From the NCBI RefSeq assembly GCF_039542905.1, contig NZ_BAABIS010000001.1:4774001-4838000 (forward strand): a stretch of 64,000 bases of DNA, read 5' to 3'. Shown piece by piece: positions 1 through 64,000 of this stretch; positions within the stretch are counted from its first letter, which is position 1; every line of letters starts with the position of its first letter. Under the pieces are notes generated by a model. That model saw nothing but the letters and a program-made list of their open reading frames with translations, did no database searches and was not told the DNA's origin. Source of the stretch: Kitasatospora terrestris. GTDB lineage: Bacteria; Actinomycetota; Actinomycetes; Streptomycetales; Streptomycetaceae. Both the position numbers and the translations under genes were made by a program.

Positions 1-1004
<1,004 letters not shown>

Positions 1005-1008
<4 letters not shown>

Positions 1009-3449
1009 CCGTCACCGAGTCCTCCACCGCAGTGGAGCTCGTCACGCTCACCATCGACGGCGTCGAGGTCCAGGTCCCCAAGGGGACGCTGGTGATCCGC
1101 GCCGCCGAGCAGATCGGCACCCAGATCCCGCGCTTCTGCGACCACCCGCTGCTCGACCCGGCCGGCGCCTGCCGGCAGTGCATCGTGGAGGTCGAGGGCC
1201 AGCGCAAGCCGGTCGCCTCCTGCACGATCCCGGTCGCCGAGGGCATGGTGGTCAGGACGCAGGTCAGCTCGCCGGTCGCCGAGAAGGCGCAGCGCGGCGT
1301 GATGGAGCTGCTGCTGATCAACCACCCGCTGGACTGCCCGGTCTGCGACAAGGGCGGCGAGTGCCCGCTGCAGAACCAGGCGATGTCCACCGGCGACGCC
1401 GACTCCCGCTTCGAGGGCATGAAGCGCACCTACGAGAAGCCGATCCCGCTCTCCTCGCAGGTGCTGCTGGACCGCGAGCGCTGCGTGCTGTGCGCCCGCT
1501 GCACCCGCTTCTCCCAGCAGATCGCCGGCGACCCGTTCATCGACCTGATCGAGCGCGGCGCGCTGCAGCAGGTCGGCATCGGCGACGACGAGCCGCTGAC
1601 CTCGTACTTCTCCGGCAACACCATCCAGATCTGCCCGGTCGGCGCGCTCACCTCGGCGGCCTACCGGTTCCGCTCCCGCCCGTTCGACCTGGTCTCCTCC
1701 CCGAGCGTGTGCGAGCACTGCTCGGCGGGCTGCGGCCAGCGCACCGACCACCGCCGCGGCAAGGTGCTGCGCCGGCTGGCCGGCAACGAGCCGGAGGTGA
1801 ACGAGGAGTGGAACTGCGACAAGGGCCGCTTCGCGTTCCGCTACGCCCAGCAGCGCGACCGGATCACCACCCCGCTGGTCCGCGACGACAGCGGTGAACT
1901 CGTTCCCGCCTCCTGGCCGGAGGCGCTGGCCGCGGCGGCCGAGGGCCTGCGCGGCGCGCGCGCCGCGGTGCTGACCGGTGGCCGGGTGACGGTCGAGGAC
2001 GCCTACGCGTACGGCAAGTTCGCCCGGGTCGCGCTCGGCACCAACGACGTGGACTTCCGCTCCCGCCCGCACAGCGGCGAGGAGGCGGACTTCCTGGCCG
2101 CCGCGGTCGCCGGCCGCGGCGTCGACCTGGACGGCGAAGGGCTGAGCTACCACCAGCTGGAGGCCGCCCCGGCGGTGCTGCTGGTCGGCCTGGAGGCCGA
2201 GGAGGAGGCGCCGATCGTCTTCCTGCGGCTGCGCAAGGCCAACCGGGCCGCCGGCCTGCGGGTCTTCGCGATCGCCTCGCACGCCACCCGGGGCCTGGGC
2301 AAGCTGCGCGGCGCGCTGCTGCCCGCCGCCCCCGGCACCGAGGCCGAGTGGCTGAACGCGCTCGGCGGCGACGAGGTGCTGGCCGACGACGCCGGACGCT
2401 GCGCGGACGCGCTGCGCAGCCCGGGTGCGGTGATCCTGGTCGGCGAGCGCCTGGCCCAGGTGCCCGGAGGCCTGACCGCCGCGCTGCGGCTCGCGCACAC
2501 CACCGGGGCGAAGCTCGCCTGGGTGCCGCGCCGGGCCGGCGAGCGGGGCGCGGTCGAGGCCGGCCTGCTGCCGGGCCTGCTGCCCGGCGGCCGCGCGGTC
2601 ACCGTGCCCGCCGCCCGGGCCGAGGCCGCCGAGCTGTGGGGCACCACCGAACTGCCGTCCCGGCCCGGCCGGGACACCGACCAGATCCTCGCGGCGGTGC
2701 TCCAGGGCGACCTGGACGCGCTGGTGGTCGGCGGCGTCGGGGTCGAGGACCTGCCGGACCCGGCGCTCGCCGAGGAGGCGCTCGGCCGGGCCTTCACGGT
2801 CTCGCTGGAGCTGCGCCCGTCCGCCGTGACCGCGCTCGCCGACGTGGTGCTGCCGGTCGCGGCGGTCGCCGAGAAGGCCGGCACCTTCCTGGACTGGGAG
2901 GGCCGGGTCCGGATGTTCGAACCGGCGCTCAAGCCGGACCAGTTGATGCAGCGCCACCTGCACGCCGAGACCCGGGTGCTGACCATGCTCGCGGACGCCC
3001 TGGAGCGCCCGATCCGGCTGCCCGACGTCCGGGCGGCCCGGCTGGAGCTGGACGCCTTCGCCCCCTGGGCGGGCGACCGGCCGGGCGCCCCGGCGGCGCA
3101 CCCGGCGCCGCTGCCCCGCCCGGCCACCGGCCAGGCGGTGCTGGCCGGCCACCGGATGCTGCTGGACAACGGTTCGCTGCAGGACGGCGACGCCCACCTG
3201 GCCGGCACCCGCCATCGGGCGGTGGCCCGGATCTCCGCGTCCACCGCCGAGGAGATCGGCGCGGCGGGCGCCCTGCGGATCACCGGCCCGGCCGGCTCGC
3301 TGGTCCTCCCGCTGGAGGTCACCGACGCGATGCCGGACCGCACGGTCTGGCTGCCGCTCAACTCCACCCCGGGCGGCGGCGTCCACCGCTCGCTCGGCAC
3401 CACGGTCGGCCACCTGGTCACCATCGCCCCGGCGGAGGACGCCCAGTGA
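1005..3449 (+). CDS. nuoG: NADH-quinone oxidoreductase subunit G
   Basis: Iron-sulfur electron-transfer subunit of complex I, 814 residues. GTG at 1005 is chosen because it overlaps the nuoF stop and sits behind AGGGAGGTG. Cluster ligands are readable: C45, C56, C59, C73 (2Fe-2S), H107, C111, C114, C120, then C160, C163, C166, C210 (4Fe-4S). A further set C236, C239, C243, C271 fits the optional N7 cluster found in some bacterial NuoG proteins. The C-terminal two thirds is a molybdopterin-oxidoreductase-like domain that is structural, not catalytic, in complex I. The gene overlaps nuoH by GTGA. A long reverse-strand open frame over it is a GC artefact. Confidence 0.97.
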
Positions 3450-4774
3450 ACACTCTCGCCGCATACGAGACCCTCGGGTACTTCGGCCGCGACCCCTGGT
3501 GGCTGGTGCTGCTGAAGGCGGTGTTCGTCTTCGCCTTCCTGGTCGGCACGGTGCTGATCGCGATCGTCTGGGAGCGCAAGGTCGTCGCCTGGATGCAGCT
3601 GCGGATCGGCCCCAACCGGCACGGTCCCTGGGGCATGCTGCAGTCCCTCGCGGACGGCGTGAAGCTGGCGCTCAAGGAAGACCTGGTGGTCAAGGGCGCC
3701 GACAAGGCGGTCTACATCCTCGCGCCGATCGTCTCCGCGATCCCGGCCTTCATGGCCTTCGCGGTGATCCCGTTCGGCCCGGCCGACGACCAGGTGTCGA
3801 TCTTCGGCACCCGGACGCCGCTCCAGCTGACCGACCTGCCGATCGCCCTGCTCTACATCCTGGCGACCGCCTCGATCGGCATCTACGGCATCGTGCTGGC
3901 CGGCTGGTCCTCCGGCTCGACCTACCCGCTGCTCGGCGGCATCCGCTCCTCCGCCCAGATGATCAGCTACGAGATCGCGATGGGCCTGTCCTTCGCGGCG
4001 GTGTTCATCTACTCGGGCTCGATGTCCACCTCGGAGATCGTCGCCTCCCAGCAACCGACCTGGTTCGCGGTACTGCTGCCGGTCTCGTTCATCGTCTACA
4101 TCATCGCGATGGTCGGCGAGACCAACCGGGCGCCGTTCGACCTCCCGGAGGCCGAGGGCGAGCTGGTCGGCGGCTTCAACACCGAGTACTCCTCGCTGAA
4201 GTTCGCGATGTTCATGCTGGCCGAGTACGTCAACATGGTGACCGTCTCGGCGGTGGCGTCCACGCTCTTCCTGGGCGGCTGGCGGGCCCCGTGGCCGATC
4301 TCCACCTTCTGGGAGGGGGCGAACCACGGCTGGTGGCCGATGCTCTGGATCACCCTGAAGATCCAGCTGCTGCTGTTCTTCTTCATCTGGCTCCGCGGCA
4401 CCCTGCCCCGCCTGCGCTACGACCAGTTCATGAAGCTGGGCTGGAAGGTGCTGATCCCGGTCTCGCTGGTCTGGCTGGTGATGGTCTCCAGCGTCCGGGC
4501 GCTGCGCAACGAGGGCTACGACTTCGCCCGGGTGGTGCTGTACGTCGGCGCCCCGCTCGGCGCGGTCCTGCTGCTCGCGCTGGTCTGGGACCTGATGCGG
4601 CGCAAGCCCGAGGTGGAGAAGCCCAAGGAGGACGGCGGCTTCGACCCGATGGCCGGCGGCTACCCCGTACCGCCGCTGCCGGGCCAGGAGCTACCGCCCG
4701 TCCCGCGCCGGCGCAGCCGGGCCCCGCAACTCCAGGACGCCCTCAACGGGGCCGACCATTCCGAAGGGAGCTGA
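3446..4774 (+). CDS. nuoH: NADH-quinone oxidoreductase subunit H
   Basis: Membrane subunit at the junction with the peripheral arm; it forms much of the quinone channel. 442 residues with about eight hydrophobic segments. Family stretches are visible: [35 protein letters not shown], and [25 protein letters not shown], which carries conserved acidic residues. The GTG start overlaps the nuoG stop (GTGA). A C-terminal tail of roughly 75 polar, proline-rich residues (after the last membrane helix) extends beyond the compact E. coli form and is usual for actinobacteria. nuoI follows after 7 bases. Confidence 0.97.
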
Positions 4775-4781
4775 GCCGCAC

Positions 4782-5363
4782 ATGTCCGACGAGTCATCCG
4801 AGAAGTCGATCCTCGGCCCGGCGGCCGGCTTCGGCGTGACCTTCAAGGCCATGTTCAAGAAGCGGCTCACCGAGCAGTACCCGGAGCACAAGAAGCCCAC
4901 CGCGCCGCGCTTCCACGGCCGCCACCAGCTGAACCGGCACCCGGACGGGCTGGAGAAGTGCGTCGGCTGCGAGCTGTGCGCCTGGGCCTGTCCGGCCGAC
5001 GCGATCTACGTCGAGGGCGCCGACAACCGGGAAGAGGAGCGTTACTCGCCCGGTGAGCGCTACGGCGCGGTCTACCAGATCAACTACGCCCGCTGCATCC
5101 TGTGCGGGCTGTGCGTCGAGGCCTGCCCCACCCGGGCGCTGACCATGACCAACGAGTACGAGCTGGCCGACTCCAGCCGGGCCGACCTGATCTTCACCAA
5201 GGAGCAGCTGCTGGTCGGGCTGACCGAGGGCATGGTCGACTCCCCGCACTCGATCTTCCCCGGCGCCGACGAGGGCGCGTACTACCGGGGCGAGATCACC
5301 GGTGCGGCGCCCGGCACGGTGCAGCAGGAGAAGCACCGGCACGAGAAGGAGGTGCAGTCATGA
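4782..5363 (+). CDS. nuoI: NADH-quinone oxidoreductase subunit I
   Basis: Ferredoxin-like subunit carrying the N6a and N6b 4Fe-4S clusters that hand electrons to N2 and the quinone. 193 residues. Both CxxCxxCxxxCP motifs are intact: C60, C63, C66, C70 and C105, C108, C111, C115. The ATG start follows GAAGGGAGCTGAGCCGCAC, with a ribosome site inside the end of nuoH. The last four bases overlap nuoJ (ATGA). Confidence 0.97.
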
Positions 5364-6208
5364 CCTCCACCGGAGAGGCCGTCCAGTTCTGGATCCTCGC
5401 CGTGATCGCCGTCGGCGGTGCGCTCGGCATGCTGCTGATGAAGAAGGCGGTGCACAGCGCGCTCTGCCTGGCCGCCACGATGCTGGCCCTGGCGGTCTGC
5501 TACCTGGCGCAGGGCGCGGTGTTCCTCGGCGTGGTGCAGATCGTCGTCTACACCGGCGCGATCATGATGCTCTTCCTGTTCGTCGTGATGCTGGTCGGCG
5601 TGACCAGCGCCGACTCGCTGAAGGAGCAGCTGAAGGGCCAGCGGGTCGCCGCGGTGCTCTGCGGGCTCGGCTTCGGCGTCCTGCTGATCGCGGGCATCGC
5701 CAACGCCGGGCTGAAGGACTTCACCGGGCTGTCCGCGGCCAACGCCGAAGGCAACGTGCAGGGCCTGGCCCGGCTGATCTTCACCAAGTACGTCTGGGCC
5801 TTCGAGGTCACCGGCGCCCTGCTGATCACCGCGGCGGTCGGCGCGATGGTGCTGACCCACCGCGAGCGGGTCCGCAAGCCGCTGACCCAGCGCCAGCTCG
5901 CCGCGCAGCGGGTCAAGGACAACATCCAGGTGCCGCCGATGCCGGCGCCCGGCGTGTACGCCCGGCACAACGCGGTGGACATCCCGGCGCTGCTGCCGGA
6001 CGGCACCATCGCCGAGGACTCGGTGATGGCCACCCTGCGCGAGCGCGGCCAGATCCGCGACGTCAGCCAGGACATGCTGCGGCGGATGGCCGAGCTGGAG
6101 GAGACCACGGCCGACCTGCTCGGCCGGCCGTCCTCCGCCCGGCCCCCGGTGACCGGCCCCCGGCAGGCGCTGGAGACCGTGCCGAACCACGAGGAGGCCG
6201 CGGAGTGA
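5360..6208 (+). CDS. nuoJ: NADH-quinone oxidoreductase subunit J
   Basis: Membrane-arm subunit, 282 residues. Five hydrophobic helices occupy roughly the first 170 residues, with the [19 protein letters not shown] stretch typical of NuoJ helix 3, where the pi-bulge lies. The C-terminal ~110 residues are charged and soluble, an extension common in Streptomyces NuoJ and absent from E. coli. The ATG start overlaps nuoI (ATGA) behind GAAGGAGG. The stop overlaps the GTG of nuoK. Confidence 0.96.
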
Positions 6209-6504
6209 ATCCGGTCAACTACCTCTATCTCGCCGCCCTGTTGTTCACCATCGGCGCCTCCGGCGTGCTGATCCGGCGGAACGCGATCGTGCTGTTCATG
6301 TGCGTGGAGCTGATGCTCAACGCGTCCAACCTGGCGCTGGTCACCTTCTCCCGGATGCACGGGAACCTGGACGGCCAGATCATCGCGTTCTTCACCATGG
6401 TGGTCGCGGCGGCCGAGGTCGTGGTCGGCCTCGCCATCATCGTGTCCATCTTCCGGACCAGGCACTCGGCTTCGGTCGATGACAGCAACCTGATGAAGCT
6501 GTAG
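6205..6504 (+). CDS. nuoK: NADH-quinone oxidoreductase subunit K
   Basis: Small membrane subunit of 99 residues with three helices, homologous to the MrpC antiporter subunit. The helix-2 carboxylate needed for proton transfer is seen in [14 protein letters not shown], and a second glutamate in [13 protein letters not shown]. The GTG start overlaps the nuoJ stop (GTGA); nuoL begins 14 bases downstream. Length and order match the family exactly. Confidence 0.97.
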
Positions 6505-6518
6505 GCGGAGGGCCTTCG

Positions 6519-8414
6519 GTGAACTCTCTCATTCCGGCGCTGGTCGCAGCGCCCCTGGTCGGAGCTGCCCTGCTGCTGCTCGGCGGCCGCGCCCTGGACC
6601 GCTTCGGTCACTGGCTCGGCACGCTGGCCGCCGCGCTCTCCTTCGGCTTCGGCCTGACCCTGTTCGCACAGATGCTGGGCCGCGCCCCGGAGGACCGCGC
6701 GGTCACCGAGCACCTGTACAGCTGGATCCCGGTCAACGGCTTCCAGGCCGACGTGGCCTTCCAGCTCGACCAGCTGTCCATGACCTTCGTCCTGCTGATC
6801 TCCGGCGTCGGCACCCTGATCCACCTCTACTCGGTGGGCTACATGGCCCACGACGAGCGCCGCCGCCGCTTCTTCGGCTACCTCAACCTGTTCCTGGCCG
6901 CCATGCTGCTGCTGGTGCTGGCCGACAACTACCTGCTGCTGTACGTCGGCTGGGAGGGCGTGGGCCTCGCCTCGTACCTGCTGATCGGCTTCTGGCAGCA
7001 CAAGCCGAGCGCCGCGACGGCCGCCAAGAAGGCGTTCATCGTCAACCGGGTCGGCGACATCGGCCTGTCGGTCGCGATCATGCTGATGTTCGCCGAGTTC
7101 GGCTCCTTCGCCTTCGGGCCGGTCTTCCAGGGCGCCGGGGAGGCGAGCGAGGGCAGGCTCACCGCGATCGGCCTGACGCTGCTGCTGGCCGCCTGCGGCA
7201 AGTCCGCCCAGGTGCCGCTGCAGTCCTGGCTCGGCGACGCGATGGAGGGCCCGACCCCGGTCTCGGCCCTGATCCACGCCGCCACCATGGTGACCGCCGG
7301 CGTCTACCTGATCACCCGCTCCTCGGCGATCTTCAACCTGGCGCCGGACGCGCAGACCGCGGTGGTCGTGGTCGGCGCGGTCACCCTGCTCTTCGGTGCG
7401 ATCGTCGGTTGCGCCAAGGACGACATCAAGAAGGCGCTGGCCGGCTCGACCATGTCGCAGATCGGCTACATGATCCTGGCGGCCGGCCTCGGCCCGATCG
7501 GCTACGCCTTCGCGATCATGCACCTGGTGACCCACGGCTTCTTCAAGGCCGGGCTCTTCCTCGGCGCCGGATCGGTCATGCACGGCATGGACGACGAAGT
7601 GAACATGCGTCACTACGGCGGCCTGCGCAAGTACATGCCGATCACCTTCGCCACCTTCGGCCTCGGCTACCTGGCGATCATCGGCTTCCCCGGCCTGTCC
7701 GGCTTCTTCTCCAAGGACAAGATCATCGAGGCGGCCTTCGCCAAGGGCGGCACCGAGGGCTGGATCCTCGGCCTGTGCACCCTGGTCGGCGCCGCCGTCA
7801 CCGCGTTCTACATGACCCGCGTGATGGTCCTGACCTTCTTCGGCGAGAAGCGCTGGAAGACCGACGCCGAGGGCCACGAGCCGCACCCGCACGAGTCCCC
7901 GAGGACCATGACCCTGCCGATGGTCGTGCTGGCCTTCGGCTCGGTCTTCGCCGGCGGGCTCTTCGTCTACGGCGACTCCTTCGTCGACTGGCTGGAGCCG
8001 GTCACCGGCTTCTCCGAGGGCCACTCGCCGCTCTCCGCGCTGACCGTCACCGCGATCACCACCGTCTGCATGCTGGTCGGCGTCGCGGTCGCGTACCTGA
8101 TGTACGGCCGCAGCCCGGTGCCGGTGATCCCGCCGGTCGGCTCCCCGCTGACCCGCGCGGCCCGCCGCGACCTGCTCCAGGACGACTTCAACCACGCCGT
8201 CCTGGTCCGCCCGGGCACCGCGCTGGCCGCCACCCTGGTCTGGTTCGACAGCAGGGGCCTGGACGGCTTCGTCAACGGCCTGGCCGCCACCATCGGCGGC
8301 GTCTCCTCCCGGCTCCGCCGGGTGCAGACCGGTTTCGTCCGCACGTACGCGCTCTCCATGTTCGGCGGCACGCTGGTGCTGGTCGCCTCCACTCTCCTGA
8401 TGAGGTCGGTCTGA
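6519..8414 (+). CDS. nuoL: NADH-quinone oxidoreductase subunit L
   Basis: Largest antiporter-like proton-pumping subunit of the membrane arm, 631 residues, many helices. The conserved cores [55 protein letters not shown] and [20 protein letters not shown] contain the key Glu and Lys residues. The C-terminal hydrophobic segment after residue 560 corresponds to the lateral-helix end. GTG at 6519 follows GGAGGGCC. A 52-base gap before nuoM, larger than elsewhere in the operon, contains the nuoM ribosome site. Confidence 0.97.
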
Positions 8415-8466
8415 TGGCTGTACTCCGCCCGCTCCGCGGGACCCACCCGTGCTCGGAGGTGTCGTC

Positions 8467-10080
8467 ATGAGCTACCTGCTTTCGGCCACCTGCGCGGTGC
8501 CGGCGGCCGGCGCGGTGCTCACCGCCGCGCTGCCGGCCGGCACCACCGAGGCCCGCCGCCGCACCACCAAGACCGTCGCGCTGGCGGTCTCGGCCGCGAC
8601 CCTGGCGCTGGCCGCCGCCGTCGCCGCGTCCTTCGAACCCGGCGGGGCGCGCTACCAGCTGACCGAGTCCCACAGCTGGATCCGCTCCTTCGGCATCAGC
8701 TTCTCGCTCGGCGCCGACGGCATCGGCACCGTGCTCGTCCTGCTCACCGCCGTGCTGGTCCCGCTGGTGATGCTGGCCGGCTGGCACGACGCCGACCCGG
8801 CGGCCGTCGAGGGCGGCTTCGAGTCCAAGCGCCGCACCCAGGGCTTCTTCGCGCTGATCCTCGCCGTCGAGGCGATGGTGATCGTGTCGTTCCTGGCCAC
8901 CGACGTCTTCGTGTTCTACGTGTTCTTCGAAGCCATGCTGATCCCGATGTACTTCCTGATCGGCGGCTTCGGGGACCGGGCCGGCGGCCCCGAGTCGGAC
9001 CGGCAGCGGTCCTACGCCGCGGTCAAGTTCCTGCTGTACAACCTGCTCGGCGGCCTGGTGATGCTGGCCGCCGTGATCGGCCTGTACGTGATCGCCGCCG
9101 GCCAGGGCTTCGGCACCTTCGACCTGCCGACGCTGACCGACGCCGTCGCGAGCGGCAAGCTCGCCATCGACCCGAACGCGGAGCGGGCGCTGTTCCTCGG
9201 CTTCTTCTTCGCCTTCGCCGTCAAGGCGCCGCTGTGGCCGCTGCACACCTGGCTGCCGAACGCGATGGGCGAGTCCACCGCCGGAACGGCCGTGCTGATC
9301 ACCGCGGTGGTCGACAAGGTCGGCACCTTCGCGATGCTGCGCTTCTGCCTCGGCCTGTTCCCCAACGCGTCCCGGAACTTCTCCACCGTGATCGCCGTGC
9401 TGGCGCTGATCGGGATCGTCTACGGCGCGCTGGTGGCCATCGGCCAGAAGGACATCAAGCGCCTGGTGGCGTACGCCTCGATCTCGCACTTCGGCTTCAT
9501 CATCATGGGCATCTTCGCGATGACCAGCCAGGCGCAGTCCGGGGCGACCCTCTACATGGTCAACCACGGCGTCGCCACCGCCGCGTGGATGCTGGTCGCG
9601 GGCTTCCTGATCTCCCGCCGCGGCTCGCGCCTGATCGCCGACTACGGCGGCGTGCAGAAGGTCGCGCCGGTCCTGGCGGGCACCTTCCTGATCGGCAACC
9701 TGGCCACCCTCTCGCTGCCCGGCATGGGGCCGTTCGTCAGCGAGTTCCTGGTCCTGGTGGGCACCTTCACCCGGTACCCTGCGATCGGCATCGCCGCCAC
9801 CTTCGGCATCGTGCTGGCCGCGCTGTACGCGCTGCTGCTCTACCAGCGCACCATGACCGGCCCGGTGAAGGCCTCCGTCGAGGGCATGCCCGACCTGAAG
9901 GCCCGCGAGCTCGCCGTGGTCGTCCCGCTGGTGGCCCTGACCCTGCTGCTGGGCGTCTACCCCAAGCCGCTGACCGACATCGTCAACCCGGCGGTGGACG
10001 CCACCCTCTCCCAGGTCCACGAGACCGACCCGGCACCGGCCCACCCGGTCGCCGCCACCACCGGAGGTGAGCAGAAGTGA
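8467..10080 (+). CDS. nuoM: NADH-quinone oxidoreductase subunit M
   Basis: Antiporter-like proton-pumping subunit, 537 residues. Diagnostic stretches are YVFFEAMLIPMYFLIGGFG (catalytic Glu), KAPLWPLHTWLPNAMGESTAGTAV and RLVAYASISHFGFIIMGIFA. A longer frame opens at GTG 8449, but GGAGGT at 8455-8460 lies 6 bases before ATG 8467, so the ATG is preferred. The stop overlaps the nuoN GTG (GTGA). Confidence 0.97.
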   Translation: MSYLLSATCAVPAAGAVLTAALPAGTTEARRRTTKTVALAVSAATLALAAAVAASFEPGGARYQLTESHSWIRSFGISFSLGADGIGTVLVLLTAVLVPLVMLAGWHDADPAAVEGGFESKRRTQGFFALILAVEAMVIVSFLATDVFVFYVFFEAMLIPMYFLIGGFGDRAGGPESDRQRSYAAVKFLLYNLLGGLVMLAAVIGLYVIAAGQGFGTFDLPTLTDAVASGKLAIDPNAERALFLGFFFAFAVKAPLWPLHTWLPNAMGESTAGTAVLITAVVDKVGTFAMLRFCLGLFPNASRNFSTVIAVLALIGIVYGALVAIGQKDIKRLVAYASISHFGFIIMGIFAMTSQAQSGATLYMVNHGVATAAWMLVAGFLISRRGSRLIADYGGVQKVAPVLAGTFLIGNLATLSLPGMGPFVSEFLVLVGTFTRYPAIGIAATFGIVLAALYALLLYQRTMTGPVKASVEGMPDLKARELAVVVPLVALTLLLGVYPKPLTDIVNPAVDATLSQVHETDPAPAHPVAATTGGEQK

Positions 10081-11705
10081 GTTGGCTCGCTGCTGCGGGC
10101 GGCAACAGCCCCAGCATCCCCGCGCCGCACGTCGAGTACGGCCAGCTCTCCCCGATGCTGGTGGTCTTCGGAGCGGCCCTGGTCGGGATCCTGCTGGAGG
10201 CCTTCCTGCCCCGCCGGATGCGTTTCACCGCCCAGGTCACCACCGCCCTGCTCGGCCTCGGCGGCGCCTTCGCCGCCGTGGTGGTGCTCGCCGCCACCGG
10301 CCACGGCACCACCAAGGCCGGCCTGCTGGCGATGGGTGCCGTCGCGATCGACGGCCCGGCGCTCTTCCTCCAGGGCGTGATCCTGCTGACCGCCGTCCTC
10401 GCGGTGCTCACCTTCGCCGAGGGCCGGCTGGAGCCGCGCCTGAACGGCCACACCGTGGACGCCTTCACCGCCCAGGCGGCCGCCGCCCCCGGCGGCGAGC
10501 AGGAGCGCGACGCCACCCGGGAGGGCTTCCGCACCACCGAGGTCTTCCCGCTCACCCTGTTCGCGGTCGGCGGCATGCTGCTCTTCCCCGCCGCCAACGA
10601 CCTGCTGACCATGTTCGTGGCGCTGGAGGTCTTCTCCCTCCCGCTCTACCTGCTCTGCGCGCTGGCCCGGCGCCGCCGCCTCCTCTCCCAGGAGGCCGCG
10701 GTCAAGTACTTCCTGCTCGGCGCCTTCGCCTCGGCGTTCTTCCTGTTCGGCACCGCGCTGCTGTACGGCTACGCCGGCTCGGTCGCGCTGCCCGACATCG
10801 CCGACGTGATCTCCGGCGTGGCCCCGGTCACCCCGGCGCTCGCCGTCACCACGCAGAACGACGCGCTGCTGCTGATCGGCCTCGCCATGGTCTCCGTCGG
10901 CCTGCTCTTCAAGGTCGGCGCCGTCCCGTTCCACTCCTGGACCCCGGACGTGTACCAGGGCGCCCCGACGCCGGTCACCGGCTTCATGGCCGCCGCCACC
11001 AAGACCGCCGCCTTCGGCGCCTTCCTGCGGCTGTTCTACGTCGCCTTCCCCGGCCTGCGCTGGGACTGGCGGCCGGTGATGTGGGGCGTCGCGATCCTCA
11101 CCATGGTGGTCGGCGCGATCCTCGCCGTCACCCAGCAGGACGTGAAGCGCCTCCTGGCGTACTCCTCGATCGCGCACGCCGGCTTCATCCTCACCGGCCT
11201 GATCGCCACCGACAAGCAGGGCCTGAGCGCGGTGCTCTTCTACCTGCTCGCGTACTCCTTCGTCACCCTCGGCGCCTTCGCCGTGGTGACCCTGGTCCGC
11301 GACTCCAAGGGCGAGGCCACCCACCTCTCCAGCTGGGCCGGTCTCGGCCGACGCTCGCCGCTGCTGGCCGCGGTGTTCGCACTCTTCCTGCTCGCCTTCG
11401 CCGGCATCCCGCTGACCAGCGGCTTCACCGGCAAGTTCGCGGTCTTCCAGGCCGCGGCCGCGGGCGGGGCCACCCCGCTGGTGATCGTCGGTGTGCTGAG
11501 CTCGGCGGTCGCCGCGTTCTTCTACATCCGGGTGATCGTCCTGATGTTCTTCTCCGACCCGCAGCCCGGCGGCCCCTCCGTCGCGGTGCCCAGCCCGCTC
11601 ACCGCCACCGCCATCGGCGTCGGCGTGCTGGTCACCCTGGGCCTCGGCCTGCTCCCGCAGTACTTCCTGGACCTGGCGACCAAGGCCTCCGTCTTCGTCC
11701 GCTGA
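10077..11705 (+). CDS. nuoN: NADH-quinone oxidoreductase subunit N
   Basis: Third antiporter-like subunit and last gene of the operon, 542 residues. Typical stretches: TMFVALEVFSLPLYLLCALARR, VGAVPFHSWTPDVYQGAPTPVTGFMAAATKTAAF and RLLAYSSIAHAGFILTGL. An insertion rich in Gly, Ala and charged residues (around residues 120-150, between early helices) lengthens the protein relative to E. coli, as usual in actinobacteria. The GTG start overlaps nuoM. A strong hairpin follows 18 bases after the stop. Confidence 0.97.
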   Translation: MSWLAAAGGNSPSIPAPHVEYGQLSPMLVVFGAALVGILLEAFLPRRMRFTAQVTTALLGLGGAFAAVVVLAATGHGTTKAGLLAMGAVAIDGPALFLQGVILLTAVLAVLTFAEGRLEPRLNGHTVDAFTAQAAAAPGGEQERDATREGFRTTEVFPLTLFAVGGMLLFPAANDLLTMFVALEVFSLPLYLLCALARRRRLLSQEAAVKYFLLGAFASAFFLFGTALLYGYAGSVALPDIADVISGVAPVTPALAVTTQNDALLLIGLAMVSVGLLFKVGAVPFHSWTPDVYQGAPTPVTGFMAAATKTAAFGAFLRLFYVAFPGLRWDWRPVMWGVAILTMVVGAILAVTQQDVKRLLAYSSIAHAGFILTGLIATDKQGLSAVLFYLLAYSFVTLGAFAVVTLVRDSKGEATHLSSWAGLGRRSPLLAAVFALFLLAFAGIPLTSGFTGKFAVFQAAAAGGATPLVIVGVLSSAVAAFFYIRVIVLMFFSDPQPGGPSVAVPSPLTATAIGVGVLVTLGLGLLPQYFLDLATKASVFVR

Positions 11706-11723
11706 GCCCTCGACCGCAGTACC

Positions 11724-11756
11724 TCCGGCCCCCGCCCGCCACGGGCGGGGGCCGGA
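11724..11756 (+). terminator. Terminator of the nuo operon
   Basis: Perfect 15-bp inverted repeat (11724-11738 with 11742-11756) around a 3-base loop, starting 18 bases after nuoN. It has no U-tract, which is common in streptomycetes. Confidence 0.8.
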
Positions 11757-11916
11757 CCGATGTTCCCCCGCCTGACCTGCGCAGACCGATCCGGCACCGG
11801 CCGGACCAGCACGCCCGTGCAGTGATCCACTCGTGACCGGATACGCTGCCTGTTACGTGCAACGGCGGGGGTCAGGGACCGCCTCGCTGGATAGATCAGG
11901 GACAGGAGTGGTCTTC

Positions 11917-12930
11917 GTGACCGTCGTGGGGCCCTTCGGGCTGAGCGTGCAGGACCGCGATCTGACCCGTGACGTCCAGGCCGGAATGGACGCCGTGGAG
12001 GCCGCCCTCATCGAGGCGGTGAAGAGCGACGTCCCCTTCATCACCGTCACCGCCAGCCACCTGATCGAGGCCGGCGGCAAGCGCTTCCGGCCGCTGCTGG
12101 TGATGCTCGCCGCCCAGTTCGGCGACCCCGCCGCCCCCGGCGTCGTCCCGTCCGCCGTGGTCGTCGAGCTCACCCACCTGGCGACGCTCTACCACGACGA
12201 CGTGATGGACGAGGCGCCCGTGCGCCGCGGCGCCCCCAGCGCCAACAGCCGCTGGGACAACTCGGTCGCCATCCTGACCGGCGACTTCCTGTTCTCCCGC
12301 GCCTCCCAGGTGCTCTCCGACCTCGGCCCCGAGGCCGTCCGGATCCAGTCCGACGCCTTCGAGCGCCTGGTCACCGGCCAGATCCTGGAGACCGCCGGCC
12401 CCCGGCCGGAGGACGACCCGCTGCGCCACTACCTCGACGTCATCTCCGGCAAGACCGGCTCCCTGATCGCCGTCTCCTGCCGCTTCGGCTCGATGATGGC
12501 CGGCGCCGAGCGCTGGATGGTCGACACCCTCGCCCAGTACGGCGAGAAGATCGGCACCGCCTTCCAGCTCGCCGACGACGTCCTCGACATCGCCAGCGAC
12601 GGCCACGAGTCCGGCAAGACCCCCGGCACCGACCTGCGCGAAGGCGTCCCCACCCTGCCCGTGCTGCTGCTGCGCCAGCTGCCCGCCGACCCCGCGGACC
12701 CCGACGACGCGCGACTGCGCGAGCTCCTCGACACCGACCTCGCGGCGGACGACGCGGCGCACGCCGAGGCCCTGCGACTGCTGCGCCGGCACCCGGCGCT
12801 GGAGCGGGCCCGCCGCGAGACGCTGCGCTACGCCGAGGAGGCCCGCGCCCTGCTCGACCCGCTCCCGGACTGCCCGGCCAAGGCGGCCCTCCAGGAGCTC
12901 TGCGACTCCGTGGCCATCCGCACCATGTGA
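11917..12930 (+). CDS. Long-chain polyprenyl diphosphate synthase
   Basis: Trans-prenyltransferase that extends FPP or GGPP with IPP; next to nuo the likely product is the side chain of menaquinone, the quinone used by complex I. 337 residues. Both aspartate-rich motifs are intact: DDVMD (94-98) and DDVLD (220-224), with GGKRFRPLL in region I. The frame is open from 11833, but GTG 11917 is chosen because AGGAG lies 8 bases before it and related proteins begin with MTVVGPFGL. Chain length cannot be read reliably; residues before the first DDxxD are small, which favours a long product. It is transcribed apart from nuo, after the terminator. Confidence 0.9.
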   Translation: MTVVGPFGLSVQDRDLTRDVQAGMDAVEAALIEAVKSDVPFITVTASHLIEAGGKRFRPLLVMLAAQFGDPAAPGVVPSAVVVELTHLATLYHDDVMDEAPVRRGAPSANSRWDNSVAILTGDFLFSRASQVLSDLGPEAVRIQSDAFERLVTGQILETAGPRPEDDPLRHYLDVISGKTGSLIAVSCRFGSMMAGAERWMVDTLAQYGEKIGTAFQLADDVLDIASDGHESGKTPGTDLREGVPTLPVLLLRQLPADPADPDDARLRELLDTDLAADDAAHAEALRLLRRHPALERARRETLRYAEEARALLDPLPDCPAKAALQELCDSVAIRTM

Positions 12931-12954
12931 GACCGCGCCCCCGGTGGTTCCCGC

Positions 12955-12960
12955 TAGGGT
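12955..12960 (+). promoter_or_regulatory. -10 element of a possibly leaderless transcript
   Basis: TAGGGT ends 6 bases before the ATG of the response regulator and no Shine-Dalgarno is visible, so transcription may start at or next to the A of ATG. No convincing -35 element is seen. Confidence 0.45.
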
Positions 12961-12966
12961 GACCCC

Positions 12967-13629
12967 ATGTTGCGAGTGGTGATCGCCGAGGATTCGGTAC
13001 TGCTCCGGGAGGGGCTGACGCGGCTGCTGACGGACCGGGGGATGGAGGTCGTCGCCGGGGTCGGGGACGGCGAGGCGCTGCTGAAGACGGTGGACGAGCT
13101 GGCCGCCGCCGACGCGCTGCCCGACGTCGTCGTGGCGGACGTCCGGATGCCCCCCACCCACACCGACGAGGGCGTGCGGGCCTGCGTGGCGCTGCGCGCC
13201 CGGTACCCGCTGCTGGGTGTGCTGGTGCTGTCGCAGTACGTGGAGGAGCGCTACGCCGGCGAGCTGCTGGCGGGCTCCACCCGGGGGGTCGGCTACCTGC
13301 TGAAGGACCGGGTGGCGGAGGTCCGGGAGTTCGCCGACGCGGTGGTCCGGGTGGCCGGGGGCGGCACCGTGCTGGACCCGGAGGTGGTGCAGCAGCTGCT
13401 CAGCCGCAGCCGGCAGGGCGACTCCCTGGCCGGGCTGACCCCGCGCGAGCGGGAGGTGCTGGGTCTGATGGCGGAGGGCCGCAGCAACGCGGCGATCGCC
13501 AAGCAGCTGGTGGTCTCCGACGGCGCGGTGGAGAAGCACGTGTCGAACATCTTCCAGAAGTTCGGCCTCGGTCAGAGCACGGACGACCACCGCCGGGTCC
13601 TGGCCGTGCTGACCTACCTGGAGTCCTGA
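12967..13629 (+). CDS. NarL/FixJ-family response regulator
   Basis: Two-domain transcription factor of 220 residues. The receiver domain has the acidic pair in AEDS (8-9), the phosphoacceptor D58 in VVADVRMP, and the conserved Lys in GYLLKD. The C-terminal LuxR-type helix-turn-helix is LTPREREVLGLMAEGRSNAAIA, followed by the recognition helix near VSDGAVEKHVSNIFQKFGL. No histidine kinase gene is adjacent: upstream is a prenyl synthase, downstream korA. It is therefore an orphan regulator whose partner and targets cannot be inferred here. Translation is probably from a leaderless mRNA. Confidence 0.9.
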   Translation: MLRVVIAEDSVLLREGLTRLLTDRGMEVVAGVGDGEALLKTVDELAAADALPDVVVADVRMPPTHTDEGVRACVALRARYPLLGVLVLSQYVEERYAGELLAGSTRGVGYLLKDRVAEVREFADAVVRVAGGGTVLDPEVVQQLLSRSRQGDSLAGLTPREREVLGLMAEGRSNAAIAKQLVVSDGAVEKHVSNIFQKFGLGQSTDDHRRVLAVLTYLES

Positions 13630-13759
13630 CCGCGGCCGCCCGGGGAAGTTCGGCGGCCGGTGACGCGTTGTACCTGGTCGTAGGGGAAGAAGCGTCCGGT
13701 GGGGTCCGACGGCGCCGGGCCGTGTGCCTGAGTTCCCCTCCAGCCAAGCTCGGCCCGCT

Positions 13760-13765
13760 TAGGAT
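13760..13765 (+). promoter_or_regulatory. Possible -10 element for korAB
   Basis: TAGGAT matches the streptomycete housekeeping -10 (TANNNT) and lies 74 bases before the korA GTG, in an otherwise gene-free 210-base gap. The -35 region (about 13737-13742) is weak, so the call is tentative. Confidence 0.35.
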
Positions 13766-13839
13766 GCGATTCGGTGCACCAGGCGGACGGGGCACACGGC
13801 TCACGCCCGCGGCTGGCGCCCACGAGGAGGTCCGCGGCA

Positions 13840-15791
<1,952 letters not shown>

Positions 15792-15795
<4 letters not shown>

Positions 15796-16847
15796 CCGAG
15801 CAGCAGCACCGCTTCCCCTCGCTCCGGCTGGTGCCCAGGAGCGACGAGCCGCAGACCGCCAAGGACTTCAAGACCGACCAGGAGGTGCGCTGGTGCCCGG
15901 GCTGCGGTGACTACGCCATCCTGGCGGCCGTCCAGTCCTTCATGCCGGAGCTCGGCATCCGCCGGGAGAACACCGTCTTCGTCTCCGGCATCGGCTGCTC
16001 CTCGCGCTTCCCGTACTACATGAACACCTACGGGATGCACTCCATCCACGGCCGTGCCCCGGCGATCGCCACCGGCCTCGCGGCCTCCCGCCCCGACCTG
16101 TCGGTGTGGGTGGTCACCGGCGACGGCGACGCGCTGTCGATCGGCGGCAACCACCTGATCCACGCGCTGCGCCGGAACGTCAACCTGAAGATCCTGCTGT
16201 TCAACAACCGGATCTACGGGCTGACCAAGGGCCAGTACTCGCCGACCAGCGAGGTCGGGAAGATCACCAAGTCCACCCCGATGGGCTCGCTGGACGCCCC
16301 GTTCAACCCGCTGTCGCTGGCGATCGGCGCGGAGGCGAGCTTCGTCGCCCGCACCATCGACTCCGACCGGCAGCACCTGACCTCGGTGCTGCGGGCCGCC
16401 GCCGAGCACGAGGGCACGGCGCTGGTGGAGATCTACCAGAACTGCAACATCTTCAACGACGGCGCGTTCGAGGTGCTCAAGGAGCCCGGGACCAGGGACG
16501 AGGCGCTGATCCGCCTCGAACACGGGCAGCCGATCCGCTTCGGCACCGACCAGGGCGTCTTCCGCCGCCCGGACGGCGAGCTCCACGTGGACACCGTGAC
16601 CGACGCGAACCGGGACGCCGTCCTGGTCCACGACGCCGCGGCCGCCGGGCCGGCCACCGCCTTCGCGCTCACCCGGCTCGCCGACGCGGACACCCTGCAC
16701 CACACCCCGATCGGCGTCCTGCGGTCCGTCGGCCGTCCGGTCTACGACACGCTGATGGCCGACCAGCTGGCCCGCGCCGCCACCGAGAAGGGCCGGGGCG
16801 ACCTGGCCGGCCTCCTCACCGGCAACGACACCTGGGCGGTCGTCTAG
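15792..16847 (+). CDS. korB: 2-oxoacid:ferredoxin oxidoreductase, beta subunit
   Basis: Thiamin-diphosphate-binding beta subunit, 351 residues, partner of KorA. C35 and C38 (CPGCGDY) and the distal Cys in GIGCSSRFPYY are cluster ligands of the family. TGDGDALSIGGNHL followed by NN in LFNNRIYGLTKGQYSPTS is the TPP/Mg motif. The four-base overlap with korA gives coupled expression. With nuo nearby, this pair supplies low-potential electrons at the TCA-cycle step. A long imperfect hairpin follows the stop. Confidence 0.93.
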
Positions 16848-16857
16848 CGGCCCGGCA

Positions 16858-16931
16858 GGGGCGCGGGGGGCCGCGCGGCCGGCCACCGCCCTCCCGGGGC
16901 GCACGGCCGGACGCGCAGCCCCCCGCGCCCC
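16858..16931. terminator. Bidirectional terminator between korB and the HxlR gene
   Basis: 27-base arms (16858-16884 and 16905-16931) pair with two mismatches around a 20-base loop, between two converging genes. Confidence 0.7.
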
Positions 16932-16938
16932 CGGCCTT

Positions 16939-17310
16939 TCACCGCTGTGCGTCGTAGCGCTCGCGGGCGGCGTCGACGTCGTCCATCCGCAGGGCGACCC
17001 AGCGGGTGAGGCCGCTGAGCGCCTCGGCGGCCTCGCGGCCGAGCGGGGTGAGGGTGTAGTCGACCCGGGGCGGGATGACGGGGTGCGCCTCGCGGTGCAC
17101 CAGGCCGTCGCGCTCCAGGGTCTGCAGGGTCTGCGCGAGCATCTTCTCGCTGACCCCGGCGACCCGGCGGCGGAGCTCGCTGAAGCGGTGGCCGCGGTCC
17201 TGGAGGGCGGACAGCACGAGGACGCCCCACTTGCTGGTGACGTGCTCCAGCACCAGGCGGTGCGGGCAGTTGCGGTCGTACAGGTCCGGGACGGTCTCAC
17301 TCACCTTCAC
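16939..17310 (-). CDS. HxlR/MarR-like redox regulator (QorR-type)
   Basis: Winged-helix repressor of the HxlR family, 123 residues, probably a dimer. The HxlR core is clear: SKWGVLVLSALQDRGHRFSEL, then the recognition helix VSEKMLAQTLQTLERDGLVHRE and PPRVDYTLTPLG in the wing. A single N-terminal Cys (C15, in NCPHRL) sits where thiol-sensing members such as YodB and QorR carry their redox Cys. It is divergent from an NAD(P)H-binding reductase gene 92 bases away with a palindrome between, the arrangement of E. coli ytfH/ytfG (qorR/qorB). Probably controls itself and that gene. Inference: electrophile or quinone sensing. Confidence 0.85.
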   Translation of the reverse strand: MKVSETVPDLYDRNCPHRLVLEHVTSKWGVLVLSALQDRGHRFSELRRRVAGVSEKMLAQTLQTLERDGLVHREAHPVIPPRVDYTLTPLGREAAEALSGLTRWVALRMDDVDAARERYDAQR

Positions 17311-17321
17311 GTCAGTACCGT

Positions 17322-17331
17322 ACTTCGAAGT
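17322..17331. promoter_or_regulatory. Palindromic operator candidate (HxlR site)
   Basis: Perfect ten-base palindrome ACTTCGAAGT, flanked by GTACTT direct repeats (17320-17325 and 17334-17339), in the 92-base divergent promoter region of the HxlR and reductase genes. Confidence 0.5.
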
Positions 17332-17402
17332 GCGTACTTACCAGAAGTTAGTGTCCCGCCTACGTTCGTTGTCGAAGCGGAAACGAGCGAGGGAGCAAGG
17401 AC

Positions 17403-18257
17403 ATGATCGTCGTCACCGGTGCCACCGGACAGCTGGGCCGCCTGGTCGTGGAGGGCCTGCTGGCGAAGGTGCCCGCCGCCGAACTGGCGGTGGCGGTGCG
17501 CTCGCCCGAGAAGGCCGCCGCCTGGGCCGGGCGCGGGGTGGCCGTCCGCGAGGTGGACTACGGGCGGCCCGGGACGCTGGCGGCGGCGTTCGGCGCGGGC
17601 GACCGGGTGCTGCTGATCTCCGGCAGCGAGGTCGGTGCCCGGGTGCCGCAGCACACCGCCGTGGTGGAGGCGGCGAAGGCCGCGGGCGTGGCGCGGCTCG
17701 TCTACACCGGCGTGCTGGGCGGGGACGAGGCGGGCTTCGCGCTCGCGGACGAGCACAAGGCGACCGAGGCGGTGATCCGCGCCTCCGGGCTGCCGTACAC
17801 CTTCCTGCGCAACGGCTGGTACACCGAGAACTACACCGCGAACGCCGCCGCCGCGATCGAGCACGGCACGGTGCTCGGCAGCAGCGGCGACGCCCGGATC
17901 GCCACCGCCTCCCGGCAGGACTTCGCGGACGCGGCGGTCGCGGTGCTCACCGGAGAGGGCCACGAGGGCCGGGCGTACGAGCTGAGCGGTGACACCGCCT
18001 GGTCGTTCTCGGAGTACGCGGCGGAGCTGGCCGCCGCCTCGGGCCGCCCGGTGGCGTACCGCAACGTCGGTGCCGAGGAGCACCGGGCGGCGCTGGTCGG
18101 CGCCGGGGTACCGGAGGTCTTCGCGGACATCCTGGTGGACGTGGACGCCGCCATCGCCCGCGGCGAGCTGGCCCGGGACCGGGGGGTGCTGAGCGGGCTG
18201 ATCGGCCGCCCGACCACGCCGCTGGCCGAGACGGTGAGGGCCGCGCTGGCGGGCTGA
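17403..18257 (+). CDS. NAD(P)H-binding quinone reductase-like protein (NmrA/QorB type)
   Basis: Atypical short-chain dehydrogenase fold, 284 residues. The dinucleotide-binding loop GATGQLG is at residues 6-12 and the VYTGVLGG strand follows where SDR-a proteins carry the substrate site; no YxxxK catalytic pair is evident, as in NmrA and QOR2 proteins. PYTFLRNGWYTENY is a hallmark of QorB (NADPH:quinone oxidoreductase 2). Start ATG follows GAGGGAGCAAGGAC. Together with the divergent HxlR gene it forms a likely quinone or electrophile detoxification unit. The exact substrate is unknown. Confidence 0.85.
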   Translation: MIVVTGATGQLGRLVVEGLLAKVPAAELAVAVRSPEKAAAWAGRGVAVREVDYGRPGTLAAAFGAGDRVLLISGSEVGARVPQHTAVVEAAKAAGVARLVYTGVLGGDEAGFALADEHKATEAVIRASGLPYTFLRNGWYTENYTANAAAAIEHGTVLGSSGDARIATASRQDFADAAVAVLTGEGHEGRAYELSGDTAWSFSEYAAELAAASGRPVAYRNVGAEEHRAALVGAGVPEVFADILVDVDAAIARGELARDRGVLSGLIGRPTTPLAETVRAALAG

Positions 18258-18284
18258 TTCCGCAGGTCGGGGGCCGTGACGCAA

Positions 18285-18319
18285 CTGTCATGACCAAAAG
18301 GTGGATACGGAGATGACAG
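18285..18319. promoter_or_regulatory. Inverted repeat overlapping the rarD promoter
   Basis: CTGTCAT (18285-18291) and ATGACAG (18313-18319) are perfect inverted repeats 21 bases apart; the right arm covers the -35 element, an arrangement suited to repression. Confidence 0.35.
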
Positions 18320-18342
18320 CCCGCCCTCCGGGCCGCTACGGT
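18313..18342 (+). promoter_or_regulatory. Promoter of the rarD gene
   Basis: -35 ATGACA (18313-18318), 18-base spacer, -10 TACGGT (18337-18342). The match to TTGACA/TANNNT is good and the rarD start lies 38 bases downstream. Confidence 0.5.
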
Positions 18343-18379
18343 TCGACCGGAGCAACAGCGCGCGCGGAGGGCGGCCGGC

Positions 18380-19345
18380 ATGGCGACAAGCACGGGGCGG
18401 GAGGCCCGGGTCGGGCTCTGGAACGGCTTCGCGGCCTACGGCATCTGGGGGCTCTTCCCGCTCTTCTGGCCGCTGCTGGAACCCGCCGGAGCGGTCGACA
18501 TCCTCGCCAACCGGATGACCTGGTCGCTGGTCGCGGTCGCGGTGATGATGCTGGTCCAGCGGCGCTGGGCGTGGATCCGCCCGCTGCTCGCCCAGCCCCG
18601 CCGGCTCGCCCTCTCGGTCCTCGCCGCCGCGGTGATCTCCCTCAACTGGGGCGTCTACATCTGGGGCGTCAACTCCGGCCACGTCGTCGAGACCAGCCTC
18701 GGCTACTTCATCAACCCGCTGGTCACCATCGCCTTCGGCGTCCTGCTGCTGCGCGAGCGGCTGCGCCGCGCCCAGTGGGTCGCGGTCGGCATCGGCGCGG
18801 CTGCCGTCGCCGTGCTGACCCTCGCCTACGGCCGGCCGCCGTGGATCGCGCTCGTCCTCGCCTTCTCCTTCGGCAGCTACGGCCTGCTGAAGAAGAAGGT
18901 CGCGCTCGGCGGCCTGGAGAGCCTCGCGCTGGAGACCGCCGCGATGTTCCCGTTCGCGGTCGGCTACCTGGTCTGGCTCGCCGCCCACGGCCGGGGCACC
19001 CTCTTGCGGACCGTGCCCGGCGAGTACGGCTGGGGCCACTCCGCGCTGCTGGTCCTCAGCGGGCTGATCACCGCCGTCCCGCTGATGTGCTTCGGCGCCG
19101 CCGCGCTCCGCGTCCCGCTGACCACCCTCGGCCTGCTGCAGTACCTGGCCCCGGTGTTCCAGTTCTCGATCGGCGTCCTGGTCTTCCACGAGTCCATGCC
19201 GCCCGCCCGCTGGGCCGGCTTCACCCTGGTGTGGGCGGCCCTCGCGGTGCTCACCTGGGACGCGCTGCGCCGGGTCCGCGCCGACCGCCTGGCCACCGCC
19301 GGCGTGCCGCTGCCCGCTCCGCGGTACGACCGCGCGGCCCGCTGA
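18380..19345 (+). CDS. rarD: EamA-family transporter RarD
   Basis: Drug/metabolite-transporter superfamily membrane protein, 321 residues, about ten hydrophobic helices in two EamA repeats. The RarD signature is clear: AYGIWGLFPLFWPLL near the start, NRMTWSLV, NWGVYIWGVNSGHVVETSLGYFINPL and LTTLGLLQYLAPVFQFSIGVLVFHE. Substrate is unknown; E. coli RarD was named for chloramphenicol resistance, but that role is not established generally. Single gene with its own promoter, convergent with the binding-protein gene. Confidence 0.92.
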   Translation: MATSTGREARVGLWNGFAAYGIWGLFPLFWPLLEPAGAVDILANRMTWSLVAVAVMMLVQRRWAWIRPLLAQPRRLALSVLAAAVISLNWGVYIWGVNSGHVVETSLGYFINPLVTIAFGVLLLRERLRRAQWVAVGIGAAAVAVLTLAYGRPPWIALVLAFSFGSYGLLKKKVALGGLESLALETAAMFPFAVGYLVWLAAHGRGTLLRTVPGEYGWGHSALLVLSGLITAVPLMCFGAAALRVPLTTLGLLQYLAPVFQFSIGVLVFHESMPPARWAGFTLVWAALAVLTWDALRRVRADRLATAGVPLPAPRYDRAAR

Positions 19346-19370
19346 CCCGGGCGGCCCGGGGCCGGGCGGT

Positions 19371-20627
19371 TCAGCCCGACAGCGCCGTCCGCAGCCGGTC
19401 CGGGTCGCGCTGCTCCAGGTACTCGGCCAGCGCCGCGTCGATCCCGGCGCGGCGGGACGGCCCGACCAGCCCGCCGTGCGCGAGCGAGTCCAGCGGCGGC
19501 AGCACCCCCCACTCCTCCAGAGACCAGCGCGGGTACGGGCCGAACAGCGCCCGGGCGGTGGCCGGCAGGTCGATCCGGGCCGGGACGGCGCCGCGCGCCC
19601 CGTTCAGCGCCAGCTGGCCGTCCGAGCTGCCGCACTCGGCGAGCCACACCAGCGCCGCGTCCCGGTGCCTCACCCCCCGGGGCAGCGCGAACGCGTCCAC
19701 CCGGCACTGGTACACCCGGCCCGTACCGGGCGCCGCGACCCAGCGGTAGCCGCTGAACGCCCGCAGCCCCAGCACCTCCCGCAGCATGCCCTCGGCCCAG
19801 TCGCCGGTCAGCTGGTAGCCCGCCTGCCCGGACCCCAGCAGCCGGGTGGCGTCCGCCCAGGTGCCCGGCGTCGGGCCGCCGTGCGCCAGGTTGGAGTACC
19901 CCAGCAGCTCGTCCAGCCCGCGCAGCGCGGTCGCCACCCGCGGCGCCGACCAGCCCCGGCCGTCCTGCCACAGCGCGGTCCAGGCCTCCGGGCCGAGCGC
20001 GTCCAGCAGCACCGTCTCCAGCAGCTGCTCCAGGCACTCCGGGCCGCCCAGCGCCAGCCCGTGGCAGCCGGTCGCGGCGACCTTGCGCAGCGCGTCCAGC
20101 AGGGCCGGGAAGGTCCGCGGCGCCGGGTCCGCACCCGCCCCGTCGAGCACGGCGGAGGAGGACCAGAGCAGGTTGGTCCGGCGCACGCCCACCGGGACGG
20201 CGTACCGGACCGGCCCCGCGCCGAGGCGGGGGAGCAGCCCGTCCGGCAGCCGCTCGGCCCAGCCCTCCCGGTCGTACAGCGCGTCCAGCGGCTCCAGCCG
20301 GCCCGCGGCGGCGTACGCCGACAGCTCCGCGCCGCCCCGGGTCAGGAAGCAGTCCGGCGGGTTCCCGGCGGCCATCCGGGCCGCCGGGTCCGCGCCCGCG
20401 GGGGCCGGCACGAAGGTCACGTTCGGCGCCCGGCCCTTGAAGTCCGCGAGCAGCGCCAGCAGGCCGTTCGCCTCCGGGCCCGTCGACCAGGGCGTGGCGA
20501 CCTCCAGCAGGCCCGCGGGGCCCGCGGCCTCGGCCCGGGCGGCGGTCGCCCGGCCGCACCGCGAGACCACGCCCAGCGTCGCCAGGGCGCCGCCGCCCAG
20601 CAGAAGACTTCGACGGCTGATCGGCAC
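19371..20627 (-). CDS. Extracellular solute-binding protein (ABC importer type), orphan
   Basis: Family-1-like solute-binding protein, 418 residues, predicted to be exported. GTG at 20627 is chosen because GGGAG precedes it and the resulting N-terminus ISRRSLLLGGGALATLGVV has a twin-Arg/hydrophobic export signal; Cys follows (VSRC), but the lipobox is poor, so lipoprotein processing is uncertain. An upstream in-frame start (20693) would add a non-signal-like extension. TGDWAEGML and the overall length resemble sugar-binding proteins. No permease or ATPase gene is nearby, so the partner transporter must be elsewhere. Ligand unknown. Confidence 0.8.
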   Translation of the reverse strand: MPISRRSLLLGGGALATLGVVSRCGRATAARAEAAGPAGLLEVATPWSTGPEANGLLALLADFKGRAPNVTFVPAPAGADPAARMAAGNPPDCFLTRGGAELSAYAAAGRLEPLDALYDREGWAERLPDGLLPRLGAGPVRYAVPVGVRRTNLLWSSSAVLDGAGADPAPRTFPALLDALRKVAATGCHGLALGGPECLEQLLETVLLDALGPEAWTALWQDGRGWSAPRVATALRGLDELLGYSNLAHGGPTPGTWADATRLLGSGQAGYQLTGDWAEGMLREVLGLRAFSGYRWVAAPGTGRVYQCRVDAFALPRGVRHRDAALVWLAECGSSDGQLALNGARGAVPARIDLPATARALFGPYPRWSLEEWGVLPPLDSLAHGGLVGPSRRAGIDAALAEYLEQRDPDRLRTALSG

Positions 20628-20839
20628 GGTACTCCCGGGATGGACGACGGCGGCCAGGACAGGTGGGGGCGCGGGGGCGGCGCCCAATCCCACCGTCAGG
20701 CGCCGTGCACGTCAAGGGGCGGGAGGGCGCGCACGAGGAGAACCTCGCACTCCGGATCTCCTCAAGCGGAGGGGTGGCCTGCTAACGTGCGGATCCTGAA
20801 CCTACCCGCCGCTCGGCGCGTGTCCCTGGAGGGCTCGCC

Positions 20840-21211
20840 ATGGTCCACCTCATCGGGCCTGCCACCCGTCCGTTCCGGCGTGCCGCGCGAGCCCGGGCGG
20901 GCGCGGACCAGCCGGTGCGCGTTCCCGCCGTGCGGCGCGAACGCAGCGTCTCGGAGACCGGCGAACTGATCGTCAACCCCGGTGCCGCCACGATCTGCTG
21001 GCAGAGCCCGGGCGGCCCCGCCGTCCTCCTCGAACCGCCGTACCGGCTCGACCGGGTCGACCTCAAGGGCTCCTACCGCGCCCGCCTCCACGGCCTGACC
21101 GCCGGCATCCGGCTGGTCTGCCGCGACCACGCCCCGCTCTTCCTGATCTCCCCGGACCGGCTGCCCCTGCTGGCACTCGTCGCCGCCGCCGCCTCCCGCG
21201 GCCACCGCTGA
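20840..21211 (+). CDS. Hypothetical protein, 123 residues
   Basis: Small basic-then-hydrophobic protein; no recognised domain. The first ~35 residues are Arg/Ala-rich, followed by an ordered-looking segment (ETGELIVNPGAATICWQ, then LLEPPYRLDRVDLKGSYRARLHG) and a hydrophobic C-terminus. ATG follows CTGGAGGGCTCGCC, and TAACGT (20782-20787) could be its -10. Codon third positions are strongly G/C, as in a real gene. The reverse-strand frame over it lacks a good start. Function unknown. Confidence 0.65.
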   Translation: MVHLIGPATRPFRRAARARAGADQPVRVPAVRRERSVSETGELIVNPGAATICWQSPGGPAVLLEPPYRLDRVDLKGSYRARLHGLTAGIRLVCRDHAPLFLISPDRLPLLALVAAAASRGHR

Positions 21212-21224
21212 CCCCCGACGCACG

Positions 21225-21259
21225 CGCGGGCCCGGGGAGGCGTGCTCCCCGGGCCCGCG
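21225..21259. terminator. Bidirectional terminator
   Basis: Perfect 14-bp stem (21225-21238 with 21246-21259), seven-base loop, between the converging hypothetical gene and the LolA-like gene. Confidence 0.8.
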
Positions 21260-21277
21260 GCCGCCGCGCGGCGGTGG

Positions 21278-22498
21278 CTACTTGGCCGCGTTCTGCAGGG
21301 TCGGCAGGGTCACTGCGCCCGCGAACAGCCGGCCGTCGTCGGTCACCAGCACGTTGACCACCTTGGTGGAGACCAGCGTGCCGCCGCCGACCGGCTTGCC
21401 GAGCATCTTCACGGCGGGGCCGACCTCCTGGCCGCCCCCGGCGACGGAGAGCACCGACGTCCACCCCTCGCCGATCACCTTGGCCTCCGGCTTGGCGCCG
21501 TCCGGCTTCGCGCCCTGCTCCGCGGCCTCCTGCTTGGCCTGCTCCAGCGCCGCGGCGATCTCGCCGGAGTGCTCCTTCGCGTCGCCCTGCTCGGTCACCT
21601 TCGCGCCCTTGGGCGCGGTGAACTCGAAGGTCTTGGCGGACGGCACGGCGAAGTCCACCGTGCCGAAGTGCGCGTCGAACACCTTCGACCCGTCCACCGT
21701 CCGCACCTGGACGCCGAGCGGCACACCGCGCTCCGCGTCCACCGAGATCCGCACCTCGGCGATGGTCGAGCCCTGCTGCGCGGGCTTCACACTGAGCCGG
21801 TAGGCGGCCCGGTCGGCGACCTTCTCGGTGCCGTCCACGGTCACCGTGGTGGTGCCGGCGCTCGCCGACAGGAAGCGCTTGGCGAGCTCCTGCGGCGTCG
21901 GCACCCCGGCCTCCGGGCCGCGCCGCGCGTCCTTGCCGCCGTCCCCGCCCCCGGAGGGCAGGACGCCGTGCACGCCCTCGTTGCGCTTGCCGTCGAACGC
22001 CCAGAACTGGTCGCCGTTGTGCACCAGCTGGTACCCGCCGGGCAGCACCACCCGCTGCCGGTCCGGCCCGTCCGCCGCGACGGTGACGACGTGCTCGCCG
22101 CCGAGCAGCTCCAGCGCCTTCCCGGTCGGGGCGATGCCGGTGCCGCCGATGCCGCCGCCGCCCGACCCGCCGCCGGCCCTGCCCAGGTCGAGACCCGGGA
22201 CCGGGCTCGCGCCGCCGGCCATCGACAGCAGCTGGCTGGGCAGCCCCAGGTCGGCGCTGATCTTCACGGTGCCGCTCAGCGTGTCGGTGTCGGCCGACAG
22301 CACCTTGGCCACCAGCTGCTCCGCCGAGACGGCGGGCAGGCTCGGCGCGCTGTCACTGGCGAGCGCCGGCACCAGGCCGACGCCGGTCGCCACGGCCGCC
22401 GCCACCGCGACCGGCACCGCCACCCGTACCGCCGTCCGCCGACGTGCGCGGTGCGGTGTCTGCTGCGGCGCCTGCGCCGTGTCCTCGTTCTCCAGCAT
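21278..22498 (-). CDS. LolA/RseB-like exported protein (DUF2092 type)
   Basis: Membrane-anchored or secreted protein, 406 residues. An N-terminal basic stretch [11 protein letters not shown] precedes a hydrophobic helix ([23 protein letters not shown]), then a long extracytoplasmic domain. The pattern of repeated beta-strand segments with '[11 protein letters not shown]' and '[10 protein letters not shown]...[17 protein letters not shown]' fits the lipoprotein-carrier/RseB fold. A Gly-rich loop and an Ala/Glu/Lys-rich, possibly coiled-coil segment interrupt it. ATG 22498 is chosen over an upstream frame opening because GAGGAGGGGAAC precedes it. Possible roles are lipid or lipoprotein handling or envelope sensing; not proven. 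Confidence 0.75.
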
Positions 22499-22604
22499 GT
22501 TCCCCTCCTCGGTCGTCGTCCTTGCCTCTTCCATTACAGGCCCGCGCAAGGGCTCCGGCATCGACCCGAAGGGTGGGATCGGGGTACGTCTGGCGGCGCA
22601 GTCG

Positions 22605-22625
22605 ACCCTGAGGCCTCCTCAGGGT
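22605..22625. promoter_or_regulatory. Inverted repeat between the LolA-like gene and fbiC
   Basis: Perfect 9-bp arms ACCCTGAGG / CCTCAGGGT with a 3-base spacer, 30 bases upstream of the fbiC -10 element. Candidate operator; cognate regulator unknown. Confidence 0.45.
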
Positions 22626-22655
22626 GACGTAGTCCGCGAGGCGGAGGGGCTCGCG

Positions 22656-22661
22656 TATCGT
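22656..22661 (+). promoter_or_regulatory. -10 element for fbiC (leaderless)
   Basis: TATCGT lies 6 bases before the ATG of fbiC and no ribosome site is present, so the mRNA probably begins at or near the start codon. Confidence 0.4.
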
Positions 22662-22667
22662 CGCTGC

Positions 22668-25256
22668 ATGGACACACCGGACCCCTCGCCGACCCCGCCG
22701 ACCGCCAACGCGATGCGCCGCGCGCTGCGACGCGCCCGCGACGGCGTGGCGCTGGACGCCGCCGAGGCCGCCGTGCTGCTCCAGGCGGGTGGCGAGGACC
22801 TGCGCGACCTGTGCGCCAGCGCCGCCCGGGTCCGCGACGCGGGCCTGGCGGCGGCCGGCCGGCCCGGCGTGGTCACCTACTCCAAGAAAGTGTTCGTCCC
22901 GCTCACCCGGCTGTGCCGGGACCGCTGCCACTACTGCACCTTCGCCACCGTCCCGGGGAAGCTCAAGCGGGACGGACACGGGATGTACCTCTCCCCGGAC
23001 GAGGTCCTGGAGATCGCCCGTCAGGGTGCCGCGCTCGGCTGCAAGGAGGCGCTGTTCACCCTCGGCGACCGGCCCGAGGACCGCTGGCCCGAGGCCCGCG
23101 AGTGGCTGGACGCGCACGGCTACGACGACACCCTGGCGTACGTGCGGGCGATGGCGGTCAGGGTGCTGGAGGAGACCGGCCTGCTGCCGCACCTCAACCC
23201 GGGCGTGCTGAGCTGGACCGACTTCCAGCGCCTCAAGCCGGTCGCCCCGTCGATGGGCATGATGCTGGAGACCACCGCGACCCGGCTGTGGTCCGAGCCC
23301 GGCGGCCCGCACCACGGCTCGCCGGACAAGGAGCCGGCGGTGCGGCTGCGGGTGCTGGAGGACGCCGGGCGCAGCTCGGTGCCGTTCACCACCGGCGTGC
23401 TGATCGGCATCGGCGAGACGTACCGGGAGCGGGCCGAGGCGCTGTTCGAGATCCGCCGGATCGCCCGGCAGTACCACGGCGTCCAGGAGGTGATCGTGCA
23501 GAACTTCCGTGCCAAGCCGGACACCGCGATGCGGGCCATGCCCGACGCCGAACTCACCGAGCTCGCCGCCGCGATCGCCGTCACCCGCCTGGTGCTCGGC
23601 CCGTCCGCCCGGATCCAGGCCCCGCCGAACCTGGTCGACCGCGAGTACGCGCTGATCATCGGCGCCGGCATCGACGACTGGGGCGGCGTCTCGCCGCTCA
23701 CCCCCGACCACGTCAACCCCGAGCGCCCCTGGCCGCACATCGAGGAACTCGCCGCCCGCACCGCCGAATCCGGCTTCGAACTGCGCGAGCGCCTCACCGT
23801 GTACCCCGAGTACCTGCGGCGCGGCGAGCCGTGGCTCGATCCGCGGCTGCTGCCGCACGTCACCGCCCTCGCCGACCCGGAGACCGGGCTCGCCGTCGAG
23901 GACGCCCGCCCGGTCGGCCTGCCCTGGCAGGAGCCCGAGGACCTGCCCGCCGCGTACGGCCGCACCGACCTGCACCGCACCATCGACACCGAGGGCCGCA
24001 CCGGCGACCGCCGGGCCGACTACGACGAGGTCTACGGCGACTGGGCGGTGCTGCGCGAGCAGGTCCCCGCGCAGCAGGGCGCCCCCGAGCGGCCGGACGG
24101 CGAGGTGCGGGCCGCGCTCGCCGTCGCCGCCGACGACCCCACCCGGCTCACCGACGCGCAGGCGCTGGCCCTGTTCCACGCCGACGGCCCGGCGCTGGAC
24201 GCGCTCTGCCGGATCGCCGACGCGGTCCGCCGCGACACCGTCGGCGAGGAGGTCACCTACTGCGTCACCCGGAACATCAACTTCACCAACGTCTGCTACA
24301 CCGGCTGCCGCTTCTGCGCCTTCGCCCAGCGCCGCACCGACGCCGACGCGTACACCCTCTCCCTGGAGCAGGTCGCCGAACGGGCCGCCCAGGCCTGGGA
24401 GGTGGGCGCCACCGAGGTCTGCATGCAGGGCGGCATCCACCCGGACCTGCCCGGCACCGCGTACTTCGACATCGCCCGCGCGGTGAAGGCCCGCGTCCCC
24501 GGCATCCACGTGCACGCCTTCTCGCCGATGGAGGTGGTCAACGGCGCGACCCGCACCGGGCTGTCGATCCGCGACTGGCTGGCGCGGGCCAAGGAGGCCG
24601 GGCTGGACTCCGTCCCGGGCACGGCGGCGGAGATCCTCGACGACGAGGTGCGCTGGGTGCTCACCAAGGGCAAGCTGCCCGCCGCCACCTGGGTCGAGGT
24701 CGTCACCACCGCCCACGAGCTGGGCCTGCCCTCCTCGTCCACCATGATGTACGGGCACGTCGACACCCCGGCGCACTGGCTCGGGCACCTGCGGCTGCTC
24801 GCGGAGATCCAGCAGCGCACGGGCGGGTTCACCGAGTTCGTGACGCTGCCGTTCATCCACACCAACGCGCCGGTCTACCTCGCCGGGATCGCCCGGCCCG
24901 GGCCGACCGCCCGCGACAACCGGGCCGTGGTCGCGATGGCCCGGCTGCTGCTGCACCCGCACATCCGCAACATCCAGACCAGCTGGGTGAAGCTGGGCGC
25001 GGAGGGCGCGGCGCAGATGCTCCGCTCCGGCGCGAACGACCTCGGCGGCACCCTGATGGAGGAGACCATCTCGCGGATGGCCGGCTCCTCGTACGGCAGT
25101 TACAAGTCCGTCCGCGACCTGGAGGCGATCGCCGAGGCCGCCGGGCGCCCCGCCCGCCAGCGCACCACCACCTACGGCGAGGTGCCCGCCGAACGCAGGG
25201 CCGCGGCCCTCGCCTCGGACGGGCACCTGCCCGAACTGCTGCCCGTGCTCGACTAG
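22668..25256 (+). CDS. fbiC: Bifunctional FO synthase (CofG/CofH fusion)
   Basis: Makes the deazaflavin FO, core of coenzyme F420, from tyrosine and 5-amino-6-ribitylamino-uracil. 862 residues contain two radical-SAM domains: the CofG-like first with C83, C87, C90 (CRDRCHYC) and the CofH-like second with C543, C547, C550 (CYTGCRFC). Conserved [20 protein letters not shown] and [15 protein letters not shown] belong to the two halves. The start at 22668 is preferred over a long upstream extension because coding features begin there and a -10 element lies just ahead. Other F420 genes (fbiA, fbiB) are not in the window. Its stop overlaps that of the converging HxlR gene (CTAG). Confidence 0.96.
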
Positions 25257-25627
25257 TCCGCCCGCTCCAGGCCCGCCTCGCGGGCGTCGATCAGCTCGTC
25301 CCAGTGCTGCTCGGCCCACGCGCAGGCGGTGTCCAGCGGGCCGAGCAGGCTGCGGCCCAGCGGCGTCAGCGCGTACTCGACGTGGCGGACCGGGCCCCGG
25401 TGCTCCCGGCGGCTGACGAAGCCGTCCCGCTCCAGGGCCCGCAGCGACTGGGTGAGCACCTTCGCGGTGATCCCGCGCAGCGGCACCCGCAGCTCGGAGA
25501 ACCGGCGCGGGCCGCCCTCCAGACAGCGGATGACCATGCCCGTCCACTTGTCCCCGACCCGGAACGGCATCAGGTCCGTCGGGCACACCGGGTCGAACAT
25601 CTCGGGATCCAGCGGCGCACGCGTCAC
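25253..25627 (-). CDS. HxlR-family regulator (second copy of the module)
   Basis: Winged-helix regulator, 124 residues. [23 protein letters not shown] and [22 protein letters not shown] form the HxlR core, and [13 protein letters not shown] the wing. C15 in VCPTD lies at the same residue number as in the other HxlR protein of this window and as the redox Cys of YodB/QorR. Divergent from a small NAD(P)-binding protein gene, with a perfect palindrome in the 170-base gap. The 3' end overlaps fbiC tail to tail by 4 bases. Confidence 0.85.
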
Positions 25628-25735
25628 ACCATCACGGTAGTGCCCCGATCCGCCCTCCGGGCGGGTCGACGGGGGTTTCTTCCGCGGCCCGCGCGGCCCG
25701 CGGAGCGGCCGGTCCGGCCGGTGGTACCCCGGCGG

Positions 25736-25753
25736 TAACCGGGCTCCCGGTTA
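25736..25753. promoter_or_regulatory. Palindromic operator candidate (second HxlR site)
   Basis: TAACCGGG and CCCGGTTA form a perfect 8-bp inverted repeat with a 2-base spacer, 45 bases upstream of the reductase ATG and inside the divergent promoter region. Confidence 0.5.
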
Positions 25754-25797
25754 GCGTTCCGGCACACGGAGATCGCGACGGGAGAGCGGGGCAACCC

Positions 25798-26427
25798 ATG
25801 GGTGGAATCACGGTGTTCGGGGCCGGCGGCCGGGCCGGGCGGGCGGCGGTGGCGGAGGCGCTGCGGCGGGGGCACGAGGTGACCGCGGTGGTGCGGCGGC
25901 CGCAGGCGCACCCGGACCTGGCGGCGGACGGCGTCCGCCCGGTGGCCGGGGACGTGACGGACCCGGCGGCCGTCGCCCGGTACGCGCGGGGGCGGGACGC
26001 GGTGGTGGCGGCGGTGTACGACCCGGCCGCGGACCCGGCCGCGTTCTTCGCCGCGGCGGCCCGCGCGCTGGGGGAGGGCATGGCGTCGGCGGGCGCGGAG
26101 CGGCTGCTGTTCGTGGGGCTGGCGTCGGTGCTGCCGGACGCCGCCGGCACGCCGCTGATGGACACGCCCGGCTACCCGCAGGAGTACCGCGGGTTCTACC
26201 TGGCGCACGCCGCCGCTCGCGACGCCCTCGCCGCGACGGGGCTGGACTGGCTGGTGCTCAGCCCGAGCGGGGACTTCGACCACGGCGGCGCGCCGACCGG
26301 CGGCTACCGCCCGGCCCCGGCCGACGCGGCGGCCCGGATCGCGTACGGCGACTTCGCCCTCGCGCTGCTGGACGAGGCGGAGCGCCCGCGCCACCACCGG
26401 ACGCACCTCGGGGTGACGCGGGCCTGA
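25798..26427 (+). CDS. NAD(P)-binding reductase-like protein
   Basis: Compact Rossmann-fold protein of the atypical SDR group (YwnB/NmrA-like), 209 residues. The nucleotide-binding loop is VFGAGGRAGRA (residues 5-15), followed by VTAVVRRP, which places an Arg for NADP preference. WLVLSPSGDFDHGGAPTGGYR near the end is typical of this group. No catalytic YxxxK. It is divergent from an HxlR regulator, a repeat of the 17403 arrangement, and probably works in electrophile or quinone reduction. Substrate unknown. Confidence 0.8.
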   Translation: MGGITVFGAGGRAGRAAVAEALRRGHEVTAVVRRPQAHPDLAADGVRPVAGDVTDPAAVARYARGRDAVVAAVYDPAADPAAFFAAAARALGEGMASAGAERLLFVGLASVLPDAAGTPLMDTPGYPQEYRGFYLAHAAARDALAATGLDWLVLSPSGDFDHGGAPTGGYRPAPADAAARIAYGDFALALLDEAERPRHHRTHLGVTRA

Positions 26428-26554
26428 CCACTGCCGCGGACGGCGCCGGCCCTCCAGCAGGGCGGCGGCCGCGACCCGGGTGCGGGTGGTGGTGATGGGC
26501 GGGAACGGTGGAGACCGCGCGTCCGACCTCGGTGACCTGCGGATGTCCTCGATG

Positions 26555-26578
26555 CAACAGACTGTTGACGTTCTGTTG
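26555..26578. promoter_or_regulatory. CAACAG/CTGTTG repeats upstream of the ADP-ribosylglycohydrolase gene
   Basis: CAACAG (26555-26560) and CTGTTG (26562-26567) are perfect inverted repeats one base apart; a second CTGTTG follows at 26573-26578, 11 bases on. Helically phased repeats suggest a protein binding site. Confidence 0.4.
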
Positions 26579-26615
26579 TTCGGCACTGGTGCCCGATTGG
26601 TTGGAATCTTCGAAT

Positions 26616-26630
26616 ACAGTGCACCACTGT
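26616..26630. promoter_or_regulatory. Second inverted repeat upstream of the ADP-ribosylglycohydrolase gene
   Basis: ACAGTG and CACTGT arms, 6 bp each, with a 3-base spacer, ending 30 bases before the ATG. It could be an operator or a leader hairpin. Confidence 0.35.
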
Positions 26631-26660
26631 CCGGCCCCCGAGGAAAGGCCCCGACCAGTG

Positions 26661-27761
26661 ATGCCACTGTGGTCCCGCGCGCAGCAGCAGGAGTTCCGCA
26701 GCCGGGTGCGCGGCTGCCTGCTCGGCGGCGCGATCGGGGACGCGCTCGGCGCCGGCATCGAGTTCGAGCCGCTGGAGAAGATCCGCGCCGAGCACGGCGA
26801 GCGGGGCGTCACCGGCTACGTCCCGGCGTACGGGCGGCGCGGCGCCGTCACCGACGACACCCAGATGACCATGTGGACGGTGGACGGCCTGATCCGCGCC
26901 CACATCAGCCGGGACGGCGGCGCCTGGCACCCGCCGAGCGACGTCCACCGCGCGTACCTGCGCTGGTACGCCACCCAGCAGGACTGGGGCCCGGACGAGC
27001 GCCGCGCCGACCTCGGCTGGCTCGGCCGCGAGGAGTGGCTGTACGCCCGGCGCGCCCCCGGTCAGGCCTGCCTGTCCGGCCTCTCCGGACCGGACGCCGA
27101 GCGGCTGGGCACCGTGGAGGAGCCGCGCAACCCGCACTCCAAGGGCTGCGGCACGGTGATGCGGGCCGCGCCGTTCGGGCTGCTCACCGCCTGGGACCCG
27201 AGCCTGGTCTTCCAACTCGCGGTGGAGTGCTCGGTGCTGACCCACGGCCACCCCACCGGCTACCTGGCGGCCGGCGCCTTCGCGGTGATCGTCCACTCGG
27301 TGGCCCGCGGCGGCACCCTGGAGGAGGGGGTCCACCTGGCGCTCGCGCTGCTCTCCGAGCGGCCCCGGCACGAGGAGACCACCGCCGCGCTGCGCGGCGC
27401 GCTGGACGCGGTGCGGGCCGGGACGCCCTCGGCGGAACGGGTCGAGGAGCTGGGCGAGGGCTGGGTCGCCGAGGAGGCGCTGGCGATCGGCCTGTACTGC
27501 GCGCTGGTCGCCGAGGACGTCAGGAGCGGACTGCTGCTGGCGGTCAACCACTCCGGGGACAGCGACTCCACCGGCTCGATCTGCGGCAACCTGCTGGGCG
27601 CGCTGCACGGCGAGACCGCGCTGCCGCCGGAGCTGGTGGCCGAGCTGGAGGGCCGGGGCACCCTGCTGGAGCTGGCCGACGACTTCGTGCTGGAGCTGCT
27701 GCACGGTCCGGACCTGCACGGCAGCCCCGCCTGGGCCGGACGCTACCCCGTCCCCTCCTGA
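26661..27761 (+). CDS. ADP-ribosylglycohydrolase family protein
   Basis: All-alpha, Mg-dependent hydrolase of the DraG/ARH family, 366 residues, which removes ADP-ribose from proteins or small molecules. Metal-site motifs are present: GCLLGGAIGDALG near residue 17, TDDTQMT, and the C-terminal NHSGDSDSTGSICGNLLGA. Frame opens at 26508, but family homology starts at the ATG 26661, with AGGAAAGG about 10 bases upstream; GTG 26658 is an alternative. No ADP-ribosyltransferase gene is seen nearby, so the substrate is unknown. Two inverted repeats in its leader suggest specific regulation. Confidence 0.88.
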   Translation: MPLWSRAQQQEFRSRVRGCLLGGAIGDALGAGIEFEPLEKIRAEHGERGVTGYVPAYGRRGAVTDDTQMTMWTVDGLIRAHISRDGGAWHPPSDVHRAYLRWYATQQDWGPDERRADLGWLGREEWLYARRAPGQACLSGLSGPDAERLGTVEEPRNPHSKGCGTVMRAAPFGLLTAWDPSLVFQLAVECSVLTHGHPTGYLAAGAFAVIVHSVARGGTLEEGVHLALALLSERPRHEETTAALRGALDAVRAGTPSAERVEELGEGWVAEEALAIGLYCALVAEDVRSGLLLAVNHSGDSDSTGSICGNLLGALHGETALPPELVAELEGRGTLLELADDFVLELLHGPDLHGSPAWAGRYPVPS

Positions 27762-27782
27762 CCGCGGACGGCCCGGACACGG

Positions 27783-27817
27783 CGGTGCCCGCCGCCGCGT
27801 GAGCGGGGCGGGCACCG
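27783..27817. terminator. Bidirectional terminator
   Basis: 11-bp perfect stem (27783-27793 with 27807-27817) with further pairing in the loop, between converging genes. Confidence 0.6.
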
Positions 27818-27830
27818 AGGTGCGGAGCGA

Positions 27831-28037
27831 TCAGACCTCGCCGAAGGCGCCCGCCGCGGCGGCGGCGGCGAAGGCGGCCCAGCCCTGGTTGGAGAAGCGG
27901 AGCTGCGGGCCCTCCGGGTCCTTGGAGTCGCGGACCGCGATCGACGCGGTGTCCGGCACGGCGATCTCCACGCAGGCGCCGTTGCCGCCGCTGTGGCTGC
28001 TCTTGCGCCAGACCAGGTTGCTCGTGGACTTGCTCAT
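27831..28037 (-). CDS. DUF397 domain protein
   Basis: Small protein of 68 residues that is almost entirely one DUF397 domain: WRKSSHSGGNGACVEIA and AVRDSKDPEGPQLRFS are its hallmarks. The C-terminus is an Ala-rich tail. It overlaps the preceding XRE gene by ATGA, so the two are coupled. Such XRE/DUF397 pairs are abundant in streptomycetes; the Scr1/Scr2 pair of S. coelicolor is named as toxin-antitoxin-like and affects antibiotic production and development. Whether this one is toxic or a co-regulator cannot be told. Confidence 0.9.
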   Translation of the reverse strand: MSKSTSNLVWRKSSHSGGNGACVEIAVPDTASIAVRDSKDPEGPQLRFSNQGWAAFAAAAAAGAFGEV

Positions 28038-28891
28038 TTCATGAACCCCTCTCCGTAGCTGTGTATCAATGACCGGCTCTCCGCGACACTCAGCGCCGCG
28101 GCCCGCAGGTGGTCGTACAGATTGGTATAGCGGCGCACATCGGCGTCCTTCTCGAGGTAGAGATCGCTCGTCACTCCTTCGAAGTAGACAACCGTCGAAT
28201 CCGCCGACTCGGGGAACTCCATCAGGGAGAATGTCCCGGTCATGCCGGGATGCGCACCGTGGCTGAACGGGATGACCTGGAGGTTGATGTTCGGCCGCTC
28301 GCCCAGCTCCACCAGCTGGAAGAGCTGTTCCGCCATCACCTCGGGCCCGCCCACCCGGCGGGTCAGCACCGCCTCGTCGATGACGACCCAGAGGCTGCCC
28401 AACTGGTCCTCGCCGTATATCCGGTGCTGGCGCTTCAGCCGGACGTCCACCCGGCGCTTGATCGCCGACGGCTCGGTGTCCGGCTGGGTGCCCGCGACCA
28501 CCGCCTCGGCGTACGCCCGGGTCTGCAGCAGGCCCGGTACGAACGAGGACTCGTACGCCCGGATCGACGAGGCCTCCGCCTCCAGCCCGATGTACACGCT
28601 GTACGGGATGTCGCCGAACTCGTGCCACCAGCCGCGCTGGCGGGACTCCCGGGCCATCTCCATCAGCCCGGCGCGCACCCGCTCGTCGTCGACCTCGTAG
28701 ACGTCGCACAGGTCGCGGACGTCGCGCTGGCTGATGGAGCGTCGGCCGTTCTCCAGCCGGCTGATCTTGGACTGGGAGACCATCAGGCGGCCGGCGACCT
28801 CCTCGGCGGTCATCCCCTTCACCTCGCGCAGGCGCCGGAGCTCGGCTCCCAGCCGCCTACGGCGCACCGTGGGATTGACGCTGGCGGACAC
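28034..28891 (-). CDS. XRE-family regulator with DUF5753 (Scr1-like)
   Basis: 285 residues. The N-terminal helix-turn-helix is LGAELRRLREVKGMTAEEVAGRLMVSQSKISRLENGRR; after residue ~90 comes the DUF5753 ligand-like domain, with YESSFVPGLLQTRAYAEAVV and HPGMTGTFSLMEFPE. GTG 28891 is chosen because GGAGGT lies 4 bases before it; a longer frame starts at 28966 without a ribosome site. Operon with the DUF397 gene downstream (4-base overlap). Probably represses or activates its own operon. The upstream region is relatively AT-rich and likely holds the promoter. Confidence 0.88.
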   Translation of the reverse strand: MSASVNPTVRRRRLGAELRRLREVKGMTAEEVAGRLMVSQSKISRLENGRRSISQRDVRDLCDVYEVDDERVRAGLMEMARESRQRGWWHEFGDIPYSVYIGLEAEASSIRAYESSFVPGLLQTRAYAEAVVAGTQPDTEPSAIKRRVDVRLKRQHRIYGEDQLGSLWVVIDEAVLTRRVGGPEVMAEQLFQLVELGERPNINLQVIPFSHGAHPGMTGTFSLMEFPESADSTVVYFEGVTSDLYLEKDADVRRYTNLYDHLRAAALSVAESRSLIHSYGEGFMK

Positions 28892-29221
28892 ATCGACCTC
28901 CGGCCGGACTTCTGGCAACAGTGCGGAAATTGGTACCAACCCCCCTGACGTGGAGCAGCATGCCATCTCACCTGCGGTCTGTGCCCAGGAATCGCTGGAG
29001 CGCTGTAGAACAGATCATCGGAAAACCGTTCATTCGGGATGCGGGCCCTTGCGCCCGCCCGCCCGGAACGATAAAGGGGCCGAGCTGCGCCGACGGCCGC
29101 CCGACCGCGCCGCGCGGCGGCGCGCACCCGCCCCGGGAACGCCTCGGGGCGGTCCGCCCGACGCCGAGGCGCCGGGCGGACCGCCCCGGGAAGTGAACTG
29201 CCGGCTAACGGCGCGCGCCGT
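28892..29221. other. 330-base gene-free stretch
   Basis: The right part holds the terminator of the GPP34 gene (29145-29188). The left part, up to about 29040, is markedly less GC-rich than its surroundings and should contain the promoter of the XRE operon on the reverse strand, but I find no convincing -35/-10 pair. No coding sequence is supported. Confidence 0.6.
29145..29188 (-). terminator. Terminator of the GPP34 gene
   Basis: Perfect 16-bp stem (29145-29160 with 29173-29188) around a 12-base loop that can itself pair (CGCC/GGCG), 34 bases past the stop of the reverse-strand gene. Confidence 0.75.
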
Positions 29222-29944
29222 TCATCGCGCGCCCACGCGGGTGGCAACCCCGCGCCCGCCCACGGCGGGGCGCCCGGCCGGCCTGCCCGCCTGGGCGGGT
29301 GCCGTCCGGCCCTGCTGGGCCGGCAGACCGTTCTGCACGTCCATCACCGCGTGCGCGACCATGCCGCCCAGCGGGTCGTACCTGATCAGGTCACGCAGCC
29401 GGGACCGCGAGGAGCGGCCCTCGTTGCCCGGGTACAGGTGCTTGCCCAGACCAACCGCGTGCGCCAGCGCGGCCAGCGCCGCCGTCCTGGGGTCCGGCGG
29501 GACACCGGTGCGGATCGCGGTGTCCAGCCGCTGCTTGATCGCGGCGTTGGTGCAGTCGTCCGACGCCTGGTACCGCGTCGTCGGCAGCACCCCGCACACC
29601 TGGCCCGCGACCGCCGTCACCATGCCGCACCGCTCCAGGTGCGCCAGGTACGTCTGTCGGAGACCCAGGCGCGGGCCGCCGATCCAGTGCGCGGCACGTA
29701 CCGGACTGCCACGACGGCGCAGCAGCTCCAGTGCGTGGTCCAGGGTCGGGTCGCCCGTCGGCCGCGGCACCACCACGGCGATCCGGTCACCGTCCGGGAC
29801 TATCCTTCCGGCCAGGGACAGCTCCACGAGCTGCGCCCCGGCGAGTCCGAGGTCGAGGGTCTGCGGCTGCGCCGTGGTACCCGTGGCCGGGTCCAGTGCG
29901 AGCAGCAGGAGCTCCTCGGGAATTGTTCTACGGCCTCTGCCCAT
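29222..29944 (-). CDS. GPP34 (GOLPH3-like) family protein
   Basis: 240 residues. The GOLPH3/GPP34 signature RTIPEELLLLALDPATG at the N-terminus, then a helical body with LGLAGAQLVELSLAGRI and the beta-hairpin region LRQTYLAHLERCGMV. Eukaryotic relatives bind phosphatidylinositol-4-phosphate; bacterial family members are numerous in actinobacteria and of unknown function, perhaps membrane-associated. ATG 29944 follows GGGAGGCTTGG; the longer frame to 30076 is not needed. The C-terminal ~30 residues are Ala/Arg/Gly-rich and probably disordered. Confidence 0.85.
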   Translation of the reverse strand: MGRGRRTIPEELLLLALDPATGTTAQPQTLDLGLAGAQLVELSLAGRIVPDGDRIAVVVPRPTGDPTLDHALELLRRRGSPVRAAHWIGGPRLGLRQTYLAHLERCGMVTAVAGQVCGVLPTTRYQASDDCTNAAIKQRLDTAIRTGVPPDPRTAALAALAHAVGLGKHLYPGNEGRSSRSRLRDLIRYDPLGGMVAHAVMDVQNGLPAQQGRTAPAQAGRPAGRPAVGGRGVATRVGAR

Positions 29945-30239
29945 CCAAGCCTCCCCGCGTGGATGAATGACAGCGTGACGCCTCTCACACAGGCTTGTCG
30001 AGTACGCCTCCGAATCGTGACCTTGCGGAGGACGGCGGGGAACCGGCGCACGACGGCCCGGCGTCTGACCCGGCAACGGGCCGGACGGGCGGCAAAACCG
30101 CCGGTCGGGCGGGGTGCGGCCGGGACATCGGCCGCCGGTGCCGGAGACTGTACAGGTGGCCGGGGCAGGTGGAGAACCTGCGGGAAACAGTTATTTCGTA
30201 CGGCGTCCGGCAGCGGCCCGGACCGTGAGGAGGATGGCA

Positions 30240-32690
30240 GTGGGCGAGTCCCCCGAGGATGAGCGGCAGGCAGACGGGCGCGGGCCGGTCGGGCCCGAGG
30301 CGGCCGAGCCGGACACCGAAGCCGGGGACGCGGACGGCGTCGAAGCCGCCGAGACCGCCGAGACCGCTGAGGTCGCCGAGGCCGAGGGGGCCGGTGCGGA
30401 GGAGCCCGCAGGCCCGGAGGGCCCGAGCGGATCCACCGTGCAGCTGCGTGTCCGCGATGTGGACACCCGCACCACCACGCTGCGGATGCCCACCGACCAG
30501 GCCACCACCACGCTGCGGGTCCGCGAGGACAACGCCACCACCGTGCTCCGCGTCCCCGCCGGAGCGGCCGACGGCGGCACCGGCCCGAAGGCCTCCGCCC
30601 AGTTGGAGGCCGCCGGTGACGGTGCGGACACCGGCGCCGGGGCCGGTGCGGACGCCGCGCCCGCCGGGTCCGGGGACGAGCGGGTGGAGCAGCCCGCCGC
30701 GGCCGGCCCCGCCGATCCGCCCGCGGCCGAGGCACCCGCCCGATCGGCCGGCGTCGACCCGCGTCTCGCCATGCGGGACAGCCGCGAGACCGCCGGCGCC
30801 GTCCTCAAGGGCGCCACCAAGCCCACCCGGGAACCCGCCCCCACGGCGGCCCGCCCGGCCGCCCCCGGGGCCGCCGCCACCGCGGAGCCCGAAGCCGACG
30901 CCGGGCCCGCACGCACCGCCGCGCCCGAGCCGTCCGGTGCGGCCGCCACCGGCGCCCCCGGGGCCGCCGCCACCGCGGAGCCCGAAGCCGACGCCGGGCC
31001 CGCACGCACCGCCGCGCCCGAGCCGTCCGGTGCGGCCGCCACCGGCGCCACCGCTGCGTCGGCCGCCAAGACGTCGGCCACCGCTGCGTCGGCCGCCGAG
31101 GCACCGGCGGCGCCGCCGCGCTCGTCGGCCGCCCCCGGGGCTGCCGCGACGTCGGGCCCCGAGGCCACCGTCAAGCTGACCCGGCCGGCCGTCCCCGCGG
31201 CCGCGGCGACGCCGGCCCACGAAGCCACCGCCAAGCTGACCCGCCCGGCTGCCCCCGCGGCCCCAGCTGCCCCCGCTGCCCCTGCGGGCCCGGCCGCGTC
31301 GGCCCGCGAGGCCGCCGCCGAACCGACCGCCCGACCGACCGCCGCTCCCGGCGGAGCGTCGCAGCCGCCGCCGTCCGAGCCGCCTGCCGGGCCGGTCGCG
31401 CCGCCGCCCGGCCCGGACAGCACCATCGAGGCGATGGAGGTGCTGGCCGCACTCAGCGCCCGCCCGATGACCCCGGCCCGGCGCGCGATGAAGCGGATCA
31501 CCGTCTGGTCGGTGTTCCTGATCGTGGTGCTCGCCGTGCTGGTCTCCGTCCAGCTGCTGCGCCCGCTGCCGGACGCCAGGGCGAAGCTGGGCCTGGCCGA
31601 CGCCTACACCTTCGCCGGTGACGCCCTGAACGTCCCGTGGCCGGCCAAGGGCCAGGCCGCCGCCGAGGTGGTCGGCGTGGGCAGCCTGGGCAGCTCGGGC
31701 CCGGAGACCCCGGCCTCCATCGCCTCGGTCACCAAGGTGATGAACGCCTACCTGATCCTCCAGGCGCACCCGTTGAAGAAGGGGGAGAGCGGCCCGTCGA
31801 TCACCGTCGACAAGCAGGCCGCGCAGGAGTCCTCCAACGCCGACGAGTCCAAGGTCACCCTGACCGAGGGCCAGCAGCTCAGCGAGTACGAGGCGCTGGA
31901 GATGCTGATGCTGCCGTCCGCCAACAACGTGGCCCGGCTGCTCGCCCGGTGGGACTCCGGTACCGAGGCGGCGTTCGTGCAGAAGATGAACGACACCGCC
32001 AAGTCGCTCGGCATGGCCAACACCACCTACGTCGACCCGGCCGGCTACAACCCGGACACCAAGTCGACCGCCAAGGACCAGCTGAAGCTGGCCGAGCAGG
32101 TGATGAAGAACGAGATCTTCCGCCAGGTGGTGGCCGAGCCCGACACCAAGTTCAACGGTCAGCGGATCTTCAACACCAACGCGCTGCTCGGGAAGAACGG
32201 CAACATCGGCGTCAAGACCGGCTCCTCCACCCCGGCCGGCTCCTGCCTGATGTGGGCGGCGTACAAGGAGATCGGCGGCGTGCGGCGGATGGTCCTCGGC
32301 GTGACCCTGGGCCAGCCCGCCACCAAGGAGGAGCCGAGCCTGGTGCGCGCCGCGCAGCCGGTCAGCCAGAAGATCAACGTCGCCGCGCAGTCCGCGCTCA
32401 CCGGCCAGACCCTGGCCAAGCAGGGCGACGTGGTCGGCCACGTGGACGACGGCCTCGGCGGCACGGTGCCGCTGGTCGCCGGGAAGGACCTGACGGTGGC
32501 CGGCTGGTCCGGCATCACCGCGAAGCTGAACCTCGCGCCGGTCGGCACGCTCGGCCACACCGCCAAGGCCGGCACCCAGGTCGGCACGCTGAGCGCCGGT
32601 GACGGCGACGGCCGGGTCGAGGTGCCCGTGGTCCTGCAGCGCGACCTGGCACCGCCGTCCATCATGTCCCGCCTGCTGCGGCTGCTCTGA
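30240..32690 (+). CDS. D-alanyl-D-alanine carboxypeptidase with long repetitive N-terminal region
   Basis: Low-molecular-weight PBP (S11 type), 816 residues, trimming peptidoglycan pentapeptides outside the membrane. A hydrophobic anchor spans about 422-441. The catalytic domain follows with S496-VT-K499 (SxxK), S560-A-N562 (SxN) and K659-T-G661. The first ~415 residues are cytoplasmic, Ala/Pro/Glu-rich low complexity, including TTTLR-type repeats near the start and an exact 31-residue tandem duplication (about 208-270). GTG 30240 is preferred over ATG 30234 because GAGGAGG (30227-30233) abuts the ATG and leaves 6 bases to the GTG. A strong terminator follows. Confidence 0.9.
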   Translation: MGESPEDERQADGRGPVGPEAAEPDTEAGDADGVEAAETAETAEVAEAEGAGAEEPAGPEGPSGSTVQLRVRDVDTRTTTLRMPTDQATTTLRVREDNATTVLRVPAGAADGGTGPKASAQLEAAGDGADTGAGAGADAAPAGSGDERVEQPAAAGPADPPAAEAPARSAGVDPRLAMRDSRETAGAVLKGATKPTREPAPTAARPAAPGAAATAEPEADAGPARTAAPEPSGAAATGAPGAAATAEPEADAGPARTAAPEPSGAAATGATAASAAKTSATAASAAEAPAAPPRSSAAPGAAATSGPEATVKLTRPAVPAAAATPAHEATAKLTRPAAPAAPAAPAAPAGPAASAREAAAEPTARPTAAPGGASQPPPSEPPAGPVAPPPGPDSTIEAMEVLAALSARPMTPARRAMKRITVWSVFLIVVLAVLVSVQLLRPLPDARAKLGLADAYTFAGDALNVPWPAKGQAAAEVVGVGSLGSSGPETPASIASVTKVMNAYLILQAHPLKKGESGPSITVDKQAAQESSNADESKVTLTEGQQLSEYEALEMLMLPSANNVARLLARWDSGTEAAFVQKMNDTAKSLGMANTTYVDPAGYNPDTKSTAKDQLKLAEQVMKNEIFRQVVAEPDTKFNGQRIFNTNALLGKNGNIGVKTGSSTPAGSCLMWAAYKEIGGVRRMVLGVTLGQPATKEEPSLVRAAQPVSQKINVAAQSALTGQTLAKQGDVVGHVDDGLGGTVPLVAGKDLTVAGWSGITAKLNLAPVGTLGHTAKAGTQVGTLSAGDGDGRVEVPVVLQRDLAPPSIMSRLLRLL
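30861..31049 (+). repeat. Exact 93-bp tandem duplication inside the carboxypeptidase gene
   Basis: Two copies with a 93-base period (first 30861-30953, second from 30954), identical as far as I can read, encoding 31 residues each. A shorter repeat with a 30-base offset (ACCGCTGCGTCGGCCGCC) follows directly. In frame, so the reading frame is kept. Confidence 0.85.
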
Positions 32691-32697
32691 GCCCGCA

Positions 32698-32744
32698 CGG
32701 GGAGCGGCCCCGGACCTGTCCCCCAGGTCCGGGGCCGCTCCCCG
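32698..32744. terminator. Strong bidirectional terminator
   Basis: Perfect 21-bp stem (32698-32718 with 32724-32744) and a 5-base loop, between the converging carboxypeptidase and YihY genes. The longest uninterrupted stem seen in the window. Confidence 0.88.
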
Positions 32745-32769
32745 TTCTCCCGGCTCCCCGGGGTCCTGC

Positions 32770-33687
32770 TCAGCGCTTGCGCCGCCACAGTCCGGGCTCG
32801 GTCCTGGTGCCCAGGTAGCGGGAGACCGCGGGCTCGTCGGCGATCACCCGGCCCAGGACCAGCGCCAGGGTCACCGCGGTGAACAGCGCGATCAGCCAGG
32901 ACAGCGAGGTGAACACCACCCCGTACGGCCCGAACTTGTTCACGCTGCGGCTGACGGCGCCCGGCAGGTACACCTGCGAGGCGATGCTCAGCCCGACCTG
33001 GCCGACGCCGCACAGCACCGCCCCCGGCAGCAGCGGGTACCAGCGCACCCGGCCGCCCAGCAGCAGGCGCTGGGTCCACCACCACAGCAGCGCGGAGGCG
33101 GTGAAGAGCAGCGGGACGCCCAGCCACAGGCCCAGCCCGAAGCCCTTGCGCAGCGGCACCTGCACCACCAGGAAGACCAGCCACACCGCCAGCCAGACCA
33201 GCCAGCGCCAGGCGGCCACCCGCGTCCCGGACTTCGGCAGCTCCCAGGCCCGCTCGCAGACGCGCTGCAGGGCCCGGCTGAGGGCCGTCGCGGACAGCAG
33301 GGTGACCAGAGCGCCGACCACGCCGAAGCTCTGCGCCACGCTGTCGTGCCCGGCGCCCATCACCTGCCGCAGCTGGTCCTGAGCCGGACCCTGGATCCCC
33401 AGCTGGTCGCGCAGCGAGCCGGTCACCCCGTCGCGGATCGCCGCCGGGGCGAACACCGCGACCACGAACAGCGCCGGCAGTGCGCTGAGGAAGGCCTGCG
33501 CGGCCAGCCGGGTCGCGTTGTCCAGCAGGTTCACCCGGAGCAGCTGGCCCACCGCGCGGCCGAGCATCGGCACCCGCTCGGGCATGCCCTTGGCGGTGCC
33601 GGCCAGCCGGGCCGCCCGGTCCCTGGCACGCGACCACCGGCCCGGGTCGGGCTCCTGTTCCGCCCGACTCACCGAGGAATCCGTCAT
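32770..33687 (-). CDS. YihY/BrkB-family inner-membrane protein
   Basis: 305 residues, about six hydrophobic helices (AAQAFLSALPALFVVAVFAP, VVGALVTLLSATALSRALQ, WLVWLAVWLVFLVVQVPL, LLFTASALLWWWTQRLLLG, PGAVLCGVGQVGLSIASQ, FTSLSWLIALFTAVTLALVLG). The family was once annotated as RNase BN, which is wrong; its true role is unclear. The N-terminal ~50 residues and the RRKR C-terminus are cytosolic and charged. ATG start; no other gene in its transcription unit is evident. Confidence 0.85.
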   Translation of the reverse strand: MTDSSVSRAEQEPDPGRWSRARDRAARLAGTAKGMPERVPMLGRAVGQLLRVNLLDNATRLAAQAFLSALPALFVVAVFAPAAIRDGVTGSLRDQLGIQGPAQDQLRQVMGAGHDSVAQSFGVVGALVTLLSATALSRALQRVCERAWELPKSGTRVAAWRWLVWLAVWLVFLVVQVPLRKGFGLGLWLGVPLLFTASALLWWWTQRLLLGGRVRWYPLLPGAVLCGVGQVGLSIASQVYLPGAVSRSVNKFGPYGVVFTSLSWLIALFTAVTLALVLGRVIADEPAVSRYLGTRTEPGLWRRKR

Positions 33688-33736
33688 GCCGACCTCCGGG
33701 GCCTGGGAATCGATCCCATCCTCACCCGGCCCCGGG

Positions 33737-33760
33737 GCACCCGCACCCGCACCCGCACCC
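33737..33760. repeat. Four tandem GCACCC hexamers
   Basis: Exact (GCACCC)x4 between the YihY gene and the ppm1-like gene; a candidate slippage site outside coding sequence. Confidence 0.8.
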
Positions 33761-33798
33761 GGCCGCAGGGCTGACGCCCCGTCGACCGGACCGGCGCG

Positions 33799-34563
33799 CT
33801 ACTTCTTCTTGCCGGTCAGCTTCGCCACCCGGGCGCCGACGCCCCAGACCGTCACGCGCCACAGCGCCTCGACCACGATGTTGCGGCTCATCTTGGAGGC
33901 GCCGTGCTCGCGCTCCACGAAGGTGATCGGCACCTCGGCCACCTTGAAGCCGGCCTTCACCGCGCGCCACGCCAGGTCGACCTGGAAGCAGTAGCCCTGC
34001 GAGGCGACCTCGTCCATGCCCAGGCCGAGCAGGGTGTGCTTGCGGAACGCCCGGTAGCCGCCGGTGACGTCGCGGATCGGCACGTTCAGCAGGACCCGCG
34101 AGTACAGCGAGCCGCCCTTGGACAGCAGCTGGCGGTGCGGCGGCCAGTTGACCGTGCCGCCGCCCGGCACCCAGCGCGAGCCGAGCACCAGGTCGGCGGT
34201 GCGCAGCGCGGTGAGCAGCCGGTGCAGCTCCTCGGGCTGGTGCGAGCCGTCCGCGTCCATCTCCACCAGGACGTCGTACCCGGCGTCGATGCCCCAGCGG
34301 AAACCGGCCAGGTACGCGGCGCCGAGGCCCTCCTTGCCCTTGCGGTGCATCACGTGGACGTTGCCGTCCTCGGAGGCGATCTTGTCGGCGATCTCGCCGG
34401 TGCCGTCCGGGCTGTTGTCGTCCGCGACCAGCACGTGGACCTCGGGCACCGCTGTCCTGACCCGGGAGACGATGCGCTCGACGTTCTCGGCCTCGTTGTA
34501 CGTCGGGATGATCACCAGCACCTTGCCGAGGTCGGCGAAGGGGGTCTCCTGTGGGGCAGTCAC
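33799..34563 (-). CDS. ppm1: Polyprenol monophosphomannose synthase
   Basis: Family-2 glycosyltransferase that transfers mannose from GDP-mannose to polyprenyl phosphate, giving the donor for protein O-mannosylation and glycolipid assembly at the membrane. 254 residues. IIPTYNEAENVERIV (18-32) and VLVADDNSPDGTGEIAD open the GT-A fold; DAD at 103-105 is the metal/nucleotide motif; VTGGYRAFRK and FVEREHGASKMS follow. Unlike the mycobacterial protein it is not fused to an Lnt acyltransferase domain. GTG 34563 is selected with AAAGG ahead; the frame is open to 34788, and an ATG at 34617 is possible. Confidence 0.9.
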   Translation of the reverse strand: MTAPQETPFADLGKVLVIIPTYNEAENVERIVSRVRTAVPEVHVLVADDNSPDGTGEIADKIASEDGNVHVMHRKGKEGLGAAYLAGFRWGIDAGYDVLVEMDADGSHQPEELHRLLTALRTADLVLGSRWVPGGGTVNWPPHRQLLSKGGSLYSRVLLNVPIRDVTGGYRAFRKHTLLGLGMDEVASQGYCFQVDLAWRAVKAGFKVAEVPITFVEREHGASKMSRNIVVEALWRVTVWGVGARVAKLTGKKK

Positions 34564-34861
34564 GTCTGTGCCTTTCACGTCTGATGTGGCGCGGGGGTCG
34601 GCCGGGCCGAAAGTCATCGCCCGTGCCGATGGTAACGACCGACGGGAACGACGCGGCACCGGTGCCGCCCACCGGGACGCCCGACTCCACCACACCGGGG
34701 TAGTTCGCGTCCACCGGGGGCCGGCGGCAGGGGAGCTGAGCAGGCACGATGCGGTCGGCGGGCCCGCCCGGCCGGGGGCGGTCCGCAACCGCGACCGACA
34801 TCCCGCCCCAGGTCCGCTACGCTGTGGTCTGGTCTGCTGCCGTCCGGCGGCGCCACATCCC

Positions 34862-34934
34862 GCCTCAGTAGCTCAGGGGATAGAGCACGGCTCTCCTAAA
34901 GCCGGTGTCGCAGGTTCGATTCCTGTCTGGGGCA
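34862..34934 (+). tRNA. tRNA-Arg (anticodon CCT)
   Basis: Full cloverleaf: acceptor GCCTCAG pairs with CTGGGGC (one G-U), anticodon stem CGGCT/AGCCG, loop CTCCTAA giving anticodon CCT (reads AGG), T-loop GGTTCGATTCC. CCA is not encoded. TACGCT about 40 bases upstream may be the -10. Confidence 0.95.
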
Positions 34935-34944
34935 CAGCAGGACA

Positions 34945-34979
34945 CGCAGGCCCCCACCCGTCCCGGGTGGGGGCCTGCG
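34945..34979. terminator. Terminator after tRNA-Arg, shared with murJ
   Basis: Perfect 16-bp stem (34945-34960 with 34964-34979), 3-base loop, 10 bases after the tRNA and 20 bases from the murJ stop on the other strand. Confidence 0.85.
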
Positions 34980-34999
34980 GCGTTCCTGCGGCTCCGCGG

Positions 35000-36907
35000 T
35001 CAGCGGCGGTGCTTGCCGCTGCCGACCGGGGCGGGGTCGGGGTAGGGGATGCGCAGGCGGCGGGCCAGCGGGGCGACGGCGGGGCCGGCGCCGAGCGGAC
35101 GGGCGAAGAGGAAGAGCGAGACCAGGACGGCCAGGGAACCGGCGGCGAGGCCCAGCAGCCCGGGCAGCAGGCCGCCGCCGATCCGGCCGGCCAGCCAGTG
35201 GGCGGCGAAGGCGCCGGGGGTGCAGGCCAGGGCGATGGCCAGGTGCAGGGTGACCACCTTGGCGCCGTCCAGTCCGCTGCGGGGCTTGGTGCGGCGGCCG
35301 GAGAGGTCCAGGGTGGCGTCCGCGGGGACCGGCGCGGGGGTGCGCAGCCGGCGGCCGAGCGCCCAGCCGGTCAGCACCACGGAGACCACGCAGGCGATGC
35401 TGTGGGCGACCGCCATGCCGATGATGATCCAGCGCGGGTCGAGCAGCCAGTACGCGACGCAGGAGAGCCCGACGTTGGTGCCGGTGGTGACCACGGTCAG
35501 CCAGAACGGGGTGCGGGCGTCGCCCATCGCGTAGAAGCCGCGGGCCAGTGCGTACTGGGCGCAGAAGAAGGGGAGGCCGATCGCGAAGGCCATCAGGGCC
35601 TGGGCGATGACCCAGGTGCTGGCGGGTGTCATGCCGCCGTAGCCGTAGGCGGCGGTGGCGATCTGCGGGGCCAGGGCGACGAAGAGGACCGCGGCGGTGA
35701 CGATCATCGCGGCGGAGGAGCGCAGCATGTCCGCCAGGTCGTTGCCGACCTTGGTCAGGTTGCCGGCGGTAGCGGCACGGGCCATGCCGGGCAGCAGGGC
35801 GGTGACCAGCGAGATGGTGATGACGCCCTGCGGGACGACGAAGAGCTGGTAGGCGCTGGTGTAGGGGACGTTGCCCAGGCCGATGTCCCCGAGGCCGGAG
35901 TGGTCGGCGAGCTTGCCGGCGCCGGTGGTGAGCCGGGTGATCACGGCGAAGGCGAGCTGGGTGACCAGGACCAGCAGCAGGGCCCAGCCGGCCGCGCGGA
36001 GCGGCTTGGCCAGGCCGGTGCCCTTCCAGTCGAACCGGGGGTGCCAGCGGAAGCCGGCCTTGCGGAGCGAGGGGAGCAGGCCGAGCGCCTGGACCACGAT
36101 GCCGAGCGTGGAGCCGAGGCCCAGCAGCATGGTCAAGCCGGGGGTCATCTGCTCGGCGGTCGTGGCGTTGTGGCCGACGGCGATGTAGAGGCCGAAGACG
36201 CCGATCGCGACGACGTTGTTCAGCACCGGTGTCCACATCATCGCGCCGAAGCGGTCGCGCGAGTTGAGCACCTGGCCGAGCAGGGTGAAGACGCCGTAGA
36301 AGAAGATCTGCGGCAGGCAGTACCGGGCGAAGGCGATGGTCAGGTCGCGCTGGGCGCCGTCGTAGGGGGCGTAGAAGTCGACGATGGCGGGCGCGGCCAG
36401 CCAGGCGCCGACGGTCAGCACGACCAGGACCACGCCGCAGAGGGTGAGCAGCCGGTCGGTGTAGGCGACGCCGCCGTCCTTGTGCGTCTGCGCGGCGTGC
36501 ACCAGCTCGGGGACGAACACCGAGGCCAGGGCGCCGCCGATGAGCATCATGTAGACGATGTTCGGCAGCGAGTTGCCCACGTTGAAGGAGTCGCCGAGCA
36601 GCCCGGAGTGCAGGGCGGCGACGATCATCGCGCTGCGGACGAAGCCGAGCGCGCGGGAGGCGAGCGAGCCGAGCGCCATGATCAGCCCGTTCCGCCCGGC
36701 GGACGAGGCGGGGGCGGGCGCGGCGTCCTGCTCGTCGGCGGAGGACTGCGCGGGGATGCCGGGCGGCGCGGCGGGCATCGGGGGGAGCGGCGGCTGGCCG
36801 TGTGTCTGCCCGTGCCCGGGCTGCGCCGGGACCTTGCCCAACTGCATGGTGGGCGGGTCGGCGTACACGTGCGGCTCGGAGGGACCGTCCGTGGTGTGCA
36901 TGGTCAT
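35000..36907 (-). CDS. murJ: MurJ/MviN-family lipid II flippase
   Basis: Polytopic protein of the MOP superfamily proposed to flip lipid II across the membrane, 635 residues, about 14 hydrophobic helices. Family motifs: ALGSLASRALGFVRSAMIVAALH, GGALASVFVPEL, and ARYCLPQIFFYGVFTLLGQVLNSRDRFG. The first ~75 residues are cytosolic and Pro-rich, and the C-terminus is basic. Streptomycetes usually have another MviN homologue near oriC, so this copy's essentiality cannot be assumed. ATG 36907 begins the frame; the gene is monocistronic between a tRNA and a PAP2 gene. Confidence 0.88.
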   Translation of the reverse strand: MTMHTTDGPSEPHVYADPPTMQLGKVPAQPGHGQTHGQPPLPPMPAAPPGIPAQSSADEQDAAPAPASSAGRNGLIMALGSLASRALGFVRSAMIVAALHSGLLGDSFNVGNSLPNIVYMMLIGGALASVFVPELVHAAQTHKDGGVAYTDRLLTLCGVVLVVLTVGAWLAAPAIVDFYAPYDGAQRDLTIAFARYCLPQIFFYGVFTLLGQVLNSRDRFGAMMWTPVLNNVVAIGVFGLYIAVGHNATTAEQMTPGLTMLLGLGSTLGIVVQALGLLPSLRKAGFRWHPRFDWKGTGLAKPLRAAGWALLLVLVTQLAFAVITRLTTGAGKLADHSGLGDIGLGNVPYTSAYQLFVVPQGVITISLVTALLPGMARAATAGNLTKVGNDLADMLRSSAAMIVTAAVLFVALAPQIATAAYGYGGMTPASTWVIAQALMAFAIGLPFFCAQYALARGFYAMGDARTPFWLTVVTTGTNVGLSCVAYWLLDPRWIIIGMAVAHSIACVVSVVLTGWALGRRLRTPAPVPADATLDLSGRRTKPRSGLDGAKVVTLHLAIALACTPGAFAAHWLAGRIGGGLLPGLLGLAAGSLAVLVSLFLFARPLGAGPAVAPLARRLRIPYPDPAPVGSGKHRR

Positions 36908-37103
36908 CGGACCCCCGTCACTCGGTGCCCGTCCGGCGGCTCGTGGGTGTACGGAGTCGGCTTGTCCGTGCTCCTGGTGCCGGGTGCAGGTACACCCAGC
37001 CGGAGCAGTCTGCCTTACCGGAGCACGTGCTGGGGAGTCGGATGCCCGGCGCGGATGATCTCGATCGCGACGCGTCGCGGTGCGCCGCGGGCCGGGGCGC
37101 CGG

Positions 37104-37118
37104 AATTCGTGGCGAATT
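37104..37118. promoter_or_regulatory. Inverted repeat upstream of murJ
   Basis: AATTCG and CGAATT, 6-bp perfect arms with a TGG spacer, in the 294-base gap before murJ. It is AT-rich for the region; a possible operator. Confidence 0.3.
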
Positions 37119-37201
37119 TCCCGGAATCAGTGGATTGTCGACCACGTCCGATCCCTCCCCGGTGGTTCCGTCCGAGCGGGTGTGACCTTGCTCACTGACC
37201 G

Positions 37202-38005
37202 TCAGGTGTCCTTGTCGGGGCCGCCCCTCGGCGCCGCGCCGGTGGCGAGGACGCGCTGCACCCGCGGCCGGGTCCGCCAGTCCACCCGGCGGGCGTCGCG
37301 GAGCAGTGCGCCGGGGCGCCACAGCTCCACCGCGACCGTGACCCCGCCGAGCACCGTGCCGGCCGCCAGCCAGCCGCCGACCACGTCACTGGGCCAGTGC
37401 ACGCCGAGCGCGATCCTGGTCCAGCCGACGGCGAGCACGGCGAGCGCGGCGGCCGAGCTCGCCACCGCCCGCCCGACCCGGTCGGCCCGCGGCCAGACCA
37501 GGGCGAGCAGTGCCGCGCAGGTGATCGCCGAGGCCGTCGCGTGCCCGGACGGGAAGGCGCCGCCGGAGGCGTGCCCCACCGCGTCGGCGAAGTGCGGCCG
37601 GGGCCGGTCGATCGCGGCCCGGGCGGCCGCCGCCAGCGCCCAGCCGACCAGGGCCTGCGCGGCCGCCCAGAAGGCCAGCGTCCGGGCGCCCAGGCACCAC
37701 AGCCAGACCGCGGCGGCGCCCAGCAGCACCCGCATGGTGACCGTCCCGCCGAGGTCCGCCAGGGTCTGCATGGAGGCCGTCCAGGCGGCGTGCTCCCGGG
37801 CGTAGTCGTGCAGCGGCCGCACCCAGCCCCGGTCCAGCCGGGCCAGCGGCCCCCACCGGGACTCCACCAGGGCGAGCAGCACCCCGAGCAGTGCGGCACA
37901 GCACAGCGCCAGCCCGGCACACCTGAGCAGGTTCCGGCGTTGTACGTCCCGTAGGGCCGCGGCCCGGTCGGCGGCGACCCGCTCGGTGGCGGTGGGATGG
38001 TGCAT
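37202..38005 (-). CDS. PAP2-family phosphatase
   Basis: Membrane phosphatase of the PAP2/acid phosphatase superfamily, 267 residues, about six helices. The three-part active site is complete: K/R-x6-RP in RAAIDRPRPHF, PSGHATAS, and R-x5-H-x3-D in RIALGVHWPSD. Possible substrates are undecaprenyl pyrophosphate or phosphatidic acid. ATG 38005 is chosen over the 38065 opening because GAAGG precedes it and the family's first helix then starts at a usual distance. Divergent from the sigma factor gene. Confidence 0.9.
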   Translation of the reverse strand: MHHPTATERVAADRAAALRDVQRRNLLRCAGLALCCAALLGVLLALVESRWGPLARLDRGWVRPLHDYAREHAAWTASMQTLADLGGTVTMRVLLGAAAVWLWCLGARTLAFWAAAQALVGWALAAAARAAIDRPRPHFADAVGHASGGAFPSGHATASAITCAALLALVWPRADRVGRAVASSAAALAVLAVGWTRIALGVHWPSDVVGGWLAAGTVLGGVTVAVELWRPGALLRDARRVDWRTRPRVQRVLATGAAPRGGPDKDT

Positions 38006-38317
38006 GGCAGACACCTTCCCAGCGGAGAGCGGCGTTCCGGCGGTGCCGCGATAGCGATTCGGCATCGGTTGTTTGAAGGACCTGCGGCCGCCTCGCGAAT
38101 GCCCGGTGTGTGCGCCGGATCACGCTCCGTGCGGGATCCGGATGAAAATCGGCAGGATACTGCATCCCTCATGGAAATCTGAGTGTCTTGGGAATGTTGT
38201 CCGATTTCTGTGCGTTGGATCGTTACGTGTGAGCCTCCAGGAGGGAGCCTCTTGGTGGCCCGCATCTCTTTGCCCGGCAACACCAGAGGGGCCGGTACCA
38301 GCAGCAAGGGAGCAAGC
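38006..38317. other. Divergent regulatory region of 312 bases
   Basis: Lies between the PAP2 gene and the sigma factor gene. It contains a SigR-type promoter (38190-38216) reading right, followed by a 5' leader of about 95 bases. The PAP2 promoter should lie in the left part, which is AT-richer near 38040-38080. No gene is supported here. Confidence 0.6.
38190..38216 (+). promoter_or_regulatory. SigR-type promoter of the sigma factor gene
   Basis: GGGAAT (38190-38195), exactly 18 bases, then GTT (38214-38216) matches the SigR consensus GGAAT-N18-GTT. In S. coelicolor hrdD has a SigR-dependent promoter, which agrees with the gene downstream. Confidence 0.7.
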
Positions 38318-39289
38318 ATGGCCACCCGTGCCGTCGTTCGCGACAGGGCCGACCGGAGTCGCGCGGCCCGCCCGACCAACCTCGAGGCCGACCGCGATCT
38401 CGTCGGCATGTACCTGGACGAGATCGCCAGGACGCCCCTGCTCGACGCCGCCGAGGAGGTCGAGCTCTCGCTGCGCATCGAGGCCGGCGTCTTCGCCCAG
38501 CACCTGCTGGACGAGGGCGAGCTGCCGGAGGGCGCGACGCGGGAGGAGCTGGAGGTGATAGCCGAGGACGCGGAGCGTGCCAAGGACGTCTTCATCCGTT
38601 CCAACCTCCGTCTGGTGGTCGCGGTCGCCCGGCGCTACCCGCGCAGCGGCCTGCCGTTGCTGGACCTGATCCAGGAGGGCAACGCGGGCCTGGTCAGGGC
38701 GGTGGAGAAGTTCGACTACTCGAAGGGCTTCAAGTTCTCCACCTACGCGACCTGGTGGATCCGGCAGGCGATCACCCGCTCGATCGCGGACCAGTCGCGC
38801 ACCATCCGGCTGCCCGTCCACCTGGTCGAGGAGCTCGGGCGGATCCGGCGGGTGCAGCGGGAGAAGGCCAAGGAGCTGGGGCGGGAGCCCGAGCCGGCCG
38901 AGATCGCGGCCGAGCTGGACACCACCGAGCAGCGGATCAAGGACGTGCTCGACTGGGCGCGCGACCCGGTCAGCCTGAACATGTCGGTCGACGACGAGGG
39001 CGAGACCCAGTTCGGCGACCTGGTGGAGGACACCGCCGCGGTCTCGCCGGAGGACGCGGTGATGGTGATGCTCCGCCGCGAGGAGCTGGACGACCTGATC
39101 GGCCGGCTGGACACCCGTACCGCCTCGATCATCCGCTCCCGCTACGGGATGGAGGACGGCCGCGAGCGGACCCTCACCGAGGTCGGCAAGCAGCACGGCC
39201 TGACCCGTGAGCGGATCCGGCAGATCGAGAAGCACGCGCTGGCCGAGCTGAAGAAGATCGCGGACCACGCGGGCTTCGAGGCGGCCTGA
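38318..39289 (+). CDS. hrdD: Group 2 sigma-70 factor, HrdD-like
   Basis: RNA polymerase sigma factor of 323 residues with regions 1.2 to 4. Region 1.2 DRDLVGMYLDEIARTPLLDA; region 2 with IRSNLRLVVAVARRY, LDLIQEGNAGLVRAVEKFDYSKGFKFSTYATWWIRQAI; region 3 IRLPVHLVEELGRIRRV; region 4 TLTEVGKQHGLTRERIRQIEKHAL. It lacks the long N-terminal extension of HrdB, so it is an accessory Hrd-type factor. ATG 38318 follows AAGGGAGCAAGC. The SigR-type promoter suggests thiol-stress induction and supports HrdD over HrdA or HrdC. Confidence 0.88.
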   Translation: MATRAVVRDRADRSRAARPTNLEADRDLVGMYLDEIARTPLLDAAEEVELSLRIEAGVFAQHLLDEGELPEGATREELEVIAEDAERAKDVFIRSNLRLVVAVARRYPRSGLPLLDLIQEGNAGLVRAVEKFDYSKGFKFSTYATWWIRQAITRSIADQSRTIRLPVHLVEELGRIRRVQREKAKELGREPEPAEIAAELDTTEQRIKDVLDWARDPVSLNMSVDDEGETQFGDLVEDTAAVSPEDAVMVMLRREELDDLIGRLDTRTASIIRSRYGMEDGRERTLTEVGKQHGLTRERIRQIEKHALAELKKIADHAGFEAA

Positions 39290-39299
39290 CCGGCACCCG

Positions 39300-39335
39300 G
39301 GGCCCCGGCCGCGGCGCACGCCGCGGCCGGGGCCC
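39300..39335 (+). terminator. Terminator of the sigma factor gene
   Basis: Perfect 15-bp stem (39300-39314 with 39321-39335) and 6-base loop, 10 bases after the stop. Confidence 0.8.
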
Positions 39336-39389
39336 GCGGCGTGCGGGCCTACGCTGGGGGAGAGGGTCGGGAACGAGTGAGGACTGGCG

Positions 39390-39620
39390 ATGAGCGAGCG
39401 GACCGGGGACCGGGACGACGAGAAGGCCCGGACGGGCGAGGCGGCCGCTGCGGCCGGGGCCGCGAAGGCCAGGCTGGTCTTCGGGGATCCGCTGGAGCGG
39501 CAGACCAGTGACGACACCGACCAGGGCTGGGGCGGCCCGGCGGGCGGCGGCGGGAACGGTGGGCGGGAGCGCGGGCTGGACTGGTACCTGAGCCAGCGGC
39601 CCCCGCACCACGGGGACTGA
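39390..39620 (+). CDS. Small hypothetical protein, 76 residues
   Basis: Hydrophilic, Gly/Asp/Arg-rich protein without membrane segment; ARLVFGDPLERQTSDDTDQGW is its most ordered part, ending in RGLDWYLSQRPPHHGD. ATG follows GTGAGGACTGGCG (weak GAGGA). Third-position GC is high and the gene lies between hrdD and mscL with no competitor on the other strand. Similar short proteins occur in streptomycetes as far as I recall; function unknown. Confidence 0.6.
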   Translation: MSERTGDRDDEKARTGEAAAAAGAAKARLVFGDPLERQTSDDTDQGWGGPAGGGGNGGRERGLDWYLSQRPPHHGD

Positions 39621-39688
39621 CGGGGGAGTGGGAGTGGTGCGGGGGACCTGAGGGGTACGGGGGACGGGGACCGGACGGGGGACGGGGC
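39621..39688. repeat. G-tract cluster (possible G-quadruplex)
   Basis: Within 68 bases the + strand carries eight runs of 3-5 G separated by short loops, including the partial repeat GGGGGACGGGG. It fills the whole space between a + strand stop and the mscL stop. Confidence 0.7.
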
Positions 39689-39689
39689 C

Positions 39690-40106
39690 TCAGCGGCTGC
39701 CGGTCAGGGCGTCGCGGATCTGGGTGAGCAGCTCGACCTCCTTGGCCTCGGCCTCCAGCGCCTCCTCCTCGACGGTCTTGCGCTTGGCCATGAAGTGGTT
39801 CATCGGCAGGATCAGCAGGAAGTAGACGACCGCGGCGGTGATCAGGAAGCTCAGCGCGGCGCTGAGCACCGATCCCCACAGGATCCGGATGCCCGAGGTG
39901 ACGTTCCCCGAGGGGTCCACCACGCACGGCCCCTTGATGCAGGAGCTGTAGGCGGCCAGGTCCTTGCTGCCGAAGGCGCCGACCAGGGGGTCGATGATGC
40001 CCTTGACGAAGGCGTTGACGATGTTGGTGAATGCGGCGCCGATCACGACCGCCACGGCCAGGTCGATGACATTGCCGCGGAGCAGGAATTCCTTGAAGCC
40101 CTTCAT
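39690..40106 (-). CDS. mscL: Large-conductance mechanosensitive channel
   Basis: Homopentameric tension-gated emergency valve against hypo-osmotic shock, 138 residues. TM1 is GNVIDLAVAVVIGAAFTNIVNAFVKGIIDPLVG with the conserved Gly/Ala packing face, then a periplasmic loop with two Cys (SCIKGPC), TM2 WGSVLSAALSFLITAAVVYFLLIL, and a charged C-terminal helical bundle (KTVEEEALEAEAKEVELLTQIRD). The ATG start is 30 bases below the stop of the truncated SAF-type gene. G-rich DNA follows the stop. Confidence 0.95.
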   Translation of the reverse strand: MKGFKEFLLRGNVIDLAVAVVIGAAFTNIVNAFVKGIIDPLVGAFGSKDLAAYSSCIKGPCVVDPSGNVTSGIRILWGSVLSAALSFLITAAVVYFLLILPMNHFMAKRKTVEEEALEAEAKEVELLTQIRDALTGSR

Positions 40107-40136
40107 GCTGCGCTGAACGGCGTCAGCCCGGTGAGG

Positions 40137-40403
40137 TTACGGGTGAAATCCGATCTTCCCGGTTGACGCGGCGACGCAGCCGGCGGGCGGCGCCGCGGGC
40201 GGTGGGCCGGGTCGCAGCGGGCCGGCCGCGAGTGCGGTGAGGGCCGCGATCAGCCCGGTGACCAGCACCCCGGGCCTGCGCCGGACCGCGTGCTGCAGCC
40301 GGTGGCGGCCGCCCCCGCCGCGTCGGATCGGCGGGAACGGCGGGATGTCGCGGCGCGGCGGCACGGCGGTCGCGGGCAGCGGGGGAACGAGGTACGTGGT
40401 CAT
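40137..40403 (-). pseudogene. Truncated SAF/RcpC-type membrane protein remnant
   Basis: 88-residue frame: a Pro-rich start with PPRRDIPPFPPIRRG, a basic stretch and one hydrophobic helix (GVLVTGLIAALTALAAGPL), then a stop after GKIGFHP. As I recall, streptomycetes carry at this place, between fmdB-type and mscL genes, a longer protein with this same N-terminus followed by a SAF (RcpC/CpaB-like) domain. Here the domain is absent and only 30 bases separate the stop from mscL. Hence a truncated gene or a remnant; a short functional membrane protein is the alternative. Other-frame Arg/Pro-rich frames overlap but look like shadows. Confidence 0.5.
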
Positions 40404-40500
40404 GGCGGCACCGCATTTCTCCGGTCGGAACGCCCCCGGCCGGAGGCGCGGAACCAGAGTGCGACCGAGTGCCGGCCCGGCCCAGGGCCCCCCGATTTCC

Positions 40501-40526
40501 TGTGGACAGACCGGCCCTGTGGACAA
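40501..40526. promoter_or_regulatory. Two DnaA-box-like sites
   Basis: TGTGGACAA at 40518-40526 is the exact complement of the streptomycete DnaA box TTGTCCACA; TGTGGACAG at 40501-40509 is an 8 of 9 match in the same orientation, 17 bases upstream. Binding is not shown. Confidence 0.45.
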
Positions 40527-40556
40527 CCGGAGTACCCCACCCGGGTGAGAACGGGT

Positions 40557-40629
40557 GGGAACGCACACCCGGGCGGGAGCGCGCACCCGGGTGGGAACGC
40601 GCACCCGGGCGTGAGCGGGACACCCGGGC
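40557..40629. repeat. 18-bp imperfect tandem repeat array
   Basis: Four units, each a variant of GGGAACGCGCACCCGGGC: 40557-40574, 40575-40592, 40593-40610 and a degenerate fourth unit to 40629; a partial unit (CCACCCGGGTGAGAACG) precedes at 40539. Intergenic, between fmdB-type and the truncated gene. Confidence 0.75.
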
Positions 40630-40693
40630 GGGGGGAGAAAACGCGGAACCCGGCGGCGCCAGCAGGCACCACCGGGTTCCGGGAAGGCTTCGC

Positions 40694-40975
40694 TCAGCTC
40701 GCGGCGGGAGCGGAGGACGTCGACGTCGAGGAGGAGGGCGTCGACGAGGAGGTGGAGGCGGTCGAGGAGGACGAGGCGCCCACCGAGCTGCTCGACGAGG
40801 AGCGGCTGTCGGTGCGGTAGAAGCCCGAGCCCTTGAAGACCACGCCCACGGCCGAGAAGACCTTGCGGAGCTTCCCCTGGCAGTCGGGGCACGTGGTCAG
40901 TGCGTCGTCGCTGAACTTCTGCACCGCCTCGAGGCCGTTGCCGCACTCGGTGCACTGGTACTGGTACGTGGGCAC
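40694..40975 (-). CDS. FmdB-family zinc ribbon protein
   Basis: 93 residues. The N-terminal rubredoxin-like zinc ribbon has both CxxC pairs (YQCTECGNGLE and TTCPDCQGKL), then VFSAVGVVFKGSGFYRTDSR, the family's hallmark. The last ~38 residues are nearly all Ser, Thr and Ala. GTG 40975 is taken because the ribbon begins PTYQYQC right after it and GGAAGAGCAA precedes it; a longer frame to 41134 is not plausible. A CIRCE-like inverted repeat sits 24-50 bases upstream, suggesting heat-shock control by HrcA. Molecular function is unknown; the name derives from methanol-utilisation regulators. Confidence 0.9.
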   Translation of the reverse strand: MPTYQYQCTECGNGLEAVQKFSDDALTTCPDCQGKLRKVFSAVGVVFKGSGFYRTDSRSSSSSSVGASSSSTASTSSSTPSSSTSTSSAPAAS

Positions 40976-40998
40976 TTGCTCTTCCTCCTGCACTCCCC

Positions 40999-41025
40999 CT
41001 GGCACTCTCACCTGATGAGTGCTAA
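40999..41025 (-). promoter_or_regulatory. CIRCE-like HrcA operator
   Basis: On the reverse strand TTAGCACTC, 9 bases, GAGTGCCAG. The CIRCE consensus is TTAGCACTC-N9-GAGTGCTAA: the first arm is perfect, the second has two mismatches, the spacer is exact. It lies just upstream of the fmdB-type GTG. Confidence 0.7.
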
Positions 41026-41078
41026 CAACGGTCCATGATGCGGCATTCCGCCGCGTCAGTCCAGCGTCGGCCGCGCGG

Positions 41079-42374
41079 TCAGCCGCGCGAGGCGGCGCCG
41101 ACCGGCTGCGGCCGGAGCGGGACGCTCCTGGCAACGGTACGGGCCGCGGTGGCCGGGGCCACCAGCAGACGGCGCATCGTGACGAGCGCCACCAGGCCGA
41201 GCCCGGAGCCGACCACCGGGACCAGGAAGCCGGCCGAGGGCCCGCCGTGGTCGATCAGCTGGCCGGCGGCGGTCGAGCCGGCCGCCAGGCCGAGGCCGAT
41301 CGCGCCGGTCAGCCAGGTGAAGGCCTCGGTCTTGGCGCCGTCGGCGACCAGGGTCTCGACCAGGGTGTAGCCGGTGATCAGGGTGGGCGCGATGGCGAGG
41401 CCGCAGAAGAGCCCGGCGATCGCGAGGGCGACCAGGTTGGGCATCGCCCACAGGGTGGAGCAGCCGAGCACCAGCAGCGCGTAGCAGCCGAGCATCCGCT
41501 GCCGGGCGGAGTGCCGCCAGGCGATCATGCCGTAGAGCACGCCGGCCAGCATCGAGCCGCCGGCGAAGACGCCGTACACGATGCCGCTCGTCCCGGCCCG
41601 GCCGGCCGACTCGGCGAAGGCGGTGACCGAGACCTGCATCGCGCCGAAGACGGTGCCGACGCCGAGGAAGGCCCCGACCAGCAGCCGTACGCCGGGTGCG
41701 GCCAGCGCGGACTCGCGCGCGGTGCCCGGGGCGGGGACCTTCAGGGCGGGCGCGGTGGCGCGCTGGGCGGCGAAGGCCAGGCCGCCGGCCACGGTGAGCA
41801 CGGCCTCGGCGACCAGGCCGGTGGCGGGGGAGACGCCGGTGGCGATCGCGGTGGCGAGCACCGGGCCGATCACGAAGGTGAACTCGTCGGTGACCGATTC
41901 GAAGGCGAAGGCGGTGTTGAGCCCGGCCGGGTCGTCGGCCAGCTTGGCCACCCAGCGGGCGCGGACCATGGCGCCGATCTGCGGCACCGAGGCGCCGGCC
42001 GGGACGGCGGCCAGGAAGAGCGTCCAGGCCGGGGCGTGGCCGAGGGCCAGGGCGATCAGCGCGCCGACCGACACGGCGTGCACCAGGACGCCGGGGACCA
42101 GCACGGCGGACTGCCCGTAGCGGTCGGCGAGCCGGCCGGTCTGCGGGCCGACCAGGGCCTGGGCGACGGCGGACGCCGCCGCGACGGCACCGGCCAGGCC
42201 GTAGGAGCCGCGGGTGTCCAGCACCAGCAGCACGATGCCGAGGCTCAGCATGGCGTAGGGCAGGCGGGCGGCGAAGGCGGGGACCAGGAAGGTCCGGGTG
42301 CCGGGGGTGCGCAGCAGCGTGCCGTAGCCGGCGCGGTTGCGGGTGGGGTTGTCGACCGTTCGGCGGGCCGCCAC
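41079..42374 (-). CDS. Major facilitator superfamily transporter
   Basis: 431 residues, about twelve hydrophobic helices. Motif A-like GRLADRYGQS sits between helices 2 and 3; LITGYTLVETLVADGAKTEAFTWLTGAIGLGLAAGS is a feature seen in actinobacterial exporters of this subgroup. GTG 42374 follows AGAGGACCGACC; an in-frame extension to 42494 is dropped. Substrate unknown, probably efflux. A likely -10 (TACAAT on the reverse strand, 42578-42573) would give a transcript with a leader of about 190 bases. Confidence 0.85.
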   Translation of the reverse strand: MAARRTVDNPTRNRAGYGTLLRTPGTRTFLVPAFAARLPYAMLSLGIVLLVLDTRGSYGLAGAVAAASAVAQALVGPQTGRLADRYGQSAVLVPGVLVHAVSVGALIALALGHAPAWTLFLAAVPAGASVPQIGAMVRARWVAKLADDPAGLNTAFAFESVTDEFTFVIGPVLATAIATGVSPATGLVAEAVLTVAGGLAFAAQRATAPALKVPAPGTARESALAAPGVRLLVGAFLGVGTVFGAMQVSVTAFAESAGRAGTSGIVYGVFAGGSMLAGVLYGMIAWRHSARQRMLGCYALLVLGCSTLWAMPNLVALAIAGLFCGLAIAPTLITGYTLVETLVADGAKTEAFTWLTGAIGLGLAAGSTAAGQLIDHGGPSAGFLVPVVGSGLGLVALVTMRRLLVAPATAARTVARSVPLRPQPVGAASRG

Positions 42375-42563
42375 GGTCGGTCCTCTCTGCCGCCTGGTAG
42401 CGCGGACCGGGGGCCGAGGGTGGGGCCCGGACGCGCGCCGAGAGTCGTCCTCTCGCGCGTCGACCGGGGTAGATACCTCGGCCGGGAAGGTCACCGGGCC
42501 GGGCCGCCGAGCGGTCGCGCCGACTCTGCATCAGGCAGGTGGTACGGATGCAATCGTCAGATG

Positions 42564-42580
42564 TGTACCTTCATTGTACC
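42564..42580 (-). promoter_or_regulatory. Promoter/operator region of the MFS gene
   Basis: On the reverse strand GGTACA occurs twice with 11-base spacing (42580-42575 and 42569-42564), and the first copy overlaps a good -10, TACAAT. A further GGTAC/GTACC pair reaches to 42541. No clear -35. Confidence 0.4.
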
Positions 42581-42622
42581 GGCTGCCGCCCGAAACGGCC
42601 TGCCAATGCAAGGTGAACATCG

Positions 42623-44107
42623 TCACCGACCGTTCAGCCACCCGGCCAGCTTGCCGCCGCGGTCGACCGCGCGCAGCCGCTTCTCGGCGGCCTCGGCGAC
42701 CTCGTCGGTGGTGACCACGAGCAGTTCGTCGGCGGGGCGCAGCACGGTGGTCTTGTCCGGGACGAAGCTGGAGCCCTCGCGCACCACCAGGGTGACGGCG
42801 GCGCCCTTGGGCAGCCGCAGCTCGCCGACCTCGACGCCGGCCATCAGGGAGCCGGGGGCGAGTGCGACCGAGAGCAACTGGCCGTGCAGCTTCTCCAGCG
42901 GCGCCGACTCGATGCCGAGATCCTGGCCCAGGTCGCCCTCGCCGATCCGCAGCCAGCGGGCGACCAGCGGAAGCGTGGGGCCCTGGAGCAGGGTGAAGAC
43001 CACGACCAGGATGAAGACCACGTTGAAGACCTGCTGGGCCGACTCGGCGCCGTAGACCACCGGGATGGTGGCCAGCACGATGGGCACCGCGCCGCGCAGC
43101 CCGGCCCAGCTGAGCAGGGCCTGCTCGCGCCAGGGCATCCGGAACGGGGTCATGGTGAGCAGCACCGAGGCGGGCCGGGCGAGGAAGACCAGCACCGCGC
43201 CGACCACCAGCGCGGGCACCACGGCACTGCCCATGGTGGCGGGGGTGCAGAGCAGGCCGAGCATCACGAACATGCCGATCTGGCCGATCCAGGCCAGGCC
43301 GTCGGCGAAGCCGCGGACCGCCGGGCCGTGCGGCAGCTTGGCGTTGCCGAGCACCACCGAGGCCACGTACGCGGCGAGGAAGCCGGAGGCGTGCAGCAGT
43401 GCGCCGCCCGCGTAGGCGAGCACGATCAGCGCCAGCACCGCGATCGGGTACAGGCCGGAGGAGGGCAGGGCGACCCGGCGCACGCCGTACGCGCCGATCC
43501 GGCCGACCGCGTAGCCGACCACCGCGCCGGCGGCCAGCTCGGCGATGATCGTGCCGACCAGGACGTACCAGGCGTCGGCCTCGCCGGCGGTGGCGAAGGC
43601 GACCACCAGGATGACCACGGGGGCGTCGTTGAAGCCCGACTCGGCCTCCAGCAGGCCGGTCAGCCGCTTGGGCAGCGGCACCATCCGCAGCACCGAGAAG
43701 ACCGCGGCGGCGTCGGTGGAGGAGACGATCGCGCCGAGCAGCAGCGAGGTGCGCCAGTCCAGGCCGACCAGCCAGTGCGCGCCGGCGGCGGTGACGAAGA
43801 CGGAGACCGCGACGCCGAGGGTGGCGAGCGCGGTGGCGGCCGGCATGACCGGCTTTATCGCCTTCCAGCTGGTCTTCAGGCCGCCCTCGGCGAGGATCAC
43901 CACCAGGGCCGCGTAGCCGAGCACCTGGGTCAGCTCGGCGTTGTTGAAGGTGACGCCGAGGCCGTTCTGGCCGAGGGCGACGCCGATGCCGAGGTAGATC
44001 AGCAGCGAGGGGAGCCCCGAGCGGGTGGAGATGCGCACCGCGACCACCGCGACCAGGAGGATCACGGAAACCTCGAGCAGGAACTGGTTCAGGTGGTCAA
44101 CGGTCAC
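42623..44107 (-). CDS. K+/H+ (Na+/H+) antiporter, CPA family with TrkA-C domain
   Basis: 494 residues. About twelve helices form the CPA exchanger; the ion-binding pair is in LLGAIVSSTDAAAVFSVLR and ESGFNDAPVVILVV (ND). After residue ~405 a soluble RCK-C (TrkA-C) domain follows, VGELRLPKGAAVTLVVREGSSFVPDKTTVLRPADELLVV. RCK-C domains of K+ antiporters bind c-di-AMP in several Gram-positives; that regulation is inference here. The arrangement resembles NhaP2/CvrA, so K+/H+ is likelier than Na+/H+. Divergent from penicillin acylase; the 181-base gap is AT-rich near 44165-44210. Confidence 0.88.
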   Translation of the reverse strand: MTVDHLNQFLLEVSVILLVAVVAVRISTRSGLPSLLIYLGIGVALGQNGLGVTFNNAELTQVLGYAALVVILAEGGLKTSWKAIKPVMPAATALATLGVAVSVFVTAAGAHWLVGLDWRTSLLLGAIVSSTDAAAVFSVLRMVPLPKRLTGLLEAESGFNDAPVVILVVAFATAGEADAWYVLVGTIIAELAAGAVVGYAVGRIGAYGVRRVALPSSGLYPIAVLALIVLAYAGGALLHASGFLAAYVASVVLGNAKLPHGPAVRGFADGLAWIGQIGMFVMLGLLCTPATMGSAVVPALVVGAVLVFLARPASVLLTMTPFRMPWREQALLSWAGLRGAVPIVLATIPVVYGAESAQQVFNVVFILVVVFTLLQGPTLPLVARWLRIGEGDLGQDLGIESAPLEKLHGQLLSVALAPGSLMAGVEVGELRLPKGAAVTLVVREGSSFVPDKTTVLRPADELLVVTTDEVAEAAEKRLRAVDRGGKLAGWLNGR

Positions 44108-44288
44108 GCAGGGGCACCTCGGCAGGGGAGGGACGGCGGCGGGGGTGGGGCAGGGGACGAAACGTTACCCAGTCTAACATTTTACCTGATCTTTGAACTA
44201 GGGGGTTCCCCCGTGCCCCTCGTGCAGGCCCGTCGTCCTAATGTGGTGCACTGTCACGGCCGCAGTCACCCTCGCCACAAGGATTCGG

Positions 44289-47015
44289 ATGCCCCGCTCG
44301 AAGAAGTTCCGGCGCGCTCGTCTGATCGTGATCGTGCTGGCCGTCCTGCTGGTGGCCGGCGCGGCCGGCGGCAGTTGGTGGGCGGTGGACACGGTGCGCT
44401 CCTCCTTCCCCGACGTCGAGGGGACCGTCCGGGTGCCCGGCATGGCCGCCCCGGTGGACGTGAAGCGCGACGCCAACGGCATCCCGCAGCTGTACGCCGA
44501 CAGCGACGCCGACCTGTTCCGGGCCCAGGGCTACGTCCAGGCCCAGGACCGGTTCTGGGAGATGGACGTCCGCCGGCACATCACCGCCGGCCGGCTCTCC
44601 GAGATGTTCGGCTCCGGCCAGGTGGAGACCGACTCCTTCCTGCGCACCATGGGCTGGCGCCGGGTCGCGCAGCAGGAGTGGGACTCCCCGACGCTGCTCT
44701 CGGAGTCCACCAAGAAGAACCTGCAGGCCTACACCGAGGGCGTCAACGCCTGGCTCGCCGAGCACCCCGGCGGGGCCGGCGCCTCGCTGGAGTACGCCCT
44801 GCTCGGCGCGGTGAACAGCGGCTACCAGCCGGAGAAGTGGGATCCGGTCGACTCGGTCGCCTGGCTCAAGGCGATGGCCTGGAACCTCTCCGGAAACCTC
44901 CAGGAGGAGATCGACCGCTCGCTGCTCACCCAGGACTTCTCCAAGGAGAAGATCGAGCAGCTCTACCCGGCGTACCCGTACGACCGCAACGGCACCATCG
45001 TGAAGACCGGCAAGGTCGGCGCCGACGGCACCTACAAGCCGGCCGACGGCGCCGCGGCCGCCGCCCCGCCCACCGCCCAGGCCGCCGCCGCGACCCAGGG
45101 CGTGCTCAAGGGCCTCGCCGACCGGATCGCCGCGGTGCCGCAGCTGCTCGGCCCGCAGGGCCAGGGCATCGGTTCCAACTCCTGGGTGGTGCGCGGCACC
45201 AACACCACCACCGGCCTGCCGCTGCTGGCCAACGACCCGCACCTGGGCCCCGGCATGCCGTCCATCTGGTACCAGATGGGCCTGCACTGCCGCGCGCTGA
45301 ACAAGGCGTGCACCTTCGACACCGCGGGCTACACCTTCTCCGGCATGCCGGGCGTGGTGATCGGCCACAACAAGGACATCGCCTGGGGCTTCACCAACCT
45401 CGGCGCCGACGTCACCGACCTGTACCTGGAGAAGGTCACCGGCCCGGACACCTACCAGGTGGACGGCAAGGACGTGCCGTTCACCACCCGCAAGGAGACC
45501 ATCAAGGTCGCCGGCGGCGAGGACCGCACCATCACCGTCCGCTCCACCCGCGAGGGCCTGCCGCTGATCTCCGACCAGAGCGAGGAGCAGCAGAAGGTCG
45601 GCACGTACGCGCCGGCCGGGAACGCCGCCCCCGACCGGGCGGCCGGCTACGGCGTGGCCCTGCAGTGGACCGCGCTCACCCCGGGCTCCACCATGGAGGC
45701 CGTCTTCAAGCTGAACCGGGCGGGCGACTTCGACGAGTTCCGGGCCGCCGCGAAGGACTTCGCCGTCCCCGCGCAGAACCTGATCTACGCCGACACCCGG
45801 AACAACATCGGCTACCAGGCGCCCGGCGTGATCCCGGTCCGGGCCAAGGGCGACGGCCGCTGGCCCGCGCCGGGCTGGGACTCCAGCTGGAAGTGGACCG
45901 GCACGATCGACTTCAAGTCGCTGCCGTACAGCTACAACCCCGCCTCCGGCTACATCGTCACCGCCAACCAGGCCGTGGCCGACGCGAGCTACCCGTTCCT
46001 GCTCACCACCGACTGGGAGTACGGCACCCGGGCCAAGGAGATCAACGACCAGATCCAGGACAAGCTGAAGAACGGCGGCAAGATCTCGCCGGACGACATG
46101 CAGGCGATCCAGCTGGACGACACCAGCGTGATGGCCAAGACCCTGGTCCCGCTGCTGCTCAAGGTGCAGATCGACGACCCGTACGTGCGCGAGGCCCAGG
46201 ACCTGCTGAAGGACTGGAACTACCGGCAGGACGCCGACTCGGCGGCCGCCGCGTACTACAACGGGGTCTGGCGCAACCTGCTCACCCTGGCCTACGGCCA
46301 GAAGTTCCCGGCCGACCTGCGGGCCGAGGGCGACTGCCTGCTGGTCCGTCAGAAGCGCGACTCGACGCTGCCCGACGACGCCGTCGGCGGCGCCGCCCAG
46401 GCGGTCACCGAGTGCGGCACCCGCAAGCCCTCGCAGGCCCAGCCGGACGGCGGCGACCGCTGGATGGAGGTCGTCCGCCAGCAGCTCACCCAGCCGGACA
46501 GCGGCTGGTGGGAGTACATCGACTCCAACCACCTGCCGCAGAAGGGCATGGACAAGCTGCTCGCCGAGGCGATGAAGGACGCCCGCCAGGAGCTCACCGC
46601 CAAGCTCGGCAAGGACATCTCCACCTGGACCTGGGGCCGGCTGCACACGCTGACCCTCAAGGAGCCCACCCTCGGCACCGACGAGTCGTCGGTCGCCTCC
46701 GGCCTGGTGCACCGGCTGCTCAACCGCGGCCCGTACCAGCTGGCCGGCGGCACCGCGGCGGTCGACGCGGCCGGCTGGAACGCCGCCGCCGGGTACGAGG
46801 TGGACTGGATCCCGTCGATGCGGATGGTCGTGGACCTCAGCAACTTCGACGCCTCGCGCTGGATCAACGTCGGCGGCGCCTCCGGCCACGCCTTCCACCC
46901 CAACTACAACGACCAGACCGAGCTCTGGGCCCGGGGCGAGCTGCTGCCCTGGGCGTACTCGGCGGACGCGGTCGCCAAGTCCGCCCAGCACGTCCTCTCG
47001 CTGACCGCCGGTTAG
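44289..47015 (+). CDS. Penicillin acylase family Ntn-hydrolase
   Basis: Exported N-terminal-nucleophile amidase precursor, 908 residues. Basic start PRSKKFRRAR and one helix (LIVIVLAVLLVAGAAGG) anchor or export it. The alpha region shows DANGIPQLYADSDADLFRAQGYVQAQDRFWEMD. The maturation site is GIG-S296-NSWVV, where cleavage would free Ser296 as the beta-chain nucleophile; NDPHLG follows as in the family. A low-complexity Ala-rich linker precedes it, as in spacer peptides. The substrate may be penicillins, acyl-homoserine lactones or other N-acyl amides. Its stop overlaps that of the folate gene on the other strand. Confidence 0.9.
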   Translation: MPRSKKFRRARLIVIVLAVLLVAGAAGGSWWAVDTVRSSFPDVEGTVRVPGMAAPVDVKRDANGIPQLYADSDADLFRAQGYVQAQDRFWEMDVRRHITAGRLSEMFGSGQVETDSFLRTMGWRRVAQQEWDSPTLLSESTKKNLQAYTEGVNAWLAEHPGGAGASLEYALLGAVNSGYQPEKWDPVDSVAWLKAMAWNLSGNLQEEIDRSLLTQDFSKEKIEQLYPAYPYDRNGTIVKTGKVGADGTYKPADGAAAAAPPTAQAAAATQGVLKGLADRIAAVPQLLGPQGQGIGSNSWVVRGTNTTTGLPLLANDPHLGPGMPSIWYQMGLHCRALNKACTFDTAGYTFSGMPGVVIGHNKDIAWGFTNLGADVTDLYLEKVTGPDTYQVDGKDVPFTTRKETIKVAGGEDRTITVRSTREGLPLISDQSEEQQKVGTYAPAGNAAPDRAAGYGVALQWTALTPGSTMEAVFKLNRAGDFDEFRAAAKDFAVPAQNLIYADTRNNIGYQAPGVIPVRAKGDGRWPAPGWDSSWKWTGTIDFKSLPYSYNPASGYIVTANQAVADASYPFLLTTDWEYGTRAKEINDQIQDKLKNGGKISPDDMQAIQLDDTSVMAKTLVPLLLKVQIDDPYVREAQDLLKDWNYRQDADSAAAAYYNGVWRNLLTLAYGQKFPADLRAEGDCLLVRQKRDSTLPDDAVGGAAQAVTECGTRKPSQAQPDGGDRWMEVVRQQLTQPDSGWWEYIDSNHLPQKGMDKLLAEAMKDARQELTAKLGKDISTWTWGRLHTLTLKEPTLGTDESSVASGLVHRLLNRGPYQLAGGTAAVDAAGWNAAAGYEVDWIPSMRMVVDLSNFDASRWINVGGASGHAFHPNYNDQTELWARGELLPWAYSADAVAKSAQHVLSLTAG

Positions 47016-47611
47016 CCGGCGGAGGGCAGGCGGCGCAGGCCCGTCGGGGTGACCACGGCGTCCACCGGGAGGTCGTGGTCCTCGGCGGGCACCCGGTCGA
47101 CCAGTTCGTGCTCGTACAGCAGGGTGGCCAGCAGCGGGCGGGCGCCGGCCCGGGCGAGGCGGGCCAGCACCCGGTCGTAGGAGCCCCCGCCGCGGCCGAG
47201 CCGGATGCCCCGGCCGTCCACCGCCAGGCCCGGCAGCAGCACCGCGGCGGCCCCGCACACCGCCTCCGGGCCCAGCCGCGGCCCGGTCGGCTCCAGCAGC
47301 CCGCGGGCGGCCGGCGCCAGCTCCCCGGCGCCCGCGTACTCGGCCCAGTCCAGGTCGTTGTCCGGCAGCAGCACGGGCAGCAGCACCCGCACCCCGCGCC
47401 CGCGCAGCTCGTCCAGCAGCGGGCGGGTGCCCGGCTCGCCGCCCACCGACACGTACGCCGCCACCACCGCGCCCGGCGCGGCCAGGCCCGCCGCGTGCCC
47501 GGCCAGCGCGGCCGCCGCGGCCGCCCGCTCCTCCGGGCCCAGTGCCCGCCTCCGCTCCAGCAGCCGTGACCTCAGGGCCGCCTTGTCGTTGGGCAATGGA
47601 TTGGCAGTCAC
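47012..47611 (-). CDS. 5-formyltetrahydrofolate cyclo-ligase
   Basis: Converts 5-formyl-THF to 5,10-methenyl-THF using ATP, 199 residues. Family motifs: N-terminal NDKAALRSRLLERRRAL, the VAAYVSVGGEPGTRPLLDELRGRG region, and LGRGGGSYDRVLARL with the ATP-binding Gly-rich loop near the end. GTG 47611 is chosen since the frame to 47659 lacks family similarity. 62 bases separate it from the divergent GGDEF gene. Confidence 0.9.
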   Translation of the reverse strand: MTANPLPNDKAALRSRLLERRRALGPEERAAAAAALAGHAAGLAAPGAVVAAYVSVGGEPGTRPLLDELRGRGVRVLLPVLLPDNDLDWAEYAGAGELAPAARGLLEPTGPRLGPEAVCGAAAVLLPGLAVDGRGIRLGRGGGSYDRVLARLARAGARPLLATLLYEHELVDRVPAEDHDLPVDAVVTPTGLRRLPSAG

Positions 47612-47641
47612 CGGAAACTCCCCTGCTCGCCGTCGATGGTG

Positions 47642-47660
47642 CTGACACGAGCCTGACACG
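47642..47660. promoter_or_regulatory. Direct repeat in the divergent 5-FCL/GGDEF region
   Basis: CTGACACG at 47642-47649 and 47653-47660, an exact repeat on an 11-base period immediately before the ribosome site of the GGDEF gene; possible operator. Confidence 0.3.
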
Positions 47661-47673
47661 CGGAGGCCGCGCT

Positions 47674-48489
47674 ATGTCCACCCCGCTCCTGGTCCAGGCG
47701 TTCGCCGGGCTCAGCGCGCCCGCGCTGGTCGCCGCGGGCTGGTACGGACTGCGGCTGCGCCGCACCGTGGCGGCCGCGCGCACCCGGGAGGCCGGGCTGC
47801 AGGAACGGATCTGCGAGCTGGAGCAGGAGCGCGACGAGCTCCGGCGCACCGCCTCCTGCGACCCGCTCACCGGCGTCTGGAACTACCGCCACCTGCAGAT
47901 CACCCTGGACCGCGAGATCGAGCGGTCCCGCCGCGCCGAGGCGGCCGCCGCCGAACCCCGCCCGCTCGCGGTGCTGATGCTGCAGATCGCCGGCTTCGAC
48001 GCGGTGGTCGCCGAGCACGGCCGCACCCGGGCCGGCGCCGTGCTGCGCGACCTCGCCCAGCGGCTCGGCCTGGAGATCCGCCGCTCCGACACCCTCGGCC
48101 GGTACGGCGGCGAGGAATTCCTGGTGCTGCTGCCCGACACCGGGGTCGAGGGCGCCGTGCAGGTCGCCGAACGGCTGTGCTGGACGGTCCGCCGCCACCG
48201 GCTGCTCAACTGGACGCCGGCCACCCCCGCCGAGCCCGACCCCGGCGCCCGCAGCGGCCTCACCGCCGCCATCGGCGTCGCCGTGCTGCCCCGCGACGGC
48301 TCGCACGCCGCCCCGCTGCTGCGCGCCGCCGACCGGGCCCTCGCCGCCGCCCGCGCCGAGGGCGGCGACTGCTGGCGCGGAGCCCTCAACCGCGCGGAAA
48401 ATCCGCCGCAGAAGCCCGGTAGGGTGTCAGGCGGTCTCTCACAGCCGCTTCACTCCGCTCTCAGCCAGGCGGAAACCATGCCTCAGTAA
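47674..48489 (+). CDS. GGDEF diguanylate cyclase
   Basis: Synthesises the second messenger c-di-GMP from two GTP. 271 residues: one N-terminal membrane helix (about residues 4-22), a short coiled linker (LQERICELEQERDELRR), then the GGDEF domain with DPLTGVWNYRH and the active-site RYGGEEF. The inhibitory I-site RxxD (RRSD) is five residues before it, so product inhibition is expected. ATG 47674 follows GGAGGCCGCGCT. No sensor domain is present. galU follows 9 bases after the stop, so the two may be cotranscribed. Confidence 0.92.
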   Translation: MSTPLLVQAFAGLSAPALVAAGWYGLRLRRTVAAARTREAGLQERICELEQERDELRRTASCDPLTGVWNYRHLQITLDREIERSRRAEAAAAEPRPLAVLMLQIAGFDAVVAEHGRTRAGAVLRDLAQRLGLEIRRSDTLGRYGGEEFLVLLPDTGVEGAVQVAERLCWTVRRHRLLNWTPATPAEPDPGARSGLTAAIGVAVLPRDGSHAAPLLRAADRALAAARAEGGDCWRGALNRAENPPQKPGRVSGGLSQPLHSALSQAETMPQ

Positions 48490-48498
48490 GGTCAACGC

Positions 48499-49419
48499 AT
48501 GACGAAGACGAACGCCCGCACCCCTGTCACCAAGGCCGTCGTCCCGGCCGCCGGCCTCGGGACCCGCTTCCTCCCGGCGACCAAGGCGACCCCCAAGGAG
48601 ATGCTGCCGGTCGTCGACAAGCCGGCCATCCAGTACGTCGTCGAGGAGGCCGCCGCCGCCGGGCTCTCCGACATACTGATGGTCACCGGCCGCAACAAGC
48701 GGGCCCTGGAGGACCACTTCGACCGGGCGTACGAGCTGGAGGAGCTGCTCACCCGCAAGGGTGACCACGACCGCCTCCGCCGGGTGCAGGAGTCCGTCCA
48801 GCTGGCCAACATGCACTACGTCCGCCAGGGCGACCCCAAGGGCCTCGGCCACGCCGTCTCGGTCGCCGAGCAGCACGTCGCCGGCCAGCCCTTCGCGGTC
48901 CTGCTCGGCGACGACCTGATCGACCCGCGCGACCCGCTGCTCTCCCGCATGATCGAGGTCCAGCAGGAGCTCGGCGGCTCGGTCGTCGCGCTGATGGAGG
49001 TCGACCCCGCGCAGATCCACCTCTACGGCTGCGCCGCGGTCAAGCCCAACGGCCTCGGCGAGGACGTCTTCCGGATCACCGACCTGGTCGAGAAGCCGGA
49101 CACCGCCGACGCACCGTCCAACTACGCCGTCATCGGCCGGTACGTGCTCGACCCGGCCGTCTTCGACGTGCTGCGCGAGACCGAGCCCGGCCGCGGCGGC
49201 GAGATCCAGCTGACCGACGCGCTGCGCGAGCTCGCCACCCGCGACGAGGACGCCGGCGGCCCCGTCCACGGCGTGCTCTTCAAGGGTCGCCGCTACGACA
49301 CGGGCGACCGCGCCGACTACCTTCGCGCTATCGTCCGACTGGCGTGCGAGCGTGAGGACCTGGGCCCGGAGTTCCGGAGCTGGCTCACGCAGTTCGTCGC
49401 CGGCGAGATGCAGGGCTGA
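48499..49419 (+). CDS. galU: UTP-glucose-1-phosphate uridylyltransferase
   Basis: Makes UDP-glucose for trehalose, glycolipids and cell-wall polysaccharide. 306 residues. The nucleotide-binding start VVPAAGLGTRFLPATKATPKEMLPVVDKP, then LGDDLID (metal and nucleotide) and VEKPD are diagnostic. The ATG follows AAGGTCAACGC, 9 bases after the GGDEF gene; the stop is 24 bases before glp, so the region from the cyclase may be one long transcription unit. Confidence 0.96.
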   Translation: MTKTNARTPVTKAVVPAAGLGTRFLPATKATPKEMLPVVDKPAIQYVVEEAAAAGLSDILMVTGRNKRALEDHFDRAYELEELLTRKGDHDRLRRVQESVQLANMHYVRQGDPKGLGHAVSVAEQHVAGQPFAVLLGDDLIDPRDPLLSRMIEVQQELGGSVVALMEVDPAQIHLYGCAAVKPNGLGEDVFRITDLVEKPDTADAPSNYAVIGRYVLDPAVFDVLRETEPGRGGEIQLTDALRELATRDEDAGGPVHGVLFKGRRYDTGDRADYLRAIVRLACEREDLGPEFRSWLTQFVAGEMQG

Positions 49420-49443
49420 CCCACGACGAAGGCGAGTGAGGCG

Positions 49444-50760
49444 ATGACCGGGACCACCGACAGCTGCTGCGAGGGCACCCCGGCCCCGGCGTCGCCCCGC
49501 TACTGGACCGTCGACGAGCACCTCGCCGACGTCCTCGCCGCGGTCGGCCCGCTGCCCGCGATCGAGCTCCAGCTGCTCGACGCCCAGGGCTGCCGGCTCG
49601 CCGAGGACGTGGCCGCCGGCGTCGACCTGCCGCCCTTCGACAACAGCTCGATGGACGGCTACGCGGTCCGCACCGCCGACACCGCCCGCGCCACCGAGGA
49701 GTACCCCTCGGTGCTCGCGGTGGTCGGCGACATCGCCGCCGGCGCAGGCGACCTCCCCAAGGTCGGCCCCGGGCAGGCCGCCCGGATCATGACCGGAGCC
49801 CCGCTGCCCCCCGGCGCCGAGGCCGTCGCCCCGGTCGAGTGGACCGACGGCGGCACCGGCACCGGCCGGGCCGCCGACTCGATGGGCGCCGCCTCCGGCA
49901 CCGGCACCGGCGACGAGGTGCGGGTGCTGCGACCGGTCTCCGAGGGCGCCCACATCCGCCGCCGCGGCAGCGACATCACCGCGGGCGAGCAGGTGCTGGA
50001 GGCCGGAACCGTGCTCGGCCCCACCCAGCTCGGCCTGCTCGCCGCGATCGGCCGCGGCACCGTCCGGGTGCGGCCCCGCCCGCGCGTGGTCGTGCTCTCC
50101 ACCGGCAGCGAACTGGTCCGGCCCGGCGACCCGATCGGCCCCGGCCAGATCTCCGACTCCAACTCCTTCACCCTCACCGCCGCCGCCCGCGACGCCGGCG
50201 CCATCGCCTACCGGGTCGGCGGCGTCCCCGACGACGCGGCCACCCTGCGCGCCGTGCTGGAGGACCAGCTCGGCCGCGCCGACCTGATCGTCACCAGCGG
50301 CGGCGTCAGCGTCGGCGCGTACGACGTGGTCAAGGAGGTCTTCGAGTCCTACGGCGGCGTCGACTTCCGGCGGCTGCGGATGCAGCCCGGCAAGCCGCAG
50401 GGCTTCGGGCGGCTCGGCGGCACCGGCGGCGTCCCGCTGCTCGCCCTGCCCGGCAACCCGGTCAGCTCGTACATCTCCTTCGAGCTCTTCGTCCGCCCGG
50501 TGATCCGCACCATGCTCGGCGCCCCCGACGTGCACCGCCCGGTGGTCCGGGCCACCTGCACCGCCGCGCTGCGCTCGCCCGCCGGGCGCCGGCAGTTCCT
50601 GCGCGGCCGGTACGCGGACGGCACGGTGTCCCCGGTCGGCGGCGAGGGCTCCCACCTGGTCGGCGCGCTCGCCCGGGCCAACTGCCTGATCACCGTCCCC
50701 GAGGAGACCACCTCGCTCGACGCGGGCACCGTCCTCGATGTGGTCCTTCTCACGGACTGA
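49444..50760 (+). CDS. glp: MoeA-like divisome protein Glp (molybdotransferase family)
   Basis: MoeA/gephyrin fold, 438 residues. PPFDNSSMDGYAVR, TGAPLPPGAEAV, STGSELVRPGDPIGPGQISDSNS, SGGVSVGAYDVVKE and LALPGNPVSSYISFELFVRP trace the MoeA domains. In corynebacteria and streptomycetes the copy next to galU and sepX acts in cell division as Glp, with its membrane partner GlpR/SepX. Here sepX lies four genes down, which supports that role; a molybdenum-insertion role cannot be excluded as moaC and mogA follow. A Gly/Thr-rich insert (~136-155) is specific. Confidence 0.85.
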   Translation: MTGTTDSCCEGTPAPASPRYWTVDEHLADVLAAVGPLPAIELQLLDAQGCRLAEDVAAGVDLPPFDNSSMDGYAVRTADTARATEEYPSVLAVVGDIAAGAGDLPKVGPGQAARIMTGAPLPPGAEAVAPVEWTDGGTGTGRAADSMGAASGTGTGDEVRVLRPVSEGAHIRRRGSDITAGEQVLEAGTVLGPTQLGLLAAIGRGTVRVRPRPRVVVLSTGSELVRPGDPIGPGQISDSNSFTLTAAARDAGAIAYRVGGVPDDAATLRAVLEDQLGRADLIVTSGGVSVGAYDVVKEVFESYGGVDFRRLRMQPGKPQGFGRLGGTGGVPLLALPGNPVSSYISFELFVRPVIRTMLGAPDVHRPVVRATCTAALRSPAGRRQFLRGRYADGTVSPVGGEGSHLVGALARANCLITVPEETTSLDAGTVLDVVLLTD

Positions 50761-50817
50761 CCGGGTCGGGGCTGTACGGTAGCGCGGTATTCGACCCGCG
50801 CTGCATGGAGCCACCCC

Positions 50818-51309
50818 GTGACCGACACACCCCCCGGCGACCGCCTCACCCACGTCGACGACACCGGCGCCGCCCGCATGGTCGACGTCTCCGAGAAGGC
50901 CACCACCGTGCGCACCGCGGTCGCCGCCGGGCGGGTCCGGGTCTCGGCGCGCGTCGTCGAACTGCTGCGCGGCGAGGGCGTCCCCAAGGGCGACGCCCTC
51001 GCGGTCGCCCGGATCGCCGGGATCATGGGCGCCAAGAAGACCCCCGACCTGATCCCGCTCTGCCACCCGATCGCCATCTCCGGCGTCAAGGTCGACCTCG
51101 CGGTCACCGACGAGGCCGTCGAGATCACCGCCACCGTGCGGACCGCCGACCGCACCGGCGTCGAGATGGAGGCGCTCACCGCCGTGGCCGTCGCCGGCCT
51201 CACCGTCGTCGACATGGTCAAGGCCGTCGACAAGGCGGCGAGCATCGAGGACGTCCGGGTGCTCACCAAGACCGGCGGCAAGAGCGGCGACTGGCAGCGG
51301 GAGGCGTGA
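50818..51309 (+). CDS. moaC: Cyclic pyranopterin monophosphate synthase
   Basis: Second step of molybdopterin synthesis, 163 residues. [37 protein letters not shown] and [26 protein letters not shown] are the MoaC core, with the catalytic Lys and His in view. The GTG start follows ATGGAGCCACCCC. The stop overlaps the mogA ATG by one base (TGATG). moaA, the first-step enzyme, is not in the window. Confidence 0.95.
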
Positions 51310-51821
51310 TGCGCGCGCTCGCCGTCACCGTCTCCAACCGGGCCTCCGCCGGCGTCTACCAGGACAAGGGCGGCCCGCTGCTGGTCGCCGGCCTGCGCGG
51401 GATGGGCTTCACCGTCGACGGCCCCCGGGTCGTCCCGGACGGCGCCCCCGTCGAGGAGGCGCTGCGCGAGGCCGTCGCCGCCGGGTACGACGTCGTCCTC
51501 ACCACCGGCGGCACCGGGATCTCCCCCATGGACCTCACCCCCGAGATGACCGCCCGGGTCATCGACCGGCAGATCCCCGGCATCGCCGAGGCCGTCCGGG
51601 CGTACGGCCGCGACAAGGTGCCCACCGCCGCCCTGTCGCGCGGCCTCGCCGGCCTCGCCGGACGTACCCTGATCGTCAACCTGCCCGGGTCCACCGGCGG
51701 CGTCAAGGACGGCCTGGCGGTCCTCGAACCGCTGCTCGCCCACGCCGTCGACCAGCTCGGCGGCGGCGACCACCCGCGCCCGGCCGACGGAGCCGGGGCG
51801 GACGAGGGGAGTACGAGCTGA
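51309..51821 (+). CDS. mogA: Molybdopterin adenylyltransferase (MogA/MoaB family)
   Basis: Adenylates molybdopterin before metal insertion, 170 residues. AVTVSNRASAGVYQDKGGPLLVAGL, VLTTGGTGISPMDLTPE (TGGTG loop) and LIVNLPGSTGGVKDGLAVLEPLL are diagnostic. ATG 51309 shares one base with the moaC stop. The last codons overlap a downstream GNAT gene whose start appears to be CTG (CTGA overlap). Confidence 0.93.
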   Translation: MRALAVTVSNRASAGVYQDKGGPLLVAGLRGMGFTVDGPRVVPDGAPVEEALREAVAAGYDVVLTTGGTGISPMDLTPEMTARVIDRQIPGIAEAVRAYGRDKVPTAALSRGLAGLAGRTLIVNLPGSTGGVKDGLAVLEPLLAHAVDQLGGGDHPRPADGAGADEGSTS

Positions 51822-52444
51822 ACGCCGGCTGGCCGGTCGATCTGCGCGAGGGCGACGTCGAGCTGCGCCCGATCCGGGCCCGCGACCAGCGCTCCTGGCA
51901 GGAGGTCAGCCGGCGCAACCGCGACTGGCTGCGGCGCTGGGAGGCCACCGTGCCGCCCGCCCCGGCCGGCCGGTCCGCCGCGCCGCGGCCCACCTACCGG
52001 CAGATGGTCCGCTACCTGCGCGGCGAGGCCGCCGCCGGCCGGATGCTCCCGTTCGTCGTCCTGCACCGCGGCACCCTGGTCGGCCAGCTCACCGTCGGCG
52101 GCATCACCTGGGGCTCCATGTGCTCCGCCAACGTCGGCTACTGGATCGACGAGGCCGTCGCCGGACTCGGCATCATGCCCACCGCCGTGGCCCTCGCCGT
52201 CGACCACTGCTTCCTCGACCTCGGACTCCACCGGATCGAGGTCTGCATCCGCCCCGAGAACCGGCCCAGCCGGCGCGTGGTCGAGAAGCTCGGCTTCCGC
52301 GAGGAGGGCCTGCGCCCCCGCTACCTCCACATCGACGGCGACTGGCGGGACCACCTGGTGTACGCGCTCACCGCCGAGGAGGTCCCGGAGGGGCTGATGC
52401 CGCGCTGGCGCGCCATCAGGAACCGCCGCCGACCGGTAAATTGA
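51818..52444 (+). CDS. GNAT N-acetyltransferase (RimJ-like), CTG start
   Basis: 208 residues. LREGDVELRPIRARDQRSWQEVSRRNRDWLRRWEA is the typical RimJ/L N-terminus; VGQLTVGGITWGSMCSANVGYWIDEAVAGLGIMPTAVALAVDH holds the acetyl-CoA loop region; LHRIEVCIRPENRPSRRVVEKLGFREEG ends the fold. These N-terminal residues lie before any ATG, GTG or TTG in frame: the first such codon is GTG 51950, inside the domain. CTG 51818, 6 bases after GAGGGGAG (51804-51811) and overlapping the mogA stop, is the most plausible start. Acceptor protein unknown. Confidence 0.85.
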   Translation: MNAGWPVDLREGDVELRPIRARDQRSWQEVSRRNRDWLRRWEATVPPAPAGRSAAPRPTYRQMVRYLRGEAAAGRMLPFVVLHRGTLVGQLTVGGITWGSMCSANVGYWIDEAVAGLGIMPTAVALAVDHCFLDLGLHRIEVCIRPENRPSRRVVEKLGFREEGLRPRYLHIDGDWRDHLVYALTAEEVPEGLMPRWRAIRNRRRPVN

Positions 52445-52465
52445 ATATCTGTTCGAAATAGATAT
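52445..52465. promoter_or_regulatory. AT-rich inverted repeat upstream of sepX
   Basis: ATATCT and AGATAT are 6-bp perfect arms with a 9-base spacer containing TTCGAA. They lie directly after the GNAT stop in a 150-base, unusually AT-rich intergenic stretch. Confidence 0.4.
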
Positions 52466-52581
52466 CAATATGGCATCGCGCCCGGGGCGAGCCGCCACAA
52501 ATACCGGCAAAATAGTCGGAGAATCAGCTTGATCGAACGACACGCCGCCCCAAATTGCTGCCAGCCCTTCCCCGGCGCCCG

Positions 52582-52587
52582 TACCGT
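52582..52587 (+). promoter_or_regulatory. -10 element for sepX (possibly leaderless)
   Basis: TACCGT lies 7 bases before the GTG start of sepX with no ribosome site between, suggesting a very short or absent leader. Confidence 0.4.
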
Positions 52588-52594
52588 GTGAAAC

Positions 52595-53749
52595 GTGAGC
52601 AGTAGCGGCCTTATCTACGCGGTCATCGTAGGGGCCTGGGCTGCCTATCTGGTGCCGATGTGGCTCCGCAGGCAGGACGAGCTCAACGAGTCCCGTCCGA
52701 CGGAACGCTTCAGCACCGCGATCCGCCTGCTGGCCGGACGGTCGGCCATGGAGCGGCGCGCGGCCCGAGCCCTCGACGACCAGCACCGCGACGACGACAG
52801 CGACCCCGCGTCCGCGGACGCGTCCGAACCCTCCGAGGCGGAGGAGCCGGGCGCGACCGAGGCGTCCCCCGCGCCGACCGGGCCGACCGCCGCGGCGGCG
52901 GGCCCCGACGCCGCGCCCGCGGCCGTGCCCGCGCCGCCGACCACCGGGGCGACCGGCACCGAGGCGTCCCGCGCCGACCGGTCCGCCGGAGCCGCCCGCG
53001 AGCCGCGGTCCGAACGGGAGGAGCGGGCCGAACGGGCCGAACGCGCCGCCCGGCAGGACGAGCACCGGCAGTCCGCCGAGCGCCGCGCCCGGCTGCTCGC
53101 CCGCCGCCGCCGTATGGTCACCCTGCTGTTCGTCGCCTTCGCGCTCGGCGCGATCGTCGCGGCGGTGGCCGGGATCGCCTTCATCTGGGTGCCCGCGCTC
53201 CCCGCCGTCCTGCTCACCGCCTACATCGGCCACCTGCGCCGGCTGGAGCGCCAGCGGTACGAGGTCAAGCTCGACCGGGTCCGCGCCGCGCAGGCCGCCG
53301 AGCGGTTCCGCGCCCGCGCCCGGGAGCGGCAGGACGCCGAGCCCGCGACCGCCCGGGCCACCGCGGCCCCGGCCGCACCGGCCGACCCCGAGCCCGCCGG
53401 CCCCGCCGAGCCGGCCCGGCCGCACCTGCGGCTCGCCACCGAGCCCGAGCACCCGGCCTCGGCCGTCGCCGACGCCACCGAGCACGAGGAGTGGGTCGAC
53501 GGCATGCGCGAGCGCGCCGCCGCCGGCCCCGACTCCTGGGAGCCCGTCCCGGTCCCGCTGCCCACCTACGTGACCGCCCCGGTCGCCCCGCGGGTCACCC
53601 GCAACCTCGACCTCGGCGCGCCGGGCACCTGGGACTCCGGCCGCCAGGCTGCCGCGCCGGGCACCCAGCTCTTCGACCAGTACGCCGACCCGGCCCCGCC
53701 TCCGGCCGCAGAGGACTACGCGCCCCGCCCCCGCGCCGCCAACGAATGA
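52595..53749 (+). CDS. sepX: Divisome protein SepX (GlpR)
   Basis: Actinobacterial membrane protein of the cell-division machinery, partner of Glp; in Streptomyces it supports septation and Z-ring stability. 384 residues. The N-terminus SSGLIYAVIVGAWAAYLVPMWLRRQDELNESRPTERFSTAIR is the hallmark: one helix then a conserved basic/acidic segment. A disordered Ala/Pro/Glu-rich region follows, then a pair of helices near residues 175-212 (VTLLFVAFALGAIVAAVAGIAFIW, ALPAVLLTAYIGHLRRL), and a long Ala/Pro-rich cytosolic tail. Start GTG 52595 follows a 7-base gap after the -10, no ribosome site. The rest of the gene is probably monocistronic, ending in a hairpin. Confidence 0.9.
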   Translation: MSSSGLIYAVIVGAWAAYLVPMWLRRQDELNESRPTERFSTAIRLLAGRSAMERRAARALDDQHRDDDSDPASADASEPSEAEEPGATEASPAPTGPTAAAAGPDAAPAAVPAPPTTGATGTEASRADRSAGAAREPRSEREERAERAERAARQDEHRQSAERRARLLARRRRMVTLLFVAFALGAIVAAVAGIAFIWVPALPAVLLTAYIGHLRRLERQRYEVKLDRVRAAQAAERFRARARERQDAEPATARATAAPAAPADPEPAGPAEPARPHLRLATEPEHPASAVADATEHEEWVDGMRERAAAGPDSWEPVPVPLPTYVTAPVAPRVTRNLDLGAPGTWDSGRQAAAPGTQLFDQYADPAPPPAAEDYAPRPRAANE

Positions 53750-53755
53750 CCGCCC

Positions 53756-53791
53756 CGCCCCGCCCCGGACCACCGGTCCGACGGCGGGGCG
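53756..53791 (+). terminator. Terminator of sepX
   Basis: Two-part stem: 53756-53764 pairs with 53783-53791 and, after a small bulge, 53766-53771 with 53775-53780; 3-base loop. Seven bases after the stop. Confidence 0.65.
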
Positions 53792-53850
53792 ACCCGCGTC
53801 CGGTGGTGGTCACGGGCGGGTCCGCGGAGGTGATAGAGTTTCTTCTCGTT

Positions 53851-53926
<76 letters not shown>

Positions 53927-53932
53927 CAACGG

Positions 53933-53975
53933 GAAATCCCGCTCGGTCCACTGGACCGGGCGGGATTTCTGTTTT
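53933..53975 (+). terminator. Terminator after tRNA-Ala
   Basis: 17-base arms (53933-53949 with 53953-53969), one G-U pair, 3-base loop, followed by TGTTTT; a classical factor-independent terminator, rare in this GC-rich window. Confidence 0.9.
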
Positions 53976-54016
53976 CCCGACCGCCTGTCAGGCCGGTCCG
54001 GCGCGTCCGTCGGTGA

Positions 54017-56377
<2,361 letters not shown>

Positions 56378-56390
56378 GCCCGGGTACGGC

Positions 56391-56424
56391 ACCGGCCCGG
56401 GAGCACCCCTGCTCCCGGGCCGGT
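56391..56424. terminator. Terminator after geosmin synthase
   Basis: Perfect 15-bp stem (56391-56405 with 56410-56424) and a CCCC loop, between converging genes. Confidence 0.85.
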
Positions 56425-56437
56425 CGCGTGGCAGCCG

Positions 56438-57382
56438 TCAGTTGCGGTACGGGTCGTACGGCGCCGGGGCCGGCGGCTGGGGGGCCGGGGCGGCCTGGCG
56501 GGGGACCGGCGCGCCGGTGGGGCGGTGGCCGCGCGGGTGGCGGGTGAGGCGGTAGCCCGCGACACCGGCCAGCGCGGCGAGGGCGCCGCCGGCGATCGTC
56601 CACCACCAGCGGGTGTTCCAGCCGGAGAACAGGTCCGAGTACCAGTGGGACTCGGGCTCGGCCGGAGCCGCCGCGTGCGGGGCGCCGGCCGACGGGGCGG
56701 CGGACGCGCCGGCGGCCGGGGCGGAGGCGGCGGCGGTGGAGCCGGGGTTGACCGGCGGGACCAGCGGCGCCTTCAGCGAGCCGCCCTCGGGCTGCGCGTC
56801 GTCCGCGCCGCCCTTGGCGCCGACGTGCAGCTTCACCTGCGCGGCGAGGCCGAGGTCGGCCTGCGGCACGTCGCCCACCGAGAGCCGGACGTAGTACGTG
56901 CCCGGCAGCGGGTCGCCGGACCACGGTTCGGCCCAGGAACGGATCTGCCGCAGGGTGCAGGCGACCGTCACCGTGGCGGCGCTCTGCTCGGCGGTGGCGT
57001 TCTGCGGCCCGGCGGTGCAGGACTGCCGGCGGCGCAGGCCGTCGAACAGCTCCACCGTCCAGGTCTGCGCGCCGTGCCGGTCGGCGGACGGCGGGAGCTC
57101 CACGTCGACCCGGACGGTGTCGGTCTGCCCCTCCGAGGCGGCGAACGCCCAGTAGAGGTAGTCACCGGTGGAGGCGGCGACGGAGGCGTCCTGTCCGGGC
57201 GCCAGCGTGGTCGCGGTCAGGAAGCTGGTCCCGGCCGAGTTCAGCGGTGCCTTGGCCGCGGAGCCGCCGGAGGCGGAGGCCGAGGGGGACGGCGAGGGCG
57301 AGGCCGCGACGGCGGCCGGGGCGGTGAGCGCGGTCAGACCCAGCACCAGGGCGGGCAGGGCGGCGCGGATGGAAGTACGCAT
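56438..57382 (-). CDS. Secreted membrane-anchored protein, partner of vWA protein
   Basis: 314 residues, no recognised domain. A signal peptide (TSIRAALPALVLGLTALTAPAAVAAS), a Ser/Pro linker, then a globular extracytoplasmic part (YLYWAFAASEGQTDTVRVDVELPPSADRHGAQTWTVELFDG, YYVRLSVGDVPQADLGLAAQV) with two Cys that may bond. After a disordered Ala/Pro segment comes a C-terminal membrane helix (WWWTIAGGALAALAGVAGYRL) and a short Pro-rich cytosolic tail. The ATG lies 2 bases after the stop of the vWA gene, so the two are cotranslated. The beta-rich domain is pre-peptidase-like in places; role unknown. Confidence 0.75.
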   Translation of the reverse strand: MRTSIRAALPALVLGLTALTAPAAVAASPSPSPSASASGGSAAKAPLNSAGTSFLTATTLAPGQDASVAASTGDYLYWAFAASEGQTDTVRVDVELPPSADRHGAQTWTVELFDGLRRRQSCTAGPQNATAEQSAATVTVACTLRQIRSWAEPWSGDPLPGTYYVRLSVGDVPQADLGLAAQVKLHVGAKGGADDAQPEGGSLKAPLVPPVNPGSTAAASAPAAGASAAPSAGAPHAAAPAEPESHWYSDLFSGWNTRWWWTIAGGALAALAGVAGYRLTRHPRGHRPTGAPVPRQAAPAPQPPAPAPYDPYRN

Positions 57383-57384
57383 CG

Positions 57385-58695
57385 TCAGTTCTCCCGCCAG
57401 ACGGCGATCCGCCAGCGTGCCACCCAGCCGAAGACCAGGCCGGTGAGCAGGCCGGCCAGGGTGAGGACCAGCAGCAGGATCCAGCCGCGGCCCAGGCCCA
57501 TCGCCGGGCCGTCCGGCGCGGGCGAGGCGGCGGCCACGTCCACGGTCAGCTCCAGCGGCAGACCGGGGTCGGCCTGGACGCCGGCCTGGCCGGCGAAGGA
57601 GTTGGAGACGACCAGGCAGACCGTCGTGCCGGCGGCCGCGGTGCCGGTCGGCGAGGCGGAGGCCCCGTCGTCGTCCGCCGCGGACCAGCGGACACCGGTG
57701 GAGGCGACGTCGGTGCGGCCGCTGCCCGCGTCGGTGCCGCGGACCAGCTCCTGCCCGTGCGTGTCGGTGGCCTGCAGCAGGACGCCGTAGTCCCGGGCGA
57801 CGGCCCGGTCCGGGGTGACCGAGACGGAGGCGCGCAGCTCCTGACCGGGCTTCACCGGCACCCGGTAGACCCGGTGCTCGGAGAACTTCTGCCGGTCGGT
57901 GTAGACGCCGGGGCCGAGCAGCGGGGCGGTCTCGCACTTGTCGGTGCCGGTCGTCCTGGCGGGCGTCACCGCGTGGGTCTCGCCGGCCCGGCCGACCAGC
58001 TGCTTGACCTTCTGGGTCAGCTGCTCCTGGGTGCGGACGTCGGTGTAGGTGCCGCCGGTCGCGTTGGCGATGCACAGCAGCTGCTGGCGGGTCTTGTCGT
58101 CGTGCGCCAGGCCGAGCGTGTCGACGACCAGGTGGATGCCCTGGGCGGCGAGTTCGCGGGCCACGTCGCACGGGTCCGGCGGGGCGCAGGAGTCCTCGCC
58201 GTCGGTGATCAGGACGATCCGGCGGGTGGTCGGGCCGGTGCCCAGGTCCTGGGCGGCGCCGCGCAGGGCCAGGCCGATCGGCGTCCAGCCGCTGGGCCGC
58301 AGGGTGGCGACGGCGGTCTTCGCCTCGACCTTGTCGGTCTTCCCCACCGGGTAGAGCTGCTTGGTGTCCTTGCAGCCCTCGGTCTTGTTGTCGCCCGCGT
58401 AGGTCGCGCCGAGCGTCCGGATGCCGAACTCGGTCTCCGCCGGCAGGGCGTCGATCACCTCGTTCAGGGACTGCTGGGCGACCGCCAGGCGGCTCTTGCC
58501 CTGGATGTCGGTGGCCCGCATGGAGCCGCTGACGTCCAGGACCAGGTCGACCTTGGGGGGTTCGGCGGCTGCCGCCGGAGCGCCGGGTTCGTCGGCGTGG
58601 GCCGGCAGGCCCGCGAGGACGGCACCGGCGGTGATCGCCAGAGCTCCCAGCAGGCTCGCCGGTCGGACCGGCCATCGTCGTTTCGTCGTGATCAC
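57385..58695 (-). CDS. Secreted vWA-domain protein, membrane anchored
   Basis: 436 residues: signal peptide (LLGALAITAGAVLAGLPAHA), then a von Willebrand A domain with a complete MIDAS: DVSGS in LVLDVSGSM, Thr in SGWTPIGLAL, Asp in LITDGEDSC. Metal-dependent ligand binding is expected. A beta-rich region (YRVPVKPGQELRASVSVTPDRAVARDYGVLL) resembles the one in the partner. A C-terminal helix (GWILLLVLTLAGLLTGLVFGWVARW) anchors it. GTG 58695 follows a -10 by 6 bases, so the mRNA is probably leaderless. The partner follows after 2 bases. Function unknown. Confidence 0.85.
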   Translation of the reverse strand: MITTKRRWPVRPASLLGALAITAGAVLAGLPAHADEPGAPAAAAEPPKVDLVLDVSGSMRATDIQGKSRLAVAQQSLNEVIDALPAETEFGIRTLGATYAGDNKTEGCKDTKQLYPVGKTDKVEAKTAVATLRPSGWTPIGLALRGAAQDLGTGPTTRRIVLITDGEDSCAPPDPCDVARELAAQGIHLVVDTLGLAHDDKTRQQLLCIANATGGTYTDVRTQEQLTQKVKQLVGRAGETHAVTPARTTGTDKCETAPLLGPGVYTDRQKFSEHRVYRVPVKPGQELRASVSVTPDRAVARDYGVLLQATDTHGQELVRGTDAGSGRTDVASTGVRWSAADDDGASASPTGTAAAGTTVCLVVSNSFAGQAGVQADPGLPLELTVDVAAASPAPDGPAMGLGRGWILLLVLTLAGLLTGLVFGWVARWRIAVWREN

Positions 58696-58701
58696 GGCCG
58701 C

Positions 58702-58707
58702 ATCCTA
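58702..58707 (-). promoter_or_regulatory. -10 element for the vWA operon (leaderless)
   Basis: Reverse strand TAGGAT, 6 bases before the GTG start, no ribosome site. Candidate leaderless promoter, in the 90-base divergent gap with the ABC gene. Confidence 0.45.
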
Positions 58708-58785
58708 TGGAGCATCAGTTCACCGGCTTACCCCGGGCCTACCGCCACCGGGGCACACTGGGGCCGGACGGTGCGAGGGGGACGG

Positions 58786-60363
58786 ATGCGGCTCGGTGCG
58801 GTGGGGAAGCGGTACGGCCGGGGCACGCCCTGGATCCTGCGCGACGCGGAACTCGCCGTCGGGTCGGGTGAACTGGTCCGGATCGAGGGCCCGAACGGCA
58901 GCGGCAAGTCGACCCTGCTGAGGCTGGTCGCCGGGATCGAGCGGGCCGACACCGGCGACGTGGTGGTCGACGGACGGCGGGCGTACGTGCCCGAGCGGTT
59001 CCCGCCCGCGCTGCCCTTCCACGCGCACGGCTACCTGCGGCACCTGGGCCGGATCCACGGGCTGCGCAGGGACGAGGCCGAGCGGCGGGCCGGGTACTGG
59101 CTGGAGCGCTTCGGCATCGCCGGGCGGAGCGGGACGCCGATCGCCCGGCTCTCCAAGGGCACCTGCCAGAAGGTCGCCGTCGCGCAGGCGCTGCTCGCCG
59201 AGGCCGACGTGCTGCTCCTCGACGAGGCCTGGACCGGCCTCGACCGGGTGGCCCGCGCCGAGCTCGACACCGCGGTCGCCGAGCGGACGGCGGGCGGCGG
59301 CCGGGTCCTGTTCGTCGACCACGACCCCAACCGGCTCGCGGGGACGACCACCGCGGCGTACGCGGTTGTCGACGGCACGCTGCGGGCGGCCGGGCCCGCC
59401 GAGCAGCAGCCCGGCGGGCCGCTGGTCCGGATCGAGGCCGAGGGGCCGGTGCCCGAGTGGCTGCCGGGGGCGCCGGCCCGCAAGCCGTTGGCCGACGGCG
59501 CGACGCTGCTGGAGGTGGACGCCCGCCACTCGGACGCGCTGCTGCGGCGGCTCCTGACGATCGATCCGCCCGCGCACATCCGCGCGGTGGGGGAGTCGGA
59601 CGGCGGCCCGGGGCCGGTGCGGTCGGCGGCGCAGGCCCCGGCGGCCGCGTCCTTCGGCCCGGAGCCGGCCTCACCGGCGGGCGTCGCGGCGGCGGGGTCG
59701 CGCGCGCCGCTCGGTGCCCTGGTCGCCTACTACACCGAGCTGCTGCTCCGGTCGCAGCGCTGGCTGCCGCCGGTCCTCGCGTACGTGCTGCTGCTGGTCG
59801 TCGGGATGTCCGCGGGGGAGGAGGCGTTCGGGGCGCTGGCGTTCTCGGGGGCGGTGCTGGTGCCGGTGGCGGCCTGGCTGGTGCGCTGCGCGGTGACGGC
59901 GGAGCCGGCGGCGGCGCGGTCCTGCGTGGTGGCGGCGGCGGGCCCGGTGCGGACGCACCTGGGGGCGCTGCTGGCGGCGCTGCTCACCTCCTCGGCGCTC
60001 GGGGCGCTCGGGCTGGCGGCGGTGCTGCTGATGTCCGGGGACGCGCGGTCGGACAGGGCGTGGACGGTGCCGGCGGGCCTGCTGGTCACCGCGGTCTGCG
60101 TGCTGACGGGCGTGGCGATCGGCTCGCTGTTCAACCGCCCGGTGGTGCTGGGCGCGCAGTACGGGATCCCGCTGGGCCTGGCGGCGGCGACGCTGGCGCT
60201 GGTCACGGCCGGCACCCCGGCCAACCTGGTGCTGCGGGCGCTGATCGGCGCCTCGCGCCGCGAGCGCCTGCACCTGCCCGTCCTGGCGCTGCCGGAGGCG
60301 CTGCTGGTCGCCGGTGCTGCCCTGGCGGCGGCCGCACTGCTCGCCGGCCGCCGCCAGGAGTAG
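58786..60363 (+). CDS. Fused ABC transporter ATPase-permease
   Basis: 525 residues. The N-terminal ATPase has Walker A GPNGSGKST (35-43), a degenerate signature LSKGTCQK (122-129, in place of LSGGQ), Walker B VLLLDEA (142-148) and a Switch His in VDHDP. A linker with Pro/Ala follows; from about residue 305 come about six helices (PPVLAYVLLLVVGMS, ALAFSGAVLVPVAAWLV, LLAALLTSSALGALGLAAVLL, VPAGLLVTAVCVLTGVAI, ALVTAGTPANLVL, LLVAGAALAAAALLA), an ABC-2-like exporter half. The order (ATPase first) differs from type IV exporters. ATG 58786 follows GAGGGGGACGG. Divergent from the vWA operon; possibly linked. Substrate unknown. Confidence 0.8.
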   Translation: MRLGAVGKRYGRGTPWILRDAELAVGSGELVRIEGPNGSGKSTLLRLVAGIERADTGDVVVDGRRAYVPERFPPALPFHAHGYLRHLGRIHGLRRDEAERRAGYWLERFGIAGRSGTPIARLSKGTCQKVAVAQALLAEADVLLLDEAWTGLDRVARAELDTAVAERTAGGGRVLFVDHDPNRLAGTTTAAYAVVDGTLRAAGPAEQQPGGPLVRIEAEGPVPEWLPGAPARKPLADGATLLEVDARHSDALLRRLLTIDPPAHIRAVGESDGGPGPVRSAAQAPAAASFGPEPASPAGVAAAGSRAPLGALVAYYTELLLRSQRWLPPVLAYVLLLVVGMSAGEEAFGALAFSGAVLVPVAAWLVRCAVTAEPAAARSCVVAAAGPVRTHLGALLAALLTSSALGALGLAAVLLMSGDARSDRAWTVPAGLLVTAVCVLTGVAIGSLFNRPVVLGAQYGIPLGLAAATLALVTAGTPANLVLRALIGASRRERLHLPVLALPEALLVAGAALAAAALLAGRRQE

Positions 60364-60409
60364 GGCCTGCGCAGGCAGGGGGCGTGCGCAGACCCGGGGG
60401 TTCCGGGCC

Positions 60410-61447
60410 CTACAGGCCCGGGATCCGGCGGTCCGTGAAGGCGTGGCGGACCGTTTCGGCCGCGCCGTCGCCGTACATCTGCCGGGCCGTCGCCACGGTC
60501 TTCAGCGCCGCGGCGCCGAAGGTGGTGTCCGGGGCGAAGGAGAACTGGGCGTTGACGATGATGCGGTCGGCGGTGCGGGCACCGAGCGCCTTGCGGATGT
60601 CGTACAGGGCCTGGGACCAGATCTCGCCGTCGGCGTGGACCTCGCCGACCACGTCGGCGTAGGTCTTGCCGGTGTCGAGGTGGCGCAGGCAGTGGACCGG
60701 GCCGGGGGTGTAGCCGGTGGAGTCCCAGTCGGCCACGCAGGCGTCGGGGGTGAGGCGCGGCCAGCCGTAGCGGGCGTCGGCGGCATTGGAGACCTCGACG
60801 GCGAGGTAGTCGCCGAAGGCCTCGCCGATCGCGCCGGCCTCGGGAGAGCTGCCGAACCCGGGCACCTGGGCCTCGTGCACGGCGTGGCCGTACTCGTGGA
60901 CGATCACCTCGGCGTCCTCGGCGTCGTCGACGCCGCCCTTGCCGAAGCGGATCTCGTCCTTCTTGTCGGTGAAGAAGGAGTTGTCGGAGCCCCACTGGTT
61001 GAGCCGGACGTTCTGCACCCGGTTGTTGGCACCGGGCAGCTCGCTGCCGAAGCCGAGCGACTGCAGGTACTCCTGGGCCTCGTTGACCCAGAAGTAGGCC
61101 ATCACCTGCTCGAAGCGGTCGTCGTCGCGGGTGTACCGGTAGTCGCCGGTGGCCGAGTACGCGGGGGTGCCGGTCTCGGAACGGACGGCGGCCCACCGGC
61201 CGGTGAGGTGGCCGCTGCCGTCGAGGCCGCGCAGGGCGACCGCGGCGTAGGCGGAGGCGGGGACGTCGGTGGCGGCGTCCTTGGTGTCGGTGAGGGACTC
61301 GTTCCCGGTGGACTGCACCGGGTTGACCATGAAGACGCTGCCGACCGGCGTCACGGGTCCGCCGGGGGCGGGCTTGGCGAGCGCCGGGGTGGCGAGGCCG
61401 GCCAGCGCGGTGAGCGCGGCGGCGGTGGCGAGGGCGAGCCTGGGCAA
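60410..61447 (-). CDS. Secreted zinc metalloprotease (gluzincin, M36-like)
   Basis: 345 residues. A signal peptide (PRLALATAAALTALAGLATPALA, cleavage after ALA near residue 24) precedes the mature enzyme. Zinc ligands H184, E185, H188 (HEYGH) and E209 (GEAFGD) are present as in fungalysin/M4 enzymes; no large pro-domain is seen, so activation may differ. TTG 61447 is chosen because AGGAGGAG lies just before it and gives a proper signal peptide; GTG further upstream would add a non-signal extension. It stands alone, convergent with the ABC gene. Substrate unknown. Confidence 0.85.
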   Translation of the reverse strand: MPRLALATAAALTALAGLATPALAKPAPGGPVTPVGSVFMVNPVQSTGNESLTDTKDAATDVPASAYAAVALRGLDGSGHLTGRWAAVRSETGTPAYSATGDYRYTRDDDRFEQVMAYFWVNEAQEYLQSLGFGSELPGANNRVQNVRLNQWGSDNSFFTDKKDEIRFGKGGVDDAEDAEVIVHEYGHAVHEAQVPGFGSSPEAGAIGEAFGDYLAVEVSNAADARYGWPRLTPDACVADWDSTGYTPGPVHCLRHLDTGKTYADVVGEVHADGEIWSQALYDIRKALGARTADRIIVNAQFSFAPDTTFGAAALKTVATARQMYGDGAAETVRHAFTDRRIPGL

Positions 61448-61696
61448 GACTCCTCCTGGGGTCGAGGGGTACCGCCGGGGATCATGCCGTACGCCATGCC
61501 CTGCTGAGAAGAGGCAGAACTTTCGGGTTTTCCAGTCGTAGGCCGAAAATCCTTCGGCAACACGCCCGTCCAAGCGGCAGATCCTCCCTGAACTGCCAAA
61601 AAATCGGACACACCGGCACGAACGAGAATAAATATGGCAAACCATGGCTAGGGTGCTGGGTGACCGTCACGTCCGCAGCGTCGGAAGGACCCCGCC

Positions 61697-62197
61697 GTGA
61701 GCAACCTGTTCGCCATCGCGTACCCCGATCTCGCCACCGCCCAGCAGGTACGGGACGAGCTGGTCGGCCTGCAGAAGCAGAAGCTGATCGAGCTGGAGGA
61801 CGTCGTCGTGGTCGAGCGCCGCGCCGACGGGAAGGTCAAGCTGCACCAGGCGGTGTCCACCACCGGCGCCGGTGCCGCGTCCGGCGCGCTCTGGGGCGGG
61901 GTGATCGGCCTGCTGTTCTTCATGCCGTTCCTGGGCGCGGCGGTCGGCGGCGCGACCGGCGCGGCGGTCGGCGCCTCCACCGACGTGGGCGTGGACGACA
62001 ACTTCATGCGCCAGGTCGGCGAGCAGCTCGAACCGGGCGGCGCCGCGGTCTTCGCGCTGGTCCGCAAGGCCACCGCGGACAAGGTGGTCCCGGCGGTGGC
62101 GGCCTTCGGCGGCCGGCTGATCCAGACCTCGCTGAGCCACGAGGAGGAGGAGCACCTCAAGGAGATCGCCAAGGCCGCCCAGCCGGCCGGCGTCTGA
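61697..62197 (+). CDS. DUF1269 membrane protein
   Basis: 166 residues: an N-terminal cytosolic part (FAIAYPDLATAQQVRDELVGLQKQ), then a Gly-rich membrane segment with glycine-zipper spacing (ALWGGVIGLLFFMPFLGAAVGGATGAAVGAS), and a C-terminal charged domain. DUF1269 proteins occur widely in bacteria; function unsettled. GTG start with GAAGGA ahead; the upstream 250-base gap is AT-richer and holds the promoter (TAGGGT near 61650). It is 16 bases before the FtsW gene, so it is cotranscribed with it. Confidence 0.85.
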   Translation: MSNLFAIAYPDLATAQQVRDELVGLQKQKLIELEDVVVVERRADGKVKLHQAVSTTGAGAASGALWGGVIGLLFFMPFLGAAVGGATGAAVGASTDVGVDDNFMRQVGEQLEPGGAAVFALVRKATADKVVPAVAAFGGRLIQTSLSHEEEEHLKEIAKAAQPAGV

Positions 62198-62213
62198 CCG
62201 AGCGCCACCCTCA

Positions 62214-63587
62214 GTGGCCAATTCCCCGGCGACCGTCAGGGCGGGCGTGCCCGCCCGGCGGCCGGTCAGGACCCGGCGCAACACCGAACTGGCCCTGGTC
62301 CTGGCCGCCGTCCTGATCGCGGTCTTCGGCTACATCGAGGTCGGCGTCAACACCGACGGCACCGTACCGCCCGACACGGCGTGGTACGGTGCCGCGCTCG
62401 GTGCGCTGGCGCTGGTCGCGCACGGCGTGGTCCGCTGGCGCGCCCCGTACGCGGACCCGCTGCCGCTGCCGATCGCGGTGCTGCTGAACGGCATCGGACT
62501 GGTCGTCATCTACCGCCTCGACCTGGCCACCCCGGGCAGTTCCGCGGCGCCCACCCAGCTGCTCTGGTCGACGCTCGGCGTCGCGCTGTTCATCGCGGTG
62601 GTGGTGCTGCTGCGCGACCACCGGGTGCTGCGGCGGTACGCGTACATCGGCGCGCTGGTGGCGCTGGTGCTGCTCATCCTGCCGATCTTCTTCCCGCCGG
62701 TGTACGGCTCGCGGATCTGGATCCAGCTCGGCCCGCTCTCCTTCCAGCCGGGCGAGCTGGCCAAGATCCTGCTGGCGGTCTTCTTCGCCGAGTACCTGGC
62801 GGTCCGCCGGGACGCGCTGGCGCTCACCGGGCGGCGGATCCGGCGGTTCCAGCTGCCGCACGGGCGGGTGCTCGGGCCGGTGCTGCTGATCTGGGCGGCG
62901 TTCGTCGGCGTGCTGGTGCTGGAGACCGACCTCGGCACCTCGCTGCTGTTCTTCGGCCTCTTCGTGATCATGCTGTACGTGGCCACCGCGCGCAGTGGCT
63001 GGATCGCCATCGGCCTCTTCCTGGCGGCGGTCGCCGCCGTCGGGGTGGGCCGGTTCTCCCCGCACGTGCACAGCCGGGTCACCGACTGGCTGGACCCGCT
63101 CGGCTCGATCGCCGCCGGCCAGGGGCCCAACCAGATCGCCCAGTCGCTGTTCGCCTTCGCCTGGGGCGGCCTGCTCGGCACCGGCCTCGGGCTCGGCCAC
63201 TCGATCCTGATCGGCTTCGCCGCCAAGTCCGACTTCATCCTGGCCACCATCGGCGAGGAGCTCGGCCTGGTCGGCCTGGTCTCGGTGCTGATGCTGTACG
63301 CGCTGCTGGTCTCGCGGGGGTTCAGGACCGGGATCGCGCTGCGCGACCCGTTCGGCCGGCTGCTGGCGATCGGCCTGGCCTCGATCGTCGGCCTGCAGGT
63401 CTTCGTGGTGGCCGGCGGGGTGCTCGACCTCATCCCGCTGACCGGCATGGCGCTGCCCTTCGTCGCCCAGGGCGGCTCGTCGGTGGTGACCAACTGGATC
63501 ATCGTGGCGCTGCTGGTGCGGATGAGCGACAGCGCGCGCCGGCCCGCGCCGGAGGTGCCGGCCCAGGCCGTACCGGAGGGGTCATGA
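62214..63587 (+). CDS. FtsW/RodA/SpoVE-family glycosyltransferase
   Basis: SEDS-family peptidoglycan glycosyltransferase, 457 residues, about ten helices. SEDS motifs: KILLAVFFAEYL, LETDLGTSLLFFGLF (catalytic Asp on a periplasmic loop), GRFSPHVHSRVTDWLDP and PFVAQGGSSVVTNWI. The GTG start follows CGAGCGCCACCCTCA (no strong ribosome site; coupling from DUF1269 is likely). Stop overlaps the PBP gene by 4 bases (ATGA), the usual SEDS-PBP2 pairing. Streptomycetes have several SEDS/PBP sets; this is probably one of the dispensable ones (RodA-like/sporulation). Confidence 0.92.
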   Translation: MANSPATVRAGVPARRPVRTRRNTELALVLAAVLIAVFGYIEVGVNTDGTVPPDTAWYGAALGALALVAHGVVRWRAPYADPLPLPIAVLLNGIGLVVIYRLDLATPGSSAAPTQLLWSTLGVALFIAVVVLLRDHRVLRRYAYIGALVALVLLILPIFFPPVYGSRIWIQLGPLSFQPGELAKILLAVFFAEYLAVRRDALALTGRRIRRFQLPHGRVLGPVLLIWAAFVGVLVLETDLGTSLLFFGLFVIMLYVATARSGWIAIGLFLAAVAAVGVGRFSPHVHSRVTDWLDPLGSIAAGQGPNQIAQSLFAFAWGGLLGTGLGLGHSILIGFAAKSDFILATIGEELGLVGLVSVLMLYALLVSRGFRTGIALRDPFGRLLAIGLASIVGLQVFVVAGGVLDLIPLTGMALPFVAQGGSSVVTNWIIVALLVRMSDSARRPAPEVPAQAVPEGS

Positions 63588-64000
63588 GACGCCGTACCCG
63601 CGAACGCTCCGCCGACGGCGAGCCGCAGGACCTGCCGGGCATCTCCACCACCGGGCGGCGGGCCGGCACCTTCTGCCTGGTGCTGATCGTCGCGCTGGCC
63701 GCGCAGGCCACCCGGGTGCAGGTCTTCCAGAAGAAGGCGCTGGACCACAACAGCGCCAACCAGCGCCTCACCATCGAGCGCTACTCCCAGCCGCGCGGCA
63801 ACATCATGGTGGCGGGCGAGCCGATCACCGGCTCCGCCCCGACCGGCGGCAAGTACGCCTACGAGCGCACCTACACCGCGGGCCCCACCTACGCGGCGGT
63901 CACCGGGTACTCCTCGCAGACCTACGGCAACACCCAGCTGGAGGGCATCTACGACGACCTGCTCTCCGGCACCGATCCCCGGCTGGCGAGCTGGGCGGTG
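63584..64000 (+). CDS. Penicillin-binding protein 2 (class B transpeptidase), cut by window end
   Basis: Only the first 139 residues are present. A cytosolic basic N-terminus (RRRTRERSADGEPQDL), one membrane helix (AGTFCLVLIVALAAQATRVQVF), then the start of the pedestal with YSQPRGNIMVAGEPITGS. The SxxK/SxN/KTG site lies beyond base 64000. ATG overlaps the FtsW stop (ATGA) with GGAGGGGTC ahead. Cognate of the SEDS enzyme before it. Confidence 0.88.
   Translation, partial: MRRRTRERSADGEPQDLPGISTTGRRAGTFCLVLIVALAAQATRVQVFQKKALDHNSANQRLTIERYSQPRGNIMVAGEPITGSAPTGGKYAYERTYTAGPTYAAVTGYSSQTYGNTQLEGIYDDLLSGTDPRLASWAV

Follow-up and report, generated by a model that had tools for sequence, protein, structure and literature searches.

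A CIRCE element directly upstream of an fmdB-type gene in the 64-kb window (the whole stretch of DNA that was analysed) is, with high confidence, a functional operator through which HrcA represses the streptomycete orthologue of Mycobacterium tuberculosis ruc, a gene with a SigR-type promoter whose product would be a zinc-ribbon redox chaperone. By analogy with M. tuberculosis, HrcA would bind this site, a SigR-type sigma factor would direct transcription and the protein would act as a chaperone in this lineage as well. The operator, the promoter and their surroundings, in window coordinates and in the order in which they are read, are as follows.

41045 to 41049, minus strand: -35 element GGAAT of a SigR/SigH-type promoter, an exact consensus match
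41024 to 41026, minus strand: -10 element GTT of the same SigR/SigH-type promoter; CIRCE begins with the last two bases of this GTT
40999 to 41025, minus strand: CIRCE operator (predicted HrcA binding site), TTAGCACTC-N9-GAGTGCCAG, matching at 16 of 18 arm positions
40984 to 40989, minus strand: a good Shine-Dalgarno, AGGAGG, between CIRCE and the GTG, recognized in the sequence
40694 to 40975, minus strand: fmdB-type (ruc) gene, GTG start, 93 aa, PF09723 and TIGR02605
40644 to 40681, minus strand: strong intrinsic terminator, a 17-pair stem followed by TTTT, directly 3' of the fmdB-type gene (z -4.4)
39690 to 40106, minus strand: mscL, a conserved neighbour downstream of the fmdB-type gene, assigned by family match; co-regulation is not implied

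The CIRCE site and the HrcA regulon

The minus strand from 41025 to 40999 reads TTAGCACTC-ATCAGGTGA-GAGTGCCAG (spacer letters atcaggtga) and was compared with the reference consensus TTAGCACTC-N9-GAGTGCTAA, for which an exact 9-base spacer was required. One arm matches at 9 of 9 positions and the other at 7 of 9, and the spacer is exactly 9 bases long, just as an earlier sequence-only reading of this DNA had described the repeat. No other CIRCE match with up to three mismatches occurs in the window, and 100 shuffles of the window yielded none. The 3' end of CIRCE is separated from the GTG start (position 40975) by 23 bases. A second GAGTGC half-site follows CIRCE at 40990-40995 (minus strand, GAGTGCCAGGGGGAGTGCAGGAGG) and widens this gap from the 9-11 bases seen in most streptomycetes; it has the appearance of a minor duplication confined to this spot.

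A scan of the complete genome (8.57 Mb) for CIRCE at up to three mismatches recovered four sites, one before groES (L001), two before a groEL (L002) and one before the fmdB-type gene, while a reversed control pattern gave 0 matches. A perfect CTGGCACTC-N9-GAGTGCCAG palindrome was also located about 45 bases before hrcA (L091, G000 C1:2795450-2795476), consistent with autoregulation, in a region that also contains a dnaJ frame. When the genome was scanned with CTGGCACTC arms, 8 matches were obtained at three mismatches compared with 13 in the control; such matches are mostly chance, and therefore only those at up to two mismatches were used. HrcA is itself encoded in the genome (E 9e-55), and its targets there, as assigned by sequence, are groES, groEL, hrcA and the fmdB-type gene. 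We also considered as a second target an FmdB paralogue of 72 aa with a cysteine-bearing tail, CCGGGCCG (L006, G000 C1:2668231-2668380), and rejected it, its flanks having neither CIRCE nor a SigR-type motif.

An overlapping SigR-type promoter and its conservation

The sequence-only reading had placed the fmdB-type gene in the heat-shock regulon. That part is supported by the conservation of CIRCE described below; what it overlooked is a SigR-type promoter that shares bases with the operator and would imply redox control in addition to heat control. The promoter, GGAAT-N18-GTT, agrees exactly with the SigR/SigH consensus at N18 spacing, a consensus given as GGAAT-N18-GTT (PMC2375139) or GGAAT-N18-19-GTT (PMC9205884), and a SigR-family sigma factor is encoded in the genome (354 bits, cut-off 252). 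The CIRCE operator known from HrcA control of groES-groEL, groEL2 and hrcA-dnaJ also stands before these genes in this genome, but no GGAAY-N17-19-GTT motif was found at these other HrcA-target promoters (groES, groEL and hrcA); the pairing of a SigR-type motif with CIRCE is unique, among the HrcA targets here, to the fmdB-type promoter.

Conservation, the check that the sequence-only reading had proposed, was assessed in 81 loci, comprising the window and 80 related loci from named genomes, with CIRCE scored as conserved if at least 14 of 18 positions matched within 250 bases upstream of the gene. CIRCE was present at 70/81 actinobacterial fmdB-type promoters, which is not an unbiased rate as the loci were picked by protein similarity, compared with 0/2664 control segments from the same loci. 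The CIRCE-bearing loci span Streptomyces, Micromonospora, Mycobacterium, Nocardia, Frankia, Nocardioides and others, and across 24 promoters from Streptomycetaceae neither arm shows any change while the spacer varies. The SigR-type motif was found at 45/81 promoters (19/2664 control segments), mostly in a fixed phase: of the 43 matches that could be placed, 32 have an offset of -1 base between the -10 element and CIRCE, and most mycobacteria show -3. In a set of 200 family genomes drawn evenly, a strict fused site (GGAAT-N18/19-GTTAGCACTC-N9-GAGTGC) occurred in 163, nearly always as one copy and with 0 control matches, and all 22 Streptomycetaceae copies that were read out lay upstream of an fmdB-type gene. 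The strict site was absent from the remaining 37 genomes, 25 of which fall in one genus (g7); most genomes of this genus are without it while their relatives have it, which may reflect either loss or variant arms.

CIRCE is also missing before the gene in some actinobacteria that have both hrcA and the fmdB-type gene (for example L045, L073, L078 and L082), and HrcA control of the fmdB-type gene is therefore not universal. For a comparison of CIRCE with the absence of hrcA, hrcA was present in 38 of 40 genomes, leaving two without it. In other actinobacterial families (L099, L100, L101 and L094), the fused SigR/CIRCE pattern was seen before apparent small heat-shock (Hsp20-like) genes and, in L094, before a groES.

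Three other explanations of the site were weighed against these data. CIRCE might control the gene while a housekeeping promoter transcribes it, in which case GGAAT-N18-GTT would go unused and the gene would be under heat control without redox control. Many CIRCE-bearing relatives, for example Micromonospora (L028, L037, L055 and L056), indeed have no recognizable SigR motif; the 163 Streptomycetaceae genomes, however, have a perfect motif in phase with CIRCE, a promoter scan at the fmdB-type gene detected no sigma-70-type promoter, and SigH is used by M. tuberculosis ruc (PMC7448276). We regard this explanation as improbable. It is less probable still, indeed very unlikely, that the inverted repeat acts mainly at the RNA level, through a leader stem that influences transcript stability or access of the ribosome, and not as an operator in the DNA. 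CIRCE does lie near the Shine-Dalgarno sequence, and close to the start codon in most streptomycetes, but use of the SigR-type promoter would place the transcription start inside CIRCE and leave the full stem untranscribed, and CIRCE is also found upstream of groES, groEL and hrcA in this genome, as a DNA operator would be. A functionless chance similarity is already refuted by the conservation of CIRCE across many families and of its arms in Streptomycetaceae, in addition to the shuffles, from which 0 matches are expected.

The FmdB-type protein and M. tuberculosis Ruc

The protein encoded downstream of the putative HrcA operator scored 77 bits against TIGR02605 (FmdB family zinc ribbon, cut-off 31.3) and also matched PF09723. 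Its 93 residues comprise an N-terminal zinc ribbon (about 50 residues, with four cysteines arranged as CxxC...CxxC), the motif VGVVFKGSGFY, and a hydrophilic, low-complexity C-terminal tail that is 65% Ser/Thr and contains no cysteine. Among the 81 FmdB-type proteins, CxxC...CxxC is kept in all 81, the VG(V/I)VFKGSGFY segment after the zinc ribbon is nearly invariant and tail cysteines occur in none; the sequence of the tail is not conserved among relatives. Sequence comparison with solved structures gave no convincing match. The protein aligns with the segments of Rv0991c that are encoded by published primers and is the streptomycete counterpart of M. tuberculosis Ruc (Rv0991c).

The gene is directly followed by a strong terminator and is therefore probably expressed as a single-gene transcript; control via co-transcription with mscL, which lies in the examined flank at 49/81 fmdB-type loci, is disfavoured by the same terminator. 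Short repeated CCCGGGTGCGCG-like units were noted at window positions 40540-40640, in the interval that separates fmdB from an 88-aa frame (40137-40403, ahead of mscL and with no family match).

In M. tuberculosis, ruc is repressed by HrcA and induced by heat and by SigH, the SigH and HrcA sites overlap, and the gene is one of four HrcA targets, the others being three Hsp60/Hsp10 genes (PMC7448276). The suggestion in the sequence-only reading that fmdB would be a novel HrcA target fails, as these four published targets include an fmdB-type gene; in mycobacteria the connection of HrcA with such a gene is already established. The assignment of the gene to HrcA and heat shock in that reading is strengthened by the same precedent, together with the conserved CIRCE and the presence of hrcA in the genome. 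The present analysis goes further by showing how widely the site is conserved and by identifying the fused SigR/CIRCE promoter of streptomycetes. No report of such a streptomycete promoter was found in the literature covered, which lay outside SigR target tables, and nothing was found that joined HrcA, CIRCE and FmdB, or FmdB, Streptomyces and heat shock.

Ruc binds one zinc through its cysteines and loses it on oxidation; it prevents aggregation in its oxidized form, aids DnaKJE-mediated refolding and is copurified with DnaK, and its C-terminal tail takes part in its function (PMC7448276). By analogy, this supports the idea, also raised in the sequence-only reading, that the window protein could be a proteostasis factor. 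Both the window gene and M. tuberculosis ruc (Becker et al. 2020, PMC7448276) encode a four-cysteine FmdB-type zinc ribbon with a disordered hydrophilic tail, carry an HrcA site and a SigR/SigH-type promoter that overlap immediately 5' of the start, and share a regulon with groES and groEL genes; mscL is close by in mycobacterial relatives too. The two differ in that the streptomycete CIRCE ends in GAGTGCCAG rather than GAGTGCTAA and begins one base downstream of the first base of the -10 element, compared with three in mycobacterial relatives, and in that the streptomycete tail is richer in Ser/Thr; chaperone activity is a prediction for the streptomycete protein. Hsp33 likewise combines four-cysteine zinc binding with oxidative activation, a mechanism proposed for Ruc by analogy, but its sequence is unlike that of Ruc and the two structures are apparently unrelated (PMC7448276).

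A model for combined heat and redox control

We propose that the ruc orthologue is transcribed from the SigR-type GGAAT-N18-GTT promoter, with its -10 element and probable start site inside CIRCE. HrcA bound to CIRCE would cover both and block RNA polymerase, and therefore both release of HrcA and free SigR would be needed for full expression. The first event would occur when unfolded protein occupies GroEL, as during heat, with HrcA being released as a result; the second would occur when thiol oxidation causes the anti-sigma factor to let go of SigR. The zinc-ribbon chaperone itself would be inactive while its four cysteines hold zinc. Oxidation would lead to loss of the zinc, whereupon unfolded proteins would be held for DnaK with the help of the disordered tail. 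Taken further, the fused SigR -10/CIRCE site may constitute a hard-wired AND gate, in which full chaperone output in Streptomycetaceae is reached only when heat-type misfolding and thiol oxidation coincide, a tentative proposal that we put forward as possible rather than probable.

Under the favoured reading, HrcA repression of a SigR-type promoter, a small zinc-ribbon protein annotated just as FmdB family would belong to the core chaperonin regulon in streptomycetes. Control of ruc by HrcA together with a SigR-type promoter would be a conserved actinobacterial arrangement and not a mycobacterial peculiarity, and Streptomyces would offer a laboratory-friendly system for testing how heat and redox signals jointly control a chaperone.
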